Assembly: GCA_029224465.1 (NCBI GenBank) | Contig: JAQXUQ010000002.1 | Span: forward strand, 1-64,000 | Origin: Bacillota bacterium | Lineage (GTDB): Bacteria > Bacillota > Clostridia > Lachnospirales > Lachnospiraceae | DNA length: 64,000 bases | Direction of reading: 5' to 3' | Program-made: the position numbers and the translations under genes | Notes under the pieces: generated by a model | What the model saw: the letters and a program-made list of their open reading frames with translations, nothing else | Databases searched by the model: none | Told to the model about the DNA's origin: nothing | Part shown: positions 1-64,000 of the stretch, piece by piece | How the letters are laid out: each line of letters begins with the position of its first letter | How positions within the stretch are numbered: the first letter of the stretch is position 1

Positions 1-1874
1 ACACCACCGTGCGTACCGTTCGGTACACGGCGGTTTCAACAGTTGACGTGCACAGACTGATATGCTGCGGCTAGATCACAAAAGCCCCAGCGTATCAGTC
101 TTTCTTTTGTTAAGGCTGTCTTAACCACACCTGTGTTCGCCATTCGCCAGTATGCTTTCCGGCTGTAGGCGCCTACACAGGCTGCCCATTCGGGCAGGCC
201 CAGCCCCATCAGCTTGCGTTTGCGCGTCCGTGGCAGTTTCCACTGTTTCCAGATGCACATCCGTACGCGTCTGTACAGCCAGCCGTTCAGGTCGGCGATG
301 TTTCTCTTCATGTCTGCTATACCGTAGTAATTCAGCCATCCGCGCGCAGAAACTTCTATTCGCTTCATAGCCGCTACTATGCTTCCGCATTTACTCCGGG
401 AAGTGAGCATACGCAGTTTCTCCTTGAACTTCTTCCATGACTTCGCATGGACACGAACGTATACTCCGTTCTTGCCTTTCCCGAAACAGAAGCCAAGGTA
501 CTTAAAATTTCGGATCGCAAACACGCTGACCGTTCTGCTTTTCTCCCGATTCACCTTCAATTTCAAGGTTCCTTCAAGATACTTCACGCTGGATTCCAAA
601 AGCCTCTGCGATGCCCGTTCACTCTTTGCCAGCAGCACGATGTCGTCTGCGTAGCGGATGCATGGCACCCCTCGTCTTCTGAATTCCTGGTCAAATTCGT
701 TCAGATAGACGTTCGCGAGCAATGGCGAAAGATTTCCGCCCTGCGGGGAACCTTCTTCTGTCGGAACTACAACACCGTCTTCCATTACTCCACTCTTCAG
801 ATAACGCTTGATCAGCTGGATTACCCTCTCGTCTTTGACGCTCTGTCTCAGAAGATTGAGCAGTTTCACATGGTTGATCGTGTCGAAATATTTGGAGAGG
901 TCAAGAACAACTGCCCTTGTGTATCCCTGTTCCGCATACTCCTTTATCTTCCGAATGGCATCCTTCGCACTTCTTCCCGGACGGTAGCCGTAGCTTCCGT
1001 CTGAGAACAGCGGTTCATAGATGGGCATCAGCTGCTGTGCTATTGCCTGCTGGATGATACGGTCGATCACCGTCGGAATACCAAGCTTACGTACTCCGCC
1101 GTCCGGCTTTGGGATCTCTTTGCGTCTCACGGGTGACGGAGCGTAATGGCCGCTCCTTATCCTCGCTATAAGTTCGCTCTGATGTTCCTTCAGCCATGGA
1201 AGCGCGCCCTCTATGGTCATCCCATCGACTCCGGGCGCCCCCTTATTTGCCTTCACTCTCTTGTAGGCACGGTTAAGGTTATCCTTATCCAGTATCCTTC
1301 CGAGAATGTCCGGCTCTGCACTGTTCCTTTCCTTCCATATCCGGTTGAAAGAGCGGTGCGCTCTCACATGCCCTTTGCGTTCCGCGCTATCTCTTTGTGA
1401 GCAGCCGTCATTGCTGACGTTTTCTGTACCCATTCGCTCTTTCCTCCTTTCCGGGTCGTACTTGGAACTCCTGTTGATTCAGCCCTTCACGGCCATGCCG
1501 CTACTATGGCCTCTGCTGACTCCTGTGCGTTCAGCACTGCTTTTGGCGGTGTTTACTCCTTTCAGAGCGTACCGCACAGGTCTCCCCGGGTACCACACGT
1601 TTCTTTCCCTCCATCTGCCTGTCTCATCTATGCCCGCTGGTTCCGTGTAGTTATCGGGCTTCGGCTTGTATGGCAGTCTCACCCTCAGCGAATACCTTAT
1701 ATGAGATTTCTGTACGTCAGGCCGGAGGTTTGCCCTCGGGTTAGTAGGTTCCCCGAATCCGGCTTCCTTCAGATTCCACCTCACGATGGACACCCTTGCC
1801 TTCGGCTGTATCCTTCCCACTACCGGGCGGATTCCGGACTTTCACCGGTTAGAAACGTGCGCCGCCGGGCGCAC
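1..1874 (-). mobile_element. Group II intron, 3' end beyond the window
   Basis: The minus strand starts at 1874 with GTGCGCC, the usual 5' end of a bacterial group II intron. About 440 bases of structured RNA (domains I to III) follow, then the maturase reading frame (domain IV). Positions 1 to about 33 form a recognisable domain V: CCGCCGTG pairs with CACGGTGG, and TACC pairs with GGTA, with a two-base CG bulge and a GAAC loop. Domain VI and the 3' splice site lie outside the window. The 5' exon ends TTATTTTTATG, directly after a terminator hairpin. Insertion behind terminators is typical of bacterial class C introns, but the class was not established here. The element is a retrotransposing ribozyme and appears intact as far as it can be seen. 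Confidence 0.9.
36..1433 (-). CDS. ltrA: Group II intron reverse transcriptase/maturase
   Basis: This 465-residue protein is encoded inside the intron and serves its splicing and reverse transcription. The reverse transcriptase domain fills the first two thirds, with the PKPDGGVRKLGIPTVIDR block, the SPQGGNLSPLLANVYL block and the catalytic YADD motif. A maturase (X/GIIM) domain follows, visible as LNGWLYRRVRMCIWKQWK. No HNH endonuclease domain follows the maturase part, so target priming probably relies on replication-fork or other primers, as for other endonuclease-less intron proteins. The stop codon lies three bases before the start of domain V. The frame has no internal stop or frameshift. 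The symbol ltrA is the generic family name. Confidence 0.93.
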   Translation of the reverse strand: MGTENVSNDGCSQRDSAERKGHVRAHRSFNRIWKERNSAEPDILGRILDKDNLNRAYKRVKANKGAPGVDGMTIEGALPWLKEHQSELIARIRSGHYAPSPVRRKEIPKPDGGVRKLGIPTVIDRIIQQAIAQQLMPIYEPLFSDGSYGYRPGRSAKDAIRKIKEYAEQGYTRAVVLDLSKYFDTINHVKLLNLLRQSVKDERVIQLIKRYLKSGVMEDGVVVPTEEGSPQGGNLSPLLANVYLNEFDQEFRRRGVPCIRYADDIVLLAKSERASQRLLESSVKYLEGTLKLKVNREKSRTVSVFAIRNFKYLGFCFGKGKNGVYVRVHAKSWKKFKEKLRMLTSRSKCGSIVAAMKRIEVSARGWLNYYGIADMKRNIADLNGWLYRRVRMCIWKQWKLPRTRKRKLMGLGLPEWAACVGAYSRKAYWRMANTGVVKTALTKERLIRWGFCDLAAAYQSVHVNC

Positions 1875-1921
1875 CATAAAAATAAGGACTTCAGACCGAT
1901 CATCCGACGGATCTGAAGTCC
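1875..1921 (-). terminator. Intrinsic terminator of the upstream RNA; intron insertion site
   Basis: GGACTTCAGA (1886-1895) pairs perfectly with TCTGAAGTCC (1912-1921), with a further CCG/CGG extension next to a one-base bulge. On the minus strand the stem is followed by TTATTTTTATG, and the intron begins at the next base. It is therefore both a terminator and the 5' exon of the group II intron. Confidence 0.8.
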
Positions 1922-2315
1922 CTATCTATGCGAAATTTCCAATGGACTGAACCTCTCTTTCCTAAAATCTATTCAGTTGTACCTTGCAGGTCCTTTCTGT
2001 ACCTGCTGCCAGCCTCGTCAATGCCTTCTGCATATCCCTCACGGATGATGCCTTTCGGTATGACTCTGTTCGATCTTACCTTCGTTTCTCGTCGAATTCA
2101 GCTGCTTCTTCATTTACCGGATTATGGATCTTTGGACCTCAAGTCTTTGTTGGAGTGTACCCCCTTCCTGCAGATTCTCCATCTTCGTCTTTGTAGATCT
2201 GTGGAACTTACCTAGCCGATTGGAGTTTACCATCCTTTCTTCTGTATCTCTCCTGCTTCCTTTCTCGTCAGAAGAGGAGGAACCTTTGGATTTACGATTG
2301 GTATTTCCTTTTCTT
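1878..2315 (-). ncRNA. Candidate structured non-coding RNA of about 430 nt, family not recognised
   Basis: A near-consensus promoter (2322-2350) and a strong terminator (1886-1921) on the same strand delimit this interval. No reading frame in it looks like a protein. The minus-strand RNA is purine-rich and full of pairings. GCAGGT/ACCTGC closes ACAGAAAGG near 1979-2000. ACTGAA/TTCAGT forms a stem nearby. GTCA/TGAC encloses CATCATCC, a GTGA loop and GGGATATG near 2016-2063. TCTTCTG/CAGAAGA pairs over a longer distance near the 5' end. It does not show the signature sequences of RNase P RNA, tmRNA, 6S RNA or SRP RNA. Large structured RNAs of the ROOL or OLE kind are possible comparisons, but no homology is claimed. 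Confidence 0.6.
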
Positions 2316-2321
2316 GACTTT

Positions 2322-2350
2322 AATATATCAGCGGGCAGACATATTGTCAA
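2322..2350 (-). promoter_or_regulatory. Strong sigma-A promoter for the non-coding RNA
   Basis: On the minus strand TTGACA (2345-2350) is separated by exactly 17 bases from TATATT (2322-2327). TGA precedes the -10 box, which gives an extended -10 element. Transcription should start near 2315. Confidence 0.75.
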
Positions 2351-2445
2351 TATATTTCATTTCTAAATATGTATTGTCTGTTTATTCGTAATATTATGGC
2401 TTATTCTGTAAACAATAGATAGTGTATGATCTTGGTAATATGCCA

Positions 2446-2488
2446 AAAGGGAAGGAACGGAAGTACCGCTTTCAGGCACCTCCGTTCC
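2446..2488 (-). terminator. Terminator of the VWA surface protein gene
   Basis: GGAACGGA (2454-2461) pairs with TCCGTTCC (2481-2488), followed on the minus strand by CCCTTTTGG. It lies 47 bases after the stop codon of the VWA protein. Confidence 0.7.
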
Positions 2489-2534
2489 CTCTCCGATCAA
2501 AGTTTCTAATAATAATCAGCCAGAGTTTTCATGA

Positions 2535-4742
2535 TTATCTGTTTTTTTCTGCCACCCTGTACTTAAGGATCAGGATTCCTGTTCCACCGGCAGCCGCTGC
2601 CATCAGAAGAAGCCAGAGCATCATATTGCTCTTATCGCCGGTCTGTATGCGGGCAGGACTTGCCGGTGCAACGCTTTCAGTTGCTGTCGGAACTGAGGCT
2701 GCCGGAGCTGATATTTCCGGTTTTACTGTGGGTATAATAACCTTTTCCGGATTAGATGATACCGGACTATCCTGGGAAGTACTCTCAGAAGGCTTTGTTT
2801 CTGCCACCTTAACGCTGTAACTAACCGTCGGCCGAAGAAAATCCTCATCAGATTCTGTTATGCCGTTGGAATCCACCGGGTGGAGTACTGTCTTTGTTGT
2901 TACACGTAAGGCTTCCTTCCCTTGTTCTCCGAATTCATCATACTCACCGTAGGTGCCGGCGGCTGATTTCGGATTTACAAGTGTTAGTCTGTAATTCAGG
3001 CGGAGACGTTCAAAATTGGTTACGTTTTCATTTGTTTTCCACGTAAAGTGCTCGTCTGCCTTTTTCTCGCCCGGAACATAGGTTACCTCAAAACGGTAAG
3101 TACCATCATTCTTTTTCCCGAAGCCGAAATGGTTATCTGTGATTTTCTCCGCCGTCAGTGTCTGCTCATTTCCATTTGCATCCAACACAACCATGGTCAT
3201 GTCTTCTGGCTTTTTCAAATCGAAATCATAGTCATTATCGACAAAACCTATAGCGTCTTCGATCGTGCTGCCTTTCCCAAGCATATAGACAAGCTGATTT
3301 TTGATGCGGTCAAAGTCCGCTGCAGCACTTCCATTCAAATATTTCATAAAGGCCGGATGACCACCATCGGATTGATTCAGGCTCTGCACCGCCACGGAAT
3401 AACAGTGATATTTCGAAGCCAGTTCATGGTAGGTGTTTGCGGCTTGCAGGAAAGCCATATCAATATTGCTGGCGGTCCTTGGTTCTCCTGGCATGGTCTT
3501 GAACCCGTCATTCGCAATCTGGTCTGGTGTCATGCTTTGCCAGTCATCATAATACTTCCATTCAAAGTCATAGGCATCGCCATTGCTTTCGGTGTTCCTG
3601 GCGGCAACATCCTTTAAGTATGCATTCCAGGAATCCTGATCACTTGTTACAGGTCTTCCCACATTGTTGTCATAGGGTGTGCTTGGCTTATACCAGCTCT
3701 CATCATAAAATCCACCATAAGCGTTTCCCCCGGCATTTTGAACAGGAATAAACGAACGGGAATACGCCACGGTGTAATCATCATTCTTGCAGTGGAGATA
3801 TGTGTCTCCATCTGATACAAGGATCATGTACTTGCGGCTGTCAGGAATATCTGTATTGCGTGCAAGAACTTCCTTTGCCGCCAGAAGGCCGGCATGCAGA
3901 TTTGTACCGCCGCCATTCTGCTTGGCAAATTCTTTCTGAATCTCGTCATACTGTGTGGCAAGATCAAAGGATCCGTGATCGTGTCCTGTGCGGTTAAACT
4001 CAATAATATCGACCTGCACACCGGCTCCGGTCTTCTCGGCAGCAGTTTTCAGTTCAGCAAGCAGGCTCATTGCCTTTTCCTTTGTATCGGAAAAACTGGA
4101 TTTATCCAAGACAAAACAGACTTCGCTTGCAAGCTTCACCTCCGCTGAAGGGAGCGTCAATGTCACATTTGTCTCATACTGTTCACCCATCTGTGATGCA
4201 CGGATAGACTTTTTGTAATCCCACTGCGCGGCAGGGTATTCGGCAAATGTTTCATTGGAGATATTTGCCGCGGATGCTTCTTCCGTTTTTTCCGTTTCCG
4301 GGTCTGCTTCATCTGCCTGCTCCGGTTTCTCCGTCGGATCAACGACAGAAGCCTTTGCGGACGCCGGAGTCGTTTCATCTGTGAGAGCATCTCCGTTTAT
4401 CTGATCGTCAATCTCTGCCATGGACTCCGACGCTTTTGAATCATCAGACGACGGTTCACCTGCTGCCGGATCATCTGACGGCGCTGCGTCTGTTTTGCCT
4501 GTAGTATTGTCAGACGCACCGGTATCCGATCCTGTTTCAGGCACTTCTGGTACAGACTTTTCTTCATCAGAAGTAATATCCAAATTTCCGGATGCCTCTG
4601 AAGAAGTCACAATATTTTCAGCCGGTTCCACAGGTGTTGTTTCTTCTGCTCTTGTTGTCACCGGGACAGCAGTTGCAATAAGCAGACAACTTAGCGCTAT
4701 ACCAAGGCACATATTCAGGAACCGTTTTCCTTTCAATTTCAT
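2535..4742 (-). CDS. Cell-surface VWA-domain protein with C-terminal anchor signal
   Basis: This 735-residue secreted protein probably works in adhesion or surface interaction. A signal peptide (basic KLKGKR, then a hydrophobic run to about residue 32) leads into an acidic, Ser/Thr/Glu/Pro-rich stalk (33-165) and a von Willebrand A domain (about 200-465). The metal-ion site is partly kept: D213 and S215 of the DxSxS motif, T280 in GGGTNLHAG and D311 in LVSDGD. The last Ser of DxSxS is replaced by F217. The C terminus has the layout of a sortase substrate: a TGD-containing motif (about 699-703), a hydrophobic segment (707-726) and a basic tail. The motif is IQTGD rather than classic LPxTG. The start is supported by GAGGGGGAT before the ATG. 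Ligand and sortase are unknown. Confidence 0.8.
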   Translation of the reverse strand: MKLKGKRFLNMCLGIALSCLLIATAVPVTTRAEETTPVEPAENIVTSSEASGNLDITSDEEKSVPEVPETGSDTGASDNTTGKTDAAPSDDPAAGEPSSDDSKASESMAEIDDQINGDALTDETTPASAKASVVDPTEKPEQADEADPETEKTEEASAANISNETFAEYPAAQWDYKKSIRASQMGEQYETNVTLTLPSAEVKLASEVCFVLDKSSFSDTKEKAMSLLAELKTAAEKTGAGVQVDIIEFNRTGHDHGSFDLATQYDEIQKEFAKQNGGGTNLHAGLLAAKEVLARNTDIPDSRKYMILVSDGDTYLHCKNDDYTVAYSRSFIPVQNAGGNAYGGFYDESWYKPSTPYDNNVGRPVTSDQDSWNAYLKDVAARNTESNGDAYDFEWKYYDDWQSMTPDQIANDGFKTMPGEPRTASNIDMAFLQAANTYHELASKYHCYSVAVQSLNQSDGGHPAFMKYLNGSAAADFDRIKNQLVYMLGKGSTIEDAIGFVDNDYDFDLKKPEDMTMVVLDANGNEQTLTAEKITDNHFGFGKKNDGTYRFEVTYVPGEKKADEHFTWKTNENVTNFERLRLNYRLTLVNPKSAAGTYGEYDEFGEQGKEALRVTTKTVLHPVDSNGITESDEDFLRPTVSYSVKVAETKPSESTSQDSPVSSNPEKVIIPTVKPEISAPAASVPTATESVAPASPARIQTGDKSNMMLWLLLMAAAAGGTGILILKYRVAEKNR

Positions 4743-5009
4743 GTTATCCCCCTCTCATTCGTCCTGAAGACTTAACTAATACGGTGATTATATCACGAAA
4801 GATCAGATAAACGAGCATATAGCACAATTAAATGACATAATATTATATCCGTTTCGTGTATAATTCATGTCTTATTATGTATTCTGCTACGATATTGCAA
4901 GTAATATCCTTGTCCGAGTTTTGTTCAGGCCGGCGCCGTTCTTTGTTTTTACGGTACTCGTGATAAAATTGAACTGTAATCGTAAAATTATAGAAAGGAT
5001 AATCTGTTT

Positions 5010-5570
5010 ATGACAAACCAAAGTGGCTCACAGGTAGATTCCACATCCGGCACAAGCAGTCCGCTCGAAATCGAGCGGAAATGGATGGTGAACGGCTGGC
5101 CGGAAACGACGCCGCCGCTTCCGGTACTGAAAGAAGAAAGTATGCGGCAAGGTTATATCACCGTCGAACCAACGGTCAGAATCCGGGAAGAATCTGTTAA
5201 AGGCGGAGCGACGGCCTGTATCCTGTGCTTTAAATCAAAAGGACTGCTGACAAGAAAAGAGATTGAAATTGAAATTTCCCGCGAGAAGTTTCTGCAGCTC
5301 GAAGATCTGATCGCACTTCCCCTGATTCCCAAGATCCGCAGAACATACAAACTTCCCTCCGGGCTTTCACTGGAAGTTAATCATGTAGATGAAGGTCTCC
5401 CTACAGAGTTCTGGTACGCGGAAATCGAGTTTGACAGTGAGGATGCGGCGAATATGTATGATCCCTCTGCTGACGATCTCAAAGCGTATTTATCAGATGA
5501 TGTGACCGGGCAGCCCGGGCAGTCGATGGGAGCTTATTGGATTAAGACAAGGTGCGCAGCGGAGCACTAA
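5010..5570 (+). CDS. CYTH domain-containing protein
   Basis: A 186-residue member of the triphosphate tunnel metalloenzyme superfamily. The signature EIERKW lies near residues 26-31. Alternating charged strands follow, including VRIREES, CFKSKG and EIEIEIS, which should supply the acidic and basic lining of the tunnel. Related proteins hydrolyse inorganic tripolyphosphate or other triphosphates, or act as adenylate cyclases; the substrate cannot be told from sequence. The AAAGGAT ribosome site before the ATG supports the start. The gene stands alone and converges on the ABC exporter operon. A GC-rich inverted repeat at 5592-5636 lies between them. Confidence 0.85.
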   Translation: MTNQSGSQVDSTSGTSSPLEIERKWMVNGWPETTPPLPVLKEESMRQGYITVEPTVRIREESVKGGATACILCFKSKGLLTRKEIEIEISREKFLQLEDLIALPLIPKIRRTYKLPSGLSLEVNHVDEGLPTEFWYAEIEFDSEDAANMYDPSADDLKAYLSDDVTGQPGQSMGAYWIKTRCAAEH

Positions 5571-5641
5571 GCCTGCGCGTACAATTCTTTCCCGCGCGGC
5601 AGCGCTTCCGGAGAACCGAGTGCTCCGCCGCGCGGCTTGCC

Positions 5642-7429
5642 TCACACCTTCGCAAACTGCGAATTGTAAAGATTCGTATAGAACCCGTTCCTGCGCATCA
5701 GCTCTTCATGATTCCCCTGCTCGATAATCTTCCCGTCTTTCATGACAAGAATCACGTCCGCGCTGCGGATCGTGGACAGACGATGGGCGACGATAAAGCT
5801 TGTTCTGCCTACCATGAGGTTGTCAAACGCCTGCTGAATCTGAATTTCGGTTCTGGTATCAATACTGGACGTCGCCTCGTCAAGGATCAGCATCGGAGGC
5901 AGACACAGCATGACTCTTGTGATGCACAGGAGCTGCTTCTGTCCCTGGCTCAGGCTGTCATCATTGATCACAGTGTCCAGACCTTCCGGCATTCTCCTGA
6001 TAAATTCCCAGCTGTGCGCCTCTTTGGCGGCCGCAACAATCTCTTCCTCCGAAGCGTCCGGTTTGCCAAAGGCGATGTTTTCCCGGACGGTTCCGTTCAT
6101 CAGCCAGGTATCCTGCAGCACCATACCGTAATTGCGGCGAAGGCTCTGCCTTGAATAATCATAGATGCCGTGTCCGTCGATGCTGATGTTGCCGCCATCC
6201 ACATCGTAGAAACGCATGAGGAGGTTGATGAATGTTGTTTTTCCGCAGCCGGTAGGGCCGACAATCGCGACCTTCATGCCCGGACGGGTATGCAGATTAA
6301 AACGGCTGATCAGCGGCCGGCTCTTATCATAGCTGAACGCCACATCGGTAATGACGACCTCGCCTTTCGCGGGAGGCAGCTGCGCCGCGGGATCCTTTGA
6401 CTGGGGCTTCTCCTCAATCAATGTGAAAACACGCGCCGCACAGGCAAGTGCGTTCTGCAGCTCCGTGATAACGCTGCTGATATCGTTGAACGGTTTCATG
6501 TACTGGTTCGCGTAGGAGAGCAGAACAGACAGTCCGCCGACGCTCAACCTTCCGCGAAGGATCAGAAATGCGCCGGAAAGCGCAACAACCGCATAAATCA
6601 CACTGTTGACCGCTCTGGTTGAAGGATTTGTAATAGAGCTGAAGAAAACAGCTTTCTGCGAATAATCCTGCAATTCTTTATTGATGACGGCAAAACGTGC
6701 GGAGGCTTTATCTTCATAACCAAATGCCTTGACGACTTTCTCATTCCCGACCATTTCCTCGATGAGCGCCGTCTGTCTGCCCCTCGCGTCCGTCATCTTC
6801 CGGAACATCTTGAAAGAACGGGTCGAGATAAATCTTGCGACCAGAAAGCTGACCGGTGTCAGCACAAGCACAAGGAGCGTAATCAGCACACTTTTGCTGA
6901 ACATGAAAACCAGCGTCACGACGATTGTGATGATCCCGGAAAACAGCTGGGTAAACCCGAGCAGCAGTCCGTCCGAAATCTGATCGACATCCGCGATGAT
7001 ACGCCCGACAATATCTCCTGTCGAATGCGCGTCCAGATAGGAAAGCGGCAGGACCTGGATGTGCCGGATGGCTTTTGCCCGGATGTCCTGCACAATCTTA
7101 TACGCCATCCGGTTATTGATCATGTTCATGACGAACGTCCCGCCCGCACAGATGATAATCATACCGAAGATTTTTGCAAGCCTGATCTGTACCGCGGAAA
7201 AATCGACCTGCCCCTTACCGGTGATGCTGTCAATCGCGTCTCCGAACAGAATCGGAACATAAAGCTGCAGCACAACCGTAAGTCCGGCCAGAAGAATACT
7301 CGCAAGCAGTAAAAACCGGTAGCCACCAATAAAAGCCAGGACCTTTTTCAGCGCCTCGGAGCTGCTCATCGTAACATCGCCGCTTTTTCGTTCTTTCTGC
7401 GGCGCGGTTTTCTTTTTCAAAATACTCAT
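5642..7429 (-). CDS. ABC exporter half-transporter, canonical NBD subunit
   Basis: This 595-residue protein joins a six-helix type IV exporter membrane domain (about 30-330) to a nucleotide-binding domain. Walker A is GPTGCGKTT (391-399) and the Q loop is VLQD. Walker B ends in D517 with catalytic E518, and the switch histidine is H549. Its signature motif is LSQGQ (493-497) instead of LSGGQ. That change, with the complementary changes in the gene just upstream, fits a heterodimeric exporter of the BmrCD or TM287/288 type, in which one ATP site is degenerate. The gene overlaps its partner by four bases (ATGA), so translation is probably coupled. The likely role is export of drugs, lipids or peptides; the substrate is unknown. 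Confidence 0.9.
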   Translation of the reverse strand: MSILKKKTAPQKERKSGDVTMSSSEALKKVLAFIGGYRFLLLASILLAGLTVVLQLYVPILFGDAIDSITGKGQVDFSAVQIRLAKIFGMIIICAGGTFVMNMINNRMAYKIVQDIRAKAIRHIQVLPLSYLDAHSTGDIVGRIIADVDQISDGLLLGFTQLFSGIITIVVTLVFMFSKSVLITLLVLVLTPVSFLVARFISTRSFKMFRKMTDARGRQTALIEEMVGNEKVVKAFGYEDKASARFAVINKELQDYSQKAVFFSSITNPSTRAVNSVIYAVVALSGAFLILRGRLSVGGLSVLLSYANQYMKPFNDISSVITELQNALACAARVFTLIEEKPQSKDPAAQLPPAKGEVVITDVAFSYDKSRPLISRFNLHTRPGMKVAIVGPTGCGKTTFINLLMRFYDVDGGNISIDGHGIYDYSRQSLRRNYGMVLQDTWLMNGTVRENIAFGKPDASEEEIVAAAKEAHSWEFIRRMPEGLDTVINDDSLSQGQKQLLCITRVMLCLPPMLILDEATSSIDTRTEIQIQQAFDNLMVGRTSFIVAHRLSTIRSADVILVMKDGKIIEQGNHEELMRRNGFYTNLYNSQFAKV

Positions 7430-9255
7430 GCGAGTGCCTCCTTTCCAGCCGTATTGCCGGCTGCTTTCGCCTTGTTCTCCGGCCGTTCTTCGGGGAACTG
7501 CGAATAATAGATTTCACGGTAGGTTTCACAGCTTCGCATCAGCTCGTCATGCGTTCCCTGCCCTACAGCCGCGCCGTCATCCAGAACAAGAATGAGATCG
7601 GCATTGCGGATACTAGATGTACGCTGGGAAACAAGGAACACCGTCATACTGCCTTCCAGATTCCGGACCGCCTGCCGGAGCCGCGCGTCTGTTGCAAAAT
7701 CCAGTGCACTTGCACTGTCGTCCATAATCAGGATTTCCGGTTGGCGGACGATCGCGCGGGCAATCGTGAGTCTTTGCTTCTGTCCTCCGGAGAAGTTGCG
7801 TCCGTTCTGTTCGACCGGCGCATCCAGCTGACCTTCCTTACCTTCCACAACCTCTTTTGCCTGCGCGGTCTCCAGCGCTTTCCAGATTTCCTCATCCGAA
7901 GCGTCGGGATTGCCGAAACGCATGTTGTCCCGGATGGTTCCTTCAAACAAAACCGCTTTCTGCGGAACAACGCCGATCTTACCGGTCAGTTCGCCTTCGC
8001 GGAAGCTGCGGACGTCTTTGCCGTCCACCAGAACAGCGCCTTCCGAAACATCGTAAAATCTGGGAATCAGGTTGACGAGTGTTGTTTTGCCGCTGCCGGT
8101 GCCGCCGATGATGCCGACGGTCTGTCCTTTGCGCACGGTAAAAGTAATGCCTTCGAGCGCTGGCGCGCCGCTCCCTTCATAAGTAAATGTCACATCGCGG
8201 AATTCCACGGCAGGAGCCTCCGCAGAGCCTTTCTGCGGGTCCTCTGCGGCCGCTTCAACGGCAGTTTTCCCGTCTGCTGAAAGAACGGAACCACCCTGCG
8301 GATAATCCATACCGGGCTTTACTTCCAGAATGTTCCCGATACGGTCCGCGCAGGCAAGTGCCTTGTTGATGCTGATTATCAGTGAGGCCAGCTTGATCAG
8401 CTCGATAATCATCTGCGCCATGTAGTTGTACAGAGCAACGACCTGCCCCTGCTGAATGCCGCCCATATTCACGCGGACAGCGCCTTCCCGGATCAGGAAG
8501 ATCGTTGCGAGGTTGATCAGGAAATACGTTGCGGGATTCATGAACGCCGAAATCCGTCCGACAAACAGGTTGATTTTTGTCAGAGCATCATTGGCTTCGT
8601 CAAACTTTTCGACTTCCTTGTCTTCTTTGCAGAAAGCTCTGATCACACGGACGCCGGTCAGATTTTCCCGCGTCAAGCCGAGGACCTTGTCCAGCGCGGC
8701 CTGCACCTTTCGAAACAGCGGAATGCTGACCAGCATGATGCCGAAGACTACAACCGAAAGCACCGGAATCGCGACCACAAAAATCAGAGCGCAGCGGACA
8801 TCGATTGTAAACGCCATGATCATGGAGCCGAATACGATGAAAGGACTCCGCAGCAATAGCCGCAGTGCCAGATTCAGGCCATTCTGCACCTGCTGTACGT
8901 CGCTGGTCATCCGCGTAATCAAGGTATTCGTTCCCAGCGTGTCAAGCTCTTTATACGAAAGGCTCTGTACGTGATCGAACAGCGCCTGCCGCAGATTGGA
9001 CGCAAAGCCGACGCTTGCGCTTGCCGCAAAGTACTGCGCTGTGATACTGAACAGAAGGCCGGCTGCTGCAAGGGCGATCATGAGCAGGAAGTCCTTCGTG
9101 ATGACCGCTTTGACATTTCCCCTGATGCCGATATCAATCATGTTCGCGACGACAATCGGCACGAACAGATCCATCAGAGCTTCGAGCAGCTTGAACAGCG
9201 GCGCAAGGACCGACTGCCGCCGGTAGCCTTCAAGATAGACAGATAGTTTTTTCAT
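7426..9255 (-). CDS. ABC exporter half-transporter, degenerate NBD subunit
   Basis: A 609-residue exporter subunit with six membrane helices (about 15-310) and an NBD. Walker A is GGTGSGKTT (384-392) and the signature FSGGQ (488-492) is canonical. The residue after Walker B is D513, where hydrolysing subunits have Glu, and the switch His is replaced by Q544. It therefore forms the non-hydrolysing composite site together with the LSQGQ signature of the partner at 5642-7429. An Ala/Glu-rich insert (about 320-348) joins membrane and ATPase parts. It is the first gene of the two-gene operon. The ribosome site GGGAGAAC precedes the ATG. Confidence 0.9.
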   Translation of the reverse strand: MKKLSVYLEGYRRQSVLAPLFKLLEALMDLFVPIVVANMIDIGIRGNVKAVITKDFLLMIALAAAGLLFSITAQYFAASASVGFASNLRQALFDHVQSLSYKELDTLGTNTLITRMTSDVQQVQNGLNLALRLLLRSPFIVFGSMIMAFTIDVRCALIFVVAIPVLSVVVFGIMLVSIPLFRKVQAALDKVLGLTRENLTGVRVIRAFCKEDKEVEKFDEANDALTKINLFVGRISAFMNPATYFLINLATIFLIREGAVRVNMGGIQQGQVVALYNYMAQMIIELIKLASLIISINKALACADRIGNILEVKPGMDYPQGGSVLSADGKTAVEAAAEDPQKGSAEAPAVEFRDVTFTYEGSGAPALEGITFTVRKGQTVGIIGGTGSGKTTLVNLIPRFYDVSEGAVLVDGKDVRSFREGELTGKIGVVPQKAVLFEGTIRDNMRFGNPDASDEEIWKALETAQAKEVVEGKEGQLDAPVEQNGRNFSGGQKQRLTIARAIVRQPEILIMDDSASALDFATDARLRQAVRNLEGSMTVFLVSQRTSSIRNADLILVLDDGAAVGQGTHDELMRSCETYREIYYSQFPEERPENKAKAAGNTAGKEALA

Positions 9256-9308
9256 GATGTTCTCCCTGGAATTGCCGGGTGTCTTCCGGCATCCTTTCCT
9301 TTTCCGCC

Positions 9309-9345
9309 AAAAAATGCCTTAACCATCATAACACGGTTAAGGCAT
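9309..9345 (-). terminator. Terminator of the LDH-family gene
   Basis: ATGCCTTAACC pairs with GGTTAAGGCAT (perfect 11-base arms, 10-base loop). On the minus strand a TTTTTT run follows. It lies about 60 bases beyond the dehydrogenase stop codon. Confidence 0.85.
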
Positions 9346-9403
9346 ACGAAATATATAGATATGTTAATAAGATATATTTGTTAAGTATATTTTCTCCATC
9401 CGT

Positions 9404-10360
9404 TTACACATCCTGCAGTGCGTCATAGTACGATCTCACGATCGACGCGGAATGTTCCAGCGCTTTTCTCTCATCCGGATCCAGACGGATCTCCACGATT
9501 TCCTTCGCGCCTTCTTTATTGATAATCGTCGGAACCGAAATGAACAGGTCCCGCAGGCCGTACTGTCCGTCCAGATAGACGCTGACCGGAAGGATCCGGT
9601 TCTCGTTGAACATGATCGACTTGACAATCGCGGTTACCGAGGCCGCAATGCCATAGGATGTATTGTGCTTGCGGCTGAAAATCTCCCAGCCGGACTGAAT
9701 CGTCTCCTTACGAAGTTTCTCAAAAGTCTCATCCTTCGTTCTGGCAGCGTTGTCCGACATGACATCAGCCACGTTTTTTCCTCCGATCGTCGCCGTTGAC
9801 CATGCGACAATCTCACTGTCGCCGTGCTCGCCCATAACAAACGCTTCTACGCTCTTGGAATCAAGGTCATACAGCTTTGCCAGAGAGCAGGCCAGACGGG
9901 CGCTGTCCAGCGTGGTACCGCTGCCGATGACCTGCTTTTTCGGAAGACCCGAAAGCTTCCAAGCGTAATAGGTCATGATATCCACCGGGTTCGAGATCAC
10001 AACAAGGATGCCGTTAAACCCGCTTTCCATAATCGGATGAATGATGCTCTTCATGACCTTCTTCGACGGTGCCAGCATCGTCAGACGGTCTGTCGCGTTC
10101 GGATCCATCGGCGCCGCGGCGGTGATGATCACCACATCCGCGTCGGCGCAGTCCCTGTAATCGCCGACCTGCACTTTGATATTGCGGTTCATGAAATGGA
10201 CCGAGTGCTGAAGATCAAGCATCTCACCGTAAGCTTTTTCCTGATTCATGTCTATTAAAACAAGCCGCTCGCACAGCCCCTGATTGATGATGCTGAAAGC
10301 AGTCGTAGCGCCGACATTCCCGGTTCCGACAATCACAATTTTCGAATCTTTAAAACTCAT
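9404..10360 (-). CDS. L-lactate/2-hydroxyacid dehydrogenase (LDH/MDH family)
   Basis: An NAD-dependent 318-residue enzyme of the LDH/MDH family that interconverts a 2-keto acid and an L-2-hydroxy acid, most likely to regenerate NAD+ in fermentation. The Rossmann motif GTGNVGATT (12-20), ISNPVD (122-127) and the active-site GEHGD (177-181, catalytic H179) are intact. The substrate loop is unusual: it reads PMDPNATDR (84-92) and lacks the QKPGETR pattern, with Gln102, of classical LDH. It resembles the longer loops of L-2-hydroxyisocaproate dehydrogenases, so a branched-chain or other keto acid may be the real substrate. A -10-like TATAAT at 10407-10412 and a palindrome at 10379-10393 lie upstream. 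Confidence 0.8.
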   Translation of the reverse strand: MSFKDSKIVIVGTGNVGATTAFSIINQGLCERLVLIDMNQEKAYGEMLDLQHSVHFMNRNIKVQVGDYRDCADADVVIITAAAPMDPNATDRLTMLAPSKKVMKSIIHPIMESGFNGILVVISNPVDIMTYYAWKLSGLPKKQVIGSGTTLDSARLACSLAKLYDLDSKSVEAFVMGEHGDSEIVAWSTATIGGKNVADVMSDNAARTKDETFEKLRKETIQSGWEIFSRKHNTSYGIAASVTAIVKSIMFNENRILPVSVYLDGQYGLRDLFISVPTIINKEGAKEIVEIRLDPDERKALEHSASIVRSYYDALQDV

Positions 10361-10378
10361 ATACCTGACCTCTTTTCT

Positions 10379-10412
10379 GTTTTGTCAAAACAACACGGAT
10401 TGTATTATTATA
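10379..10412 (-). promoter_or_regulatory. Putative promoter and operator of the LDH-family gene
   Basis: TATAAT lies at 10407-10412 on the minus strand, with only a weak -35 match. Between it and the start codon is a palindrome, TGTTTT-GTC-AAAACA (10379-10393). Its position would allow a repressor to block transcription. The regulator is unknown, and it is not a Rex consensus. Confidence 0.4.
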
Positions 10413-10454
10413 CAACATCATCCGCAGCAGGAATAAACTTCCGGAACATAAAAA

Positions 10455-10660
10455 ATCCGGCCCTGATATCGTGCGGGATTGGGGGTTGACACGATATCGG
10501 CCGGATCAGGTCCTGCTTGGGGGAACAGGACATCAGATTGGTCGTTCCTTCTTTTAGGGGGGTTACATGAATAAATGAAGGGTTTGGCTGCAAGGAGCGA
10601 CCGGTAAACCGAACAGGGAGGGTAAAAGCTTTCTGCTTATTCTGTTCGTTTGTTTGTTCT
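10455..10660 (-). ncRNA. Candidate regulatory RNA with repeated C-rich loops
   Basis: On the minus strand four hairpins follow one another and the last is a terminator. CGAACAG/CTGTTCG encloses ACCCTCC. GGTCGCTCCTT pairs with AAGGAACGACC around AAACCC and AACCCCCC. GTCCTG/CAGGAC closes a TTCCCCCAAG loop. ATCCGGCC-GATATCGTG pairs with its complement (10455-10506) around CAACCCCCAATCCC and is followed by TTTTTT. Repeated C-rich loops are known in Gram-positive small RNAs that bind Shine-Dalgarno sequences, for example LhrC and RsaE. No convincing promoter was found. It could instead be a leader of the LDH-family gene, whose start is about 95 bases downstream. Confidence 0.5.
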
Positions 10661-10746
10661 TGTTATGCTTGTATTCTACGCATTCCCTGCGTAAAATACT
10701 TGCCAGATACATCAGTTTATCAGCCAAATCTTGCGGAGATGTGCTT

Positions 10747-11694
10747 ATGTTCCCACTATTTTCGAAAAATCCGGACAGTCTCGATATCTATTACCGCAAA
10801 TCCGGGCATATTTCTCCGAATCTTCATCAGCAGATCGAGTTTGTCTATATTCTTTACGGGACCCTTGCGCTTGGAATCGGAACAGAACTGTTCCAGATGG
10901 AGAAAGGCGATTTTGCCGTGATCTTTCCGGGGCAGATTCACCATACGCAGGTTTTTGACGACCCGGAAAACTGCGCGAGCATGTACCTGCTCGCACCGCC
11001 GCAGCTTGCTGGCAGTTTTCAGGAAGTATTAAAGACGAAGGTGCCGGTCTCTCCCCTGATCAAAGCCTGTGATGTCCACGAAGACATCCGGTACGCGCTG
11101 CACGCACTGTATCGTGATCAAACGGCTTCGGAGCGCCTTACGGGAAAGGTTTCCGGTTCTGCCGGCCCGGAGACGCCTGCAGCGGAGCAGGAGGCCGCAA
11201 AGGCCGCCGGGTCGTCCGGCCCGAAGCCGGCCGCCGCGGCGGATACCGGAATCCGTTCCACGATTCACGCGGCGTTCATTCAGCTGCTTCTTTGCCGGGC
11301 ACTGCCGCTTCTTATGCTGAAAGACAGGGAAGATTCTCCGGGCATGGATCTGGCCGCCCGGGTATCGTCCTACCTTGAAGACCATTTTAAAGAGAATATT
11401 ACGTTATCCTCGCTTGCCAGAGCGTTGTATGTCAGTCCTTACAGTGTGTCCCGGATCTTCTCGTCTGCTTTCCGGACCAATTTCAACGGATATCTGAATG
11501 ATATCCGGGTGGAATATGTCTGTGAAATGCTTCGAAGAACGGACAAATCCGTAACGGAAATCTATGAAGACGCAGGCTTTGAAAGCCAGCGGACCTTCAA
11601 CCGGGCCTTTCGGGAGAGGATGCGCATGTCTCCCCGGGAATTCCGGGAATCCGGTCTGCTCACCTTGAGGCCGCTGCAGGATACCGGAAGATAA
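10747..11694 (+). CDS. AraC family transcriptional regulator
   Basis: A 315-residue regulator with an N-terminal cupin-like sensor (about 15-90; the GDFAVIFPGQIHH segment is typical of sugar-binding AraC proteins) and a C-terminal double helix-turn-helix (205-303), with LARALYVSPYSVSRIF and the second helix pair DAGFESQRTFNRAF. The two are separated by an Ala/Pro/Gly-rich insert (128-170). The start at 10747 is preferred over the in-frame ATG at 10654, because GCGGAG precedes it and homology to the family begins here. It converges on malQ, with stop codons 11 bases apart, and may control carbohydrate genes. Its target is unknown. Confidence 0.85.
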   Translation: MFPLFSKNPDSLDIYYRKSGHISPNLHQQIEFVYILYGTLALGIGTELFQMEKGDFAVIFPGQIHHTQVFDDPENCASMYLLAPPQLAGSFQEVLKTKVPVSPLIKACDVHEDIRYALHALYRDQTASERLTGKVSGSAGPETPAAEQEAAKAAGSSGPKPAAAADTGIRSTIHAAFIQLLLCRALPLLMLKDREDSPGMDLAARVSSYLEDHFKENITLSSLARALYVSPYSVSRIFSSAFRTNFNGYLNDIRVEYVCEMLRRTDKSVTEIYEDAGFESQRTFNRAFRERMRMSPREFRESGLLTLRPLQDTGR

Positions 11695-11705
11695 GCTTCC
11701 TGTCT

Positions 11706-13232
11706 TTATGACTCCTTTGTCCGCTTTTCTTCCGGCAGCGGCAGACGGCAGTAGAGCTTGGAAAGCGCATGGATGCTCATCGCAAGATCATAGGACAGGA
11801 AATGCGGTTTCAACCGCCACTGCCAGTTTCCTTCCTGCGTCCCGGGTGTGTTGATTCTGCTCTCCGTGCCTTTGACCAGATAATCCTGCAGCGGAATCAC
11901 GCACAGATCCGCACTGGAGCGGTATGCCTCACGGATAAAATCCCAGGTAAAAGTATTGTAATCCGTATTCTCCGAGTGAATATAGCGGCGTGCCAGGTCG
12001 CGGTCATGGTCATTTAATGACTCGATCCATGCCCGCACCGGCAGATTGTCATGCGTGCCGGTGTAGACAACGCAGTTCCGCGTATGATTGTGCGTCATAT
12101 AGCTGCTGTATTCCGACCAGTCGAAGGCGAACTCGAGCACCTTCATACCGGGAATTCCGGCGTCCGCAAGCAGTTTTTCGGTCTCCTTCGTAACCGTTCC
12201 GAGGTCTTCGGCAATCAGAGGTACTTCTCCGAGCTGTTTATTCACCTCGCGGAAAAACGCCATGCCCGGTCCTTTTCTGTACTCCCCGCCGTCTTCGGCG
12301 GATTCCGCGCCATACGGAAACGCATAGAATCCCGAAAAGCCGATGAAATGGTCAATCCGGATCACATCATACAAATACAGTCCTCTTTGCAGACGGGAAA
12401 TCCAGAAGGCATAGTGCGTTTTCTTCTGCGCGGTCCAGTCATAGACAGGATTCCCCCACAGCTGCCCGGTCCTTGAAAACGCGTCCGGAGGGCAGCCCGC
12501 CACAGAAACCGGTTCGATGTTTTCGTCAAAATCGAACGCTTCCGGATGCGCCCACACATCCGCGCTGTCCATTGCCGCATAGTAAGGCATATCGCCGATG
12601 ATCCGGACACCCTGCTGCAGAGCGTAAGCGCGCAGCTTCTTCCACTGTCTGTCGAATTCATACTGTTCAAAACAGATCTGCGCGATTTCGTCTCTGTACT
12701 CCTCCCGGGCTTTCGAAAGCGCCGCGGGGTCCCGCTTTTTCAGCGCATTGTCAAACCGGAGCCAGCTTTGACCGTTGTGCGCTGTTTTGACGGCCATAAA
12801 GAGCGCATAGTCAGGAAGCCAGTACGCATTCTCCTCTTTGAATTTCTGATACTCTTCTCTCTCCCTGCCGCTTTCGAAAAACCTCCCGCCGGCGATCGAA
12901 AGCAGCTTGTCACGATTTTCATACAGCGCGCCGTAGTCCACGCGCTCCTCATCCGGGCCGAAATAAAACCTTCCGCACTCTTCATACGTAAGGAGTCCCT
13001 CCTGCACGAGCGCTTCGGGATCAATAAAGTACGGGTTGCCCGCAAAGGAAGACAGCGGCTGATAAGGTGAATTTCCAAATCCGGTCGGTCCAAGCGGCAG
13101 CACCTGCCAGTAGCTCTGTCCGGCTTTCGAGAGAAAATCCACAAATTCATAAGCTTCGCGGGAAAAACACCCGATCCCGTACTTCGACGGCAGTGATGAC
13201 ACAGGCAGCAAGATGCCGGCAGAACGTTCCAT
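11706..13232 (-). CDS. malQ: 4-alpha-glucanotransferase
   Basis: A cytoplasmic GH77 amylomaltase of 508 residues, the usual bacterial length. It transfers alpha-1,4-glucan segments between maltodextrins and releases glucose. The N-terminal signature LPSKYGIGCFSREAYEF and the WQVLPLGPTGFGNSPYQ block are diagnostic. The catalytic region contains RIDHFIGF (nucleophile Asp) and LIAEDLGTVT (acid/base Glu), and YTGTHDN carries the transition-state Asp. It is transcribed divergently from a LysR-type gene. The GH13 enzyme at 38970 could act in the same maltodextrin pathway, but is not in the same operon. Confidence 0.95.
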   Translation of the reverse strand: MERSAGILLPVSSLPSKYGIGCFSREAYEFVDFLSKAGQSYWQVLPLGPTGFGNSPYQPLSSFAGNPYFIDPEALVQEGLLTYEECGRFYFGPDEERVDYGALYENRDKLLSIAGGRFFESGREREEYQKFKEENAYWLPDYALFMAVKTAHNGQSWLRFDNALKKRDPAALSKAREEYRDEIAQICFEQYEFDRQWKKLRAYALQQGVRIIGDMPYYAAMDSADVWAHPEAFDFDENIEPVSVAGCPPDAFSRTGQLWGNPVYDWTAQKKTHYAFWISRLQRGLYLYDVIRIDHFIGFSGFYAFPYGAESAEDGGEYRKGPGMAFFREVNKQLGEVPLIAEDLGTVTKETEKLLADAGIPGMKVLEFAFDWSEYSSYMTHNHTRNCVVYTGTHDNLPVRAWIESLNDHDRDLARRYIHSENTDYNTFTWDFIREAYRSSADLCVIPLQDYLVKGTESRINTPGTQEGNWQWRLKPHFLSYDLAMSIHALSKLYCRLPLPEEKRTKES

Positions 13233-13294
13233 AAATCCATCCCCCTGATGAAAAAAAAATCAACTGCAGCTTTTTGCACTGCTATAATTAGAAA

Positions 13295-13322
13295 ACGGCT
13301 CTGTCCGCGCGGACAAAGCCGA
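13295..13322. promoter_or_regulatory. GC-rich inverted repeat between malQ and the LysR gene
   Basis: CGGCT-TGTCCG pairs with CGGACA-AGCCG in the 163-base divergent intergenic region. On the minus side it is followed by TTTTC. It may be an operator shared by the two divergent promoters, or a weak terminator. No function is assigned. Confidence 0.35.
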
Positions 13323-13395
13323 TAAACGAAGATATCATAACACAGAACCGGCCGGAAGGAACATAAAATTCAGGCTGCGTTTCCGGGAAAGGATC

Positions 13396-14289
13396 ATGGC
13401 AATGGACATCCGTCAGCTCCGGTACTTTGTCACGACAGTCGAGGAAGGAACGATTTCCGCTGCCGCCAGAAAGCTTCATATTTCACAGCCGCCCCTTTCT
13501 ACGCAGCTGCGCCTTCTGGAAGCGGAGTACGGCGTTACCCTTTTTGAAAGAGGCTCCCGGCAGATTTCACTGACGGACGCCGGCAAAATGCTGTACCGCT
13601 ATGCCTGTGAAATTCTTACGCTTGAGAACGCTGCCGCCGAGGATCTTCAAAATCTCCGATTATGCAGGAAAGGCAGTATCCGCATGGGGCTCATCTCTTC
13701 CGCGGATTCGCCGCGGCTTTACAGCGGCCTGCATCGTTTTCACGCGGAGCATCCGGATATCGATTTCAAAGTGTTCGAGGGCAATACCTATGAACTGCTG
13801 GAAGATCTGAAAAAGGGAAAAATCGAGCTGGCAGTCATCCGGACTCCTTTCCCCGAAAGCGATCTGAAAAAACTTGTTCTGCAGACCGATCCGATGTGCG
13901 CCGCCGGGAACAGGGAATTGATGTCCACCCTGTTCCCGGACGAGCCCGCCGCGCTCCGCCTGAAAGATTTTGCCGGCATTCCTCTGATCATCTACCGCCG
14001 CTGGGAAAAGATCCTGCGCGAGGCATTTGAAAGAGAAGGTATAGAGCCCGAACTCATCTGTACCTGCGACGACGCGAGAACCGGTCTTTCTTTTGCGTCG
14101 GCAGGTATCGGCATCTGCCTGCTGCCCGCCTCGATTGCAAATTACCGTCAGGACACGCGCAGTCTTCCTCTTAGCGAGCCGTCTTTAACGAGCAGCATCT
14201 GCCTTGTCCGGCGAAGATCGCAGGAGCTGACGCAAAGTGCGGAATCGCTGTATCAGCTTTTCGGAGGCTTTTTAAAAGATGCCCGCTGA
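13396..14289 (+). CDS. LysR family transcriptional regulator
   Basis: A 297-residue regulator. The winged helix-turn-helix occupies residues 1-62 (DIRQLRYFVTTVEEGTISAAARKLHISQPPLS), and the periplasmic-binding-protein-like effector domain follows (about 92-295). The GGAAAGGATC ribosome site before ATGGCAATGG supports the start; the second ATG is also possible. It is divergent from malQ. Its 3' end overlaps the convergent MATE gene by 37 bases, so the two transcripts can pair. The effector and regulon are unknown; LysR proteins often control the divergent neighbour. Confidence 0.88.
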   Translation: MAMDIRQLRYFVTTVEEGTISAAARKLHISQPPLSTQLRLLEAEYGVTLFERGSRQISLTDAGKMLYRYACEILTLENAAAEDLQNLRLCRKGSIRMGLISSADSPRLYSGLHRFHAEHPDIDFKVFEGNTYELLEDLKKGKIELAVIRTPFPESDLKKLVLQTDPMCAAGNRELMSTLFPDEPAALRLKDFAGIPLIIYRRWEKILREAFEREGIEPELICTCDDARTGLSFASAGIGICLLPASIANYRQDTRSLPLSEPSLTSSICLVRRRSQELTQSAESLYQLFGGFLKDAR

Positions 14290-15566
14290 CGGAGCAGCAT
14301 AAGCAGCGCCAGTGCTGCCGTTACGCCCTCGGAAACAGCCGCGGAAAGCCAGATTCCCTTTTCGCCGCAAAGATACGCCGAAAGAGGCAGGACGATCAGC
14401 GGCAGAATCAGTGCCCGCAGCATGGAAAGAACGAGGGAACGTCCCGGCTGCAGAACCGATGTGAAATATGCCGCGGTGACAGAACCGGTGCCGAGAAACA
14501 GAAAGGCAGCGGCATACATTTTGATCGCGTAAATCGTATATTGATATGTACCGCCGTCGGCCGCGGAGAGGAACAGCCCTGTGATACTGCCGGGCGCCAG
14601 CTCGCAGATCGTAAAGAAAACGGCAGAAAGCGCAAAGGTCATTTCGAGAGCATACCGCAGATACTGCCTGCTTTTTTGGATTTCACCGGCGCCGTAGTGG
14701 TAACTGACCAGCGGCTGCATGCCTTGCGCGACGCCTCCCATCGTACTTAAAACCAGTGTATTCAGATAAGAAATGACTGTATAACTGACAAGCGCGTTCT
14801 CTCCGAGCACTGACAGAATCACATGATTATACAGAAAAACAACGATGCCGCCGGAGAGCTCCGTCAGCGCAGCCGCGCTTCCCAGTCTTGCGACATACGG
14901 ATATACATGCAGATCCGGCCGGAACGGAACAAGGCGCAGACGTTTTGCAAAGAAGCGGAAATAAATCGTGAAGACAAGTGTGGAAGCCACCTGCGCAAGC
15001 CCTGTCGCGAGTGCCGCGCCAAAGACGCCCATCGAAAGCCGCATAACAAACACATAATCCAGAAGTGCGTTGGTCAGCCCGCACGCAAGTACGCTGACTG
15101 TAGCGGTCATCGGGGATCCGTCTGTTTTGACGAGCAGTTCCATGTTGTAGGAAACGATGAAAAAGACCGCAAAACATCCCACGGTCCCGACATACTCCCG
15201 CACATAGACGAAGGTATCCGGCGTTGCGCCGAGAAGCCTTGTCAACGGGTTCAGGAAAATCAGTGTAAGTACCGTAATCAGAAGTCCCGCGCCTGCCGCC
15301 ACCGCGAAGTTCATTGAGAACAGCTGGTTCGCCCGGTCCGTATGGCCGCTTCCGAGAGCGGTGCTGATCATCGTCGAAATGCCGGCTGCAATCAGAATAC
15401 CGGCCGCGAAAATAAACCACACATACGGCATGGCAAGATTGACTGCGGCAAGAGCCGCCTCGCCGACGCCGTGGGACACAAAAATCCCGTCGACCATGGT
15501 ATACAGCGAATAAATCCACATGGCAAAAATCGACGGGATGACATACTTAAAAAATCTGCGTTTCAT
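14253..15566 (-). CDS. MATE family efflux transporter
   Basis: A 437-residue polytopic membrane protein with about twelve hydrophobic segments in two homologous halves. The N terminus (FFKYVIPSIFAMWIYSLYTM, then DGIFVSHGVGEAALAAVNLA) is the signature of the MATE/DinF-type transporters of Firmicutes. Such proteins export cationic drugs or metabolites using Na+ or H+ gradients. The gene overlaps the end of the convergent LysR gene by 37 bases. A second MATE protein is encoded at 24690-26042, and the two are only distantly similar. Confidence 0.88.
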   Translation of the reverse strand: MKRRFFKYVIPSIFAMWIYSLYTMVDGIFVSHGVGEAALAAVNLAMPYVWFIFAAGILIAAGISTMISTALGSGHTDRANQLFSMNFAVAAGAGLLITVLTLIFLNPLTRLLGATPDTFVYVREYVGTVGCFAVFFIVSYNMELLVKTDGSPMTATVSVLACGLTNALLDYVFVMRLSMGVFGAALATGLAQVASTLVFTIYFRFFAKRLRLVPFRPDLHVYPYVARLGSAAALTELSGGIVVFLYNHVILSVLGENALVSYTVISYLNTLVLSTMGGVAQGMQPLVSYHYGAGEIQKSRQYLRYALEMTFALSAVFFTICELAPGSITGLFLSAADGGTYQYTIYAIKMYAAAFLFLGTGSVTAAYFTSVLQPGRSLVLSMLRALILPLIVLPLSAYLCGEKGIWLSAAVSEGVTAALALLMLLRQRASFKKPPKS

Positions 15567-15659
15567 TTCTTCTTTTTTCCGGTCGCCTTTCCGGCGGTAT
15601 CAGCCGCCTGTTATTGTGTGCTTATACTGGTGACACCGCGCGGCGCGCGGGTCTGCTAC

Positions 15660-17231
15660 TTACATTAACTCTGCAAACAGACGAAGGAACAGCTGCCACA
15701 AGCGCATGACATTGCTTCGTCCGCTCCTGTATTTTTCCGTTACATCCCGGCACTGCGGAAACATCGTGTCAAAATCCTGCTTGATTCTGTGCACCGCGTC
15801 GCACCCGACCATGTAGCAGCCGTTTTCAAAGTGATGATACAGGCTCCTGTAATCCAGATTGATGGTACCGCAGGTCGCGGCAAGATCATCCGAAACGCTC
15901 ATCTTCGCGTGGCAGAAGCCCGGCGTCCATTCATAGATCCGCACGCCGTTTCTTACAAGCCGGTTGTAGAACGACCTCGTAACGCCGTAAACCAGCCGCT
16001 TGTCCGGAATGCCCGGCGTGATGATCCGCACATCCACGCCCCGCTTTGCCGCAAGACAGAGCGCGTGCATCATTTCGTCCGTGATAATCAGATAAGGCGT
16101 AATGTAATAGACATAGCGGTTCGCCTTGTCCGCCATTGTGATATATACTTCTTCACCGACATGCTCATCATCCATCGGACTGTCCGCGTACGGCTGAACG
16201 AAGCCGGTTTCCTTCGCCTGATATGGATATTCCGGCAGGTAATGCAGGAAGTCGACATCGTCTTTATCGCTGTTTTTCACGGCATTCCACATCTCGAGGA
16301 ATGTAATCGTAAGACTCCGCACCGCGTCGCCTTCGATGCGGATGCCGGTGTCTTTCCAGATGCCGTAAGGATGCGTCACGTTGAAATATTCATTTGCGAG
16401 ATTATATCCGCCGGTAAAACCGACCCTGCCGTCAATAATCGTAAGCTTTCTGTGATCCCTGTTATTCAGAAAAACATTGAGCCCCGGCATAAACGGATTG
16501 AAGACGCGGCACTGGATACCCTCCGACTGCAGATGTTTTGCGAACGATGTTGTCACAAAGCCGATGCTGCCCATGTCATCATAGAACACGCGGACTTCAA
16601 CGCCCGCCTTGACGCGTTCAACCAGGACATCCTCAATCCTTTTCCAGGACTCCGCATCCTCGATCGCGTGATATTCCATGAAGATGAAGCTTTCCGCTTT
16701 CGCAAGATCCTGCAGCTGCGCCGCAAGCCCCTTGGCTGCTTCATCATAATAAACGACGTCCGTATTCGAATAGACAGGATAGTGCGCGTTTCTCCAGAGA
16801 TAGTCCGAGGCGGCGGCTTTATCCGGCGTCTCCCGGTGCAGCTCCTCCGCCACTTCCCGGTTTTCCGGCAGAAGCGGAAGCAGCACGCTGTCAATATCTT
16901 CATAGCGCCTGCGCATTTTACGCGTGGAATAATTCAGTCCGATCAGAAAATACAGCGTAAGTCCCACAACCGGAAAAACCAGAATCAGAATGATCCACGG
17001 CATCTTCATCGACGATGTTTTATGCTGCCCGTAGATCACCAGCACCATCAGCGTCGCAAGAACCCGGGTTCCGACATTGATCCATTCCGCGTAGTCATTC
17101 AGACTGGTAAACAGAGAGATAATCAGGACGACTTCCAGAAAGATCGAAAGAATCGTAAAGCCCATGCGCAGTACACCGTTGCGGTTTTCTTTCTTCTTTT
17201 CATATGTTGCTCTGTTCGGTTCTGTACTCAT
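15660..17231 (-). CDS. cls: Cardiolipin synthase
   Basis: A 523-residue membrane phospholipase-D-family enzyme that condenses two phosphatidylglycerol molecules to cardiolipin. Two hydrophobic segments (about 20-75) anchor the protein. Two HKD motifs follow: HRKLTIID in the first half and HAKMSVSD in the second, each with the downstream Gly/Asn-rich block (GFTGGYNLANEYF and TCGTINLDYRS). Length and order match Gram-positive Cls. It lies 66 bases downstream of the Nudix gene on the same strand and may be cotranscribed with it. Confidence 0.93.
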   Translation of the reverse strand: MSTEPNRATYEKKKENRNGVLRMGFTILSIFLEVVLIISLFTSLNDYAEWINVGTRVLATLMVLVIYGQHKTSSMKMPWIILILVFPVVGLTLYFLIGLNYSTRKMRRRYEDIDSVLLPLLPENREVAEELHRETPDKAAASDYLWRNAHYPVYSNTDVVYYDEAAKGLAAQLQDLAKAESFIFMEYHAIEDAESWKRIEDVLVERVKAGVEVRVFYDDMGSIGFVTTSFAKHLQSEGIQCRVFNPFMPGLNVFLNNRDHRKLTIIDGRVGFTGGYNLANEYFNVTHPYGIWKDTGIRIEGDAVRSLTITFLEMWNAVKNSDKDDVDFLHYLPEYPYQAKETGFVQPYADSPMDDEHVGEEVYITMADKANRYVYYITPYLIITDEMMHALCLAAKRGVDVRIITPGIPDKRLVYGVTRSFYNRLVRNGVRIYEWTPGFCHAKMSVSDDLAATCGTINLDYRSLYHHFENGCYMVGCDAVHRIKQDFDTMFPQCRDVTEKYRSGRSNVMRLWQLFLRLFAELM

Positions 17232-17297
17232 GCTGTCGCTCCTTCCTGCCTGAACTGCCTTGCCGGTGTCCTTCCGGCTCCCGTACGCGGCGTCTGG

Positions 17298-17942
17298 TTA
17301 CTGTGTCTTCCTGTGAAACGCGTATGCCAGAATCCCGGCCGCCGTCTTCGCGTCCCGGAGCTTCCCGGCGGAAATCAGGTGAAGAAGCTCATCCAGAGAA
17401 CGGGCCTCCAGTCGGATCTCCTCCGCTTCATCCAGCTGCTGGCTGCCTTCCTTCACGAGATCTTCCGCGAGATAAATGTCTGTAAACTCATTACAGTAGG
17501 CGGGCGCGGAAAGGATCGACAGAAGAAAAGTCAGCTTTCCGGCACGGTATCCGGTTTCCTCGCGCAGTTCCCGTTCGGCGGTAACACGTGTATCTTCCGG
17601 CGCACCGCAGTTTTTTCCGCCGGGTGTTCCGCCGTTTATTCCGCCGGAAGAAACCATCTCCCTCGCGCCTGCGGGCAGCTCCAGCGTATCCGCTTCCACC
17701 GCCGGGCGGTATTGGCGGACCAGAAGAATTCTTCCGTCCGGAAGAACCGGAACGACGCAGGCGCCGCCGCCCTTTTTATGATGGACATAGTCATATTCCG
17801 CCAGTTTTCCGTCCGGCAGCTGCATTGTATCTTTGTAAAGATCCACGACACTGCCCCGGCAGGCGAGTGTCCGCTGCAGGCGCCTCAGCCGCGGTCTGCC
17901 GGGCAGTGTCTCCTGCGCCGTTTTTTCCCGGGTGCCACCCAT
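17298..17942 (-). CDS. Nudix hydrolase, probable ADP-ribose pyrophosphatase
   Basis: A 214-residue Nudix enzyme similar to NudF-type ADP-sugar pyrophosphatases, which split ADP-ribose to AMP and ribose-5-phosphate. The ELPAG segment before the box and the metal-binding RELREETGY (124-132), with E116 eight residues upstream, are present. An insert of about 18-20 Gly/Asn/Pro-rich residues (93-112) splits the start of the Nudix box, and the usual first Gly is not in register. The metal-binding half is intact, so activity is plausible. The ribosome site GGCGGAAGAAG supports the start. The C-terminal half carries the conserved EEIRLEARSLDELL segment. Confidence 0.85.
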   Translation of the reverse strand: MGGTREKTAQETLPGRPRLRRLQRTLACRGSVVDLYKDTMQLPDGKLAEYDYVHHKKGGGACVVPVLPDGRILLVRQYRPAVEADTLELPAGAREMVSSGGINGGTPGGKNCGAPEDTRVTAERELREETGYRAGKLTFLLSILSAPAYCNEFTDIYLAEDLVKEGSQQLDEAEEIRLEARSLDELLHLISAGKLRDAKTAAGILAYAFHRKTQ

Positions 17943-18124
17943 ATCTTCTTCCGCCTTTCCCGCTCTGTACGATTCTTAAAACCTATTATAGCGCGAACCG
18001 GCAAAAACCTCCACCGAGCCTCCGCCTGCCGGCAGCGCGCCGGAACCGGGAGCGCGTGCGCGCCCGCCATACTTCCCGAACCCATCGCCCCGCACATCGG
18101 AATGCACGTCCTCGCGCGGTACGT

Positions 18125-18156
18125 AAAAAGGAGCCCCGTATCCGGAGCTCCTTTTT
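18125..18156. terminator. Bidirectional terminator
   Basis: AAAAAGGAGC pairs perfectly with GCTCCTTTTT around a small CCG/CGG extension. The A and T tracts on both sides allow termination in either direction. On the minus strand it ends the lipoprotein transcript. Confidence 0.8.
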
Positions 18157-18196
18157 CATGTACCATACTGTCTGTGGTGCAGTGCTGTTTGCCGGA

Positions 18197-18703
18197 TTAC
18201 TTCTCCGGAATAGCGAACTGCAGCGGTGTAGCGCCTGTCATAGCATCTTCCGCGAGCAGGTTGATCGGAACTGTCTCGAAATGAAGTGTTGTGAAGGAAG
18301 CGTTGCGGCCGCTCTCTGTTGTGTACTCAAGCGTATAGGAAATTGTCTTGATGACAGAAGCGTCTTCTGTTCTGTCGATAACAACAGATGCGCCGTCAGC
18401 CAGACCGTCCTTCGCGTAGTTCTCGCCCTTGTCGGAAGAACCGTTCTCATACAGATAGAGCTCGGTTACCTTCTCGCCGGTGGAGTTGTAAACTGTGTAC
18501 TCCGCGTCCTGCGGGCCGCTCAGCTCGGTTGTTGCAGCAGCTGCAGCTTCTGTGGAAGCCTCAGTCGCTGCTTCGGTCGCTGCTTCGGTCGCTGCAGTCG
18601 TTGCTGCTGTGGAAGCAGCCGTAGATGCCTTGGAACCGCAAGCTGTAATGCTCGCACCAAGAACGACCGCCGCGATCACTGCCGCGTAAGTTTTCTTCTT
18701 CAT
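18197..18703 (-). CDS. Small secreted lipoprotein, function unknown
   Basis: A 168-residue protein with a lipoprotein signal peptide (KKKTYAAVIAAVVLGASITAC; the lipobox Cys is C22). A low-complexity linker of TEA, TAA and STEA repeats follows (about 25-62). The remaining 105 residues form an Ig-like or beta-rich domain with alternating strands (EYTVYNSTGEKVTELYLYE). No catalytic motif is visible and the family was not recognised. GGAGGAGAC before the ATG is a strong ribosome site. It follows the DEAD-box helicase gene after 33 bases on the same strand and ends at the bidirectional terminator. Confidence 0.75.
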   Translation of the reverse strand: MKKKTYAAVIAAVVLGASITACGSKASTAASTAATTAATEAATEAATEASTEAAAAATTELSGPQDAEYTVYNSTGEKVTELYLYENGSSDKGENYAKDGLADGASVVIDRTEDASVIKTISYTLEYTTESGRNASFTTLHFETVPINLLAEDAMTGATPLQFAIPEK

Positions 18704-18736
18704 ATTATGTCTCCTCCTGTAATGTGAATAACTGTA

Positions 18737-20083
18737 TTATGTAAATCCGCCGCCGGAAGTGGCGGAGGAATACATACGGGATTTTGTGTGCCGGGCTCTT
18801 CCGGCATGCGATCCTGCATCCGCGCGGCCATCCCGGCCGGTATATCCGGCGCGGCTGCTGCGCCCTGTTCTGACGGAACGGCTTGTGCGGCTGTCACGTC
18901 TTACCTGACCGGCGCGGCCGGAAGATTTTCCTGACGCCGCTTTTGCTGCCGGCATCCGCACGAGCGGCGCGGAATATTCGGTTTCCAGAAGCGGAATTTC
19001 CTTCTTCAACATCTTTTCTATGTCGCGAAGCTTTTCGAGCTCTTCGCCGGAGCAGAAAGAGATTGAAATGCCGCTTTCTCCGGCCCTTCCCGCGCGGCCG
19101 ATCCTGTGGATATAGGATTCCGGCTCGTCCGGAAGCTCATAATTGAAAACGTGGCTCAGCTTCGGCACATCAATGCCTCTGGATGCGACATCCGTCGCGA
19201 CAAGAACATTGTACTGACCGGCTTTGAACCGCTCGAGCGCGTTCTGCCGCTGTCCCTGCGTCTTGTCGCCGTGAATGGCAGCCGCCGGAATCTGCGCTTT
19301 CGAGAGCGCCCGTACCAGCTTGTCTGCTCCGTACTTCGTCCTTGTGAAGACAATCGTTCTTCTGACTTCGCCGCTTTGTAAAAACCGGATGAGCAGCGCG
19401 TTCTTGTCAGCGCGGTCAACGAAGCAGAGCTTCTGATCCACGGTTTCCGCGGGACTCGCCGGCGGCGCGACCTTGATTGTTACGGGATCTGTCAGAAGCT
19501 CCTGTGCGAGAAGCTCGATTTCCTTCGGCATCGTTGCGGAAAACATCAGTGTCTGCCGCTGCTGCGGCATAAACTTTACGATTTTCCTGACGTCACCGAT
19601 AAATCCCATGTCAAGCATGCGGTCCGCTTCATCCAGAACAAAGGTTTCAACCTGCGAAAGATTGATGTACCCGCTTCCCATAAAGTCCAGAAGCCGTCCG
19701 GGCGTCGCGATGAGAATGTCGCCGCCCGAAAGGAGCGCGTCAATCTGCGGTCCCTGTTTGGCTCCGCCGTAGATGCAGACAGCGCGCAGCTTCAGATATC
19801 TGCCGTATTTCTTGAAGTTATCAAAAATCTGGATCGCCAGCTCTCTGGTCGGCGTAATGATAAGCGCGCGGATGCGCCTCGGCTTCTTATCCTTGAGCAT
19901 GGACAGGATCGGCAGTGCAAACGCCGCTGTCTTTCCGGTTCCTGTCTGCGCGCAGGCAATCAGATCATGTCCCTTTAAAATTTCCGGGATCGCCTTTTCC
20001 TGGATCGGCGTCGGTTCTTCATAACCTGCCTTTGAGACCGCGCTCGTAATCTCGCGGTCAAGATTCAATTCTTTAAATGTCAT
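18737..20083 (-). CDS. DEAD-box ATP-dependent RNA helicase
   Basis: A 448-residue cytoplasmic RNA helicase that remodels RNA, probably in ribosome assembly or mRNA decay. The Q motif (GYEEPTPIQEKAI), AQTGTGKT, PTRELA, DEAD, SAT and HRIGRAGRAG motifs are all intact. The last 75 residues are a Gly/Arg/Ser-rich tail typical of RNA-binding extensions of the RhlE/CshA group. The start chosen is MTFKELNLD: it has AAGGAAG just upstream, and it begins the conserved family sequence. The longer in-frame ATG at 20164 lies upstream of the predicted start of transcription. The leader has a hairpin and T7 run directly before the ribosome site. Confidence 0.92.
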   Translation of the reverse strand: MTFKELNLDREITSAVSKAGYEEPTPIQEKAIPEILKGHDLIACAQTGTGKTAAFALPILSMLKDKKPRRIRALIITPTRELAIQIFDNFKKYGRYLKLRAVCIYGGAKQGPQIDALLSGGDILIATPGRLLDFMGSGYINLSQVETFVLDEADRMLDMGFIGDVRKIVKFMPQQRQTLMFSATMPKEIELLAQELLTDPVTIKVAPPASPAETVDQKLCFVDRADKNALLIRFLQSGEVRRTIVFTRTKYGADKLVRALSKAQIPAAAIHGDKTQGQRQNALERFKAGQYNVLVATDVASRGIDVPKLSHVFNYELPDEPESYIHRIGRAGRAGESGISISFCSGEELEKLRDIEKMLKKEIPLLETEYSAPLVRMPAAKAASGKSSGRAGQVRRDSRTSRSVRTGRSSRAGYTGRDGRADAGSHAGRARHTKSRMYSSATSGGGFT

Positions 20084-20095
20084 ATCTTCCTTACT

Positions 20096-20130
20096 AAAAA
20101 AACGGTCAGGCGATACCCCTCCGCCTGGCC
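20096..20130 (-). promoter_or_regulatory. Attenuator-like hairpin in the helicase leader
   Basis: GGTCAGGCG (20104-20112) pairs with CGCCTGGCC (20122-20130). On the minus strand the stem is followed by GTTTTTTTAG and then the AAGGAAG ribosome site and ATG at 20083. Because it lies between the promoter and its own gene, it should act as a conditional terminator. Confidence 0.6.
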
Positions 20131-20154
20131 AAAGCGTTCTGTGAAACGTATCGG

Positions 20155-20183
20155 ATTGTATCATAGCGGCGCTATGGTTACAA
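20155..20183 (-). promoter_or_regulatory. Promoter of the DEAD-box helicase with internal palindrome
   Basis: On the minus strand TTGTAA (20178-20183) and TACAAT (20155-20160) are 17 bases apart. The spacer contains the palindrome CATAGC-GGC-GCTATG (20162-20176), a possible operator. Confidence 0.6.
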
Positions 20184-20283
20184 TACTTTCTCCCTTTTTT
20201 TGCTAAACTTTTTCACACAGATTTCATAATTCCTGTGGTTTTTTTAATTTTGTATAGAATTTTTTCACTATTGTTTAAAATAA

Positions 20284-20310
20284 ACAGGGAGCCGGTGCAT
20301 GGCTCCCTGT
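20284..20310 (-). terminator. Terminator of the XRE-dehydrogenase gene
   Basis: ACAGGGAGCC and GGCTCCCTGT form a perfect ten-base stem, followed on the minus strand by TTATTTTAAAC. It lies 64 bases after the stop codon. Confidence 0.85.
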
Positions 20311-20373
20311 GCAGATACTGCTTGTCCGGATTGTTTGTATTCCTGTACGAAACGTGCTTCCATCCGTACGGCA

Positions 20374-21852
20374 TTAATCCCTGCCGAACAGATCCCTTGT
20401 GTAGACCTTGTCCTTTACATCGTCCAGGCAGGAACTGTAGCGGTTCGCGATAATCGCCTGACTCATGGCTTTAAATTTCGAAAGATCGTTAACGACAGGA
20501 CTGCCGAAGAATGTCTCTCCGTCCTTCAGTGTCGGCTCATAGACAATAACCGTCGCTCCTTTCGCCTTGATCCTCTTCATGACACCCTGAATCGATGACT
20601 GTCGGAAATTGTCGGAATTCGATTTCATGGTCAGACGGAATACGCCGATAACCACCTTGTGCTCACGCGACTCTGAAAACTCCTCGGAATTTCCATAGGC
20701 GCCAGCAAGCTCCAGCACACGGTCCGCGATGAAATCCTTGCGTGTCCTGTTCGATTCCACGATTGCCTGAATCAGGTTTTCCGGCACATCCTGATAATTG
20801 GCCAGAAGCTGCTTCGTGTCCTTCGGAAGGCAGTAGCCGCCATAGCCGAACGAAGGATTGTTGTACTGCGTTCCGATTCTGGGATCCAGGCAGACACCGT
20901 CAATGATGTCTCTGGTCTTCAGGCCCTTGGACTCGGCATAGGTATCCAGCTCATTGAAATAGGAAACGCGGAGCGCCAAATACGTGTTGGCAAAGAGCTT
21001 GACGGCCTCTGCTTCCGTAAATCCCATGAACAGTGTATCAATGTTTTTCTTCAGCGCGCCTTCCTGCAGGAGGGAGGCAAAACAGTGTGCGTCTTCCACC
21101 TGCTTCTCATCCGAAAGGTCGGTACCGACAATGATCCTTGAAGGATACAGATTGTCGTACAGCGCCTTGGACTCGCGCAGGAACTCCGGACTGAACAGGA
21201 TTTTCGAAGTGTGGTATTTCTTCCGTACAGCTTCGGTATAACCGACCGGGATCGTCGATTTGATCACCATCACGGCTTCCGGATTGACCGATAAAACCAG
21301 TTCGATCACCGCTTCGACTGCCGAGGTATCAAAATAATTCTTCTTCGGATCATAGTTGGTCGGCGCGGCGATGACTACAAAATCCGCATCCCTGTAAGCC
21401 GAAGCGCCGTCCAGTGTCGCCGTCAGATCCAGTTCCTTCTCTGCGAGATATTTTTCAATGTATTCATCCTGAATCGGAGATTTCCGTTTGTTGATCAGGT
21501 CCACCTTCTCCGGAAGAATATCGACGGCCGTCACATGATTGTGCTGCGAAAGGAGCGTTGCGATCGAAAGGCCGACATAGCCTGTTCCCGCGACCGCAAT
21601 TTTCTTCGGTGACACCGGAGGGAGGCTGCTGCCGCTGCCTTCACTTACAAATACATCGGTCGGATCAAACAAAAGCTCCGCGGACAGCGCTTCCAGCTGC
21701 GCAATGGAAGGCACGTACTCGCCGCTCTCGATGTGACTGAGCATCGTGCGGTTAATACCGGTTGCCTCGGCAACCTGCTGCTGCGTCTTCCCCAGTTTTT
21801 TCCGGTTGTAGGAAACCAGCTCCGAGAGCTTTTCCTTCGAAAGAATATTCAT
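20374..21852 (-). CDS. Nucleotide-sugar (UDP-glucose type) dehydrogenase fused to an N-terminal XRE HTH domain
   Basis: A 492-residue fusion. Residues 8-66 form an XRE/Cro helix-turn-helix ([20 protein letters not shown], then [14 protein letters not shown]). After a short Ser/Pro linker, residues 83-490 are a complete NAD-dependent UDP-sugar 6-dehydrogenase, with Rossmann motif [10 protein letters not shown] (87-96), [22 protein letters not shown] and the catalytic Cys C341 in [10 protein letters not shown]. Related enzymes of about 390 residues make UDP-glucuronate for capsules and lack the DNA-binding part. A palindrome overlaps the -35 box of this gene's own promoter, so the enzyme may regulate its own transcription. 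The AAGGAGGT ribosome site shows that the HTH is truly part of the product. Confidence 0.9.
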
Positions 21853-21876
21853 GCCATACCTCCTTATTTAAGGCCA

Positions 21877-21916
21877 AGCATAGCACTTGTTATGTGATAT
21901 ATCAATACGAATTGAT
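21877..21916 (-). promoter_or_regulatory. Promoter and candidate self-operator of the XRE-dehydrogenase gene
   Basis: On the minus strand TTGATA (21900-21905) and TATGCT (21877-21882) are 17 bases apart. The perfect inverted repeat ATCAAT-ACGA-ATTGAT (21901-21916) covers the -35 box, and a second palindrome, TGATATATCA (21895-21904), overlaps it. Size and symmetry suit an XRE dimer. Confidence 0.6.
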
Positions 21917-21949
21917 AAAATAAAAGAATCCGGCGTTTTTCCGCCGGAT
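21917..21949 (-). terminator. Terminator of the P-loop kinase gene
   Basis: ATCCGGCG and CGCCGGAT enclose a short A/T loop. On the minus strand TTCTTTTATTTT follows. It lies 32 bases beyond the kinase stop codon. Confidence 0.8.
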
Positions 21950-21980
21950 CCGCGATATGTTTGCAATATTTTGTTGTTTG

Positions 21981-22556
21981 TTATAACATTTCCTGATATA
22001 AAATATCAGCTTGCTCACGGATACGCATTGTTCTCTGATAGCGCTGATCCAGCGGCTCCCAGACCTTTTCAAAAACAGCGTAATAGGATCCCTCCCTCGC
22101 TTTCAGTCTCTGAAGCCGCAGGCTCCGCGGCAGGGTTACATACACAGACCGGCGGAAATACCTGCGAAGCCGCGGCATCTGCGAATAATTGCCTTCGACC
22201 GCAATTATGCCTCTTGCAGGGATCGCACTGCTCTTTGTAAAAACACCGTTTCTGCAGTCATAAACCCTGTACCGGGCACTTTTGTTTTCCGATAAAGGCT
22301 GCAGCAGCTCCTCTTCGATACGCGCCAGATCCATGTTGCCCGCAATTCTCTCCTGCCAGTCGTCCGGCCTCTGATTCCAGGGCAGATAGTAGTCATCCAT
22401 ATGGATAATCTGCCAGCCGAAAGAGGTGAAAAGAGTCTCGGACAGCGTTGTTTTGCCGCTGCCGCAGGGACCGTCGATACTGACAAGCATGATCCCGTCG
22501 TCCATCGAGCCGCGGACCATACTGTCCAGCTGCTGTGGTGTATGCACTGCTGTCAT
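21981..22556 (-). CDS. Uridine kinase-like P-loop phosphotransferase
   Basis: A 191-residue P-loop protein of the uridine/phosphoribulokinase superfamily. Walker A is DGPCGSGKTT (about 28-37). IHMDDYYLPWNQRPDDW carries the Asp residues seen in uridine kinases, and VEGNYS is the second conserved segment. The lid region has R-rich helices (RRSVYVTLPRSLRLQRL). Proteins of this size are often annotated uridine kinase in Clostridia, but the substrate is not proven. It follows the ECF S-component gene by about 50 bases, so nucleoside or vitamin salvage is a reasonable context guess. Confidence 0.75.
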   Translation of the reverse strand: MTAVHTPQQLDSMVRGSMDDGIMLVSIDGPCGSGKTTLSETLFTSFGWQIIHMDDYYLPWNQRPDDWQERIAGNMDLARIEEELLQPLSENKSARYRVYDCRNGVFTKSSAIPARGIIAVEGNYSQMPRLRRYFRRSVYVTLPRSLRLQRLKAREGSYYAVFEKVWEPLDQRYQRTMRIREQADILYQEML

Positions 22557-22609
22557 AGAACCTCCGCCGATTGCATGTCACGGTGAAAGCCGCATCGCTG
22601 CGCGGCTGT

Positions 22610-23146
22610 TCAGGCTTCCTGCACGGCCGCAGGGACCTTCGCATGGCGAAGTGCCGCCATCAGCGCGGGGATCAGAAGCAGCTGAATGACAATACCCGGA
22701 ACCGCATTCAGAAACGCGCCGGCAAGGAACATCTGCATGGAGAACGCGTTTCCCTGGATGCCGTACAAAACAACGCTGACCAGCCCCCATACGACGCGTC
22801 CCGCCAGCATCGAGACGATCAGAGCAAGATATGTACCCGCAGTATTCTTGCGGACTTTGCTGTAAATCAGGCCAGCGACTGCGCCATAGGCTGCAAGCTC
22901 GAAAGCCATTCCCGCGGCAACAGGCATCAGCGGCGGCATACCGAACAGAAAGCTTCTAAGAAGCGGCGTAATGAAGCCTGCCGCCAGACCGTACTGCCAG
23001 CCGACAATCATGCCGCACAGAAGTACCGGGATATGCATCGGCAGCAGCATTTTGCCGATCGCGGGCACATGTCCCGTAATCATCGGCAGAATCAGGCCGA
23101 GCGCGATGAAGAAAGCTGTTGTGATCATCTTACGTGTGTTGTTCAT
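22610..23146 (-). CDS. ECF transporter S component
   Basis: A 178-residue membrane protein with six hydrophobic segments, typical of substrate-binding S components of energy-coupling factor vitamin transporters. TTAFFIALGLILPMITG near the N terminus, the HIPVLLCGMIVGWQYGL block and the Gly-rich TPLLRSFLFGMPPL region are family features. The start at MNNTRK is preferred because GGGGGT lies upstream; the longer frame starts in a weak context. It needs the EcfAA'T module encoded elsewhere. The vitamin cannot be named. A hairpin with a T5 tract about 30 bases upstream of the start suggests control by a leader RNA. Confidence 0.85.
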   Translation of the reverse strand: MNNTRKMITTAFFIALGLILPMITGHVPAIGKMLLPMHIPVLLCGMIVGWQYGLAAGFITPLLRSFLFGMPPLMPVAAGMAFELAAYGAVAGLIYSKVRKNTAGTYLALIVSMLAGRVVWGLVSVVLYGIQGNAFSMQMFLAGAFLNAVPGIVIQLLLIPALMAALRHAKVPAAVQEA

Positions 23147-23174
23147 GAGATACCCCCGAAATATTTTTGTAATC

Positions 23175-23211
23175 AAAAAGACGCACCGCCTCCTCCTGGA
23201 GACAATGCGCC
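23175..23211 (-). promoter_or_regulatory. Terminator or attenuator before the ECF S component
   Basis: On the minus strand GGCGCATTGTCTCC pairs with GGAGGCGGTGCGTC (13-14 pairs with G-T wobbles) around AGGA, then TTTTTG. It lies only about 30 bases before the S-component start. It may terminate DUF3842 transcription or act as the expression platform of a leader RNA (about 23212-23335) that holds GC-rich stems and two GGTTCAGG copies. Confidence 0.55.
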
Positions 23212-23338
23212 TTCATAGCACAAATTCCGTTTATTTCGTCCGTACGGGCAGCCGGAGCCTGAACCGGATGCTTCTGCATCCCGCGCGGCTTCCTGCCGCG
23301 GCAGAACATACCTGAACCACGTACCAGAATAGAATACC

Positions 23339-23749
23339 TTATTCCAGATTATTTTTCAAGTGACGCAGTGCATTCTCAATCAAATGTCCCGTCGAAAAGT
23401 CATCGACGCCCGCGATATAATTCGCGCAGCTGCTGAACGGAATGAAAATCCGCATCGCGTCCGCCTGGGCCACAGCCTTCGCCATCGCCGGCGTTATTTC
23501 ACCGAGCATTGCATCCGCGATCACAATGCCGATCGGGCCGATGATCACATCCGCCCTGCGGCACGCAACTATGACAGAATTCTCACCGGTTGCGCAGTAA
23601 TCCGCGCCGGCCTTCCGCATCGCGGCTGTTGCGGCGCTGTTGGTCCCGACCGCCGTAACCTCGCAGTCCCTGATCTCATTTTTAATACCCGTAATCAGCT
23701 GTCTGCCGATTCCGCCTCCCTGGGCGTCAATTACCAGTATTCTCTTCAT
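23339..23749 (-). CDS. DUF3842 family protein
   Basis: A 136-residue conserved Firmicutes protein of unknown function. The N terminus VIDAQGGGIGRQL looks like a nucleotide-binding loop. Further conserved stretches are TAVGTNSAATAAMRKAGAD, IIGPIGIV and FIPFSSCANYIAGV. The AAATATGAAG context at the start has a weak ribosome site. It sits between a YheO-type regulator and the ECF S-component gene on the same strand. Gene-neighbourhood association with ECF S components is known in Clostridia, but the biochemical role is not. Confidence 0.88.
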   Translation of the reverse strand: MKRILVIDAQGGGIGRQLITGIKNEIRDCEVTAVGTNSAATAAMRKAGADYCATGENSVIVACRRADVIIGPIGIVIADAMLGEITPAMAKAVAQADAMRIFIPFSSCANYIAGVDDFSTGHLIENALRHLKNNLE

Positions 23750-23806
23750 ATTTTTATCATCCTGCTTCGTCCGCGGCAGTTCGGTTTCTGCAGGGCAGCC
23801 GGCAGT

Positions 23807-24475
23807 TCAGCGTCTCCGCAGCCACCGCAGATGCATATAGATCGTATTCGGTGAAATATGCAGCGTCTTCGCGACGATGCGGACTGCACTTTTTATCCGG
23901 AAAATGCCGTCCTTATCCAGAAGCTCCACGATGGACCGGATATAGTTCGAACGCGTCACCGCAGAGTCCTGATCTACTCTTTCCCTCGCCTCAACAACCG
24001 CTTTTGTTATGTACTCCTCTGTAATGTCTATTGCGTCATGCGGATTTCCGTCATTTTCATTCGGACTCATGGCGTTTAAAAATGACTGAATCGGCGTATT
24101 CAGATAGTACCCGACCATGAGAACCGCAATAATGTTGCTTCCGCACCGTACAGGAACCAGCACAACCTTTTCCTTGTCAGGTCCTGTGCGTGTTGTAAAA
24201 TAAAATGTTCTTCTGCTGTACGGCGTTACCCCGTTCAGGCTCTCGGCGATCAGCTCATCAATCTTGATCCTCAGAATCTCCGGCATCGGATCGCCGTTGG
24301 ATACGCCGGAGTGCCAGTTATTGACCGTATGCAGTACCGAATGATCCCGGTCAGAAAGACTGTAAAGTATAAGTTCCGCGCCGGTACCGATGAAAGCGGC
24401 AAAGCCTTCCATCATTTCCTTTACAGCCTCAAGTACGGCACTTTCATTCCCGGAAAGGGCAGTCTTATCTTCCAT
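23807..24475 (-). CDS. YheO-type PAS/HTH transcriptional regulator
   Basis: A 222-residue regulator. The N-terminal YheO-like PAS domain (about 12-125) includes ELILYSLSDRDHSVLHTVNNWHSG and GVTPYSRRTFYF. The C-terminal DNA-binding domain (about 165-222) contains IVELLDKDGIFRIKSAVRIVAKTLHISPNTIYMHLR. This architecture matches DauR, which controls D-amino-acid use. The gene is divergent from a MATE transporter (215-base spacer) and may regulate it. The ligand is unknown. Confidence 0.85.
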   Translation of the reverse strand: MEDKTALSGNESAVLEAVKEMMEGFAAFIGTGAELILYSLSDRDHSVLHTVNNWHSGVSNGDPMPEILRIKIDELIAESLNGVTPYSRRTFYFTTRTGPDKEKVVLVPVRCGSNIIAVLMVGYYLNTPIQSFLNAMSPNENDGNPHDAIDITEEYITKAVVEARERVDQDSAVTRSNYIRSIVELLDKDGIFRIKSAVRIVAKTLHISPNTIYMHLRWLRRR

Positions 24476-24689
24476 TGTTTTTCCTTTTCCCTGCAGCTTT
24501 TTAAATGATCTGACCCGGAGTTTACCCGGTTATGCGATACGTGCTATATTACTATGGTGTCTGAATGCGCAGATGTGAACGTTCTATGAATAAAGCACGA
24601 ACGAAATATATCATATTATTCTGTATTATGGTAGAGAAAATTTGCTGTGCAGGCTGAAAAACAACTATTTTTTTTGAGGTGAATTAGTT

Positions 24690-26042
24690 ATGAAGGAAAA
24701 CAAAATGGGCACCATGCCCGTAAAGAAGCTGATCATCAACATGTCCCTTCCGATGATGATTTCCATGCTGGTGCAGGCTCTTTACAATGTTGTCGACAGC
24801 ATCTTCGTTGCGCAGATCTCGGAAAACGCGCTGACTGCGGTTACACTCGCTTTCCCTCTGCAGAACCTGATGATCGCGGTCGGTTCCGGAACCGGCGTCG
24901 GCATCAACGCGCTGCTGTCCAGATCTCTTGGCGAGAAAAACTTTGACCGCTCGGACAGCGCTGCGAACACCGGCCTGTTCCTGTCCTTCATCAACTTCCT
25001 GCTCTTTGTGCTGCTCGGCGCGGCTGCCGCCGGTCCTTTCATACACACGCAGTCAACAGACACGGAAATTGCCGGTTACGCAATAACCTATCTGCGGATT
25101 GTCACGATGCTCTCCGCAGGTCTGTTCTTCCAGATGACCTTCGAACGTCTGCTGCAGTCCACCGGTCTTACGATGTACAGCATGATTTCCCAGATCACCG
25201 GCGCCGTTATCAACATCATTCTGGATCCTGTCATGATCTTCGGTCTTCTGGGCTGCCCCGCGCTCGGTGTGGCCGGAGCCGCCTACGCGACCGTGATCGG
25301 ACAAAGCATTGCCGCCGTGACAGGCCTGTTGATGAATTTCACAGTCAACCGGGAAATTCACTTTTCGCTGCGCCGGGTTCTGCACCCGGAGGGCGCGACG
25401 GCCGCAAAAATCTATAAGGTCGGCATCCCGTCCATCCTGATGATGTCCATCGGCTCCGTCATGACCTACCTGATGAACCTGATTCTGATCGGTTTCTCTT
25501 CCACAGCGGCAGCCGTCTTCGGCGTTTACTTCAAGCTCCAGTCGTTCTTCTTCATGCCGGTCTTCGGTCTGAACAATGGTCTGATTCCGGTGCTCGCCTA
25601 CAATTACGGCGCCCGGCAAAAGGCAAGAATCGACGAAGCGCTTCGTTTTGCGATTCTTCTCGCCTTCTGCATTATGGTCTGCGGAACCCTTACGTTTGAA
25701 CTCATTCCGGGCCTTCTTCTCGAGCTGTTCAACGCCTCTGACGCCATGCACGCGCTGGGTGTGCCGGCGCTGCGGATTATCGCGCTGCACTATCCTGTCG
25801 CTGCCGTGGGCATCGTCCTGGGTTCGATTTTCCAGGCGTTCAGCAGAAGTTTCTACGCTCTGCTCGTTTCTGTCGGGCGGCAGCTGGTTGTTCTGATTCC
25901 CGTTGCCTACCTGCTGTCGCTGACCGGAAACGTTAATAACGTATGGTGGTCATTCCTGATCGCCGAGGGTGTTTCCCTTACGCTTTCACTCATTTTCTTC
26001 CGCAAAGTATACCGGGAGGAAGTAGAGCCTCTTACGGATTAA
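24690..26042 (+). CDS. MATE family efflux transporter
   Basis: A 450-residue protein with about twelve membrane segments in two repeats. The N terminus (PVKKLIINMSLPMMISMLVQALYNVVDSIFV) carries the classic MATE pattern, and the second half repeats it from about residue 240 (GIPSILMMSIGSV). It probably exports drugs or metabolites by Na+ or H+ antiport. GAGGTG precedes the ATG. The divergent YheO-type regulator is a candidate controller. The 3' end overlaps the convergent DUF4317 gene by four bases. Confidence 0.9.
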   Translation: MKENKMGTMPVKKLIINMSLPMMISMLVQALYNVVDSIFVAQISENALTAVTLAFPLQNLMIAVGSGTGVGINALLSRSLGEKNFDRSDSAANTGLFLSFINFLLFVLLGAAAAGPFIHTQSTDTEIAGYAITYLRIVTMLSAGLFFQMTFERLLQSTGLTMYSMISQITGAVINIILDPVMIFGLLGCPALGVAGAAYATVIGQSIAAVTGLLMNFTVNREIHFSLRRVLHPEGATAAKIYKVGIPSILMMSIGSVMTYLMNLILIGFSSTAAAVFGVYFKLQSFFFMPVFGLNNGLIPVLAYNYGARQKARIDEALRFAILLAFCIMVCGTLTFELIPGLLLELFNASDAMHALGVPALRIIALHYPVAAVGIVLGSIFQAFSRSFYALLVSVGRQLVVLIPVAYLLSLTGNVNNVWWSFLIAEGVSLTLSLIFFRKVYREEVEPLTD

Positions 26043-27226
26043 CAGGACGGATCTGCAGCCGTTTCTCCTGCTCCCAGCATTTCACCGTGCCCCGGCTTTC
26101 TTTTCGTCAGAAGCCGGATGCCGTTGAGTTCAATATCATCCTGGATCGGAATCAGGAGATACTCTCTGCCGTCAATAACTCTTGTCGAAATCATGCCGGA
26201 CGCTTCTGTCTTCACGGAGATCTTCACACTCGGTGATTTGATCTCCATGACCGAGCGGCCGGCAATATTCTGGGCAGTAATCGTGTTGCCCTCTCCGACC
26301 GTATTGTCAAACACTTCCTGAAACCGCTTTTCGAGCGCGTCTCTCGGGACGCCGCTCTCATCCAGCAGATTGTACAGTTCATGCCTGCCCAGTTCGGTCG
26401 GTTCCGGCTCGTCTTCCTTCTGTTTTACCAGCTCATTCACTGTATCTGTCACGGCCTTGACAGTCTCAAAATCGCAGTCGCGCCCGAGCGTCTGCTCTAC
26501 GATTTCCGTAAAAAGTGTATTTTGATCCTTGCCTGAAACCGGCATGTCGCCGCCCAGCATTTCATCCATGAATTCGGGATGCCGGTTATCCTCATGCCGC
26601 GCAAAATACAGCGCCGCGTGGATGTCCGGCGTGTTGTCGGTGATCGCGGGAAACAGGAATCCGATCTCGGGTGCCTGCACACCGAGTGCGTCATGTTTTG
26701 CGATAAAATTCATGCTCGCCGCGTCAAAATACAGGCCTTCCTTGATTTCCTTCACCGGACAGATGCTGCACAGAAGAAACTGGTAAACCAGCTCGGATGC
26801 GTCCTCCATCTCACTGCCGTCCCTCGCGACGCCGGGCAGGTCGTATGCGCCGTGCGCGAGTGTAATCAGATATTTCCCGTCAAACTCCAGATGATCGATG
26901 ATCCGCCTGAAGAAGATCTCCAGCTGCTCTTCGCTTGTAAAGTCCGAGCGGAGCAGGCGGTAAAGCTGCACCTGCCTGCCGCCGTCCGTCTCCTCGGCAA
27001 GCGGAAATTCCATGCTGTACAATGTTTTGCCGGGCTTCCCGCTCAGCGTTTTGCGGAAGATTTCACAGTACTTGTCCGCGTCCTCCTCCGGCATCGCAAG
27101 GAACGGCTCTGTCAGCTGCGCCACGATATTCCCGTGCTCGTCGACAAAACATCCCCGCACCTTATCCACGGCACAGTTGTTCTTCGTCAGCGCCTTTTTG
27201 ATTCTGCTGATTGCTTTCTTGTCCAT
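26039..27226 (-). CDS. DUF4317 family protein
   Basis: A 395-residue cytoplasmic protein recognised by its N terminus (MDKKAISRIKKALTKNNCAVDKVRGCFVD) and the CSICPVKEIKEGLYFD segment. The family is common in Lachnospiraceae and has no established function. The protein is acidic, without membrane segments or a nucleotide-binding motif. It starts 11 bases after the C69 dipeptidase stop codon, so the two form an operon. A peptide-related role would be a context guess only. Confidence 0.87.
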   Translation of the reverse strand: MDKKAISRIKKALTKNNCAVDKVRGCFVDEHGNIVAQLTEPFLAMPEEDADKYCEIFRKTLSGKPGKTLYSMEFPLAEETDGGRQVQLYRLLRSDFTSEEQLEIFFRRIIDHLEFDGKYLITLAHGAYDLPGVARDGSEMEDASELVYQFLLCSICPVKEIKEGLYFDAASMNFIAKHDALGVQAPEIGFLFPAITDNTPDIHAALYFARHEDNRHPEFMDEMLGGDMPVSGKDQNTLFTEIVEQTLGRDCDFETVKAVTDTVNELVKQKEDEPEPTELGRHELYNLLDESGVPRDALEKRFQEVFDNTVGEGNTITAQNIAGRSVMEIKSPSVKISVKTEASGMISTRVIDGREYLLIPIQDDIELNGIRLLTKRKPGHGEMLGAGETAADPSC

Positions 27227-27237
27227 GCATTCTCCAT

Positions 27238-28686
27238 TTACGCGTCCGAACGGTTGAAGCGGTTTCTCATCTCATTGGAAGACTCATACAGCACCTTGTC
27301 CAGAACGCTGTCGGTCTCCTTTCTTGCCATATCCGCAATCGACTGATTGGCGTCCTGCAAAAAGCGCTGTACGTTCTCCCTGCCTTCGCCCTTTTCATAG
27401 GCTGTGTCATAACGGTTAACAAATTCATGTCCCTGCCGCTGCACCGCAAGCTGATACCGTTCGATATGCGAAGCGCACATATTCCAGCTGTGATCCGCAA
27501 GCGCGCCGATCAGACGGTTCGCCCAGTAGAAGTTATTCGTATCCACCTTCTTCCCGGTCCCTGAAAGGTAAGCAGGTGTTTTGTCCACATTGGTATAAAA
27601 CGGCACAAACGCGTTGAAAACGTTCGAGCCCATGGCCATCCACTGGATCGAGCGGATTTCTTCTGACTTATACGGGCGGATCTGCGTAAGCGCGACAAAA
27701 TTGTTACGGTTGATGCCGATCGGGCGGTACTTGCCGCACTGCGACAGATCACCGTACTTTGCGTAGGGGTCATAGGGAGTACCCTGAAAATGCCCCGAAA
27801 GCACGTATTTCACGTCTTCCGGCGTCAGCTTCTTCTCCGGCACAAGGCACCACGGAAGGTCGTCGGATTCCGGCGTATAGTCCGCGTCCGGGCCGTTCCA
27901 GACATAGGTGTGCGGATTCAGCGTGCGGAGCATGAACCATGCTCTTGGCGTATTATATACATGGTCAGAGTCAGCATGGCTTCCGAAGGCCGCGCGGGGA
28001 TCAAACGTGCCGTCCTGCGACAGGTCAAGATGATTCTCTATGACAAAATCCTGCAGCCACTCCGCACACATGAAGTTTTCCTGTTTCCCATAGGCGTCTT
28101 CGAAATCCAGGCAATCAATCCCCAGCTGATTCGGCATGACGACATACGCATCGTCCGGCACGCGCCGTGCCATCCAGCCGTGCCCGCCGACCGTCTCAAA
28201 CCACCAGACCTCGTTCACATCCTGGAAGCCGACGCCGTTCATCTCATATGTGCCGTATTTTTCATGCAGCATGCCGAGGCGCTTCACGCCTTCTCTCGCG
28301 CTCCGGATATACGGCAGTGTGATTGTCAGAAGATCTTCCTCGCCGATGCCGCCTTTGACCAGAGGATCCGCGCCGAGAACCCGCTCATTGGACGTGATTG
28401 TCTCGGTCGCGGTCATCGCGACATTCGCGTCGTTAATGCCGGCTTCCCCCCAGATTCCCTCGTTTTTCAGGGCATTGGGAACCGCCGTATACCGCATCGG
28501 GTTGTCCGGAAGATCGATTTCCACTTTGGAGATGACAGATTTATAGTGCCGCGGCTGATCCTGCGGCTGCACGACGATGAATTTCTTAGCGGTAAACTCT
28601 CCGCCGCCCGAATCTTCGTTTCTCGCCATGAAGGTCGAGCCGTCGTAAGTTGCGTTTTTTCCTGCAAGTATTGTTGTACAAGGCAT
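27238..28686 (-). CDS. C69 family dipeptidase
   Basis: A 482-residue N-terminal nucleophile hydrolase similar to lactobacillary PepD, which cleaves a broad range of dipeptides. The start MPCTTILAGK is chosen because AGGAGGAAAG precedes it and because Cys3 is the family's nucleophile, exposed after processing. The next conserved block, YDGSTFMARNEDSGGGEF, follows directly. TWFE-like VWWFETVGGHGWMARR and GINDANVAMTATET are further family features. It is the first gene of a pair with DUF4317. Its product would feed amino acids into fermentation. The sequence shows no obvious export signal. Confidence 0.92.
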   Translation of the reverse strand: MPCTTILAGKNATYDGSTFMARNEDSGGGEFTAKKFIVVQPQDQPRHYKSVISKVEIDLPDNPMRYTAVPNALKNEGIWGEAGINDANVAMTATETITSNERVLGADPLVKGGIGEEDLLTITLPYIRSAREGVKRLGMLHEKYGTYEMNGVGFQDVNEVWWFETVGGHGWMARRVPDDAYVVMPNQLGIDCLDFEDAYGKQENFMCAEWLQDFVIENHLDLSQDGTFDPRAAFGSHADSDHVYNTPRAWFMLRTLNPHTYVWNGPDADYTPESDDLPWCLVPEKKLTPEDVKYVLSGHFQGTPYDPYAKYGDLSQCGKYRPIGINRNNFVALTQIRPYKSEEIRSIQWMAMGSNVFNAFVPFYTNVDKTPAYLSGTGKKVDTNNFYWANRLIGALADHSWNMCASHIERYQLAVQRQGHEFVNRYDTAYEKGEGRENVQRFLQDANQSIADMARKETDSVLDKVLYESSNEMRNRFNRSDA

Positions 28687-28749
28687 GATGCTTTCCTCCT
28701 CTTCAAATATACGTTCCATTGTACCACACCTTTTTCCGGCAGAACGAAA

Positions 28750-28796
28750 ACAGAACCCGCGCCGCGCGGTATCTTTCGCGCGGCACGGGTTCTGCC
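28750..28796 (-). terminator. Terminator of the flavoprotein gene
   Basis: AGAACCCG-GCCGCGCG pairs with CGCGCGGC-CGGGTTCT around an eight-base loop. On the minus strand GTTTTCG follows. The very GC-rich stem lies about 50 bases after the flavoprotein stop codon. Confidence 0.75.
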
Positions 28797-28846
28797 ATGA
28801 TGAGTTTTCAGGAATTTTTATTCCCGTGCTGTTTTGCCGTAAAAGC

Positions 28847-31800
28847 TTACTTCACATACGCCGCGGCGCTCTTTCCGGCAATCCGTCCGAATACCGTAAA
28901 GTCGGTAACGGCTGTGCCGCCGAGTCTGTTGCCGCCATGCACGCCGCCCGTAACTTCGCCTGCAGCGAAAAGTCCCGGGATCGGCTTGCCGTCCTTCTTC
29001 AGGACCTGCGCTTTTGTATCAATTCTCAGACCGCCCATCGTATGATGAACGCCGGGTGTTACCTTGAGTGCGTAGTAAGGAGCCGTAGCGAGAGGCTCGG
29101 TGAAGCTTGTCCGTCCGAAGTCAGGATCCTTCTTGTCCTTGACATAGCCGTTCCACTTATCGAGGGTTGCCGCAAGTGTCTCCTTATCCGCGCCGATAGC
29201 GCCTGCAAGATCCTCCAACGAATCACCCTTGACTGCATCCCCGGACTCGATGAATCTCTTGATGATCTTGGAAGCGTCCGCCATCTTCTGGTCTACGATC
29301 AGATACGCGTAGCCGCCTTCCTGTTCGATTTCCGCCTTCGAAACGACGTCTCTTGTGCCGACTTCATCAGTAAAGCGTTCGCCCTTCTGATTGACGAGGA
29401 TCGCGCCGTCGCCGCGCAGGCCTTCGGTAACAAGTGTTCCGCCGCTGCCGTAAAGCACGGTCGGATGAATCTGGATCTGATCCATATCAACCGTGTCCGC
29501 GCCGACAGCTGTCGCCATGTCAATGCCCTGACCCTGCGCTCCGGGAGCATTGGTCGTCATAAATGTTTCGTATTCGGGCTTGTACTTGGCAACCATCTTG
29601 GAGTTCGCGCCAAAGCCGCCGGTCGTTATGACAACCGCTTTCGCGTTGACCGTAACCTTTTCACCGGTCGAACCTTTGGCTTCCACACCGACTGCCTTTC
29701 CATCCTTGTCCGTCAGAATCTTGTCCGCTGTCGTCTCGGTCAGCACCGTGATGCCGCGCTCGTCGACATTCTTCTTGAGAATCGGTACAATATAGCTTCC
29801 GACCGAAATAATCTGACCGTCTTTATCAAGAGGCCTGTGAATACGCATAACCGAAGCGCCGCCCGCCTGTCCGACCGAAGGAAGCGAAGCGCCGATCGAA
29901 TCCAGCCAGCGGATACCGTCCGCGCTGTTCTCCGAAAGCGTCTTGACAAGCGCGGGATCATTGATCCCGTGACCGCCGATCATGGTATCCAGTTCCATGA
30001 GCTCGGGTGTGTCAAAATATCCTTCCGGATTCTTCTGATACGCGTCCCACTGCTTCTGCACCGTAGCCGCAAGATCTGTGATCGTCTTGTTGTCCGACCA
30101 GTTTTCCTTCGCGGTCTGCAGCTGCTTCTCAACGCCGCTTGCCGCCTCGAACTTGTTCTTCTGCTGCTCCTTTGTGCCGGCCGCGTTCATGCCGCCTTCC
30201 GCGCGGTTGGAGTTGCCGCCGACCATAGCCTGACTCTCAAGAATCAGGACCTTCTTACCGGCATCCGAAGCTTCGATCGCGGCTGTCATGCCTGCGCCGC
30301 CTGCGCCTACGATGACAACGTCCGTGTCATATGTGGCGTCTTCTTTCTTCTGCGCTGTTTTGCTGCCGGCCGCTGCCGCAGCAAGATTCAGCGAATCGAC
30401 GTCAACGCCGGCGCTTGTAAGCGCCGCCGCAGCTGCCGCCTTGATCGCGTCCGAAGTGATCGTCGCGCCGCTGATGCTGTCAACATCCGTCGACTGCTGA
30501 CTGACAATTGCAGCGGGAATCTTTTCAAGTGCGGGATCGGCAATTCCCTGCGTCTCCTGCTGCTCGGTTACTTCAACCTTTTCAATCGCCTTGTCCGAAA
30601 GTGTAACCTTTACTTTAACGTTACCGTCTTTTCCCTGCGCGGAGCCTTCATATTCTCCGGCCTTGAAAGTTACGGGCTTTGCATTTGTAACCTGTTCGCT
30701 GTAATCTGCCTCGATGGCATTTGCCGCCGTACGGCCGGAAACAAAGATTTCGACGATCGCGTTGCCGCCGAGTCTGTTGCCGCCGTGAATGCCTCCGGTT
30801 ACCTCACCTGCCGCATAGAGCCCTGCGATCTTTTTGCCGTCCGCAGTCAGAACATGGCGGTCCTTGTCAATCGAAAGTCCGCCCATCGTGTGATGCGTGG
30901 AAGGAGCCATAACACGTATGCGGAGCTTAACGCCGTCCAGCTTGTACGTGGATGCGTCATAATTGTCCTTCGAATCTTTGTCCGCGGCGCCGATAATGTT
31001 GGAAGCCTGAGACTTCTTTACTTCCGGCGGCTGCTTGCCCGCCATAATCGCCCTGTCATACTGTTCGATCGTATCGTAGATGACCGCGGGATCCGCCTTC
31101 ATGCCGAAATTGTCGAGGACCTTTCCGAGCTCTTCCCTGCTGCTCGCGAAATAAACTCTTCCGTCAACCGTCTCCTTGCCGGATACATTGTTCTTGTAGT
31201 CATCATAAGGATACGGGCGTCCGACCATGACATCGGCATTGGAGATCTCAAGGAACACGCCCTGCGCTCCGTTGACTTCGATGCCGTTTTCAAATTCGCC
31301 GAGCGACAGAACATCACGCTCCGCCGACTCATTGACGAATCTCTTACCTGTGGTCGGGTTGATGTAGACCGCGTAAGTGCCTGCGCCGAATGCCAGATTT
31401 CCATTGTCGATCCAGGAGATCGGCATCATCTGTGTCCAGCCGGTGCCTTCCGTGGAAGCGCCGGCCTCTTCCCCCATCTTGATTCCGTCACCCTGCAGCG
31501 AGCTGCGGTTGGTCGTCTTTGTATTGTCTGTGATGTACTTGGGATCCCAGTATTTATTGGTATCCCTGACCATCTGAATATTGGCCGCGTAACCGCCGGT
31601 CGCGAGAATCACGCCTTTCTTCGCGTGGATCTTCACTTCCGTGCCGTCATACTGCTTTCCGGCAACGCCGGTTACCTTGCCGTCTTCCACGATCAGGCTC
31701 TCCGCTTTGGTTCTGAGCATGATCTTGTTGTCCTTTGCTGTCGGCGCCTTCTTGAGCAGCGTATTCTCGGTCGTCGCGAAATACGTGCCCCACTGCGCCG

Positions 31801-33304
31801 GGACCTCCGCCTTGCCGTCGCCGTCAAGGTCTCCGCCGCCAAACTGGTTTTCTCTGTACCAGAGCGCGCCGATCAGCGTGGGCTGACTTGCATCATCAAA
31901 CATTGCGCCCTGATCTTCGAGCCATTCCTTAAGTCCCTGTCCGTCGTTGATGAACTGGGAAACCAGATCATAATTGCCGTAGATCCATTCTGACTTGTCT
32001 GCGCTCTGGCGAAGACCTCCGTAATAGGTCTGGAAGATATGCAGGTTCACAGTGGAAAACAGGGTGATCTCATTTTCCGGCTTGCCCGCATCAAGCTGCG
32101 GCTGCGCCCAGTCAAGATACGCCTTGATCTCTTTCTTCAGTGCCTGCAGCGTAGGAAGATACTCTTCATGCACGCCGTGCCTGGAAAGCTCTTCGATATC
32201 GCCCGCGACATAATCGTGTGTCTTGTAATAGTCCGCGTCGAACGGCTTCTCGGACCAGTTCTCGATAATCTTGAGAGTGTCGATGCAGCCCTGTGTGGAC
32301 ATCACCTTGTCATAGGTCTGTCCGTTGTAATCCCAGACAGCGGTCTTCGCGTCCGGATCCTTCGGATCCCATACCAGATAAGGCATGACCGACTGGAAAG
32401 CGCCGCCGGACACCAGCGTATTGCCGCCGATCTCCGCGTTCTCTTCCATAACAAGAACCTTCTCGCCGTTCTGTGCAGCCTGTACCGCCGCGCCCATACC
32501 CGCGCCGCCGGCACCGACAACAACGACATCATAAGTCTCTTCAATCGGTTTCTGCGCCTCATGCTGAACGGTATTGCTCTTGAAAGCATCCAGATCCGAA
32601 GCCTTCGCCTGCTCCGCCGCGTCGTTCAGCGCCGCCTTGACGGCTGCCGACGTAAACGTCGCGCCGGAAACAGAATCAATGCCGGAACCGTTTGCATCGA
32701 TCGCGTCCTTGAACATAATGTCATAGGCCGGCGTGCCCACGTGGTTTGTCTCGTTGGAGGCATTGACCTTGATGTCCTTGATCGCGTTATCCGAGAAAGT
32801 TACATCGAGGGCGACTTCTCCGTTGTATCCGCGCGCCTTTCCGGTATATGTACCCGGCGTATAAGAGATTTCCTTTTTTGCCGCGGTACCCGCGTCCGCG
32901 CTTCCTTCAAACGCCGACGCGTCAATACCGGCGCTTTCAAGAGCATTGCGGATCGCCTGCTTGATCGCGTCCGAAGTTACGGTTGCGCCGGAGATGCCGT
33001 CGATATTGAGGTTCTGGGAATCCAGCAGCTTCTGCGGAAGCTGGTCAACCGCGGTCGTACCGATACCTTCTGTCTCATGCTGATCCGTAACGTTGATCGC
33101 GTAGATTTTATCCTTGGTAGCAGTGACTTCTACTGTCACATCGCCGTCCATGCCTTTCGCCGTACCCGTCGCGGTAACCGCGTCTTTCGGAAGTCCGTCT
33201 ACCGAAACCTTCTTCGGAAGCGACGCTGCGATACCGGCAACGACAATCGCTGCAATGGAGCCGGCAACGCATAGCTTTTGAACGATTTCGCTGTTCTTTT
33301 TCAT
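28847..33304 (-). CDS. Secreted double-headed FMN/FAD fumarate reductase-like flavoprotein
   Basis: A 1485-residue export-type flavoprotein. A signal or anchor segment (about 8-28) is followed by two FMN-binding domains (about 35-125 and 150-238), each with an SGAT motif for covalent FMN attachment by ApbE. Then come a first FAD/reductase head (about 258-865), a third FMN-binding domain (about 880-965, DSISGATITS) and a second FAD head (about 995-1485). Both heads have GAGGAGM dinucleotide-binding loops and the C-terminal HHTMGGL and GGNRLGG blocks. The second keeps the EGLRGDGA segment with the proton-donor Arg of fumarate reductases, and the first does not. Members of this family reduce fumarate, urocanate or similar acceptors outside the cell. 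AGGAGGTAAT supports the start. Confidence 0.9.
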   Translation of the reverse strand: MKKNSEIVQKLCVAGSIAAIVVAGIAASLPKKVSVDGLPKDAVTATGTAKGMDGDVTVEVTATKDKIYAINVTDQHETEGIGTTAVDQLPQKLLDSQNLNIDGISGATVTSDAIKQAIRNALESAGIDASAFEGSADAGTAAKKEISYTPGTYTGKARGYNGEVALDVTFSDNAIKDIKVNASNETNHVGTPAYDIMFKDAIDANGSGIDSVSGATFTSAAVKAALNDAAEQAKASDLDAFKSNTVQHEAQKPIEETYDVVVVGAGGAGMGAAVQAAQNGEKVLVMEENAEIGGNTLVSGGAFQSVMPYLVWDPKDPDAKTAVWDYNGQTYDKVMSTQGCIDTLKIIENWSEKPFDADYYKTHDYVAGDIEELSRHGVHEEYLPTLQALKKEIKAYLDWAQPQLDAGKPENEITLFSTVNLHIFQTYYGGLRQSADKSEWIYGNYDLVSQFINDGQGLKEWLEDQGAMFDDASQPTLIGALWYRENQFGGGDLDGDGKAEVPAQWGTYFATTENTLLKKAPTAKDNKIMLRTKAESLIVEDGKVTGVAGKQYDGTEVKIHAKKGVILATGGYAANIQMVRDTNKYWDPKYITDNTKTTNRSSLQGDGIKMGEEAGASTEGTGWTQMMPISWIDNGNLAFGAGTYAVYINPTTGKRFVNESAERDVLSLGEFENGIEVNGAQGVFLEISNADVMVGRPYPYDDYKNNVSGKETVDGRVYFASSREELGKVLDNFGMKADPAVIYDTIEQYDRAIMAGKQPPEVKKSQASNIIGAADKDSKDNYDASTYKLDGVKLRIRVMAPSTHHTMGGLSIDKDRHVLTADGKKIAGLYAAGEVTGGIHGGNRLGGNAIVEIFVSGRTAANAIEADYSEQVTNAKPVTFKAGEYEGSAQGKDGNVKVKVTLSDKAIEKVEVTEQQETQGIADPALEKIPAAIVSQQSTDVDSISGATITSDAIKAAAAAALTSAGVDVDSLNLAAAAAGSKTAQKKEDATYDTDVVIVGAGGAGMTAAIEASDAGKKVLILESQAMVGGNSNRAEGGMNAAGTKEQQKNKFEAASGVEKQLQTAKENWSDNKTITDLAATVQKQWDAYQKNPEGYFDTPELMELDTMIGGHGINDPALVKTLSENSADGIRWLDSIGASLPSVGQAGGASVMRIHRPLDKDGQIISVGSYIVPILKKNVDERGITVLTETTADKILTDKDGKAVGVEAKGSTGEKVTVNAKAVVITTGGFGANSKMVAKYKPEYETFMTTNAPGAQGQGIDMATAVGADTVDMDQIQIHPTVLYGSGGTLVTEGLRGDGAILVNQKGERFTDEVGTRDVVSKAEIEQEGGYAYLIVDQKMADASKIIKRFIESGDAVKGDSLEDLAGAIGADKETLAATLDKWNGYVKDKKDPDFGRTSFTEPLATAPYYALKVTPGVHHTMGGLRIDTKAQVLKKDGKPIPGLFAAGEVTGGVHGGNRLGGTAVTDFTVFGRIAGKSAAAYVK

Positions 33305-33362
33305 ATTACCTCCTGCGTAGAATGGATGCTGAAAAACCACAAATTTTCAGCTTGACATGAAT

Positions 33363-33391
33363 ATATTACAAGAGCCCCTATCTACGGTCAA
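33363..33391 (-). promoter_or_regulatory. Promoter of the double-headed flavoprotein gene
   Basis: On the minus strand TTGACC (33386-33391) and TAATAT (33363-33368) are 17 bases apart, about 60 bases before the start codon. Confidence 0.6.
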
Positions 33392-33489
33392 TGCGTAATT
33401 TGACTAAAAAATCACAAACTTTTCACAAATCCATCCTATTCGCTTGCGGGGTCATCCGGCCGGAGATGCGCGCGTCCGTAAACACAAAA

Positions 33490-33527
33490 AAGACTGCGGA
33501 TAACCGACTCAGATTATCCACAGCCTT
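33490..33527 (-). terminator. Terminator of the tRNA-Gly transcript
   Basis: On the minus strand GGCTGTGGATAA pairs with TTATCCGCAGTC (two G-T pairs), followed by TTTTTTGTG. It lies just downstream of the second tRNA-Gly gene. Confidence 0.8.
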
Positions 33528-33535
33528 TTGCATCG

Positions 33536-33608
33536 AGCGACAGGCGAGACTCGAACTCGTGGTCTCCACCTTGGCAAGGTGGCGCTTTACCAACTAAGCT
33601 ACTATCGC
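33536..33608 (-). tRNA. tRNA-Gly (GCC)
   Basis: Seventy-three bases form a full cloverleaf. The acceptor stem is GCGATAG/CTGTCGC, the anticodon loop CTTGCCAAG reads GCC, and the T-arm loop is TTCGAGT. The CCA end is not encoded. It is identical to the tRNA at 33677-33749. Confidence 0.96.
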
Positions 33609-33676
33609 ATCAATATAAAATTATATTACTGAAATACGGAAAGATTGTCAAGGAAACTTCCTGTATCCTTCCATCG

Positions 33677-33749
33677 AGCGACAGGCGAGACTCGAACTCG
33701 TGGTCTCCACCTTGGCAAGGTGGCGCTTTACCAACTAAGCTACTATCGC
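33677..33749 (-). tRNA. tRNA-Gly (GCC), second identical copy
   Basis: Identical 73-base tRNA with anticodon GCC. The pair lies in tandem with a 68-base spacer and shares the terminator at 33490-33527. CCA is not encoded. Confidence 0.96.
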
Positions 33750-33890
33750 ATTTGCGGTCGCGTTCAAATGAGCAGAACCTGCTCTCCGTGACGCAAGAGT
33801 TATACTACTATAAAGTTTTACGCTTGTCAAACAGTATTTTTAAAAAAATAGTACCGCCTGCGTATGTTTTGCCGTCAAAGCGGGCGGCGC

Positions 33891-34592
33891 TCAGCCGCGC
33901 CCGCTGACCGCCGCTCTTCCGTTCCCCGAGACAGCCATCTTCTTAACCTGCTGCATCGCCTTACTGACCGCCGGAATCAGAAGGATGCCGGCCGTCAGTC
34001 CGCACTCGGTGAAAATGTATATGCCGTTATACGCAAGCGAATAAGCAAGCGCCGACATCCCGTACTCGCTGCTGTAGCTTCCGAAGAAGATATACCCCGA
34101 AAGTACAGCGAAGAAATAACGTCCGATGACGCCCAGCAGGTATCCCTTGATCAGACCGTGTTTTGCGTTCCGGAAGAATCCGGAAAGTCCGAGCGCCGTA
34201 AACGCGAAAACATAATCCACCAGCATCTGCGGCAGCGAAATAATATAAGGGTCGATGATCAGCTGCAGAAGTCCGTAGGCAAGTCCCGCGAACATACCGG
34301 TTCCCGGGCCGTACCAGTAGCCGACGACCGAGACCAGCAGCATGGAGAAAAAGGTGATGCTGCCTCCCATCGGCAGGTGAAAAAGCTTGATCATGGATGC
34401 AGCTGTTGCAAGTGCGATCGCCATGGCGGAAAAGACAAGCTTTCTGGTTCCCAGCGTTCCACTCTCATCCGGTTTACGGATCAGACAGATCAGAAGCATT
34501 GCCGCGATGATGACCGCGATAACCAGCAGATACCCGGCCTGTGTAAGATTATAGGAACCGTCTATTCCCTGTGTCGCAAAAACAGATAACAT
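33891..34592 (-). CDS. thiT: Energy-coupled thiamine transporter S component ThiT
   Basis: A 233-residue membrane protein that binds thiamine and works with the shared ECF module. Its FHLPMGGSITFFSMLLVSVVGYWYGPGTG segment carries the conserved P-GGSIT signature of ThiT. YGLLQLIIDPYIISLPQMLVDYVFAF matches the family's thiamine-binding region. An extra N-terminal membrane segment (about 18-38) makes it longer than the common 180-190 residues. Only 30 bases separate it from the upstream PrsW-like gene, so they are probably cotranscribed. No TPP riboswitch can lie in that gap. Confidence 0.9.
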   Translation of the reverse strand: MLSVFATQGIDGSYNLTQAGYLLVIAVIIAAMLLICLIRKPDESGTLGTRKLVFSAMAIALATAASMIKLFHLPMGGSITFFSMLLVSVVGYWYGPGTGMFAGLAYGLLQLIIDPYIISLPQMLVDYVFAFTALGLSGFFRNAKHGLIKGYLLGVIGRYFFAVLSGYIFFGSYSSEYGMSALAYSLAYNGIYIFTECGLTAGILLIPAVSKAMQQVKKMAVSGNGRAAVSGRG

Positions 34593-34622
34593 CTTCTACG
34601 CTCCTTTCATAAATCTGCAGGA

Positions 34623-35312
34623 TCACACCGGCGCGTCTTCCCTCGCATACTTGCGGACCGAATAGAACGCGAGGAGGTCTACAATGACTACGTACGCAAG
34701 GAAAATCCCCGCCAGCAGATTGCTCTCGCTCCCTGCTGCGAAGTCATAGAAGCCATGCAAAAGCACCGGGACAACATAAGCAGTTATGTTATAAATGCTC
34801 ATCTTTGTCCATTCGTGCCGGAACTCGCAGTATTTGGCCTGTCCGTAATAGTGTCCCATGAAAATACCCGTTATACAGTGCATCGGGATCGCTGTCACCG
34901 CGCGGATCGGCGCGACGCCAAGGCCGAAGTTCATAATATAAAGAACATTTTCAAACGCGGCAAAACCCAGAGAAACCGAGACGGAATAAACAACCGCGTC
35001 AAACCGGAAATTGAATTCCGGCCGGTACCATGTTCTCTTCCGAAGAACCAGATACTTCACGCCCTCTTCGGATACGCCGACGATCAGGAAATTCATCACG
35101 CACTGAAACAGAACCGAACGCTGATCCCGGATCAGTCCTGTAGCGATAAAGCTTCCGGCCTCTTCCAGAAGGCTTGCCGCGATCGTGGAAAAGCCGCCGA
35201 GCAGGAACAGGGAAAGAAGAAGCAGGAAAGGCTCCTTCTCAACGGAATCGATCTTATAAATATATATGATCAGCAGGATGGCCGGCAGCATGCCGACAAT
35301 CAGATAGAACAT
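34623..35312 (-). CDS. PrsW family intramembrane metalloprotease
   Basis: A 229-residue protein with about seven membrane helices. It has the PrsW/CPBP-like metal-binding motifs: EE in VSEEGVKYLVL, FDAVVYSVSVSLGFAAFEN with its Glu, the His of IPMHCITGIFMGHYYG and the His of PVLLHGFYDF. PrsW cleaves the anti-sigma factor RsiW in Bacillus subtilis. The target here is unknown and no sigma factor gene is nearby. It precedes thiT on the same strand. An inverted repeat (35392-35424) lies over the likely -35 region. Confidence 0.85.
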   Translation of the reverse strand: MFYLIVGMLPAILLIIYIYKIDSVEKEPFLLLLSLFLLGGFSTIAASLLEEAGSFIATGLIRDQRSVLFQCVMNFLIVGVSEEGVKYLVLRKRTWYRPEFNFRFDAVVYSVSVSLGFAAFENVLYIMNFGLGVAPIRAVTAIPMHCITGIFMGHYYGQAKYCEFRHEWTKMSIYNITAYVVPVLLHGFYDFAAGSESNLLAGIFLAYVVIVDLLAFYSVRKYAREDAPV

Positions 35313-35381
35313 TTGTCACCTCTTTCTCGCGCTCTTATTGAGCTTCACGCAAAACGATGGCTGTTATTTATTATCGATTAT

Positions 35382-35424
35382 AATACCGCCTCCGGGCGTG
35401 CAAGGCAACTACTTGCACGCCCGG
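35382..35424 (-). promoter_or_regulatory. Putative promoter with a large inverted repeat before the PrsW-like gene
   Basis: CCGGGCGTGCAAG and CTTGCACGCCCGG (13-base arms, 7-base loop, 35392-35424) lie immediately upstream of a TATAAT box on the minus strand. No T tract follows, so an operator is more likely than a terminator. Confidence 0.4.
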
Positions 35425-35489
35425 CGGCATTCTCCGGCCCGCCGTCCGCATCACCGCACGGCGGGAAGCCCGCACCACAATTTCCACGC

Positions 35490-35535
35490 AAAAGGCAGCC
35501 GCGTGAACGGACTAACGTCCATTCGCGCGGCTGCC
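35490..35535 (-). terminator. Terminator of the metNIQ operon
   Basis: GGCAGCCGCG-AACGGA pairs with its complement (35518-35535) with two G-T pairs. On the minus strand TTTTGCG follows. It ends the metQ transcript. Confidence 0.75.
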
Positions 35536-35561
35536 CGGCTTATCTTTATGATTGCTGTGAT

Positions 35562-36497
35562 TTACTGCTCGCCTTCGTAAGGAACAACCGATCCCTTATA
35601 AGTATCTTTGATGAACTGCTTGATCTCATCAGAGTGAAGGACATCCGTCAAAGCCTTGATCTTCGGCAGGGACTCATTGCCTTCCTTAACCGCGATGACA
35701 TTGACATACTGCTGAATTGCGTCGCCGTCCGCAGACTCTACCGCAAGCGCGTCCTTCTCAACAGAGAGGCCTGCCTGCATTGCATAGTTGCCGTTGATAA
35801 CCGCGTAAGCGACATCCGGAAGCTGTTTGGAAACCTGTGCCGCCTCAATCTCGACAATCTTCAAGTTGTGCGGATTCTCGGCAATATCGTTAACAGTAGC
35901 TGTGATACCGGCGCCGTCTTTGAGCTTGATCAGGCCTTCCTGCTGCAGAAGAAGCAGCGCTCTTGCCTCATTTGTCGTATCGTTGGGAACTGCGATCGCA
36001 TCGCCGTCCGCAACTTCGTCGAGAGACTTCTTTGTTCCGCCGTAAATTCCGAAAGGCTCATAGTGAATCTTGCCGTTCTCGGCGATTGTAAGATGCGTGC
36101 CGTTCTCCTCATTGAAGGAATTCAGATAATTGACATGCTGGAAATAGTTTGCGTCAAACTCGCCGGACTCGACAACATTGTTCGGCTGAACATAGTCCTC
36201 GAACTCCTTGACTTCGAGATCATATCCCTGTCCTGCGAGGATTTCTTTTGCCTTAGCGAGGATTTCAGCGTGCGGTGTTACGCTTGCCGCAACCGTAATC
36301 TTTTCGCCGGCGCCATCCTTCGCAGCATCGGCAGTTGCCGCCTGTGTTGCCGCTGCATCTGCTTCCGTAGCTGCGCTCGTTGCAGCTGCAGCAGAAGAAG
36401 CCGCCGTGTCAGCCTTCTTCGAGCTTCCGCATCCTGCAAGAACTCCTGCTGCCAGAACGGCTGCGGAAACTACTGCCAGAATTTTGTTGTTTTTCAT
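35562..36497 (-). CDS. metQ: Methionine ABC transporter substrate-binding lipoprotein MetQ
   Basis: A 311-residue NlpA-family lipoprotein. The signal peptide ends in VLAGC (lipobox Cys about 23), and an Ala/Ser/Thr-rich linker (about 24-63) extends it from the membrane. The binding domain shows VTPHAEILAKAKEIL, the YVQPNNVVESGEFDANYFQH block and PNDTTNEARALLLLQ, all characteristic of MetQ. It captures methionine, possibly cystine or related compounds, for MetNI. It is the last gene of the operon, 243 bases after metI. That gap is filled with consecutive hairpins. Confidence 0.93.
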   Translation of the reverse strand: MKNNKILAVVSAAVLAAGVLAGCGSSKKADTAASSAAAATSAATEADAAATQAATADAAKDGAGEKITVAASVTPHAEILAKAKEILAGQGYDLEVKEFEDYVQPNNVVESGEFDANYFQHVNYLNSFNEENGTHLTIAENGKIHYEPFGIYGGTKKSLDEVADGDAIAVPNDTTNEARALLLLQQEGLIKLKDGAGITATVNDIAENPHNLKIVEIEAAQVSKQLPDVAYAVINGNYAMQAGLSVEKDALAVESADGDAIQQYVNVIAVKEGNESLPKIKALTDVLHSDEIKQFIKDTYKGSVVPYEGEQ

Positions 36498-36515
36498 AAT
36501 ATGTTACTCCTCTCT

Positions 36516-36737
36516 TACATCTTCTGAAGATGTATGCGGTAACCTTCCTGAAAGGTTCCGCTCTTTCCTCCTTGAAATTCTTTCAAGGTCACGCCCTGAG
36601 GGACGTGAATTCACGCAGGCGAAGCCGCCTGCAGGCGTTTATACAAAGCGCTCATCGCAAGCCCTGCCATGGGCGCAGCGTATACATTTGATCCGTCCGG
36701 CGCGCCGGGCGGATTCCGCAAAAGCCGCGGTTTGCGT
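36516..36737 (-). repeat. Series of consecutive hairpins between metI and metQ
   Basis: Seven inverted repeats lie almost end to end: 36516-36534 (TACATCTTC/GAAGATGTA), 36536-36561 (AACCTT/AAGGTT with GCGG/CCGC), 36570-36588 (CCTTGAAA/TTTCAAGG), 36590-36607 (CACG-CCC/GGG-CGTG), 36615-36632 (GCAGGCG/CGCCTGC), 36690-36713 (ATCCG-CCGGC/GCCGG-CGGAT) and 36718-36737 (CGCAAA/TTTGCG). They would fold in the metNIQ mRNA and could set the ratio of binding protein to permease. Confidence 0.65.
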
Positions 36738-36740
36738 CCG

Positions 36741-37400
36741 TCAGACGCGTCTCTTGTCCGCCTTCGCCGAAATCCACGTGCCGGCTGCCTGGAAAATCTG
36801 AACCAGCAATACCAGCAGAACAACGGTTGTCCACAAAATGTTGGCCTGATAGCGATAGTAGCCATAACGGATCGCGATGTCGCCCAGTCCGCCGCCGCCG
36901 ATGACGCCGGCCATTGCCGAATAGCCGAGAATGGTTGCCGTTGTGATCGTCGCGCCCGAAATCAGGGATACTCTGGCTTCCGTCAGAAGCACATGCCAGA
37001 TAATCTGCATGGTTCCCGCACCCATCGATTCGGCCGCCTCAATGACGCCGTGATCAACTTCTTTGAGCGAGGATTCCACCATACGTGCGATAAAAGGAGC
37101 TGCGGAAATGACAAGCGGTACAATCGTTGCAGTCGAGCCGTAACTCTTTCCTACAATCGCTCTTGTAATCGGAATAACTAATATAAGCAGAATCAGGAAC
37201 GGAATGCTTCGCATGATGTTCGTGATCACATCCAGAACCCGGTAAACCGCCGCGTTCGGTTTGATTCCCTCCCGGTCACAGACCGCGAGGACAATGCCCC
37301 ACGGCAGTCCGATCAGGTATCCGACCAGCGTCGAAACAACGGTCATATACAGCGAATCGCGAATGCCTTCCGCAATCATCAGTATCGTCTGCGAATCCAT
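36741..37400 (-). CDS. metI: Methionine ABC transporter permease MetI
   Basis: A 219-residue permease with five to six membrane segments, the normal MetI size. The EAA loop that docks on MetN is visible as EAAESMGAGTMQIIWHVLLTEA. The start at MDSQTILM is preferred because AAGGAGGAAC precedes it and because the longer frame overlaps metN. The stop codon of metN ends one base before this ATG, so translation is coupled. It forms the membrane channel for methionine uptake with MetN and MetQ. Confidence 0.95.
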   Translation of the reverse strand: MDSQTILMIAEGIRDSLYMTVVSTLVGYLIGLPWGIVLAVCDREGIKPNAAVYRVLDVITNIMRSIPFLILLILVIPITRAIVGKSYGSTATIVPLVISAAPFIARMVESSLKEVDHGVIEAAESMGAGTMQIIWHVLLTEARVSLISGATITTATILGYSAMAGVIGGGGLGDIAIRYGYYRYQANILWTTVVLLVLLVQIFQAAGTWISAKADKRRV

Positions 37401-37401
37401 A

Positions 37402-38484
37402 TCACTGTTCCTCCTTCTTATTTGAAGAGAGCGAATCCGTGATATCTTCCACTGCCAGCCCTCTTTCTTCAAGGTAGCCGATCATCTTCTCCTGAACGGA
37501 CGCTTCTCCCAGAAGTCCCAGAATCATCTCGCCTCTGGCAGTTCCGTTTACATCTTTGGTGTCTGCCCGCAGAATGTTGACCGGCTCGCCGAATTTCAGG
37601 ATCATGTTCGCGACAACAGGCTCAAACGAGGAGTTGCTGGAGAAAACAATCCGGATCCGTCTGTTTTCGTGCAGAATCGGAATGATGCCGGCCGCGCGTT
37701 CCTGCTTGATCTCTTCCTGTTCCTTCTCCCACTCGTCCGGATCTTTTCCTTCGATAATCAGCTGTCTCGCGGCTCTGGACTTCGGGTGCGTGAAAATGTC
37801 CTCTACAAGTCCCTCCTCTACGATCCGGCCGTTCTCGACGATCGCTACATGCCGGCAGATTTCACGGACAACGGACATCTGATGCGTAATGATAATGATC
37901 GTAATGCCTGTCTCTTTGTTGATTTTCCGGAGAAGGTCGAGAATCGACTGTGTGGTCTGCGGATCGAGCGCGCTCGTCGCCTCGTCGCACAGAAGGATCT
38001 TCGGATTGCAGGCAAGCGCTCTCGCGATCGCGACTCTCTGCCTTTGTCCGCCGGAAAGCTGCGCCGGATAAGCCTTTTCCTTATCCGCAAGCCCGACCGT
38101 CACCAGCAGTTCTCTGGCGCGCTTTACCGAGTCCGCTTTCGGTGTTCCGTGAATCTGCAGCGGAAAACAGACATTGTCCAGCACATTCCTCTGCATCAGA
38201 AGATTGAAGCTCTGGAAAATCATGCCGATGCTGCTTCGAAGATCCCGGAGCTCCTTCCCGGACAGGTTTCCAAGCTCCCGCCCTTCGACCGTCACTGTTC
38301 CATGCGTCGGAACCTCCAGATAATTCAGGCAGCGGACCAGCGTGCTCTTGCCGGCGCCGGACATTCCGATGATGCCGAAGATATCTCCCTGCTCAACAGC
38401 AAGATTGATATCCTTGAGCGCCTCGACTTTGCCCTCTTTGGTCTCAAATGTTTTGGAGAGATTTTTTACTTCAATAATAGGCAT
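37402..38484 (-). CDS. metN: Methionine ABC transporter ATP-binding protein MetN
   Basis: A 360-residue ATPase. Walker A is GMSGAGKST, the Q loop is MIFQSFNLL, the signature LSGGQ is intact and Walker B is ILLCDEATSALD. The C-terminal NIL domain (about 275-345) is the methionine-sensing domain that inhibits transport when methionine is abundant. The start MPIIEVKNLSKTF is preceded by AAAGGAAC; the longer frame is not family-like. It opens the metNIQ operon, downstream of a 315-base leader with a short Cys/Met-rich reading frame. Confidence 0.95.
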   Translation of the reverse strand: MPIIEVKNLSKTFETKEGKVEALKDINLAVEQGDIFGIIGMSGAGKSTLVRCLNYLEVPTHGTVTVEGRELGNLSGKELRDLRSSIGMIFQSFNLLMQRNVLDNVCFPLQIHGTPKADSVKRARELLVTVGLADKEKAYPAQLSGGQRQRVAIARALACNPKILLCDEATSALDPQTTQSILDLLRKINKETGITIIIITHQMSVVREICRHVAIVENGRIVEEGLVEDIFTHPKSRAARQLIIEGKDPDEWEKEQEEIKQERAAGIIPILHENRRIRIVFSSNSSFEPVVANMILKFGEPVNILRADTKDVNGTARGEMILGLLGEASVQEKMIGYLEERGLAVEDITDSLSSNKKEEQ

Positions 38485-38569
38485 GTGTTCCTTTCCCCTG
38501 CCTGTTCCCGTATGACACTCCCTGCGTGGCTGATTTTTCAAACCGCCCTGCCGTTCATACATAGAAAGA

Positions 38570-38595
38570 GCAGGTACATTGTTCTATGCACCTGC
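38570..38595 (-). terminator. Hairpin with T-rich tail in the metN leader
   Basis: GCAGGTGCAT and ATGTACCTGC (one G-T pair) close a six-base loop. On the minus strand TCTTTCTATG follows. It lies 86 bases before metN and may terminate leader transcripts. Confidence 0.5.
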
Positions 38596-38627
38596 CCCAC
38601 ATTATACACAAACAGTTCCTTCTGTGT

Positions 38628-38691
38628 AAAAAAGATCTCGCGGACCCGCGCACAACTATAAAACCGATCTGCAGCACATGCACATTCGGTT
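38628..38691 (-). promoter_or_regulatory. Possible attenuator overlapping the leader peptide end
   Basis: AGATC (38666-38670) can pair with GATCT (38633-38637) around an inner CGCG/CGCG stem, followed by TTTTTT (38628-38633). AACCGA (38686-38691) can instead pair with TCGGTT (38662-38667) and exclude the first stem. The switch point lies over the last codons of the leader reading frame. Confidence 0.45.
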
Positions 38692-38739
38692 CCGGAAACA
38701 GCGGATGATTCTGTTGTCGGAATTCGTGTGTTCTCTCAT
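38656..38739 (-). CDS. Cys/Met-rich leader peptide of the metNIQ operon
   Basis: A 27-codon reading frame with ribosome site CAGGAAC seven bases before its ATG, lying between the operon promoter and metN. Its C-terminal part reads RMCMCCRSVL and includes three of the four Cys codons and two Met codons in five consecutive positions. That pattern is typical of ribosome-stalling leader peptides that sense charged tRNA, and it fits a transporter for sulfur amino acids. The frame ends inside sequences that can form alternative stems. It is a prediction from sequence only, and the peptide would be too short for normal annotation. Confidence 0.55.
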   Translation of the reverse strand: MREHTNSDNRIIRCFRNRMCMCCRSVL

Positions 38740-38805
38740 GGCGGGTTCCTGACCTTTGTTATCCTTTCAGCTGATATTCAGCTATTGCCTAGTTGATTTA
38801 TAGGA

Positions 38806-38834
38806 ATACTATTGCAAAACAGTCCGCAAGTCAA
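38806..38834 (-). promoter_or_regulatory. Promoter of the metNIQ leader
   Basis: On the minus strand TTGACT (38829-38834) and TAGTAT (38806-38811) are 17 bases apart. Transcription should start near 38799 and open with the hairpin AGCTGA-TAT-TCAGCT (38769-38783). Confidence 0.6.
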
Positions 38835-38969
38835 CAACAAAATTATATTGGTTTGTCATAGCCTCAGACTATGACAGTTTCACTTCCATCCGGTCCCGGC
38901 GTGTTCCCGCAAACCTCCGGTCTGCGCCCGGACGGGGTACCGCTGCTGACCGCACCCGGCCGCGCACCG

Positions 38970-40286
38970 TTACCGCTCCATCTTCCAGTAACTCGCAGAA
39001 TACGCCGGCAGAAGCGATCCGCCGCCAAAATCATGCAGCTTCCCGGTAATGAGGTCAACCGCCTGCCCGCACCCCGCGTCAAAATGCGCGGTATAATCCG
39101 ACGCATCCGCGTTGATCGCCACAAGCACGCGTTCATGCTCACTCTTTCTTTCGAAGATGATCTGGCGGTTCGTCAGAAGCACTTTCCGGTAACTGCCGTA
39201 ATTGAGTGCTTCGGATTCCCTCTTTACCTTCGCAAGCGCCGCGATATACCCTGTCAGTTCGTTCCACTGCGGCTTGTCAAAGGCAGCCCGCAGAGCAAGG
39301 TCGTGGCCTTCGTCTTCCTTTCTCCCCCGCGCGCCAAACTCGCTTCCATAATAAATGCACGGAATTCCGGGAATCCCGAAAAGCATCGCGTAAATCAGCT
39401 TCAGATGCTCCCCGCAGGTCAGCGTGCTCGCGATCCGGTTGACGTCATGGTTGTCCACGAAGTTCATCAGATGCTTTCCGGTATAAAGGCACCACGGGTC
39501 CTGACCGAACTGCCGGTTCAGCGAATACTCGATCTCAAACATGTTCAGGCTGTTGAAGCTTGAATACATGCCTTTATAACATTCATAATTCGTTACGCTA
39601 TGGCACATTTCATCATTCATGATCTGCCGGTAGTCGCCGCCCAGAATCTCGCCGATCAGGTAAAAGTCCTTTTTCTTCGCGTCCGTGAAGCTGCGCAGGC
39701 GCTTTAAAAAGTTCCGGTTCACCATGTACGCAACGTCAAGCCGCAGCCCGTCGATGCCGAAATAATCAATCCAGTAGTTGACGGCATCGATCAGATAATC
39801 GCAGACAGCGGGATTGTCGAGGTTCAGCTTCACAAGGTCGTAGTTGCCTTCCCAGCCTTCATACCAGAGGCCGTCATGAAAGGCGTCGTTCCCGTCAAAG
39901 TTTATGTAAAACCAGTCTTTATAAGGAGAATCAAACCGGTTCTTCAAGACATCCTGAAACTGCGTGAATCCGCGGCCGGCATGATTGAAGACGCCGTCCA
40001 GATAAATTCGGATGCCGGCTGCGTGCAGTGCGTCACAGACTGTTCTGAAATCTTCGTTCGTTCCAAGTCGCGTGTCGATCTTCTTATAATCTCTTGTATT
40101 ATACCCATGTGTGTCCGACTCAAATACCGGCCCGAAATAGACCGCGTTAACATGAAGCTTCTGCAGATGGTCAATCCAGTCCACCACTTTCAGGATTCTG
40201 TGCGTCAGGATACCGTCGTTCTCAAACGGTGCCCCGCACATGCCGAGCGGATAAATCTGATACATTACGCTTTCTTCTGCCCACAT
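38970..40286 (-). CDS. GH13 alpha-amylase family glycosidase
   Basis: A 438-residue cytoplasmic glycosidase without a signal peptide. It has the GH13 catalytic set: D184 in DGLRLDVAY (nucleophile), E213 in LIGEILG (acid/base) and D281 in FVDNHD. The early motif DGVFNHAG is also present. Size and sequence suit a maltogenic amylase, cyclomaltodextrinase or neopullulanase-like enzyme that trims short maltodextrins, but specificity cannot be assigned. The N-terminal extension of cyclomaltodextrinases is missing. The upstream region has a TATAAT box near 40314 and a GGTCAA-type inverted repeat. Confidence 0.87.
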   Translation of the reverse strand: MWAEESVMYQIYPLGMCGAPFENDGILTHRILKVVDWIDHLQKLHVNAVYFGPVFESDTHGYNTRDYKKIDTRLGTNEDFRTVCDALHAAGIRIYLDGVFNHAGRGFTQFQDVLKNRFDSPYKDWFYINFDGNDAFHDGLWYEGWEGNYDLVKLNLDNPAVCDYLIDAVNYWIDYFGIDGLRLDVAYMVNRNFLKRLRSFTDAKKKDFYLIGEILGGDYRQIMNDEMCHSVTNYECYKGMYSSFNSLNMFEIEYSLNRQFGQDPWCLYTGKHLMNFVDNHDVNRIASTLTCGEHLKLIYAMLFGIPGIPCIYYGSEFGARGRKEDEGHDLALRAAFDKPQWNELTGYIAALAKVKRESEALNYGSYRKVLLTNRQIIFERKSEHERVLVAINADASDYTAHFDAGCGQAVDLITGKLHDFGGGSLLPAYSASYWKMER

Positions 40287-40355
40287 AACACTTACCTCCT
40301 GTATATAGCAAGTATTATACTACGGCGCGACACTCCGGCTGTCATTTTCTTATCC

Positions 40356-40541
40356 GGTCAATTGTCAAAACAGACGCTCCCCCGCCGGTCCGCATCCGGT
40401 CAACCATTTGACCGTCCGGGTTATTGTACATCTATTCTGACAACGTCATTTCTTTTTAGAAGTCATGAATTTTCACGCAAAAAATAAAACTTTTGAGTCA
40501 ATCGTCACACGAAATCCACAGTTTCCACAGAGTTATCCACA
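40356..40541. promoter_or_regulatory. Inverted repeat and DnaA-box-like cluster between the GH13 and helicase genes
   Basis: The 350-base gap holds no reading frame of note. CGGTCAA-CCA-TTTGACCG (40399-40416) with another CCGGTCAA near 40355 could be an operator for the GH13 gene. A perfect DnaA box TTATCCACA (40533-40541) follows two two-mismatch copies, AAATCCACA (40512-40520) and GTTTCCACA (40521-40529), all in the same direction. Confidence 0.4.
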
Positions 40542-40636
40542 TTTTCGTTGCATTTCGAAGGCCGTCCCGGCAGTGAAAACGGCGTCCGGGGAGCAGCAAA
40601 TCACAAACTTTCCGGTCAATGCCTGAATCCTTGCTC

Positions 40637-43339
40637 TCAGAGCCACTCATTCCAGAACTTTTCCAGAAGCTCCGGCAGCTCCGCCGCCGTCGTCTCCCTG
40701 GCATTGTCCCATTCGAGAGGAAACAGACGCCGGTAAGGGGGCGTTACAAACCGCCCGTCGAGAAGCCCGATCGCGCCGACATCGTCCGCGGTCCGGATGA
40801 CGCGCCCCGCGGCCTGCAGAACCTTATTCATCCCCGGAAACCGGTAAGCAAAGTCAAAGCCGGACTCTCCTGCCCTGTCAAAATATTTCCTCAGAAGTTC
40901 TCTCTCCGGTGAAACCTGCGGCAAACCTGTTCCGACGATCATGGCGCCGATCAGAGAATCTCCGCGAAGATCGATGCCCTCGCTGAAAATTCCGCCGAGA
41001 ATGCAGAACCCCAGAAGACTCCTGTCACTGCGCGGCTCCTGAAACATCGACAGAAACTGCTCTCTTTGCAGCTCGTTCATGCCGCTTCTCTGCCGGATGC
41101 AGGAGATATCCGCCGCCGGCACCGAATGATCCGGGAAAAGGCCTGCCAGGGTCAGTTGTGTATACTGTGTGCTTTCAAAGACAGGAGCGCCGCCGAAAAG
41201 CCCCGATCTTCTGCCGGACGCCGGTATCACGGCACTTTCCTCCTGCGGTGTGATTCCCAGATATTTGCGCTCGAAAATGTCCGCCACCGACTTCATGAAC
41301 TGATACGACGGGAAAAAGATCATATAGTTGCCATGGCGCTGGCCGGTGAAATTATGAATGCAGTCCGCGATTTTTTCGTATTGTCCGGGTGAACGCTCCT
41401 TATACCTGCTTGTCACGTCCCTGATGACAAAGAGCGCTCGTTTCTCCGGATCAAAAACTGATCCCGCGTACACTTCATAGTCCTCCGGCGTTCCGCCGAG
41501 AAGCTTCTTATAATACTGAATCGGAAGAAAGGTCGCCGAGAAAAGGATCGAGGCACGCCCCGGATCCATGCATTCTTTCAGGTTCTTCCCGGGATCAACG
41601 CAGAACAGCCGGACAATAAACCTTCCTTTTCCATCGGCTTGTTTGTCATCTTGTTGACCCTCTTCCTCAACAGATGCGTAAGTCACATAATGCTGATCCC
41701 GCTTCTCCAGAATCAGCACAAAATGGTCGATCAGAAAATAAAAGTTTAACAGATCATCATGTATTTCTTTTTTTCTGCGCCGCAGCGGGTCCTGCCGCGC
41801 CTGTCCGTTCTGCTGCTGTATCCGTTCCTGCGCAAGTATGTTTCCAAGTTCCAGATCCAGCTCGCGGACAGCGTCGGAGAGCCGGTCAATTTCCGGCATC
41901 ACCAGAAAACCGCCGGCCTCCTCTGTGCGTTTGCGGTATTCCAGCATAACTTTATTTGCTTTCGAGAGTTTCTTCTCCAGTGAAGGATAGATACCGGTCA
42001 CGAGACGCCTCGCCGAAAGCAGGTCTTCTTTTGCAACAGACGCGCTGTACATATCCCGGCCGCGCTCCACGAGATTGTGCGCCTCATCAATGAGGAAGAG
42101 ATACTCCCGTTTTCTTCCCTCCGTGAAAAAACGCTTCAGCTTCACATGCGGATCGAAAACATAGTTATAGTCCCCGATGACCGCATCCGCGAAAAGACTC
42201 ATGTCAAGCGACAGCTCGAACGGACATACCTGATACTTTTCGGCGCATTTTTCGAGCTTGTCCCGTGAATAATTATCCGTTGTAGTGAGCAGTTCGAACA
42301 TGGCCTCGTTCACGCGGTCGAAATGGCCTTTCGCCCGCGGGCAGGCTTCCGGATTGCAGTCCGGCTTGTCAAGTATGCAGATTTTGTCTTTCGCGGTCAA
42401 AACAACGCTCTTGAAGAGCAGTCCGTTCTCCCGCAAGAGGTCTATGGTGTCGGCGGTTCCTGCTCTCGTGACTGTTTTGGCGGTCAGATAGAAAATCTTC
42501 TCTGCCTTACCTTCGCCCATGGCTTTGATAGCAGGGAAAAGGGTCGTGATTGTTTTGCCGGTGCCGGTCGGCGCTTCGAGAAACAGCTTGCGCCCATGCA
42601 CAATCGTGCGGTAGACGTCAGCCGCCAGCTCCTTTTGTCCTTTTCTGTAAGGAAATGGAAAAGCAAGATCCCGGATCGACTTTGTCCTGCGAAGCTGCCA
42701 CAGGAACATGTATTCCGCCCATTTGCGGTATTCTTCCATCAGGGATGAGAAAAAGGCGCGCAGTGAATCCACTGTGTGCGCCTCATAGAAATACCGGATC
42801 GTGCCGCTGAACAGATTGACATAGGTCATCCGGATATTGATATGGTCAAGATCATGAAGTGCCGCGTACATGAAGGCATAACATTTTGCCTGCGCCAGAT
42901 GCACCGGCTCAGGTCTGCGCATGCCGCGGAGCTTACGATACGTTGTTTTAATTTCATCAATGGTCCAGGCGCTTTCCGCATCGCCTTCGCGGAAACGCGG
43001 CGGAATACTGCCATAATAAATGCCATCCGCACGCCCTTCGACGACGATCGTCGCATCGTCCAGATACGGCTTTGCGGGCACCGCGCCTTTCTCTTTGTCC
43101 GGAAGGCGTCCTGCCTGTCCCTGCCTTTCACCGTCCACTCTCTTCTCGAACTGCCAGGCGATTTTCAAAGGTACTTCGGCCTGATAGCCTTCGCCGGCAG
43201 ACTTCTGGATCTGGCGGTGCATGCGCGAGCCTTCGAGCATTGCGTCGGACGGCGCGCCGGCAGTTCGATTGTCGAGGTTGCCGGAACGCAGTAGAAACTC
43301 TACCAGATTCCGGACCGAAATTGTGATTTCCGTGTACAT
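40637..43339 (-). CDS. DinG/XPD-like DNA helicase with N-terminal PD-(D/E)XK nuclease domain
   Basis: A 900-residue fusion. Residues about 90-180 carry a PD-(D/E)XK nuclease core (EGRADGIYYG, then TIDEIKTTYRK, then HLAQAKCYAFMYA), as in RecB and Cas4. A superfamily 2 helicase follows, with Walker A EAPTGTGKT, a four-Cys iron-sulfur domain (C at ILDKPDCNPEACPRA and CAEKYQVCPFE), a LIDEAHNLVERGRDM box and the C-terminal QAAGRVIRTADDVG motif VI. Such helicases unwind flaps, G-quadruplexes or R-loops in DNA repair. The N-terminal ATG lacks an obvious strong ribosome site. The HPr-like gene is 47 bases upstream on the same strand. Confidence 0.88.
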   Translation of the reverse strand: MYTEITISVRNLVEFLLRSGNLDNRTAGAPSDAMLEGSRMHRQIQKSAGEGYQAEVPLKIAWQFEKRVDGERQGQAGRLPDKEKGAVPAKPYLDDATIVVEGRADGIYYGSIPPRFREGDAESAWTIDEIKTTYRKLRGMRRPEPVHLAQAKCYAFMYAALHDLDHINIRMTYVNLFSGTIRYFYEAHTVDSLRAFFSSLMEEYRKWAEYMFLWQLRRTKSIRDLAFPFPYRKGQKELAADVYRTIVHGRKLFLEAPTGTGKTITTLFPAIKAMGEGKAEKIFYLTAKTVTRAGTADTIDLLRENGLLFKSVVLTAKDKICILDKPDCNPEACPRAKGHFDRVNEAMFELLTTTDNYSRDKLEKCAEKYQVCPFELSLDMSLFADAVIGDYNYVFDPHVKLKRFFTEGRKREYLFLIDEAHNLVERGRDMYSASVAKEDLLSARRLVTGIYPSLEKKLSKANKVMLEYRKRTEEAGGFLVMPEIDRLSDAVRELDLELGNILAQERIQQQNGQARQDPLRRRKKEIHDDLLNFYFLIDHFVLILEKRDQHYVTYASVEEEGQQDDKQADGKGRFIVRLFCVDPGKNLKECMDPGRASILFSATFLPIQYYKKLLGGTPEDYEVYAGSVFDPEKRALFVIRDVTSRYKERSPGQYEKIADCIHNFTGQRHGNYMIFFPSYQFMKSVADIFERKYLGITPQEESAVIPASGRRSGLFGGAPVFESTQYTQLTLAGLFPDHSVPAADISCIRQRSGMNELQREQFLSMFQEPRSDRSLLGFCILGGIFSEGIDLRGDSLIGAMIVGTGLPQVSPERELLRKYFDRAGESGFDFAYRFPGMNKVLQAAGRVIRTADDVGAIGLLDGRFVTPPYRRLFPLEWDNARETTAAELPELLEKFWNEWL

Positions 43340-43386
43340 AGGAACATTGTACAGCGAAACCGGTCCGTCCGCATCAGCAATTCTCT

Positions 43387-43626
43387 TCAGTATGCTGCCG
43401 CGAATTCCCGGAGCCTTTTCTCAAAGGCATCGCTGTGTCCGCTGTAGGAAACAACAAGGGTATCCTTGAAATCCAGTCCCATGACGCCGAGTATGGATTT
43501 CGCGTCCACCGTGCAGCGGGTTCTGTGTCTTCCCGCGATATCTACGTCAAAATTGCAGCCGGCCGCGGCACGTACAAATTCAGGTGCCTGTTCCGGAGTC
43601 AGTCTGATATTTCTGATTGTTCTCAT
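43387..43626 (-). CDS. HPr-like protein lacking the active-site histidine
   Basis: A 79-residue HPr-fold protein. The start MRTIRNIRL is chosen for its GAAAGGAAGG ribosome site; the longer frame reads through it. The regulatory-site segment DAKSILGVMGLD (41-52, with Ser44 in the Ser46 position) is well kept. The HARPA motif with His15 is absent, and the matching region reads LTPEQAPEFV. It cannot carry phosphate from Enzyme I in the usual way. It may be a Crh-like regulatory protein or a divergent paralogue. Confidence 0.8.
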   Translation of the reverse strand: MRTIRNIRLTPEQAPEFVRAAAGCNFDVDIAGRHRTRCTVDAKSILGVMGLDFKDTLVVSYSGHSDAFEKRLREFAAAY

Positions 43627-43933
43627 GCAGTCCTTCCTTTCCTGAAGTTCTGTACACGAAGCTGCACCGCGCCGCAGCGCGGGCACTTCGCATGGAATGA
43701 AATGGTTTTCAATCGTGTTTCACATTATATCGGTTTTCTTTTCTTTGTAAAGCCGTGTTTTCGACAAGAATTATTATCGATTTATAAAACCATTGTACAT
43801 GTTTGCCTTGAAGGCTTTGCGTGAAGGCCCCGTTATCGTCAGTTTTGACTTGAAAACAGCATATAAATGCGATTTAATGTGTTAGGTATCGGATCCGTTT
43901 ATCAGGAAACCAGTATTAGAAACGAGGGTGCAC

Positions 43934-44944
43934 ATGGAACATCTTACCATTCCCAAAGGGTATGAATCCGCTTTAAACCTGCATGAGACGCAGGTGGCGA
44001 TTAAAGTTGTCAAGGATTTCTTTCAGAATCTTCTGGCCGAGCGTCTGAATCTTCTGCGTGTATCGGCTCCTCTGTTCGTTGATCCCAAATCCGGACTCAA
44101 CGACAATCTGAACGGTGTGGAGCGCCCGGTCGCGTTTGATATCAAGGAGCAGAACGGCCGGGAAGCCGAGGTCGTTCAGTCCCTCGCGAAGTGGAAGCGC
44201 TACGCGCTTAAGAAGTACGGCTTCGGCGTAGGGGAAGGCCTTTACACGGATATGAGCGCAATCCGCCGCGATGAAATCACGGACAATATTCACTCGATCT
44301 ATGTTGACCAGTGGGATTGGGAGAAGGTTATCCGCAAGGAGGACCGCAACATGGAGACACTGCAGGATGTCGTCCGCAGCGTCTACCGTGTTCTGCGCAA
44401 AACAGAAAAGTACATGTCCATCCGCTACGACTATATTGAAGAGATTCTGCCGCACGACATTTTCTTCATAACAACGAAGGAGCTGGAGGAGATGTTCCCG
44501 GACAACACGCCCAAGGAGCGGGAATACTATATTACACAGGCAAAAGGCGCCGTCTGCCTGATGCAGATCGGCGATCAGCTTGAAAACGGCAAGCCGCACG
44601 ACGGCAGGGCACCGGACTATGATGACTGGGCGCTCAACGCCGACATTCTTGTCTATTATCCTCCGCTGGACATCGCGCTCGAGCTTTCCTCGATGGGTAT
44701 CCGCGTAGATGAAAAGTCTCTGGCAGAGCAGCTGAAGAAGGCAGGGTGCGAAGACCGTGCGCAGCTGCCGTTCCAGAAAGCGGTATTAAACGGTGAACTG
44801 CCTTACACGATCGGCGGCGGCATCGGACAGTCGAGGATCTGTATGTTTTTCCTGCGCAAGGCGCATATCGGCGAAGTGCAGTGTTCTGTCTGGCCGGATG
44901 AGGTCACGGCCGCGTGCGAGAAAAACGGCATTCATCTTCTTTAA
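43934..44944 (+). CDS. asnA: Aspartate-ammonia ligase
   Basis: A 336-residue cytoplasmic enzyme that makes asparagine from aspartate, ammonia and ATP, related to class II aminoacyl-tRNA synthetases. The N-terminal LNDNLNGVERPVAFDIK block, EVVQSLAKWKRYALKKYGF and the C-terminal GGGIGQSRICMFFLRKAHIGEVQ motif are diagnostic. The ATG at 43934 (GAGGG six bases upstream) is preferred over the in-frame GTG at 43928. It stands ahead of gdhA on the same strand, and both assimilate ammonia. gdhA has its own promoter in the 102-base gap. Confidence 0.95.
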   Translation: MEHLTIPKGYESALNLHETQVAIKVVKDFFQNLLAERLNLLRVSAPLFVDPKSGLNDNLNGVERPVAFDIKEQNGREAEVVQSLAKWKRYALKKYGFGVGEGLYTDMSAIRRDEITDNIHSIYVDQWDWEKVIRKEDRNMETLQDVVRSVYRVLRKTEKYMSIRYDYIEEILPHDIFFITTKELEEMFPDNTPKEREYYITQAKGAVCLMQIGDQLENGKPHDGRAPDYDDWALNADILVYYPPLDIALELSSMGIRVDEKSLAEQLKKAGCEDRAQLPFQKAVLNGELPYTIGGGIGQSRICMFFLRKAHIGEVQCSVWPDEVTAACEKNGIHLL

Positions 44945-44952
44945 AAAGTTTC

Positions 44953-46393
<1,441 letters not shown>

Positions 46394-46433
46394 TTCCCGC
46401 GGTATAACAGTCCATATCGTTTGTATCTCCCGA

Positions 46434-46471
46434 GACAGTGCAAAACAAGTCTTGTTTTGCACTGTCTTTTT
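46434..46471 (+). terminator. Terminator of gdhA
   Basis: GACAGTGCAAAACAAG and CTTGTTTTGCACTGTC are perfect complements with a one-base centre, followed by TTTTT. Confidence 0.92.
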
Positions 46472-46573
46472 ATGTCCGCAATTCTCTGTATGCTTTTCCG
46501 GTCGCATGCGTTAAAATGAGCTTGGCCCCGCGTTAAAAGGCGCGGCAGAACAATTCTTTTAAGTGAGGATACC

Positions 46574-47812
46574 ATGCAGCAATTTGAGCTGATTGCTCCG
46601 TGCCATTTCGGGCTCGAGAGTGTTTTAAAGGATGAAATCTATGATCTTGGTTACGAGATCAGCGCCGTCGAAGACGGGCGTGTTACCTTTACCGGCGACG
46701 CGGAGGCGATTGTCCGCGCCAATATCGGCCTTCGGAGCGCGGAGAGGGTTCTGTTAAAAGTCGGATCGTTCCACGCGGAAACGTATGACGAACTGTTTGA
46801 GAAAACAAAAGCGCTGCCGTGGGAAAAATTTCTGCCGCGTAACGCGAAGTTCTGGGTGACCAAGGCAGCAACCGTGAAAAGCCGGCTCTTCTCTCCTTCC
46901 GACATCCAGTCCATCATGAAAAAGGCAATGGTCAGCCGGATGTCCGAACATTATCATCTGGTACGTTTTCCGGAAGACGGAGCAGAATATCCTGTCCGGG
47001 TCTTTCTGAAAAAGGACGAGGTAACTGCCGCGATTGACACCACCGGAGAATCTCTGCACAAACGCGGCTACCGGAAGGCCGCCGTCAAGGCGCCGATTGC
47101 CGAGAACCTCGCGGCAGGCCTTCTGATGCTGACACCCTGGAAGCCCGGCAGAATTCTTGTTGATCCGTTCTGCGGCAGCGGTACATTTCTGATCGAAGCA
47201 GCGATGATTTCCGCCGGAATTGCTCCGGGAATGAACCGCTCGTTTACCGCGCAGTCCTGGACTAATCTGATCCCGGAGGAGCTCTGGGATGAAATCCGGC
47301 AGGAAGCAAAGGAAGCCGTTAATCTGAACATACAGACCGATCTGCAGGGCTTTGACATCGATCCGGACGCGGTCGCAGCAGCCAGAGAGAACGCAAAACT
47401 CGTCGGCGTCGCCGATCTGATCCACTTTCAGGTTCGTCCGGTCAGTGCCCTCTCCCATCCCAAAAAGTACGGATTTATCATCACGAATCCGCCTTACGGC
47501 GAGCGTCTGACTTCCGGAACCCGGGGCGGAGAGAAATATCCCGCAGGGGCGCATCCTTCCGCGCGGCCGGAAGATCCTCTTCTTCGCGCAAAAACGCAGT
47601 CGGAACTCACAGAGCTCTATCATACGTTGGGAGAGCGCTTCCGGGCGCTTGATTCCTGGTCAATGTATCTGATCACCTCCTACGCGGACGCGGAGCGGGC
47701 TCTTGGGTTTTCCGCCGCCAAAAACCGCAAGATCTACAACGGGATGATCAAGACCTATTTCTATATGTTTCCGGGGCCGAAGCCGCGGGGACATAAGCCG
47801 CAGGGTCAATAA
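46574..47812 (+). CDS. THUMP-domain class I SAM-dependent RNA methyltransferase (RlmL-like)
   Basis: A 412-residue protein with an N-terminal ferredoxin-like and THUMP RNA-binding part (about 1-160) and a Rossmann methyltransferase domain. The SAM site includes DPFCGSGTFLIEAA, and the catalytic motif is TNPPYGERL. The closest characterised group methylates guanosine N2 in 23S rRNA (RlmL, YpsC). A short Gly/Ala/Pro-rich insert follows TNPPYGERL (about 313-330). AAGTGAGG precedes the ATG. It begins a run of three genes on the plus strand (this gene, rdgB-like and phosphoesterase). Confidence 0.9.
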   Translation: MQQFELIAPCHFGLESVLKDEIYDLGYEISAVEDGRVTFTGDAEAIVRANIGLRSAERVLLKVGSFHAETYDELFEKTKALPWEKFLPRNAKFWVTKAATVKSRLFSPSDIQSIMKKAMVSRMSEHYHLVRFPEDGAEYPVRVFLKKDEVTAAIDTTGESLHKRGYRKAAVKAPIAENLAAGLLMLTPWKPGRILVDPFCGSGTFLIEAAMISAGIAPGMNRSFTAQSWTNLIPEELWDEIRQEAKEAVNLNIQTDLQGFDIDPDAVAAARENAKLVGVADLIHFQVRPVSALSHPKKYGFIITNPPYGERLTSGTRGGEKYPAGAHPSARPEDPLLRAKTQSELTELYHTLGERFRALDSWSMYLITSYADAERALGFSAAKNRKIYNGMIKTYFYMFPGPKPRGHKPQGQ

Positions 47813-47864
47813 CGCCAGCGCCGGGCCGGATTTTCCGGCCGCGGATCAGAACGAGGAACGCGCA

Positions 47865-48632
47865 TTGAAATTACAGATAATATTTGCAACAGGAAATCAG
47901 AATAAAGTCCGTGAAATCAGGGAAATTCTGTCCGATCCGGACATTGCGGTCCTTTCCATGAAAGAGGCAGGGGTCTTCGCGGAACCCGAGGAAAACGGCA
48001 CTACTTTTGAGGAAAACGCGCGCATAAAGGCACTTGCCGTATCGGAGCTTGTACGGCAGCGGATCAGGCAGTGCAGGGAGGCCGGCAAAGCGGCCGGTGA
48101 AGGCAGCGCGGAGGCCCGCAAAGGGGCCGGTGAAGGCAGTGAAGCAGCAGTCACATCGGCTGTTTTCGGCGATAAAACACTTGATCTGCGCATTCCGATC
48201 GTTGTTATGTCCGATGACTCCGGTCTTGTCATTGACGCTCTGGGCGGCATGCCCGGCATTTATTCGGCGCGCTATATGGGCCATGAAACTTCCTATACGC
48301 TGAAAATGCGGCGGCTTCTTGAAGAGATGAAGGATGTCCCGGACGAAAAGCGCACGGCGCGCTTTGAGGCTGCGGTCGCTGCTGTTTTTCCCGAAGGACT
48401 GGACCCTGCCGCGAACTCGCTCGAATGCCGCACCGTGACCGGCACAATGGAAGGTTACATTGCGCATGAAATCCGCGGCACAAACGGTTTTGGCTACGAC
48501 CCGTTCTTCTATCTTCCGCAGTTTCACATGACAAGCTCCGAGATCAGTCCGGAGCAGAAAAACGCCGTCAGTCACCGCGGCAAAGCCGTCCGCGCCATGA
48601 TGGAAATCCTGAAAGGAATTGCGAATTCATGA
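47865..48632 (+). CDS. XTP/dITP diphosphatase (RdgB/HAM1 family)
   Basis: A house-cleaning enzyme of 255 residues that hydrolyses non-canonical purine triphosphates such as dITP and XTP to monophosphates. FATGNQNKVREI (7-18), TTFEENARIKA, MSDDSGLVIDALGG and GTNGFGYDPFFYLP are family signatures. The start is TTG, with ACGAGGAAC upstream. Compared with the usual 190-205 residues, it carries a Gly/Ala/Glu/Lys-rich insert (about 65-108). The stop codon overlaps the start of the next gene by four bases (ATGA). Confidence 0.92.
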   Translation: MKLQIIFATGNQNKVREIREILSDPDIAVLSMKEAGVFAEPEENGTTFEENARIKALAVSELVRQRIRQCREAGKAAGEGSAEARKGAGEGSEAAVTSAVFGDKTLDLRIPIVVMSDDSGLVIDALGGMPGIYSARYMGHETSYTLKMRRLLEEMKDVPDEKRTARFEAAVAAVFPEGLDPAANSLECRTVTGTMEGYIAHEIRGTNGFGYDPFFYLPQFHMTSSEISPEQKNAVSHRGKAVRAMMEILKGIANS

Positions 48633-49117
48633 AGCCGCAGCACGTTCTGATTGTCAGTGATACGCATTCGAAAGACATCGTTTATTATCAGGTTGTAAAA
48701 AAGGAAGCGCCTCTTACCATGGTCGTCCATGCCGGTGATGCCGAGGGACACGATGACAGGCTTGCCGCGATCTGCAAGGTACCTTTTTACTGTGTCCGCG
48801 GCAACAACGACTTCTTTTCGGATCTGCCGTCCGATCTGGAATTTTATATCGGCGATGTGAAGGCTTTTCTGACGCACGGGCACCATTATTACTGCTCCTT
48901 TACGGAAGCGGACATGATTGATGAGGCAAGGCGGCGTTCGTGTCAGATTCTGATTTACGGGCATACCCACCGGCCGACAGTACACTTTGCGGACGGCATT
49001 CTGGTTCTGAATCCCGGAAGCCTTACGTATCCGAGGCAGTACGACCACCGGCCTTCCTATATCATCCTGAATGTCGATGAAAACGGGACACCTTCCGCCG
49101 AGATCCGGTATGTGTGA
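48629..49117 (+). CDS. YfcE/MJ0936 family metallophosphoesterase
   Basis: A 162-residue phosphodiesterase of the small YfcE-type group. The metal-binding motifs are SDTHS (10-14), HAGDAEG (34-40), RGNND, GHTHRP and the earlier THGHHY. It probably hydrolyses a phosphodiester or phosphomonoester with two metal ions; the substrate is unknown. It is translationally coupled to the RdgB-type gene, and this pairing is common in Firmicutes. The transcript can end at the inverted repeat at 49233-49267. Confidence 0.9.
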   Translation: MKPQHVLIVSDTHSKDIVYYQVVKKEAPLTMVVHAGDAEGHDDRLAAICKVPFYCVRGNNDFFSDLPSDLEFYIGDVKAFLTHGHHYYCSFTEADMIDEARRRSCQILIYGHTHRPTVHFADGILVLNPGSLTYPRQYDHRPSYIILNVDENGTPSAEIRYV

Positions 49118-49451
49118 ATTTCGCTTCGGTTGTCTGCCGATGCCTGCATCCGGTGTCTGCATCCGGTTTTTCGCTCCGTGTGCCTGCCGGTGCCTGCATC
49201 CGGTTTTTCGCTTTTGATGCCCGCCGGTAATTTCCGGCAAAACCGAAAGATCTTCTATTTTGCCGGATTTCTTTCTTGCAAAACATAGATTTTCCGGCTT
49301 TTGCAGGAATATTTCAAGCAATGTCTCCGATTTCATCCTGCAAATTTCTTATTTTGCAGGATTTGCAGGAAACGTTTCCTGCAGGCGCCGGAAGCCCCCT
49401 GCACAGGCAGACAGAAATACAATAAATCTTCCGGTAATTTCAAAAAAACAT
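49118..49451. repeat. Repeat-rich spacer before the tRNA cluster
   Basis: No reading frame is supported. Positions about 49130-49215 contain direct repeats around GCATCCGGTTTTTCGCT (two full copies, plus shorter GCATCCGG copies). Inverted repeats follow: 49233-49267, about 49278-49305 (TTGCAAAA/TTTTGCA), 49336-49361 (ATCCTGCAA/TTGCAGGAT) and the perfect 20-base palindrome TGCAGGAAACGTTTCCTGCA (49364-49383). The element TGCAGG recurs many times on both strands. Confidence 0.65.
49233..49278 (+). terminator. Terminator after the phosphoesterase gene
   Basis: TCCGGCAAAA and TTTTGCCGGA form perfect ten-base arms with a 15-base loop, followed by TTTCTTTCTTGC. Confidence 0.65.
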
Positions 49452-49480
49452 TTGACATTGGTAGGTCACTATAATATAAT
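49452..49480 (+). promoter_or_regulatory. Consensus promoter of the tRNA cluster
   Basis: TTGACA (49452-49457) and TATAAT (49475-49480) are both perfect and exactly 17 bases apart, about 55 bases before the first tRNA. It is the strongest promoter in the window, as expected for stable RNA. Confidence 0.9.
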
Positions 49481-49535
49481 CAATTTTGCGTCACGGGGAT
49501 AGCTTTTATCCCTCACATAATAATTCTTATGATCT

Positions 49536-49606
49536 GCGGGTGTAGTTCAGTGGTAGAACACCAGCCTTCCAAGCTGGATATGTGGGTTCGATTCCCATCA
49601 CCCGCT
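49536..49606 (+). tRNA. tRNA-Gly (TCC)
   Basis: Seventy-one bases fold into a cloverleaf with acceptor GCGGGTG/CACCCGC, anticodon TCC in CTTCCAA and GGTTCGATTCC in the T arm. CCA is not encoded. First gene of the cluster. Confidence 0.96.
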
Positions 49607-49611
49607 TTTAT

Positions 49612-49685
49612 GTGTCCGTAGCTCAGCTGGATAGAGCATCGGCCTTCTAAGCCGAGGGTCTGGGGTTCGAATCCCCACGGGCACA
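49612..49685 (+). tRNA. tRNA-Arg (TCT)
   Basis: Seventy-four bases, acceptor GTGTCCG/CGGGCAC with one G-T pair, anticodon loop CTTCTAA reading TCT, T arm GGGTTCGAATCCC-like. CCA is not encoded. It follows tRNA-Gly by five bases. Confidence 0.96.
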
Positions 49686-49740
49686 CGGATTACGGATCGT
49701 AATCAACACCACAGATACAACCTAGTTTGTATCGCAGCAT

Positions 49741-49815
49741 GGTGGGTATGGCGTAGTTGGCTAACGCGCCAGATTGTGGTTCTGGAGATCGTGGGTTCGA
49801 GCCCCACTACCCACC
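49741..49815 (+). tRNA. tRNA-His (GTG)
   Basis: Acceptor GTGGGTA/TACCCAC, anticodon GTG in ATTGTGGT. The extra 5' G at 49741 can pair with the discriminator C at 49815, the identity element of tRNA-His. CCA is not encoded. Confidence 0.95.
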
Positions 49816-49834
49816 CTTATATGCAGCATCGCAT

Positions 49835-49906
49835 TGGGCTATCGCCAAGTGGTAAGGCACAGCACTTTGACTGCTGTATTCGCCGGTTCGAATCCGGCTA
49901 GCCCAG
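49835..49906 (+). tRNA. tRNA-Gln (TTG)
   Basis: Seventy-two bases, acceptor TGGGCTA/TAGCCCA, anticodon TTG in CTTTGAC, discriminator G. The weak first base pair (T-A) is typical of tRNA-Gln. CCA is not encoded. Confidence 0.95.
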
Positions 49907-49909
49907 TTC

Positions 49910-49982
49910 GGGCGATTAGCTCAGGTGGTAGAGCACTTGACTTTTAATCAAGTTGTCGCGGGTTCGAGTCCCGCATCGCTCA
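49910..49982 (+). tRNA. tRNA-Lys (TTT)
   Basis: Seventy-three bases, acceptor GGGCGAT/ATCGCTC with one G-T pair, anticodon TTT in CTTTTAA, discriminator A. CCA is not encoded. A terminator follows. Confidence 0.96.
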
Positions 49983-49992
49983 TGAGGATGTA

Positions 49993-50028
49993 GGCTCTCT
50001 GAAAACGCCATGTTTTCAGAGAGCCTTT
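49993..50028 (+). terminator. Terminator within the tRNA cluster
   Basis: GGCTCTCTGAAAAC and GTTTTCAGAGAGCC form a perfect 14-base stem with a five-base loop, then TTTAA. The T tract is short, so some transcripts may continue into tRNA-Leu. Confidence 0.75.
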
Positions 50029-50053
50029 AACAATTCCATAATCGCATGTATAT

Positions 50054-50135
50054 GCAGTTGTGGCGAAACTGGTAGACGCGCAGGATTTAGGTTCCTGTCT
50101 CCCGAGAGGTGAGGGTTCGAGTCCCTTCAACTGCA
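50054..50135 (+). tRNA. tRNA-Leu (TAG)
   Basis: Eighty-two bases with a long variable arm (class II), acceptor GCAGTTG/CAACTGC, anticodon TAG in ATTTAGG. CCA is not encoded. No separate promoter was recognised. Confidence 0.95.
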
Positions 50136-50257
50136 CTCTTTTTACTTCACTTTTCTTCCCCGAAAATCAGAAAGGTCTGCCGGATCTGATACCCGACCAA
50201 TCTTAAAACCGCGAACCGCCTGATCCATACTTTCCAGTGCTTTATATGATACTTCCT

Positions 50258-50323
50258 CTACTTTATGAGATTGAATGCAACTATTATTGGAAGCAGTAGA
50301 ATCCCCAGTAATATCCACAACAT
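50258..50323 (-). CDS. Candidate 21-residue hydrophobic membrane peptide
   Basis: The frame encodes MLWILLGILLLPIIVAFNLI plus a final Lys, a single membrane helix. The ribosome site AGGAAAGGA lies about seven bases before the ATG, better than that of the longer overlapping frame. It sits alone in a 358-base, AT-rich gap between tRNA-Leu and the radical SAM gene. Single-helix peptides of this size include type I toxins and small accessory membrane proteins, but no antitoxin RNA was identified. Function unknown. Confidence 0.4.
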   Translation of the reverse strand: MLWILLGILLLPIIVAFNLIK

Positions 50324-50423
50324 AGTCAAGTCCTTTCCTGTACATATGTAAGCACTCGCTTCCTGACATTATATATATTATATTTTATATCTGCACACTC
50401 CCGGCATCAGGAAAACAGCTGTA

Positions 50424-50468
50424 CAAAAAAATCTCCCGGCACAGCCACATCACTGGCTGCGCCGGGAG
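50424..50468 (-). terminator. Terminator of the radical SAM gene
   Basis: CTCCCGGC/GCCGGGAG with inner CAGCCA/TGGCTG forms a long stem. On the minus strand ATTTTTTTG follows. Confidence 0.88.
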
Positions 50469-50493
50469 GTTTGCTCATTCGGCTTGTAAAAGT

Positions 50494-51900
50494 TTATTTC
50501 ACGCTGACCGTCTTCTCTTCCTTCTCTGCCTCATAGTCCGGATGATTCGACTTCCAGAGTCTGTCCGCCGTCGCCGCCCAGTCGCCGGCATAGCGGTCGC
50601 ACTTCGAGCAGAGATGATCGACATCTTCCTTGGATTCCATATCCGTGGAATGTGCGCCGGTCTCCTTGACCATCTCTCTCAATATCTGCGGATTCTCCAG
50701 CATCGGGCAGGGTCTCAAGTGGTTGTCATTAAACGGCTGGTTCTGCTGATATGCCTTGAACAGCGGCTGCTGCAGGCACTCCAGCAGGCTCTTGTCGTGA
50801 ATGTTCGCGCCCGAATAGTGAATGAAGACGCAGGGCTCCACATCGCCGTTCGGATTGATATGGCAGTAAACTCTGCCGCCGGCAATGCAGCCGTGAATGA
50901 ATTCGCCGTCATTCTGGAAATCCATTGTAAAGATCGGCTTGCCGCCTTCAAATCCGCGGATCTCGCGCACTCTGTGATACATGTACTCTCTCTGCTCGGG
51001 TGTCAGCAGAAGGTCTGTCGAAGCCGCGTTTCCAACCGGCATATAGTGGAAATACCATGCCCACTTCACGCCATGCTCGATCAGCATATCCAGGAATTCA
51101 TCCGAGGTCACGACTTTATAGTTCGCGCTCGTGTAGCAGATCGAAGTGCCGAATGCCAGGCGGTGTGCCTTCAGGCAGTCCATTGCCTTCATGACTTTCT
51201 CGAAATCGCCGGCTCCTCTTCTCGCGTCATTGACATTCTGGAAGCCTTCGACCGAGATATTCACAGTGAAGTTTCCAAGGCGGAGCATGTTCTCGCAGAA
51301 TTTGTCGTCAATGAGCGTGCCGTTTGTAAATGCCGAGAAGAAGCTGTGATTATGCTTCTCGCAGAGTTTCCAGATATCGTTGATCCGTACGGTCGGCTCG
51401 CCGCCGGTCATCAGGAACGCGTGAATACCGAGTTCCTCGGCCTGCGTGACGATCCGGTCCATGTCTTCGTACGAAAGATTCATCTGATGGCCGTACTCCG
51501 CAGCCCAGCAGCCCGTGCAGTGCAGGTTGCAGGCGCTCGTAGGATCAAAAAGGAGAATCCACGGGATATTGCAGCCGTATTTCTTCGCGTTCTCCTGCGT
51601 TGTCTTATACCCGCGGAAGCCGGCCTCATAACCGAGATTTAACGCCGCGGACTTGAGCTGTCCCAGATCAACACTGTCAAAAAGATCGTTTGTGAATTTA
51701 TTCCACTTGCTGTCCGGATTCTCATAAATTCCGCGCAGCTTGTCGAAAGCTTCCGGCTTCCATGTGTTTCCGAGAACTTTCTGCATCAGGTCGATGAACT
51801 GAATCATTGCCTTCTCACGGTCTTTCGATACATGATTCATCGCGGCATCGACGGCAACTTCAAATAACTTCCGTTCAGCGGCATGCGTAATTGATCCCAT
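50494..51900 (-). CDS. Radical SAM protein
   Basis: A 468-residue radical SAM enzyme. After an N-terminal helical region (about 1-105), the [4Fe-4S] motif CNLHCTGC (CxxxCxxC) is followed by the SAM-binding GGEP in LMTGGEPTVR. The C-terminal part has Cys residues spaced like an auxiliary cluster domain (about residues 345-440: GCIAGGRVYCHINPNGDVEPC, CPML, CSKCDRY), as in SPASM-type enzymes. The start MGSITHAAER is preferred because GAGGT lies upstream of it. It is monocistronic. Substrate unknown; the FDPTSACNLHC segment matches a common but uncharacterised Clostridia family. Confidence 0.88.
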   Translation of the reverse strand: MGSITHAAERKLFEVAVDAAMNHVSKDREKAMIQFIDLMQKVLGNTWKPEAFDKLRGIYENPDSKWNKFTNDLFDSVDLGQLKSAALNLGYEAGFRGYKTTQENAKKYGCNIPWILLFDPTSACNLHCTGCWAAEYGHQMNLSYEDMDRIVTQAEELGIHAFLMTGGEPTVRINDIWKLCEKHNHSFFSAFTNGTLIDDKFCENMLRLGNFTVNISVEGFQNVNDARRGAGDFEKVMKAMDCLKAHRLAFGTSICYTSANYKVVTSDEFLDMLIEHGVKWAWYFHYMPVGNAASTDLLLTPEQREYMYHRVREIRGFEGGKPIFTMDFQNDGEFIHGCIAGGRVYCHINPNGDVEPCVFIHYSGANIHDKSLLECLQQPLFKAYQQNQPFNDNHLRPCPMLENPQILREMVKETGAHSTDMESKEDVDHLCSKCDRYAGDWAATADRLWKSNHPDYEAEKEEKTVSVK

Positions 51901-52020
51901 GATATAACCTCGCTTCATCTGTAGATTTTAGTGTGAATAACGAAATGGCGAAAATTTATGACCACCGGTCATTCATTCTTTTATTATAAGACATACGCAG
52001 CTTTTTTCAAGAGGTAGTTT

Positions 52021-53034
52021 CTATCGGAGATCCGCCACGCTGGCGCCTTCATAAAGCGTTCCTTCCACAATCACCCTTTCAATCACCGTCGTCTTCGGAT
52101 GCTCAATCATATCGATGAGCTTCCCTGCCGCGAGACGGCCGATCCGGTCCGTATCCTGCCGCAGCGTCGTCAGCTTCGGCTCCAGATGCCGGCCGATCCG
52201 GATACCGTCATACCCGGCGACCGACATGTCCCCGGGGATCGAAAGCCCGCAGCTTCGGATCGCGTTAATGCCGCCAAACGTGGCAAAATCGTCCGGATAA
52301 AGGATACAGGTCGGCGGGTTCGGGAGATCGAGAAGCTGCAGTGTCCTGACGTAGGTTTCGTCCGTATTGCGGTACGGCGCTTCCAGCACATATTCATCCG
52401 GAACTTCCAGTCCCAGATCGAACGCGGTCCTGTAGAAACTGGACAGACGGCTCTGCGTTACCGCCGAATCCGCGCCGTGGATGTAAGCGATCCTGCGATG
52501 CCCCATCTGATACACATACGTCAGCAGATCCTTCATTCCCTGCACGTTGTCCGAAAGGACCACCATCCGGTTATCAAAAACATGATCGATCGTCACAATC
52601 GGAATATTACTGCGGACAAGCTCTATAACGTCCGGATCGTCAAAATCCACACATGCGATGCATACCCCGTCAAACCCCCGGTATCTGGCATGCGCGAGAT
52701 ATGACATCCGGTTCATACGGGATTTATTGCTGTTGATGAAAGTCAGATCATAGCCGCGCGCCTCCGCCTCCCGCTTGAAGCTGTCCAGAAGCGCCGCATA
52801 ATAATCGTGCGTAAGTCCGCTCTGCGCTTCATCTACAAACAGAATGCCGAGATTGTAAGTCCGGTTTGTCTTGAGCGCTTTCGCTGCCGAATTCGGCATG
52901 TACCCCAGTTCTTCCGCGCGTTTGCGGATCCGCTTTTTAGTTTCCGTACTGACGTCATTGTGATCATTCAGCGCCTTGCTCACAGTGGCAACGGAAACCC
53001 CGCAGGCTGAGGCGATATCTTTGAGTGATACCAT
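52021..53034 (-). CDS. LacI family transcriptional regulator
   Basis: A 337-residue repressor. The N-terminal helix-turn-helix and hinge (VSLKDIASACGVSVATVSKALN, residues 2-23) are followed by a sugar-binding periplasmic-type domain (about 62-335) with the GMKDLLTYVYQMGHRRIAYI block. It is divergent from the cellobiose phosphorylase gene. Three palindromes in the 280-base spacer could be its operators, so it probably controls cellobiose use and its own expression. Confidence 0.9.
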   Translation of the reverse strand: MVSLKDIASACGVSVATVSKALNDHNDVSTETKKRIRKRAEELGYMPNSAAKALKTNRTYNLGILFVDEAQSGLTHDYYAALLDSFKREAEARGYDLTFINSNKSRMNRMSYLAHARYRGFDGVCIACVDFDDPDVIELVRSNIPIVTIDHVFDNRMVVLSDNVQGMKDLLTYVYQMGHRRIAYIHGADSAVTQSRLSSFYRTAFDLGLEVPDEYVLEAPYRNTDETYVRTLQLLDLPNPPTCILYPDDFATFGGINAIRSCGLSIPGDMSVAGYDGIRIGRHLEPKLTTLRQDTDRIGRLAAGKLIDMIEHPKTTVIERVIVEGTLYEGASVADLR

Positions 53035-53049
53035 GTTCTGCCCCCTTCA

Positions 53050-53090
53050 GAAAATGCATTTTCAGTGGAAACTCTTAATCGTTTTCGATT
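53050..53090 (-). promoter_or_regulatory. Candidate LacI-type operators upstream of the repressor gene
   Basis: GAAAATGCATTTTC (53050-53063) is a perfect 14-base palindrome. AATCG-TTTT-CGATT (53077-53090) is a second one. They lie just upstream of the repressor gene, so autoregulation is likely. Confidence 0.5.
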
Positions 53091-53169
53091 CTATCATAAT
53101 ATAAATGCCGGATGAATTCAATGCAACTGATGGATAACTGTCATTTTTCCGTGATATTCCGCATTGTTG

Positions 53170-53217
53170 TTGCATTCCATCCCTGCCCGTGTATATAATG
53201 TTCGCAAAAGTTTTGCG
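53170..53217 (+). promoter_or_regulatory. Promoter and operator of cellobiose phosphorylase
   Basis: TTGCAT (53170-53175) and TATAAT (53194-53199) are 18 bases apart. CGCAAAA-G-TTTTGCG (53203-53217) covers the expected transcription start. It is a good site for the divergent LacI-family repressor. Confidence 0.55.
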
Positions 53218-53314
53218 CCCTCTTACTTAATCGTTTAATATTCCTGCGGGGCATTGTCAGTGCTTCCACAGATTCACGCGTAAAACAGCAAGCATATGCA
53301 GATTGGGGGTTCCA

Positions 53315-55771
53315 ATGAAATTCGGACATTATGATGATCAGCACAGAGAATATGTGATCACAACGCCGAAAACACCGCTTCCGTGGATCAACTACCTCGG
53401 AAACCAGGACTTTTTCAGCCTGATATCGAACACCTGCGGGGGGTATTCCTTTTATAAGGACGCCAGACTTCTGCGTCTGACGCGCTACCGCTACAACAAC
53501 GTCCCTTATGACAGCAACGGAAAGTATTTCTACATCAAGGACGAGGATACCATCTGGAATCCCGCCTGGCAGCCGTCCAAAACAGACCTCGACGCCTACG
53601 AATGCCGTCACGGCATGGGTTACAGCCGCTTCACAGCTGCAAAGAACGGCATAGCGAGCGATCTGTTATGTTTTGTCCCTCTTGGAGACGCCTGTGAGCT
53701 GCAGCAGCTGAAACTGACAAATACAGGATCACAGCCGAAGGCAATCCGGCTTTTCTCCTATGTCGAGTGGTGTCTGTGGAACGCTTCGGACGACTGCGAG
53801 AATTTCCAGCGGAACCTTTCCACCGGCGAAGTGGAAATCGAGGACGGCGGCTCTACGATCTATCACAAGACCGAGTACCGGGAGCGCCGCAATCACTACG
53901 CGCTCTATTCCGTAAACGCGAAGGTGGACGGTTTTGATACGATCCGTTCCGAATTTATGGGCTTCTACAACGGCCCGGAGAGGCCGCAGGCAGTGCTGGA
54001 CGGCGCCTGCAGAAATTCTGTTGCAAGCGGCTGGTCGCCTGTCGCAGCGCAGCAGATCAACGTCCTTCTTGCTCCCGGCGAGACACGTTCGTTCGTCTTT
54101 GTTCTGGCGTATATCGAAAATCCCGACGATGAAAAGTGGGCGGCGGGAACCACCGCGTCCGACGGCATCATCAACAAAGAGCGGGCGCACGCGCTTCTGG
54201 CCAAATACAGGACGGACAGCGCTGTCACGGCAGCCTTCGAAAATCTTCACGCTTGCTGGGATCAGCTCCTCTCCCGCTTTACCGTACAGTCCGCGAACGG
54301 GAAGGTCGACCGTATGGTCAACACCTGGAACCAGTATCAGTGCATGATCACTTTCAATATGAGCCGTTCCGCGTCGTACTATGAATCCGGCATCGGGCGC
54401 GGCATGGGCTTCCGCGATTCCTGTCAGGACCTTCTCGGCTTTGTGCACCTGATTCCGGAGCGGGCAAGACAGAGAATCATCGATATTGCTTCGACGCAGT
54501 TCAAGGACGGCAGCGCTTATCACCAGTATCAGCCGCTCACGAAGAAAGGCAATGCCGGCATCGGGTCCGGCTTCAACGATGACCCGCTGTGGCTGATCGC
54601 AGCGGTCAGCGCTTATACAAAGGAAACCGGTGATTATACGATTCTGGACGAGATGGTTCCGTATGATAACGACGAAAGTGCGGCCACCACGCTTATGGAA
54701 CATCTGCGGCGTTCGCTTGACTTTACAATCACGCACAAGGGACCGCACGGACTTCCTCTGATCGGGCGCGCGGACTGGAATGACTGTCTGAATCTGAATT
54801 GTTTTTCGAAGCATCCCGGCGAATCGTTCCAGACGTTCGGTCCCAGTGAAGGACCGGTTGCGGAGTCTGTGTTCATCGGCGGCATGTTCGTCAAATACAG
54901 CGAGGAGTACGCACTTCTTGCAGATATCCGTGGTGATCATAAGGAGGCGGAAAGAGCAAGAAAGGAACGACAGGACATGTACCGCGCAGTCACGACCGCC
55001 GGCTGGGACGGCGACTGGTTTGTCCGCGCGTATGACGCTTCCGGTCATAAAGTCGGCTCCCATGAATGCGAGGAGGGAAAGATCTTCATCGAGCCGCAGG
55101 GATTCTGTGTTCTTGCCGGGTGCGGCGTGAAGGAAGGGCTCGCGGACAAGGCCCTCGATTCGGTGGAAAAATATCTGGATACAAAGTACGGCGTCATGAT
55201 CCTGCAGCCGCCGTACACAAGGTATCATCTGGAGCTTGGCGAGATTTCTTCGTATCCGCCGGGATACAAGGAGAACGGTGCGATTTTCTGCCATAATAAC
55301 CCGTGGGTTTCGATTGCGGAAACGGTCTGCGGACACGGTGCGAGAGCGTTCGAAATCTACAAAAAGACCTGCCCGGCCTATATCGAGGACATCAGTGAAA
55401 TCCATCGCACAGAGCCGTATGTCTATTCGCAGATGGTTGCCGGCAAGGATGCGAAATTCTTCGGTGAAGGCAAAAACAGTTGGCTCACCGGCACCGCCGC
55501 ATGGACGTTCGTGGATATTTCCCAGTTTATTCTCGGCGTGATGCCGACACACGAGGGATTGTCAATAAATCCCTGTGTGCCTCCGGATTTCGGTGATTTC
55601 GATATTACACGCCTCTTCCGCGGTGTCACCTATCATATCCATGTGTCGAATCCTTCGCATGTGGAAAAAGGCGTCCGGAGCCTTACGGTGGACGGCCAGT
55701 CTGTACATGGTTGCGTCATTCCGTTTGATCCGTCGAAGAAGGATGTGCGGGTGGAGGCTGTTTTAGGCTGA
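53315..55771 (+). CDS. Cellobiose phosphorylase (GH94)
   Basis: An 818-residue cytoplasmic enzyme that splits cellobiose with phosphate into glucose-1-phosphate and glucose, saving ATP. The N-terminal [20 protein letters not shown] and [19 protein letters not shown] closely follow clostridial cellobiose phosphorylases, and the catalytic Asp lies in [12 protein letters not shown]. The C-terminal [20 protein letters not shown] region is also typical of GH94. The ATG at 53315 (GGGGGT upstream) is preferred to the TTG at 53303. A divergent LacI regulator and its operators suggest induction by cellobiose. No transporter lies beside it. Confidence 0.94.
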
Positions 55772-55781
55772 AACTTTTGTG

Positions 55782-55810
55782 TTGACTTTCCGCCTCTCCT
55801 GGGTTATAGT
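55782..55810 (+). promoter_or_regulatory. Promoter of tRNA-Arg
   Basis: TTGACT (55782-55787) and TATAGT (55805-55810) are 17 bases apart, about 28 bases upstream of the tRNA. Confidence 0.75.
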
Positions 55811-55838
55811 ATAGATTGTCGCCAAGAAAGGCGGATAT

Positions 55839-55912
55839 GTATGTGTAGCTCAGCTGGATAGAGCGTCTGGCTACGGACCAGAAGGTCGCGAGTTCGAATC
55901 TTGTCACATACA
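55839..55912 (+). tRNA. tRNA-Arg (ACG)
   Basis: Seventy-four bases, acceptor GTATGTG/CACATAC, anticodon ACG in CTACGGA (its A is normally edited to inosine by TadA), discriminator A. CCA is not encoded. Confidence 0.95.
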
Positions 55913-55921
55913 GAGATCATG

Positions 55922-55967
55922 AAATCCCTGAGCCCTTACGAAAGAGGGTTCAGGGATTTTTCTTTTT
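55922..55967 (+). terminator. Terminator of tRNA-Arg
   Basis: AAATCCCTGA-CCC pairs with GGG-TCAGGGATTT, followed by TTTCTTTTT. Confidence 0.88.
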
Positions 55968-56024
55968 GTCCGCCGCTTTACTAAATTTGTATAAGGACGG
56001 AACAATATAGTCAGCAGATTTTCC

Positions 56025-57845
56025 TTAATTCCTGATCTCTCGCAGTATCATCTGCAGCAGCTCGCTCACGCCATTCGCCAGCTGTTCAATCTTCTGAATC
56101 CGGACATACTCTTTCCCGTAAATCAGGTGCAGATTTTCAAGATTCGTATTCGGCCCGAGATAGATTGCTGCCGTGCGGATGCCCTCGGAGCGCAGGGATT
56201 TTACCGCTTCTGCCGTATTGCGGACCGCTTCTTCGCCCTCATACTCTCTTTCGAAGAAAGATCCTTCCTTCGCAGGCATCCTCGTTGAATCATTCGGGCT
56301 CGCGTCGGTAAGAATCAGCAGGATTTTTTTGCCGGAGGATGTGACAGCACTGTTCTGGTACATCTGAGCAGCGGCTGTTTTAAGCGCAAGCCCGTCCCTG
56401 TTCCAGCCGGCAGCGTAATAACCGAAGATTCCCTCGCAGCGGGCGTCTTTGTACTGTTTGAGCAGCTGTAGCACGGTATACCCACGGAGCGAGCGGAACG
56501 CGCTTACCTGTACCGGCACATGGCACTTCTCCAGACTTTTTGCGATGACATAAGCCTGCGAAGCGATCTCTTCCTGTGAATTCAGCCGGGATGCCGAAGC
56601 GTCCAGCAGGATATCCACACTGAGATCGTGTTCAACCTCGTCGCCGGGGCGTTCAAAGACATACGGGTCATCCATGACAGCAAGCCGGTAGGCTTTTTCG
56701 CTGTTAAGGCGTCCGGCCCTTGCTTTAACAGGAAGTGGCTGCGCATAAGAGGCAAAAATCGTATCCATCTGCGCCGAAAGCCTGCGGACGCTTCCTGCTA
56801 TCAGCATGCCGTTTCTGCGGTAATATTCAATGTTTTTCTCCCTCTGACGGGCAATATCCTTTGCTACGTCCTTCGCGCTTCGATTATCCGAGCTGTTGAC
56901 CCGCGCCTGCTGCGAAAGTGTCCGGTGCTGCTGCGCGCCGCCGGAAGAAGCCGCGGACGGCATTTCGCCTGCCTTTGTAATCCAGAGCCGGCAATAGGCG
57001 TCATCCTCTTTGCACAGATCGTTCTCGAGAACGCGCATATCTGCCTCATTGTACATGCACGGGCCAAAACATGCCCTGATATACGCGAGATCTTCCGCGG
57101 CATCGGCCGAGTTATGCAGCTCATGCTGATTATGCAGAAGCCGGACGCTGCCTTCTCTGTCGCCGTGTCCGGTTCCCGTCCGGACAAGCAGTACATCCAG
57201 CTGCCGCGTTTCGTGATGCAGGACTTTGCGCAGAACCTTGTCCGCAAGCGAACCCTTCCGCAGCTGCCGCACGTTTGTTTCTTTCTCTCCCGTGCGGAAG
57301 TGGAAGAATTCCAGAAGGAACGCCTGCATCCTCTCAATCACCTGCTCCGTATCAAGAGAGCCCGGGAAGCGCAAAGCCTCCTCCATCTTCTTTTCTCTTG
57401 CCGAAAGAAGCGGCATTTTACGGCCGGTCACCAGCGCCCAGCGGGCCTGCTGCTCGTTGTAGACCAGCATGCTCTGCAGCATCATCTGCTGCCTCGAAAG
57501 CGACTGCTGAACCCTGAAAAAGTCTTCGGCACGGCGCCTGCGCAGCTGTGACAGGATCGGCCTTGACGGAAGCTCCTTCTCGTACACGCAGTTCTCAAGA
57601 CCCAGCCACAGAAGCGCGTCGTACTCGTCTGTTTTGCTGCCGCGGCTGTAGCTGTAAAAGAAATCGCTGATTTTCGGAAGGTCGAGCCACTTATCCACCA
57701 GGCCGATGATCATATTGAAGTAGAAATCCGGCTTCCCGTTCGGATAGAACGCCATGAACGGCGTTTCGAAATCATAACGTCCCGCAGCATTCCATATTAT
57801 ATTGAGCGCGCGGCGCTGCGCGCCGCTGTAATGCCTCTTGATCAT
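56025..57845 (-). CDS. VWA domain protein of a MoxR-VWA module
   Basis: A 606-residue cytoplasmic protein. The N-terminal 300 residues are helical and charged, with no known domain. The C-terminal von Willebrand A domain (about 405-600) has a complete metal site: DASAS in SVDILLDASASR, and LTDASPND further on. The protein resembles the VWA partners (NorD, CobT or YehP-like) of MoxR ATPases, which remodel or insert metal cofactors in target proteins. Its gene overlaps the ATPase gene by four bases, so they are coupled. The client protein is unknown. Confidence 0.85.
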   Translation of the reverse strand: MIKRHYSGAQRRALNIIWNAAGRYDFETPFMAFYPNGKPDFYFNMIIGLVDKWLDLPKISDFFYSYSRGSKTDEYDALLWLGLENCVYEKELPSRPILSQLRRRRAEDFFRVQQSLSRQQMMLQSMLVYNEQQARWALVTGRKMPLLSAREKKMEEALRFPGSLDTEQVIERMQAFLLEFFHFRTGEKETNVRQLRKGSLADKVLRKVLHHETRQLDVLLVRTGTGHGDREGSVRLLHNQHELHNSADAAEDLAYIRACFGPCMYNEADMRVLENDLCKEDDAYCRLWITKAGEMPSAASSGGAQQHRTLSQQARVNSSDNRSAKDVAKDIARQREKNIEYYRRNGMLIAGSVRRLSAQMDTIFASYAQPLPVKARAGRLNSEKAYRLAVMDDPYVFERPGDEVEHDLSVDILLDASASRLNSQEEIASQAYVIAKSLEKCHVPVQVSAFRSLRGYTVLQLLKQYKDARCEGIFGYYAAGWNRDGLALKTAAAQMYQNSAVTSSGKKILLILTDASPNDSTRMPAKEGSFFEREYEGEEAVRNTAEAVKSLRSEGIRTAAIYLGPNTNLENLHLIYGKEYVRIQKIEQLANGVSELLQMILREIRN

Positions 57846-58771
57846 TGCGCGAAAACATCACCCTTCGTCAGGCTGTCCGGCACGCGAGCCGAAATCACAT
57901 CGTGGATCAGGCTGCGTTCGTAGGCGTCAAATGTTTTATTTGTGATACACATATCGAGTGCATCGCCGCTCGTAAGACCTTTGTCGATCAGACTGATCGC
58001 GTCGAGAAGGCCGCGCAGGTCCAGTGCTCTGTCGGAAATCTCGCTGTTTTGCGCCTTGTTCGCGAGCTCATAGAAAAGGCGTACAAACTGGCCGCAGATC
58101 TGGTCCCGCATCGACGGAAATCTTCTCTTCAGAAGCTTTGTCAGGTCCTCGTCGGAGATGAGCGGCATGTCAAGCACTGCGAAACGAGACGTCAGTGCCT
58201 CATTCAGCTCCCGCGTGCCGGCATAGCCGTAATTCATCGTCCCGATAAAGCGGGTTTCCGGGCGCACAACGATTTTGTCATATCCGGGCACATCGATCAC
58301 GTGCCGGAAGTCCAGCGTCGAGTGCAGAACAGCAAGCGCCTCGTTCTTCGCCATATTGATTTCATCGAGGACGCCGAAGCCGCCGTTCACTGCGCACAGA
58401 TATACCGGCCCCGGGCGGAAAACCACCTTTTCGCCGTTGAACGTATCGGTGCCGATCAGATAGGCCGCATCCGCGTTGATATGGAACGAAACATTCCACA
58501 GAGGGCGCGCAAAAACAGCACAGAGGTTCTCGGCAAGCACATTCTTGCCGGTGGCCTTCGGCCCCGCAAGCAGCAGGTTCTCTCCGGCAAGAAGTGCCGC
58601 CAGTGCCTTTTTCCAGACATCTTTGCCATAATAAAACAGCTCCGGAGACGGCATCCTTGTCTGCAGCGCTTCATCTGCGCCGTACTTTTCGCGGAATGCC
58701 TTCACACCTTCGATCAGCTGACTGTCAATGCCTTCTTCCGAAAGAAAAGCAAGAATCGCATCATCCATCAT
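57842..58771 (-). CDS. MoxR-type AAA ATPase
   Basis: A 310-residue AAA+ ATPase. Walker A reads GPKATGKN, with Asn in the place of the usual Thr or Ser. Walker B is GVLDEIN, sensor 1 is FIGTMNYGY, and an arginine finger region follows (LTSRFAVLDMP). MoxR ATPases act with VWA proteins as chaperones, and here the VWA gene is directly downstream. The start ATG follows AAGGTGGTGG; a GTG start 18 bases earlier is also possible. It is the second of three operon genes. Confidence 0.88.
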   Translation of the reverse strand: MMDDAILAFLSEEGIDSQLIEGVKAFREKYGADEALQTRMPSPELFYYGKDVWKKALAALLAGENLLLAGPKATGKNVLAENLCAVFARPLWNVSFHINADAAYLIGTDTFNGEKVVFRPGPVYLCAVNGGFGVLDEINMAKNEALAVLHSTLDFRHVIDVPGYDKIVVRPETRFIGTMNYGYAGTRELNEALTSRFAVLDMPLISDEDLTKLLKRRFPSMRDQICGQFVRLFYELANKAQNSEISDRALDLRGLLDAISLIDKGLTSGDALDMCITNKTFDAYERSLIHDVISARVPDSLTKGDVFAQ

Positions 58772-58797
58772 TACCACCACCTTTATCACTAACCTGT

Positions 58798-59808
58798 TTA
58801 CCGGTAGTCCATAACAAGGAACATCGGCTTTACGGCAACAACCTCTTCATATTCCTGCTGCGATACCTTGACGGTATTGTTCAGGGCTTTCAGATCATTC
58901 TTAACCGTTTCGAGCGCTTCCTGCGCTGTCTGTGCCCTGCCCTCGCGGATCACACGGATCATTCTGTCCAGGACAACCGGATGTGCGTAGCGGGCGGGCA
59001 CCGGAAAGCTCTGATCAGATCCAATATATTCCGATACCTTTGCAAGGACTGCGTCCCAGTCTTTCTGCGCGGCTTTTCTGTTATTGGTTCTTGAAGGAAG
59101 AACGCCGCTGGCCAAGAGTAAAAACAGAAAGGCCGTCGCAAACATAATTGCATACAGCCCCGCGTCGCGCTCTCCGGAAGCGATCTTATAGATGCCGAAC
59201 GCCAGTGCCGCAATCGAAATCGCAAGGATGAACGCGGCCGCAGCCTTGATCGATGTCTTGCGGCCGTCAATCGCGCGCTTTCTTCTTGCCGCGCCGGCAA
59301 GCGCATCGGACAGCTCCGGCCTGCGCTCCAGATATTCTTTTGCATGCCGCAGCGTCTTGATCGTATCTTCGGCTTTCTCCGGCAGTTCTTTAAGATATCT
59401 TGCCTCTTCCGCCGCCCTTGCGGCAGCCAGCTTCTCGTCAGCCTTGCGGCTGTGCGTTTTGATTTCCGGGTGTTTTCTTTCGATTTCGCGCAGAAGCTCG
59501 TCGACCTGCTCTTCAAATTTGAAATTGCATTGTTTTTCCAGACCGTTCGAAAATTCCACAACCAGATAGGCCATGGACGCGAAGATCCCCTTGCCTGTGT
59601 AACCGCCCCTGCTCATCGCGATCCTCTTATAGACTCTGCGGACATCGCCGTAGAGAACATAATAGCGGCGGTCGAGGTAAAAACTGTTCAGATACATTGC
59701 CTTCTCGCCGAGTCCGCAGGGGCCGATTTTGCGGCAGCTCTTCTTGTCCCGTGCGAGTGCCCCGGGATCCAGCTTCTGATTTCCTAATGGTTTGGGTGCA
59801 AAAATCAT
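58798..59808 (-). CDS. Membrane protein of the MoxR-VWA operon, function unknown
   Basis: A 336-residue protein. Residues 38-110 look like a small beta-rich domain (YVLYGDVRRVYKRIAMSRGG and YLVVEFSNGLEKQCNFKFEE), perhaps PH-like. A charged helical segment follows (105-165). Two membrane segments (about 186-208 and 216-237) precede a C-terminal soluble domain ending in VKPMFLVMDYR. The family was not recognised with certainty. It is the first gene of the operon, 26 bases before the MoxR ATPase, and could anchor the ATPase-VWA pair at the membrane. Confidence 0.75.
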   Translation of the reverse strand: MIFAPKPLGNQKLDPGALARDKKSCRKIGPCGLGEKAMYLNSFYLDRRYYVLYGDVRRVYKRIAMSRGGYTGKGIFASMAYLVVEFSNGLEKQCNFKFEEQVDELLREIERKHPEIKTHSRKADEKLAAARAAEEARYLKELPEKAEDTIKTLRHAKEYLERRPELSDALAGAARRKRAIDGRKTSIKAAAAFILAISIAALAFGIYKIASGERDAGLYAIMFATAFLFLLLASGVLPSRTNNRKAAQKDWDAVLAKVSEYIGSDQSFPVPARYAHPVVLDRMIRVIREGRAQTAQEALETVKNDLKALNNTVKVSQQEYEEVVAVKPMFLVMDYR

Positions 59809-59866
59809 ATTTATACCAGCTCTCTGTAAAATTTATATTCACTGCGCACAGTAACCGGAAATGCGC

Positions 59867-59902
59867 AAAGAGGTGGGATCCGAAAAATCCCGGGTCCCAC
59901 CT
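59867..59902 (-). terminator. Probable terminator of cstA
   Basis: AGGTGGGA pairs with TCCCACCT, and CCG extends the stem. Only a short CTCTTTG tail follows on the minus strand. Confidence 0.5.
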
Positions 59903-59958
59903 GCTTTCAGGTCAGGTCCTGGAAGGCTCTGACCCGTGTGTTCAGTTGTAAGAAATGC

Positions 59959-61434
59959 TTATGCAGCAGCTTCTGCCTTCTTGGCTGCCCGAAGGAACAG
60001 CGCAAGGAAAAGGATGATGAAGAAAATCCCCGCCGGATAAGCAACCGCCGTATTGAGACGGAAGAACTTGATGAGGCCAAGGCATTCCGGAGCCATCATG
60101 AAGTAGGTTGAAGAAACGCCGGTCATGAACATTGCGGGCAGAGCCGCGATCCAGTAGTTCTTCTTCTCCTTCGCGAGATACATAGCCGCGGACCAGAGAA
60201 CGATCATCGCCAGTGTCTGGTTTGTCCAGGAGAAATATCTCCAGATAACTGCATAGGACAGGAAGCCAAGCGTATTGCCAAAGCCGAGGAAAGCGCCGAC
60301 GCCAAGAACCGGGATGCAGAGCTTGAGTCTGTTCGCGTAGGACTCCTGATCGATCTTGAACCAGTCGGCAAGTGTAAGTCTTGCGGAACGGAACGAAGTA
60401 TCGCCGGAAGTAATCGGGCAGGCAATAACGCCGAGCATTGCGAGAACAACGCCGACAGAACCCATGGTCTTTACGCAGACATCATAGATCGCTGCGGACT
60501 GGCCGGCCGCCAGAGCTTCCTTCAGGCCTGTGTTCAGGCCGCCTTCTACCGCGTACAGCGAGCAGCCGGCTGCCGCCCATACAAGAGCGATAATGCCTTC
60601 TGCAACCATGGCGCCATAGAATACGAAGTGGCCCTGTCTCTCACTCTTGAGGCATCTTGCCATCAGCGGAGACTGTGTAGAATGGAAGCCGGAGCAGGCG
60701 CCGCAGGCAACCGTGATGAACATGAAGCTCCATACCGGCGTTCCGTCCGGATGCATGCTGCGGAAGTTCGCGAACAGTTCCGGTGTATGATAGCCGTTCA
60801 GCGGCATGCCGATTGCAACGCCGATTGCCATCGCAATCAGGCAGAAACCGAAAATCGGGTAAATCTTACCGATGATCTTGTCGATCGAAATGAACGTTGC
60901 GATGAAGTAGTAGCAGAGGATAATGGCAAGCCATACCGTCGTTGTCGCGAACGGTCCGCTAACACCCTTATTCTTGAGCAGCTGTACGAGAAGGCCTGCA
61001 GGGCCAACCGCGAAAACAGTACCTACCATAATCAGCAGGACAACCGAGAAGACTCTCATAACGGTCTTCATGGTGTCGCCAAGATAGATGCCGGTAACTT
61101 CGGAGATCGAAGCGCCGTTGTTTCTCTCGGAAAGCATGCCGGAGAAATAATCATGAACCGCGCCGCAGAACGTTGTGCCGAATGTGATCCACAGGAATAC
61201 GATGGGTCCCCACAGAGCACCCTGCATGGCACCGAAGATCGGGCCGAGGCCTGCGATATTCAGCAGCTGAACCAGGAACAGCTTCCACTGCGGCATAACG
61301 ACGTAGTCAACGCCATCGTTGATCGCAACGGCCGGTGTCTCACGATCATCGGGACCGAAGGTGCTGTCAACGAATTTGCCGTAGGTGAAGTATCCAATGA
61401 TTAGAATAGCTAAACAGATTAAGAAACTGATCAT
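59959..61434 (-). CDS. cstA: Carbon starvation protein CstA family transporter
   Basis: A 491-residue protein with about 13 to 14 membrane segments. The family signature includes the PAVAINDGVDYV region, NIAGLGPIFGAMQGALWGP, GTTFCGAVHDYFSGMLSERNNGASI and GACSGFHSTQSPLMARCLKSE. CstA relatives import peptides and, in enterobacteria, pyruvate. In this peptide-using setting either is possible. The start is MISFLICL, with GGGGGTGATC upstream; the longer frame adds only six residues. It is monocistronic, with an AT-rich upstream region that has imperfect inverted repeats. Confidence 0.92.
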   Translation of the reverse strand: MISFLICLAILIIGYFTYGKFVDSTFGPDDRETPAVAINDGVDYVVMPQWKLFLVQLLNIAGLGPIFGAMQGALWGPIVFLWITFGTTFCGAVHDYFSGMLSERNNGASISEVTGIYLGDTMKTVMRVFSVVLLIMVGTVFAVGPAGLLVQLLKNKGVSGPFATTTVWLAIILCYYFIATFISIDKIIGKIYPIFGFCLIAMAIGVAIGMPLNGYHTPELFANFRSMHPDGTPVWSFMFITVACGACSGFHSTQSPLMARCLKSERQGHFVFYGAMVAEGIIALVWAAAGCSLYAVEGGLNTGLKEALAAGQSAAIYDVCVKTMGSVGVVLAMLGVIACPITSGDTSFRSARLTLADWFKIDQESYANRLKLCIPVLGVGAFLGFGNTLGFLSYAVIWRYFSWTNQTLAMIVLWSAAMYLAKEKKNYWIAALPAMFMTGVSSTYFMMAPECLGLIKFFRLNTAVAYPAGIFFIILFLALFLRAAKKAEAAA

Positions 61435-61715
61435 TATGATCACCCCCTGCAAAATAATTGTGTAAGGCAGGACGTTGCTCCTTCCGCCCCGGCAAAATGC
61501 TGTTTCCCCGGGCGCAGTCAGACCGCTGTCTGCCTGTTACAACAATTATATTAATGCTCTTCGGAAACGATTTCTACGATCAGAGTTTACGAATATTTTA
61601 GAATTTCTTTATACAAAATGCATATAATTTATATCATTTTTGTATAGCGATCAATATGTGCTATGTATCGATTTGTAAGCCTTCGAAATATGATTCTTCA
61701 CAGCATAAAAACAAG
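61435..61715. promoter_or_regulatory. AT-rich region upstream of cstA
   Basis: The gap has no supported gene. It contains TATAAT-like boxes and an imperfect inverted repeat, TATACAAAATG-ATATAA against its complement (about 61612-61647), which could be an operator. Exact promoter position is uncertain. Confidence 0.35.
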
Positions 61716-61753
61716 GCTACCGCTCCATTACTCTATCATGGATACGGCAGCCC
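61716..61753 (-). terminator. Probable terminator of the thiolase gene
   Basis: On the minus strand GGCT-CCG pairs with CGG-AGCC around a long loop, followed by TTGTTTTTATG. Confidence 0.55.
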
Positions 61754-61793
61754 TGCCAGTCCTGTCAGATTTGCATCCGAAAGTATTGCTATA

Positions 61794-62975
61794 TTATCTC
61801 TCTACAATAGCCGCGCAGCCCATACCACCGCCGACGCAAAGTGTAGCAAGACCCTTGTGTAAATCTCTCTTCTGCATCTCATACAGAAGCGTAACAAGAA
61901 TACGTGCGCCCGAGCAGCCTACCGGATGTCCGAGGGCTACACCGCCGCCGTTGACATTGAGCTTGTCATTCTCGAAGCCGAGTTCTTTCGCAACCGCAAC
62001 AGACTGTGCCGCGAATGCTTCGTTCGCTTCGTACAGATCGAAGTCCTCAATCTTATATCCGGTCTTCGCCATTACCTTTCTGGTCGCATAAACCGGTCCG
62101 ATACCCATGATCGCGGGATCACAGCCTGCAAGCTCGCCGCCGATCCATGTCGCCATCGGCGTTACGCCGAGTTCCCTGGCCTTTTCTTCGCTCATCACGA
62201 TCATCGCAGCCGCGCCGTCATTGATACCGGAAGCATTGCCGGCAGTGACCACGCCGCCTTCCTTGAACGCGGGTTTCAGCTTTGCAAGTGTCTCTACTGT
62301 TGTTCCGGGTCTGTTGCCCTCATCTGTATCAAATACGATGGTACCCTTCTTCGTCTTGATTTCAACAGGAACAATCTCATCCTTGAAGCGGCCGGAGGTA
62401 ATGGCCTTCTCCGCCTTTTGCTGAGACCATGCAGCAAACTCATCCAGTTCTTCTCTTGTCAGATGCCACTTCTCGGCGATGTTCTCGGCTGTGATACCCA
62501 TATGATAGCCGTAGAAAGCATCGGTCAAAGCGTCGCGGATCATCGCGTCGTCCAGCTTTCCGGCGTTCATTCTGTAGCCGAATCTGGCCTTGTAAAGAAG
62601 ATAAGGCGCAGCGTCCATGTTCTCCATGCCGCCCGCGACGATAATATCTGCATCGCCGTTCTGAATCAGCTTGGCTGCAAGGTTTACACAGTGAAGTCCG
62701 GAGCCGCAGAGAACATTGATTGTCGTCGCGGGAACCTCAACCGGAATGCCGGCATTGACCGCTGCCTGTCTTGCAGGGTTCTGTCCGTTGCCTGCCTGAA
62801 TAACATTGCCCATGTAGACTTCGTCAACCATCTCGGGCTTAACGCCTGCACGCTTTAAAGCTTCCCGGATAACAATCTCGCCAAGCTTTGTGGCCGGAAC
62901 ATCCTTCAGGGAACCGCCGAACTTGCCGATTGCCGTTCTGCATGCGCCCGCGATAACAACTTTTCTCTTTGCCAT
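61794..62975 (-). CDS. Acetyl-CoA C-acetyltransferase (thiolase)
   Basis: A 393-residue degradative-type thiolase that joins two acetyl-CoA into acetoacetyl-CoA, the entry to butyrate and related products. The active-site Cys lies in [11 protein letters not shown] (about residue 88), the His in [15 protein letters not shown] and the second Cys in [10 protein letters not shown]. Length is standard. The start [17 protein letters not shown] is chosen because GGAGGAATGG lies upstream; the 19 extra residues of the longer frame are not family-like. No other butyrate-pathway gene is in the window. Confidence 0.94.
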
Positions 62976-63134
62976 ATTCCATTCCTCCATAACTATATGA
63001 TGCATATTGCTATGAGTCATCTTACATAACATCTATTATAAGACTTTGACAAAAAAATATCGAGCCTTATAATGATATTTATTTAACAATGTTTTACCCG
63101 TACTTTTGTGCAAGTTTCAGCCGGAGAAAGAGCC

Positions 63135-63152
63135 GCGCAGCACCTGCTGCGC
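63135..63152 (-). terminator. Possible terminator of mtnA
   Basis: GCGCAGC and GCTGCGC form a perfect seven-base stem with an AGGT loop on the minus strand. GGCTCTTTCTCC follows. The T tract is weak. Confidence 0.4.
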
Positions 63153-63163
63153 ACGGGAGATTT

Positions 63164-64000
63164 TCATTCCGCGTCCTTTTTTGCGAAAATCTCCCGAAGA
63201 GATTCGGTATACGGCGCCCGTGCAACCCCGTACTCTGTGACAATGCCCGTGATCAGCGTATGATCCGTCACGTCAAACGCCGGATTGTAAACCTTGATCC
63301 CTTCCGGCGCCATCCGTTTCGCATACCACATTTCCGTGACCTCCTCCGGCTTTCTCTGCTCGATCGGAATTTCATCGCCGGTCTGCAGCGACATATCGAT
63401 CGTAGAGGTCGGCGCGCAGACGTAGAACGGAACGCCATAATGCTTCGCGGCAAGCGCGAGGAGACTCGTTCCGATCTTGTTGGCGGCATCGCCGTTGGAA
63501 GCAACGCGGTCGCAGCCGACAAAAACGGCCTGCACCTTACCGGTCTTCATCAAAGAGGCGGACATATTATCACATTCCAGAGTGACATCCATTCCGGCGC
63601 TCGAGAGCTCGAACGCGGTCAGCCGGCCACCCTGCAGGAGCGGTCTTGTCTCATCGCAGTAAATATGGAAATTATACCCCCGCTCATGTCCGAGATACAT
63701 CGGCGCAGTCGCCGTACCGTAGCGGATCGTTGCGAGCTGCCCCGCATTACAGTGCGTCAGAAGGCCGTCCCCGGGCTTTACAAGCGCAAGCCCGTTTTCG
63801 CCGATCCGGCGGCAGACTTCGACGTCTTCATCCCGGATCGCCACACATTCTTCATGCAGCCGTTCCACAATCTCCCGCATCGTCAGTCTGTCATTTTCTC
63901 CGCACGAGAGAAAAACCTTTTCCATCCGGCGGAGCGCCCACGACAGATTCACAGCGGTAGGGCGAGAGGAATTCAGATAATCTTTTTTTTTCTCGAATGC
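63164..64000 (-). CDS. mtnA: S-methyl-5-thioribose-1-phosphate isomerase, N terminus beyond the window
   Basis: The frame stays open to the right edge, so about 70 N-terminal residues are missing. The enzyme isomerises 5-methylthioribose-1-phosphate to methylthioribulose-1-phosphate in methionine salvage. [20 protein letters not shown] carries the catalytic Cys, [20 protein letters not shown] carries the catalytic Asp, and [17 protein letters not shown] appears just inside the edge. [16 protein letters not shown] is a further signature. The internal GTG at 63950-63952 is not the real start. With metNIQ it shows attention to sulfur amino-acid recovery. Confidence 0.94.

Follow-up and report, generated by a model that had tools for sequence, protein, structure and literature searches.

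The window analysed in this work is a 64,000-nucleotide stretch of Lachnospiraceae DNA. Near its beginning, on the minus strand, lies a probable RNA gene; the RNA family to which it belongs occurs in Lachnospiraceae and has apparently not been described. A transcript of ∼430 nt is predicted, bounded by a promoter (2350-2322) and a terminator (about 1923-1879). The features recognised at the locus, in the direction of transcription, are:

2371..2393, minus strand: upstream element TATTACGAATAAACAGACAATAC, before the −35 box; similar stretches were seen by eye in the genus
2322..2350, minus strand: promoter TTGACA-17-TATATT with an extended −10 TG (TTGACA 2350-2345, TATATT 2327-2322; 11/12 consensus matches)
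2247..2281, minus strand: hairpin with loop GACGAGAAA (loop 2269-2261), with covariation among relatives
2212..2238, minus strand: repeat unit 1, AAAGGAUGGUAAACUCCA AUC GGC UAG (E value 2.4e-7 with model R1, which this unit helped to build)
2139..2167, minus strand: repeat unit 2, AAGGGGGUACACUCCA ACA AAG ACU UGA (E value 4.4e-9 with R1, which this unit also helped to build)
1922..1960, minus strand: terminal unit, with Shine-Dalgarno AAAGAGAGGU (1960-1951), then UCAGUCCA, then a mini-ORF (1942-1922)
1879..1923, minus strand: intrinsic terminator formed by a hairpin and a T-run, whose foot is overlapped by the stop of the mini-ORF
1..1874, minus strand: group II intron, 5′ end GTGCGCCC at 1874, reaching the contig end; outside the RNA gene

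The promoter and the strong terminator had both been proposed in the original prediction, and both were borne out. The terminator can be recognised both from the letters themselves and from the predicted fold; a simple terminator scan did not list it, in our opinion because its stem is interrupted. A loose promoter-like site is not rare in this DNA, since a scan with a 9-of-12 threshold rendered 7 sites in 6 kb where 5.7 would be expected. Another genome of the genus (G029, locus L010) carries the same RNA gene, intron-free and with 95% identity. The two copies differ at 24 positions over the gene (the alignment additionally counts 13 overhanging bases), of which 14 fall in 2090-2021; the first hairpin and 1958-1922 hold one each, and units 1 and 2 hold none, unit 1 being unchanged over 49 nt (2238-2190) and unit 2 over 51 nt (2168-2118). 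The promoter is retained, changes being confined to the spacer (2340, 2339, 2337) and to a position beyond the −10 (2320). Conservation is seen in short modules of Shine-Dalgarno and stop and in one mini-ORF that is apparently translated, and not in a big fold.

Beyond position 1875 the G029 copy continues into other sequence instead of the intron. Since that copy is intron-free, the terminator is part of the RNA gene itself, and the intron was inserted separately, immediately behind the T-run. The intron matches Rfam families RF02001 (1790-1595) and RF01998 (1555-1482), and its reverse transcriptase ORF (1433-36, minus strand) matches RVT_1 and GIIM, the group II maturase domain. We take class C introns to be those that insert behind intrinsic terminators, and such a placement was seen by eye in the window and at seven other sites: the intron 5′ end GTGCGCCCGG lay behind terminator-like inverted repeats at the seven inspected of eight other genome matches (L002-L008), several of them at contig ends and some with a weak T-run. 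At two of these (L004, L007) the intron 5′ end behind the repeat was limited to roughly its first 20-30 nt, and other sequence came next. Upstream of the RNA gene, a large protein is encoded at 2535-4742 (minus strand). It matches von Willebrand A weakly (25.9 bits, cut-off 27), its C-terminus looks anchor-like by eye, and it has a relative at the same place in G029, where the RNA gene adjoins this related surface-protein gene. Elsewhere in the window, Rfam identified a cluster of six tRNA genes (49536-50135, plus strand).

The original prediction saw no plausible protein in the transcript. Long proteins are indeed absent, but the 3′ mini-ORF had been overlooked, and nothing had been said of the two repeat units, of the six codons of that mini-ORF at the terminator or of the group II intron downstream. 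A 78-codon frame is present at 2350-2114, which is not a long convincing ORF. Across 137 array loci, once shadowed ORFs were removed, no sense ORF of at least 110 codons spanned the array, and the 14 ORFs that overlapped arrays were all antisense. A protein gene, intact or decayed, was discarded because the arrays of relatives retain no sense ORF; a match to a decayed gene had been named at the outset as a possible refutation of the RNA gene.

At least five supportable stems had also been proposed, and here support was found only for the terminator and for the hairpin at 2281-2247. The full 441 nt folded with a z-score of −2.39 relative to shuffles, a value that comes mostly from the terminator, since without it the z-score was −0.37 and 35/100 shuffles folded as well. 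Among relatives, 13 hairpins with the GACGAGAAA loop showed changes on both sides at 8/8 stem pairs, with 90.6% of cells paired and a covariation score reached by 0/500 shuffles; these hairpins were picked by hand, partly for possessing a stem. The 9-mer itself had 37 distinct occurrences in array loci, 22 of them with a stem of at least 5 pairs. The hairpin is present in some RNAs only, mostly in the genus of the window, and this one short class is the only structure shown to covary. Readings as a T-loop, as a sarcin-ricin-like loop or as the target site of a toxin were weighed by eye and set aside.

Comparison of the family members defined the repeat unit as AAAGGAGGUACRGWCCR, a codon, 1-3 further codons and a stop, in 1 to 11 copies per RNA; the spacing is that of a Shine-Dalgarno AAAGGAGGU, 9 nt, the next codon and then the stop. 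Plain similarity searches rendered mostly short matches within the genus (11/62 genomes at E 0.01, some by chance). A sequence-only model, R1, was built with 13 units from seven genomes. At E 0.1 it detected the family in 25/62 genomes of the genus, the seven source genomes included, and in 16/26 of the good genomes; it is incomplete at this threshold, as the RNA gene of G073 (L232) was missed. It also brought to light a second gene of this kind in the genome of the window (L082, G000:C8:26649; E 1.1e-6), which had not been used for the model and which lies downstream of a gene matching serine hydroxymethyltransferase. When one genome per genus of the Lachnospiraceae was sampled, R1 gave matches at E 0.01 in 10/200, the window's own genome included; the nine other loci all had two or more units, with 11 in L076. 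A strict two-unit pattern was found in 29/299 Lachnospiraceae genomes of a separately drawn sample, against 2/299 for the reversed-pattern control; five of the 29 positives (G014, G129, G187, G244, G258) had been seen earlier, and the pattern underestimates the family, since it missed the window's own genome. In a sample of the class, the same pattern was found in 0/291 genomes, 281 of them outside the family Lachnospiraceae.

A scan of named genomes, whose species may overlap with those of the 299-genome sample, rendered at least 120 stretches. Among the 80 matches listed, 57 name Lachnospiraceae or a genus placed there (Roseburia, Blautia, Anaerobutyricum hallii, Butyrivibrio, Pseudobutyrivibrio, Anaerostipes and others, which we take to belong to this family), and most of the remainder carry unspecific Clostridia or Eubacterium names. 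Four listed matches came from clearly unrelated groups (two Bacteroidetes, Syntrophorhabdus and Cellulomonas), and no promoter was found with them. Arrays were present in the cultured species Roseburia inulinivorans, Anaerobutyricum hallii and Blautia wexlerae. Four loci (L013, L018, L019, L033) were left out as chance matches in coding sequence, judged by eye, and L024 and L025 were not among the loci inspected. Some genomes hold two family RNA genes close together, as at L098 (G070:C27:3000-6000) and in G014:C42 (near 32.4 kb and 40.8 kb), a sign of duplication. Variants of ∼0.7-0.9 kb also occur (L060-L062, and L083 and L084 in G009 and G007), with three units only and long, unassigned segments between them.

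The comparison with Rfam that had been suggested at the outset gave no match of the window RNA to any family (4227 families, gathering threshold). With E values up to 10, the stretch 1800-2520 had only three sub-threshold miRNA or snoRNA matches (best E 0.18). When 13 loci of the genus were compared with E values up to 1, two sub-threshold matches appeared, both off the arrays (Clostridiales-1 on the other strand of L012 beyond the array, and a miRNA elsewhere in L015). A further 12 loci, from other genera, had none at the gathering threshold. Searches of phage and plasmid records by blastn, with the window RNA and with a Blautia wexlerae array, gave no match, and the two-unit pattern had three matches in viral contigs, all of which resembled phage coding sequence by eye. 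A phage or plasmid element was set aside because these collections held no convincing match. No such RNA was recognised in searches of open-access papers; the novelty of the family is based on Rfam 15 and on this literature result.

The distance between each Shine-Dalgarno and the stop that follows it was analysed in 359 non-redundant units, collected with a regular expression that made no demand on the sequence after CCR and required a second core within 120 nt. Three loci (L101-L103) were excluded from this set, as well as from the last-unit counts, the mini-ORF list and the pairing test described below. The first stop in the Shine-Dalgarno frame was at codon index 2 in 33 units, at index 3 in 233 and at index 5 in 46. 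The Shine-Dalgarno frame had a stop within four codons in 268 units, and the other frames in 86 and 18. All three stop codons were used: the 331 first stops at index 1-6 comprised 256 UAA, 39 UGA and 36 UAG. Among the 324 units with no earlier stop, index 3 was occupied by UAA in 210, UGA in 12 and UAG in 11; some triplets were nearly missing (UAC 1, UAU 2, UCA 0, CAA 0, UGG 0), and other sense triplets were present (such as UUA 17, GAA 12, GUA 11 and AAA 7). Because related units inflate these counts, the frame test was repeated with the 52 units of the 299-genome sample. An early stop (within four codons) was found in the Shine-Dalgarno frame of 43 units, and in 16 and 2 for the other frames; shuffles rendered a mean of 12.2 and a maximum of 22 in 2000 runs. 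The early in-frame stop was absent in 9/52. With one unit per genome, the values for the three frames were 22, 9 and 1 of 29, with a shuffle maximum of 15. The position of the A in GGAGGU (position 2) was an A in 95% of units, though the search had left it free.

The codon that follows the spacer is often not one that could start translation. In the 359 units it was AUG in 114, CCA in 79, AAG in 56, CCG in 33, AUC in 21, ACA in 19 and UUG in 12; AUG, UUG, GUG or CUG stood there in 129/359, and other codons in 230/359 (about two thirds). The 230 non-start units were not enriched in upstream in-frame starts (52 in frame 0, and 61 and 39 in the others), which argues against their being translated from upstream starts. 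Frame-locked stops behind non-start codons are the main puzzle of this family, and a decoding role for the non-start units is unexplained. The complementarity of the unit to 16S rRNA is presumed from the general 16S sequence, since the 16S 3′ end was not found in the window's own assembly. Open Shine-Dalgarno sites were considered, and the opposite was predicted: their G residues had a mean unpaired probability of 0.24, compared with 0.40 for other Gs, and were predicted to be the more paired in 120/135 RNAs.

The terminal unit often departs from this pattern. In the window, a degenerate unit is followed by UUG GAA AUU UCG CAU AGA UAG (1942-1922, minus strand), specifying MEISHR, and the sole difference in G029 within 1958-1922 replaces the stop codon UAG by UAA. 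A degenerate last unit in which UUG, AUG or GUG opens 5-10 codons was present in 28/62 distinct arrays with a terminator; in 27/28 the stop of this frame was located between −6 and +8 nt from the terminator stem, compared with 10 and 5 for the other frames. Not all arrays end in this way: that of L076, with its 11 units, finishes in CCA GAA ACU UAA before the terminator and has no start-codon mini-ORF. In 45 strictly chained arrays, a start codon was present in 20/45 last strict units and in 45/133 internal units, the strict-chain expression overlooking degenerate last units. An Asp or Glu was the second residue of 62/69 last mini-ORFs; these 69 had been selected for a start codon and for a stop near the stem, so both of those features are present by construction. 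MDSIV was found in 12 entries with 7 spellings, and MDEIV in 6 entries with 5 spellings; the spellings differed only synonymously (GAC/GAT, AGC/AGT, GAA/GAG, GTT/GTA/GTG) or in the stop used, and MDSIV was present in three different genera sampled (G136, G181, G228). The isoleucine codon was AUA in 18/18 MDSIV and MDEIV entries, amid neighbouring codons that vary synonymously. The coding signature of the last frame is well supported by these comparisons, which constitute good evidence that this frame, where present, is translated.

The promoter was also a common property of the arrays. In 87/113 arrays a TTGAC[AT]-N16..18-TANNNT pair preceded the first unit pair by no more than 250 nt, against 15/1774 (0.8%) for random windows taken from the same loci and strand; with a looser scan, some pair was found in 103/120. 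Ahead of the −35 box, several RNA genes of the genus have, by eye, TTACGAA...ACAGACAAT-like stretches, and the element TTACGAATAAACAGACAAT (2371-2393, minus strand) recurs among them; it may be the binding site of a shared activator. In other genera the region above the −35 box looked A/T-rich.

The genes next to the RNA genes belong to families that differ between loci. Seven loci (L127, L135, L140, L155, L168, L221, L223) were left out of this comparison as chance matches; L135 has stops at index 1 and 2. All of these except L168 were also left out of the last-unit/terminator count and of the pairing prediction. Those confirmed with Pfam were serine hydroxymethyltransferase and SecA pieces; for a third neighbour, read as enolase, the piece tested had no Pfam match. 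The nearest downstream ORF was in the sense orientation in 59/125 loci and antisense in 66/125 (29 and 50, respectively, when counted by distinct neighbour family). An attenuator acting on the downstream gene was discarded given this orientation. Since both neighbour families and downstream orientation vary, the RNA gene stands alone and resembles neither a leader or attenuator nor one partner of a toxin-antitoxin system. Relatives that have diverged and occupy unrelated loci share promoter, units and terminator. They make the RNA gene family well supported, and together with the lack of an Rfam match they agree with the part of the original prediction that spoke of an RNA gene of an undescribed class; the suggestion of a ROOL or OLE kind of RNA did not hold, as there was no covariance-model match and folding without the terminator was not in excess.

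Sequence comparisons show the family and its unit, stops locked to one frame, signs of coding in the last mini-ORF and a hairpin class with a fixed loop on a changing stem; from these we infer a function for the RNA. Our preferred explanation, held tentatively and at somewhat less than even odds, is that of a stand-alone, strongly promoted RNA made of minimal translation units, which would work as a ribosome-engaging decoy with a translated 3′ mini-ORF. This reading is favoured because the stops keep the register of a ribosome positioned at the Shine-Dalgarno, and because the last frame looks translated. The units would engage ribosomal small subunits through the Shine-Dalgarno; AUG units would be translated into di- or tripeptides, while non-AUG units might hold 30S subunits without initiation, so that the RNA may act as a decoy, either a translation sink or a sensor. 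The last ribosome would finish at the 3′ end of the RNA, with the mini-ORF stop at the foot of the terminator. The wider proposal of a new bacterial RNA class, in which tandem minimal translation units capture ribosomes or initiation complexes and are often closed by a terminator-joined mini-ORF, and which would amount to a dedicated decoy for ribosomes or sensor of translation in a single dominant group of gut bacteria, is possible and is put forward with rather more reserve. Small-subunit titration, peptidyl-tRNA drop-off, which minigenes are described as causing in PMC8708949, nuclease protection and translation reporting would all be compatible with the sequence, which does not distinguish among them. 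The non-start codons, the arrays lacking a last mini-ORF and the paired Gs of the units stand against a ribosome-engaging function.

The main rival is a sponge that would take up either an RNA-binding protein or small RNAs carrying an anti-Shine-Dalgarno seed, GGAGGUACRGWCC being the putative binding site. This reading, which we consider rather unlikely though deserving of attention, is consistent with the variable unit number (1 to 11 per RNA), with a core, GUACRGWCC, that exceeds what a Shine-Dalgarno needs, with a GACGAGAAA loop on changing stems that resembles a binding site, with the predicted pairing of the unit Gs, and with arrays such as L076 whose last unit has no start codon. CsrB/RsmZ-type sponge RNAs likewise carry many copies of a short GGA-containing site in varying number. 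The RNAs described here share the repeated GGA-containing site and the variable copy number, but their unit is longer and obeys a reading-frame rule, and the last one often has a mini-ORF. A sponge would leave unexplained both the stops of all three kinds in one frame and the coding signature of the last mini-ORF. Moreover, the core is not common as an mRNA leader: exact AGGTACRGWCCRWTG had 27 matches in 62 genomes. Ten of these, not previously known as arrays, were inspected and corresponded to three RNA genes, five other coding stretches and, in two cases, the ribosome-binding site of a single gene that has class II (D, K, N) tRNA-synthetase domains (L230 and L240, with the unit core GAAGGTACAGACCGATG). 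A common mRNA leader motif was set aside since no gene family was found.

A messenger for a tiny formyl peptide of 5-10 residues (MDSIV and relatives), its translation tuned by the upstream units, would account for the synonymous changes and for the acidic second residue across several genera. It is nonetheless improbable: the peptides are diverse (MDSIV, LDIIEQY, LDNEQQ, LEISHR) and much too short for a signal peptide, neighbour gene families vary, and some arrays have no mini-ORF. Less probable still is that the Shine-Dalgarno units merely stabilise the RNA through bound ribosomes, the hairpin or another segment doing the work. According to work cited in PMC8708949, a six-codon mini-ORF Shine-Dalgarno with bound ribosomes shields mRNA from RNase E; yet short forms of the RNA, such as L011 with one unit, a last unit and a terminator, leave little else to do the work. 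A large ornate RNA of the ROOL/GOLLD/OLE kind, to which the length, promoter, terminator and ∼0.7-0.9 kb variants (L060-L062, L083, L084) might point, or a decayed protein gene, is largely refuted by the Rfam result, the z-score of −0.37 and the absence of a sense ORF, and retains hardly any credit.

Among known systems, the ribosome-engaging reading finds a close parallel in lambda bar-type minigenes, which consist of a Shine-Dalgarno, a start codon, one or a few codons and a stop. The units described here have likewise a properly spaced Shine-Dalgarno and an early in-frame stop, but they form arrays inside a stand-alone terminated RNA that has no downstream gene in constant orientation, and about two thirds of them lack a start codon. 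Type III toxin-antitoxin RNAs (ToxI and relatives) also have tandem repeats followed by a terminator; in the present case this arrangement is not accompanied by a constant downstream gene (59 sense and 66 antisense in 125 loci). Like ROOL, GOLLD and OLE, the RNA is long, lacks a long ORF and has a strong promoter, but it has no Rfam-model match and no large conserved fold. Regulatory minigenes are reported for axe-txe and for the LEE4 leader in PMC8708949.

This design of RNA gene, with a near-consensus promoter, has no counterpart in Rfam 15. In the gut and rumen, Lachnospiraceae rank with the most common bacteria, and the proposals made here can be tested in the cultured array carriers Roseburia inulinivorans, Anaerobutyricum hallii and Blautia wexlerae. 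If the units do not engage ribosomes, the frame-locked stops behind non-start codons become a sharp puzzle. If they do, the RNA would represent a novel kind of trans-acting translational regulator; to our knowledge, no such regulator has been described.
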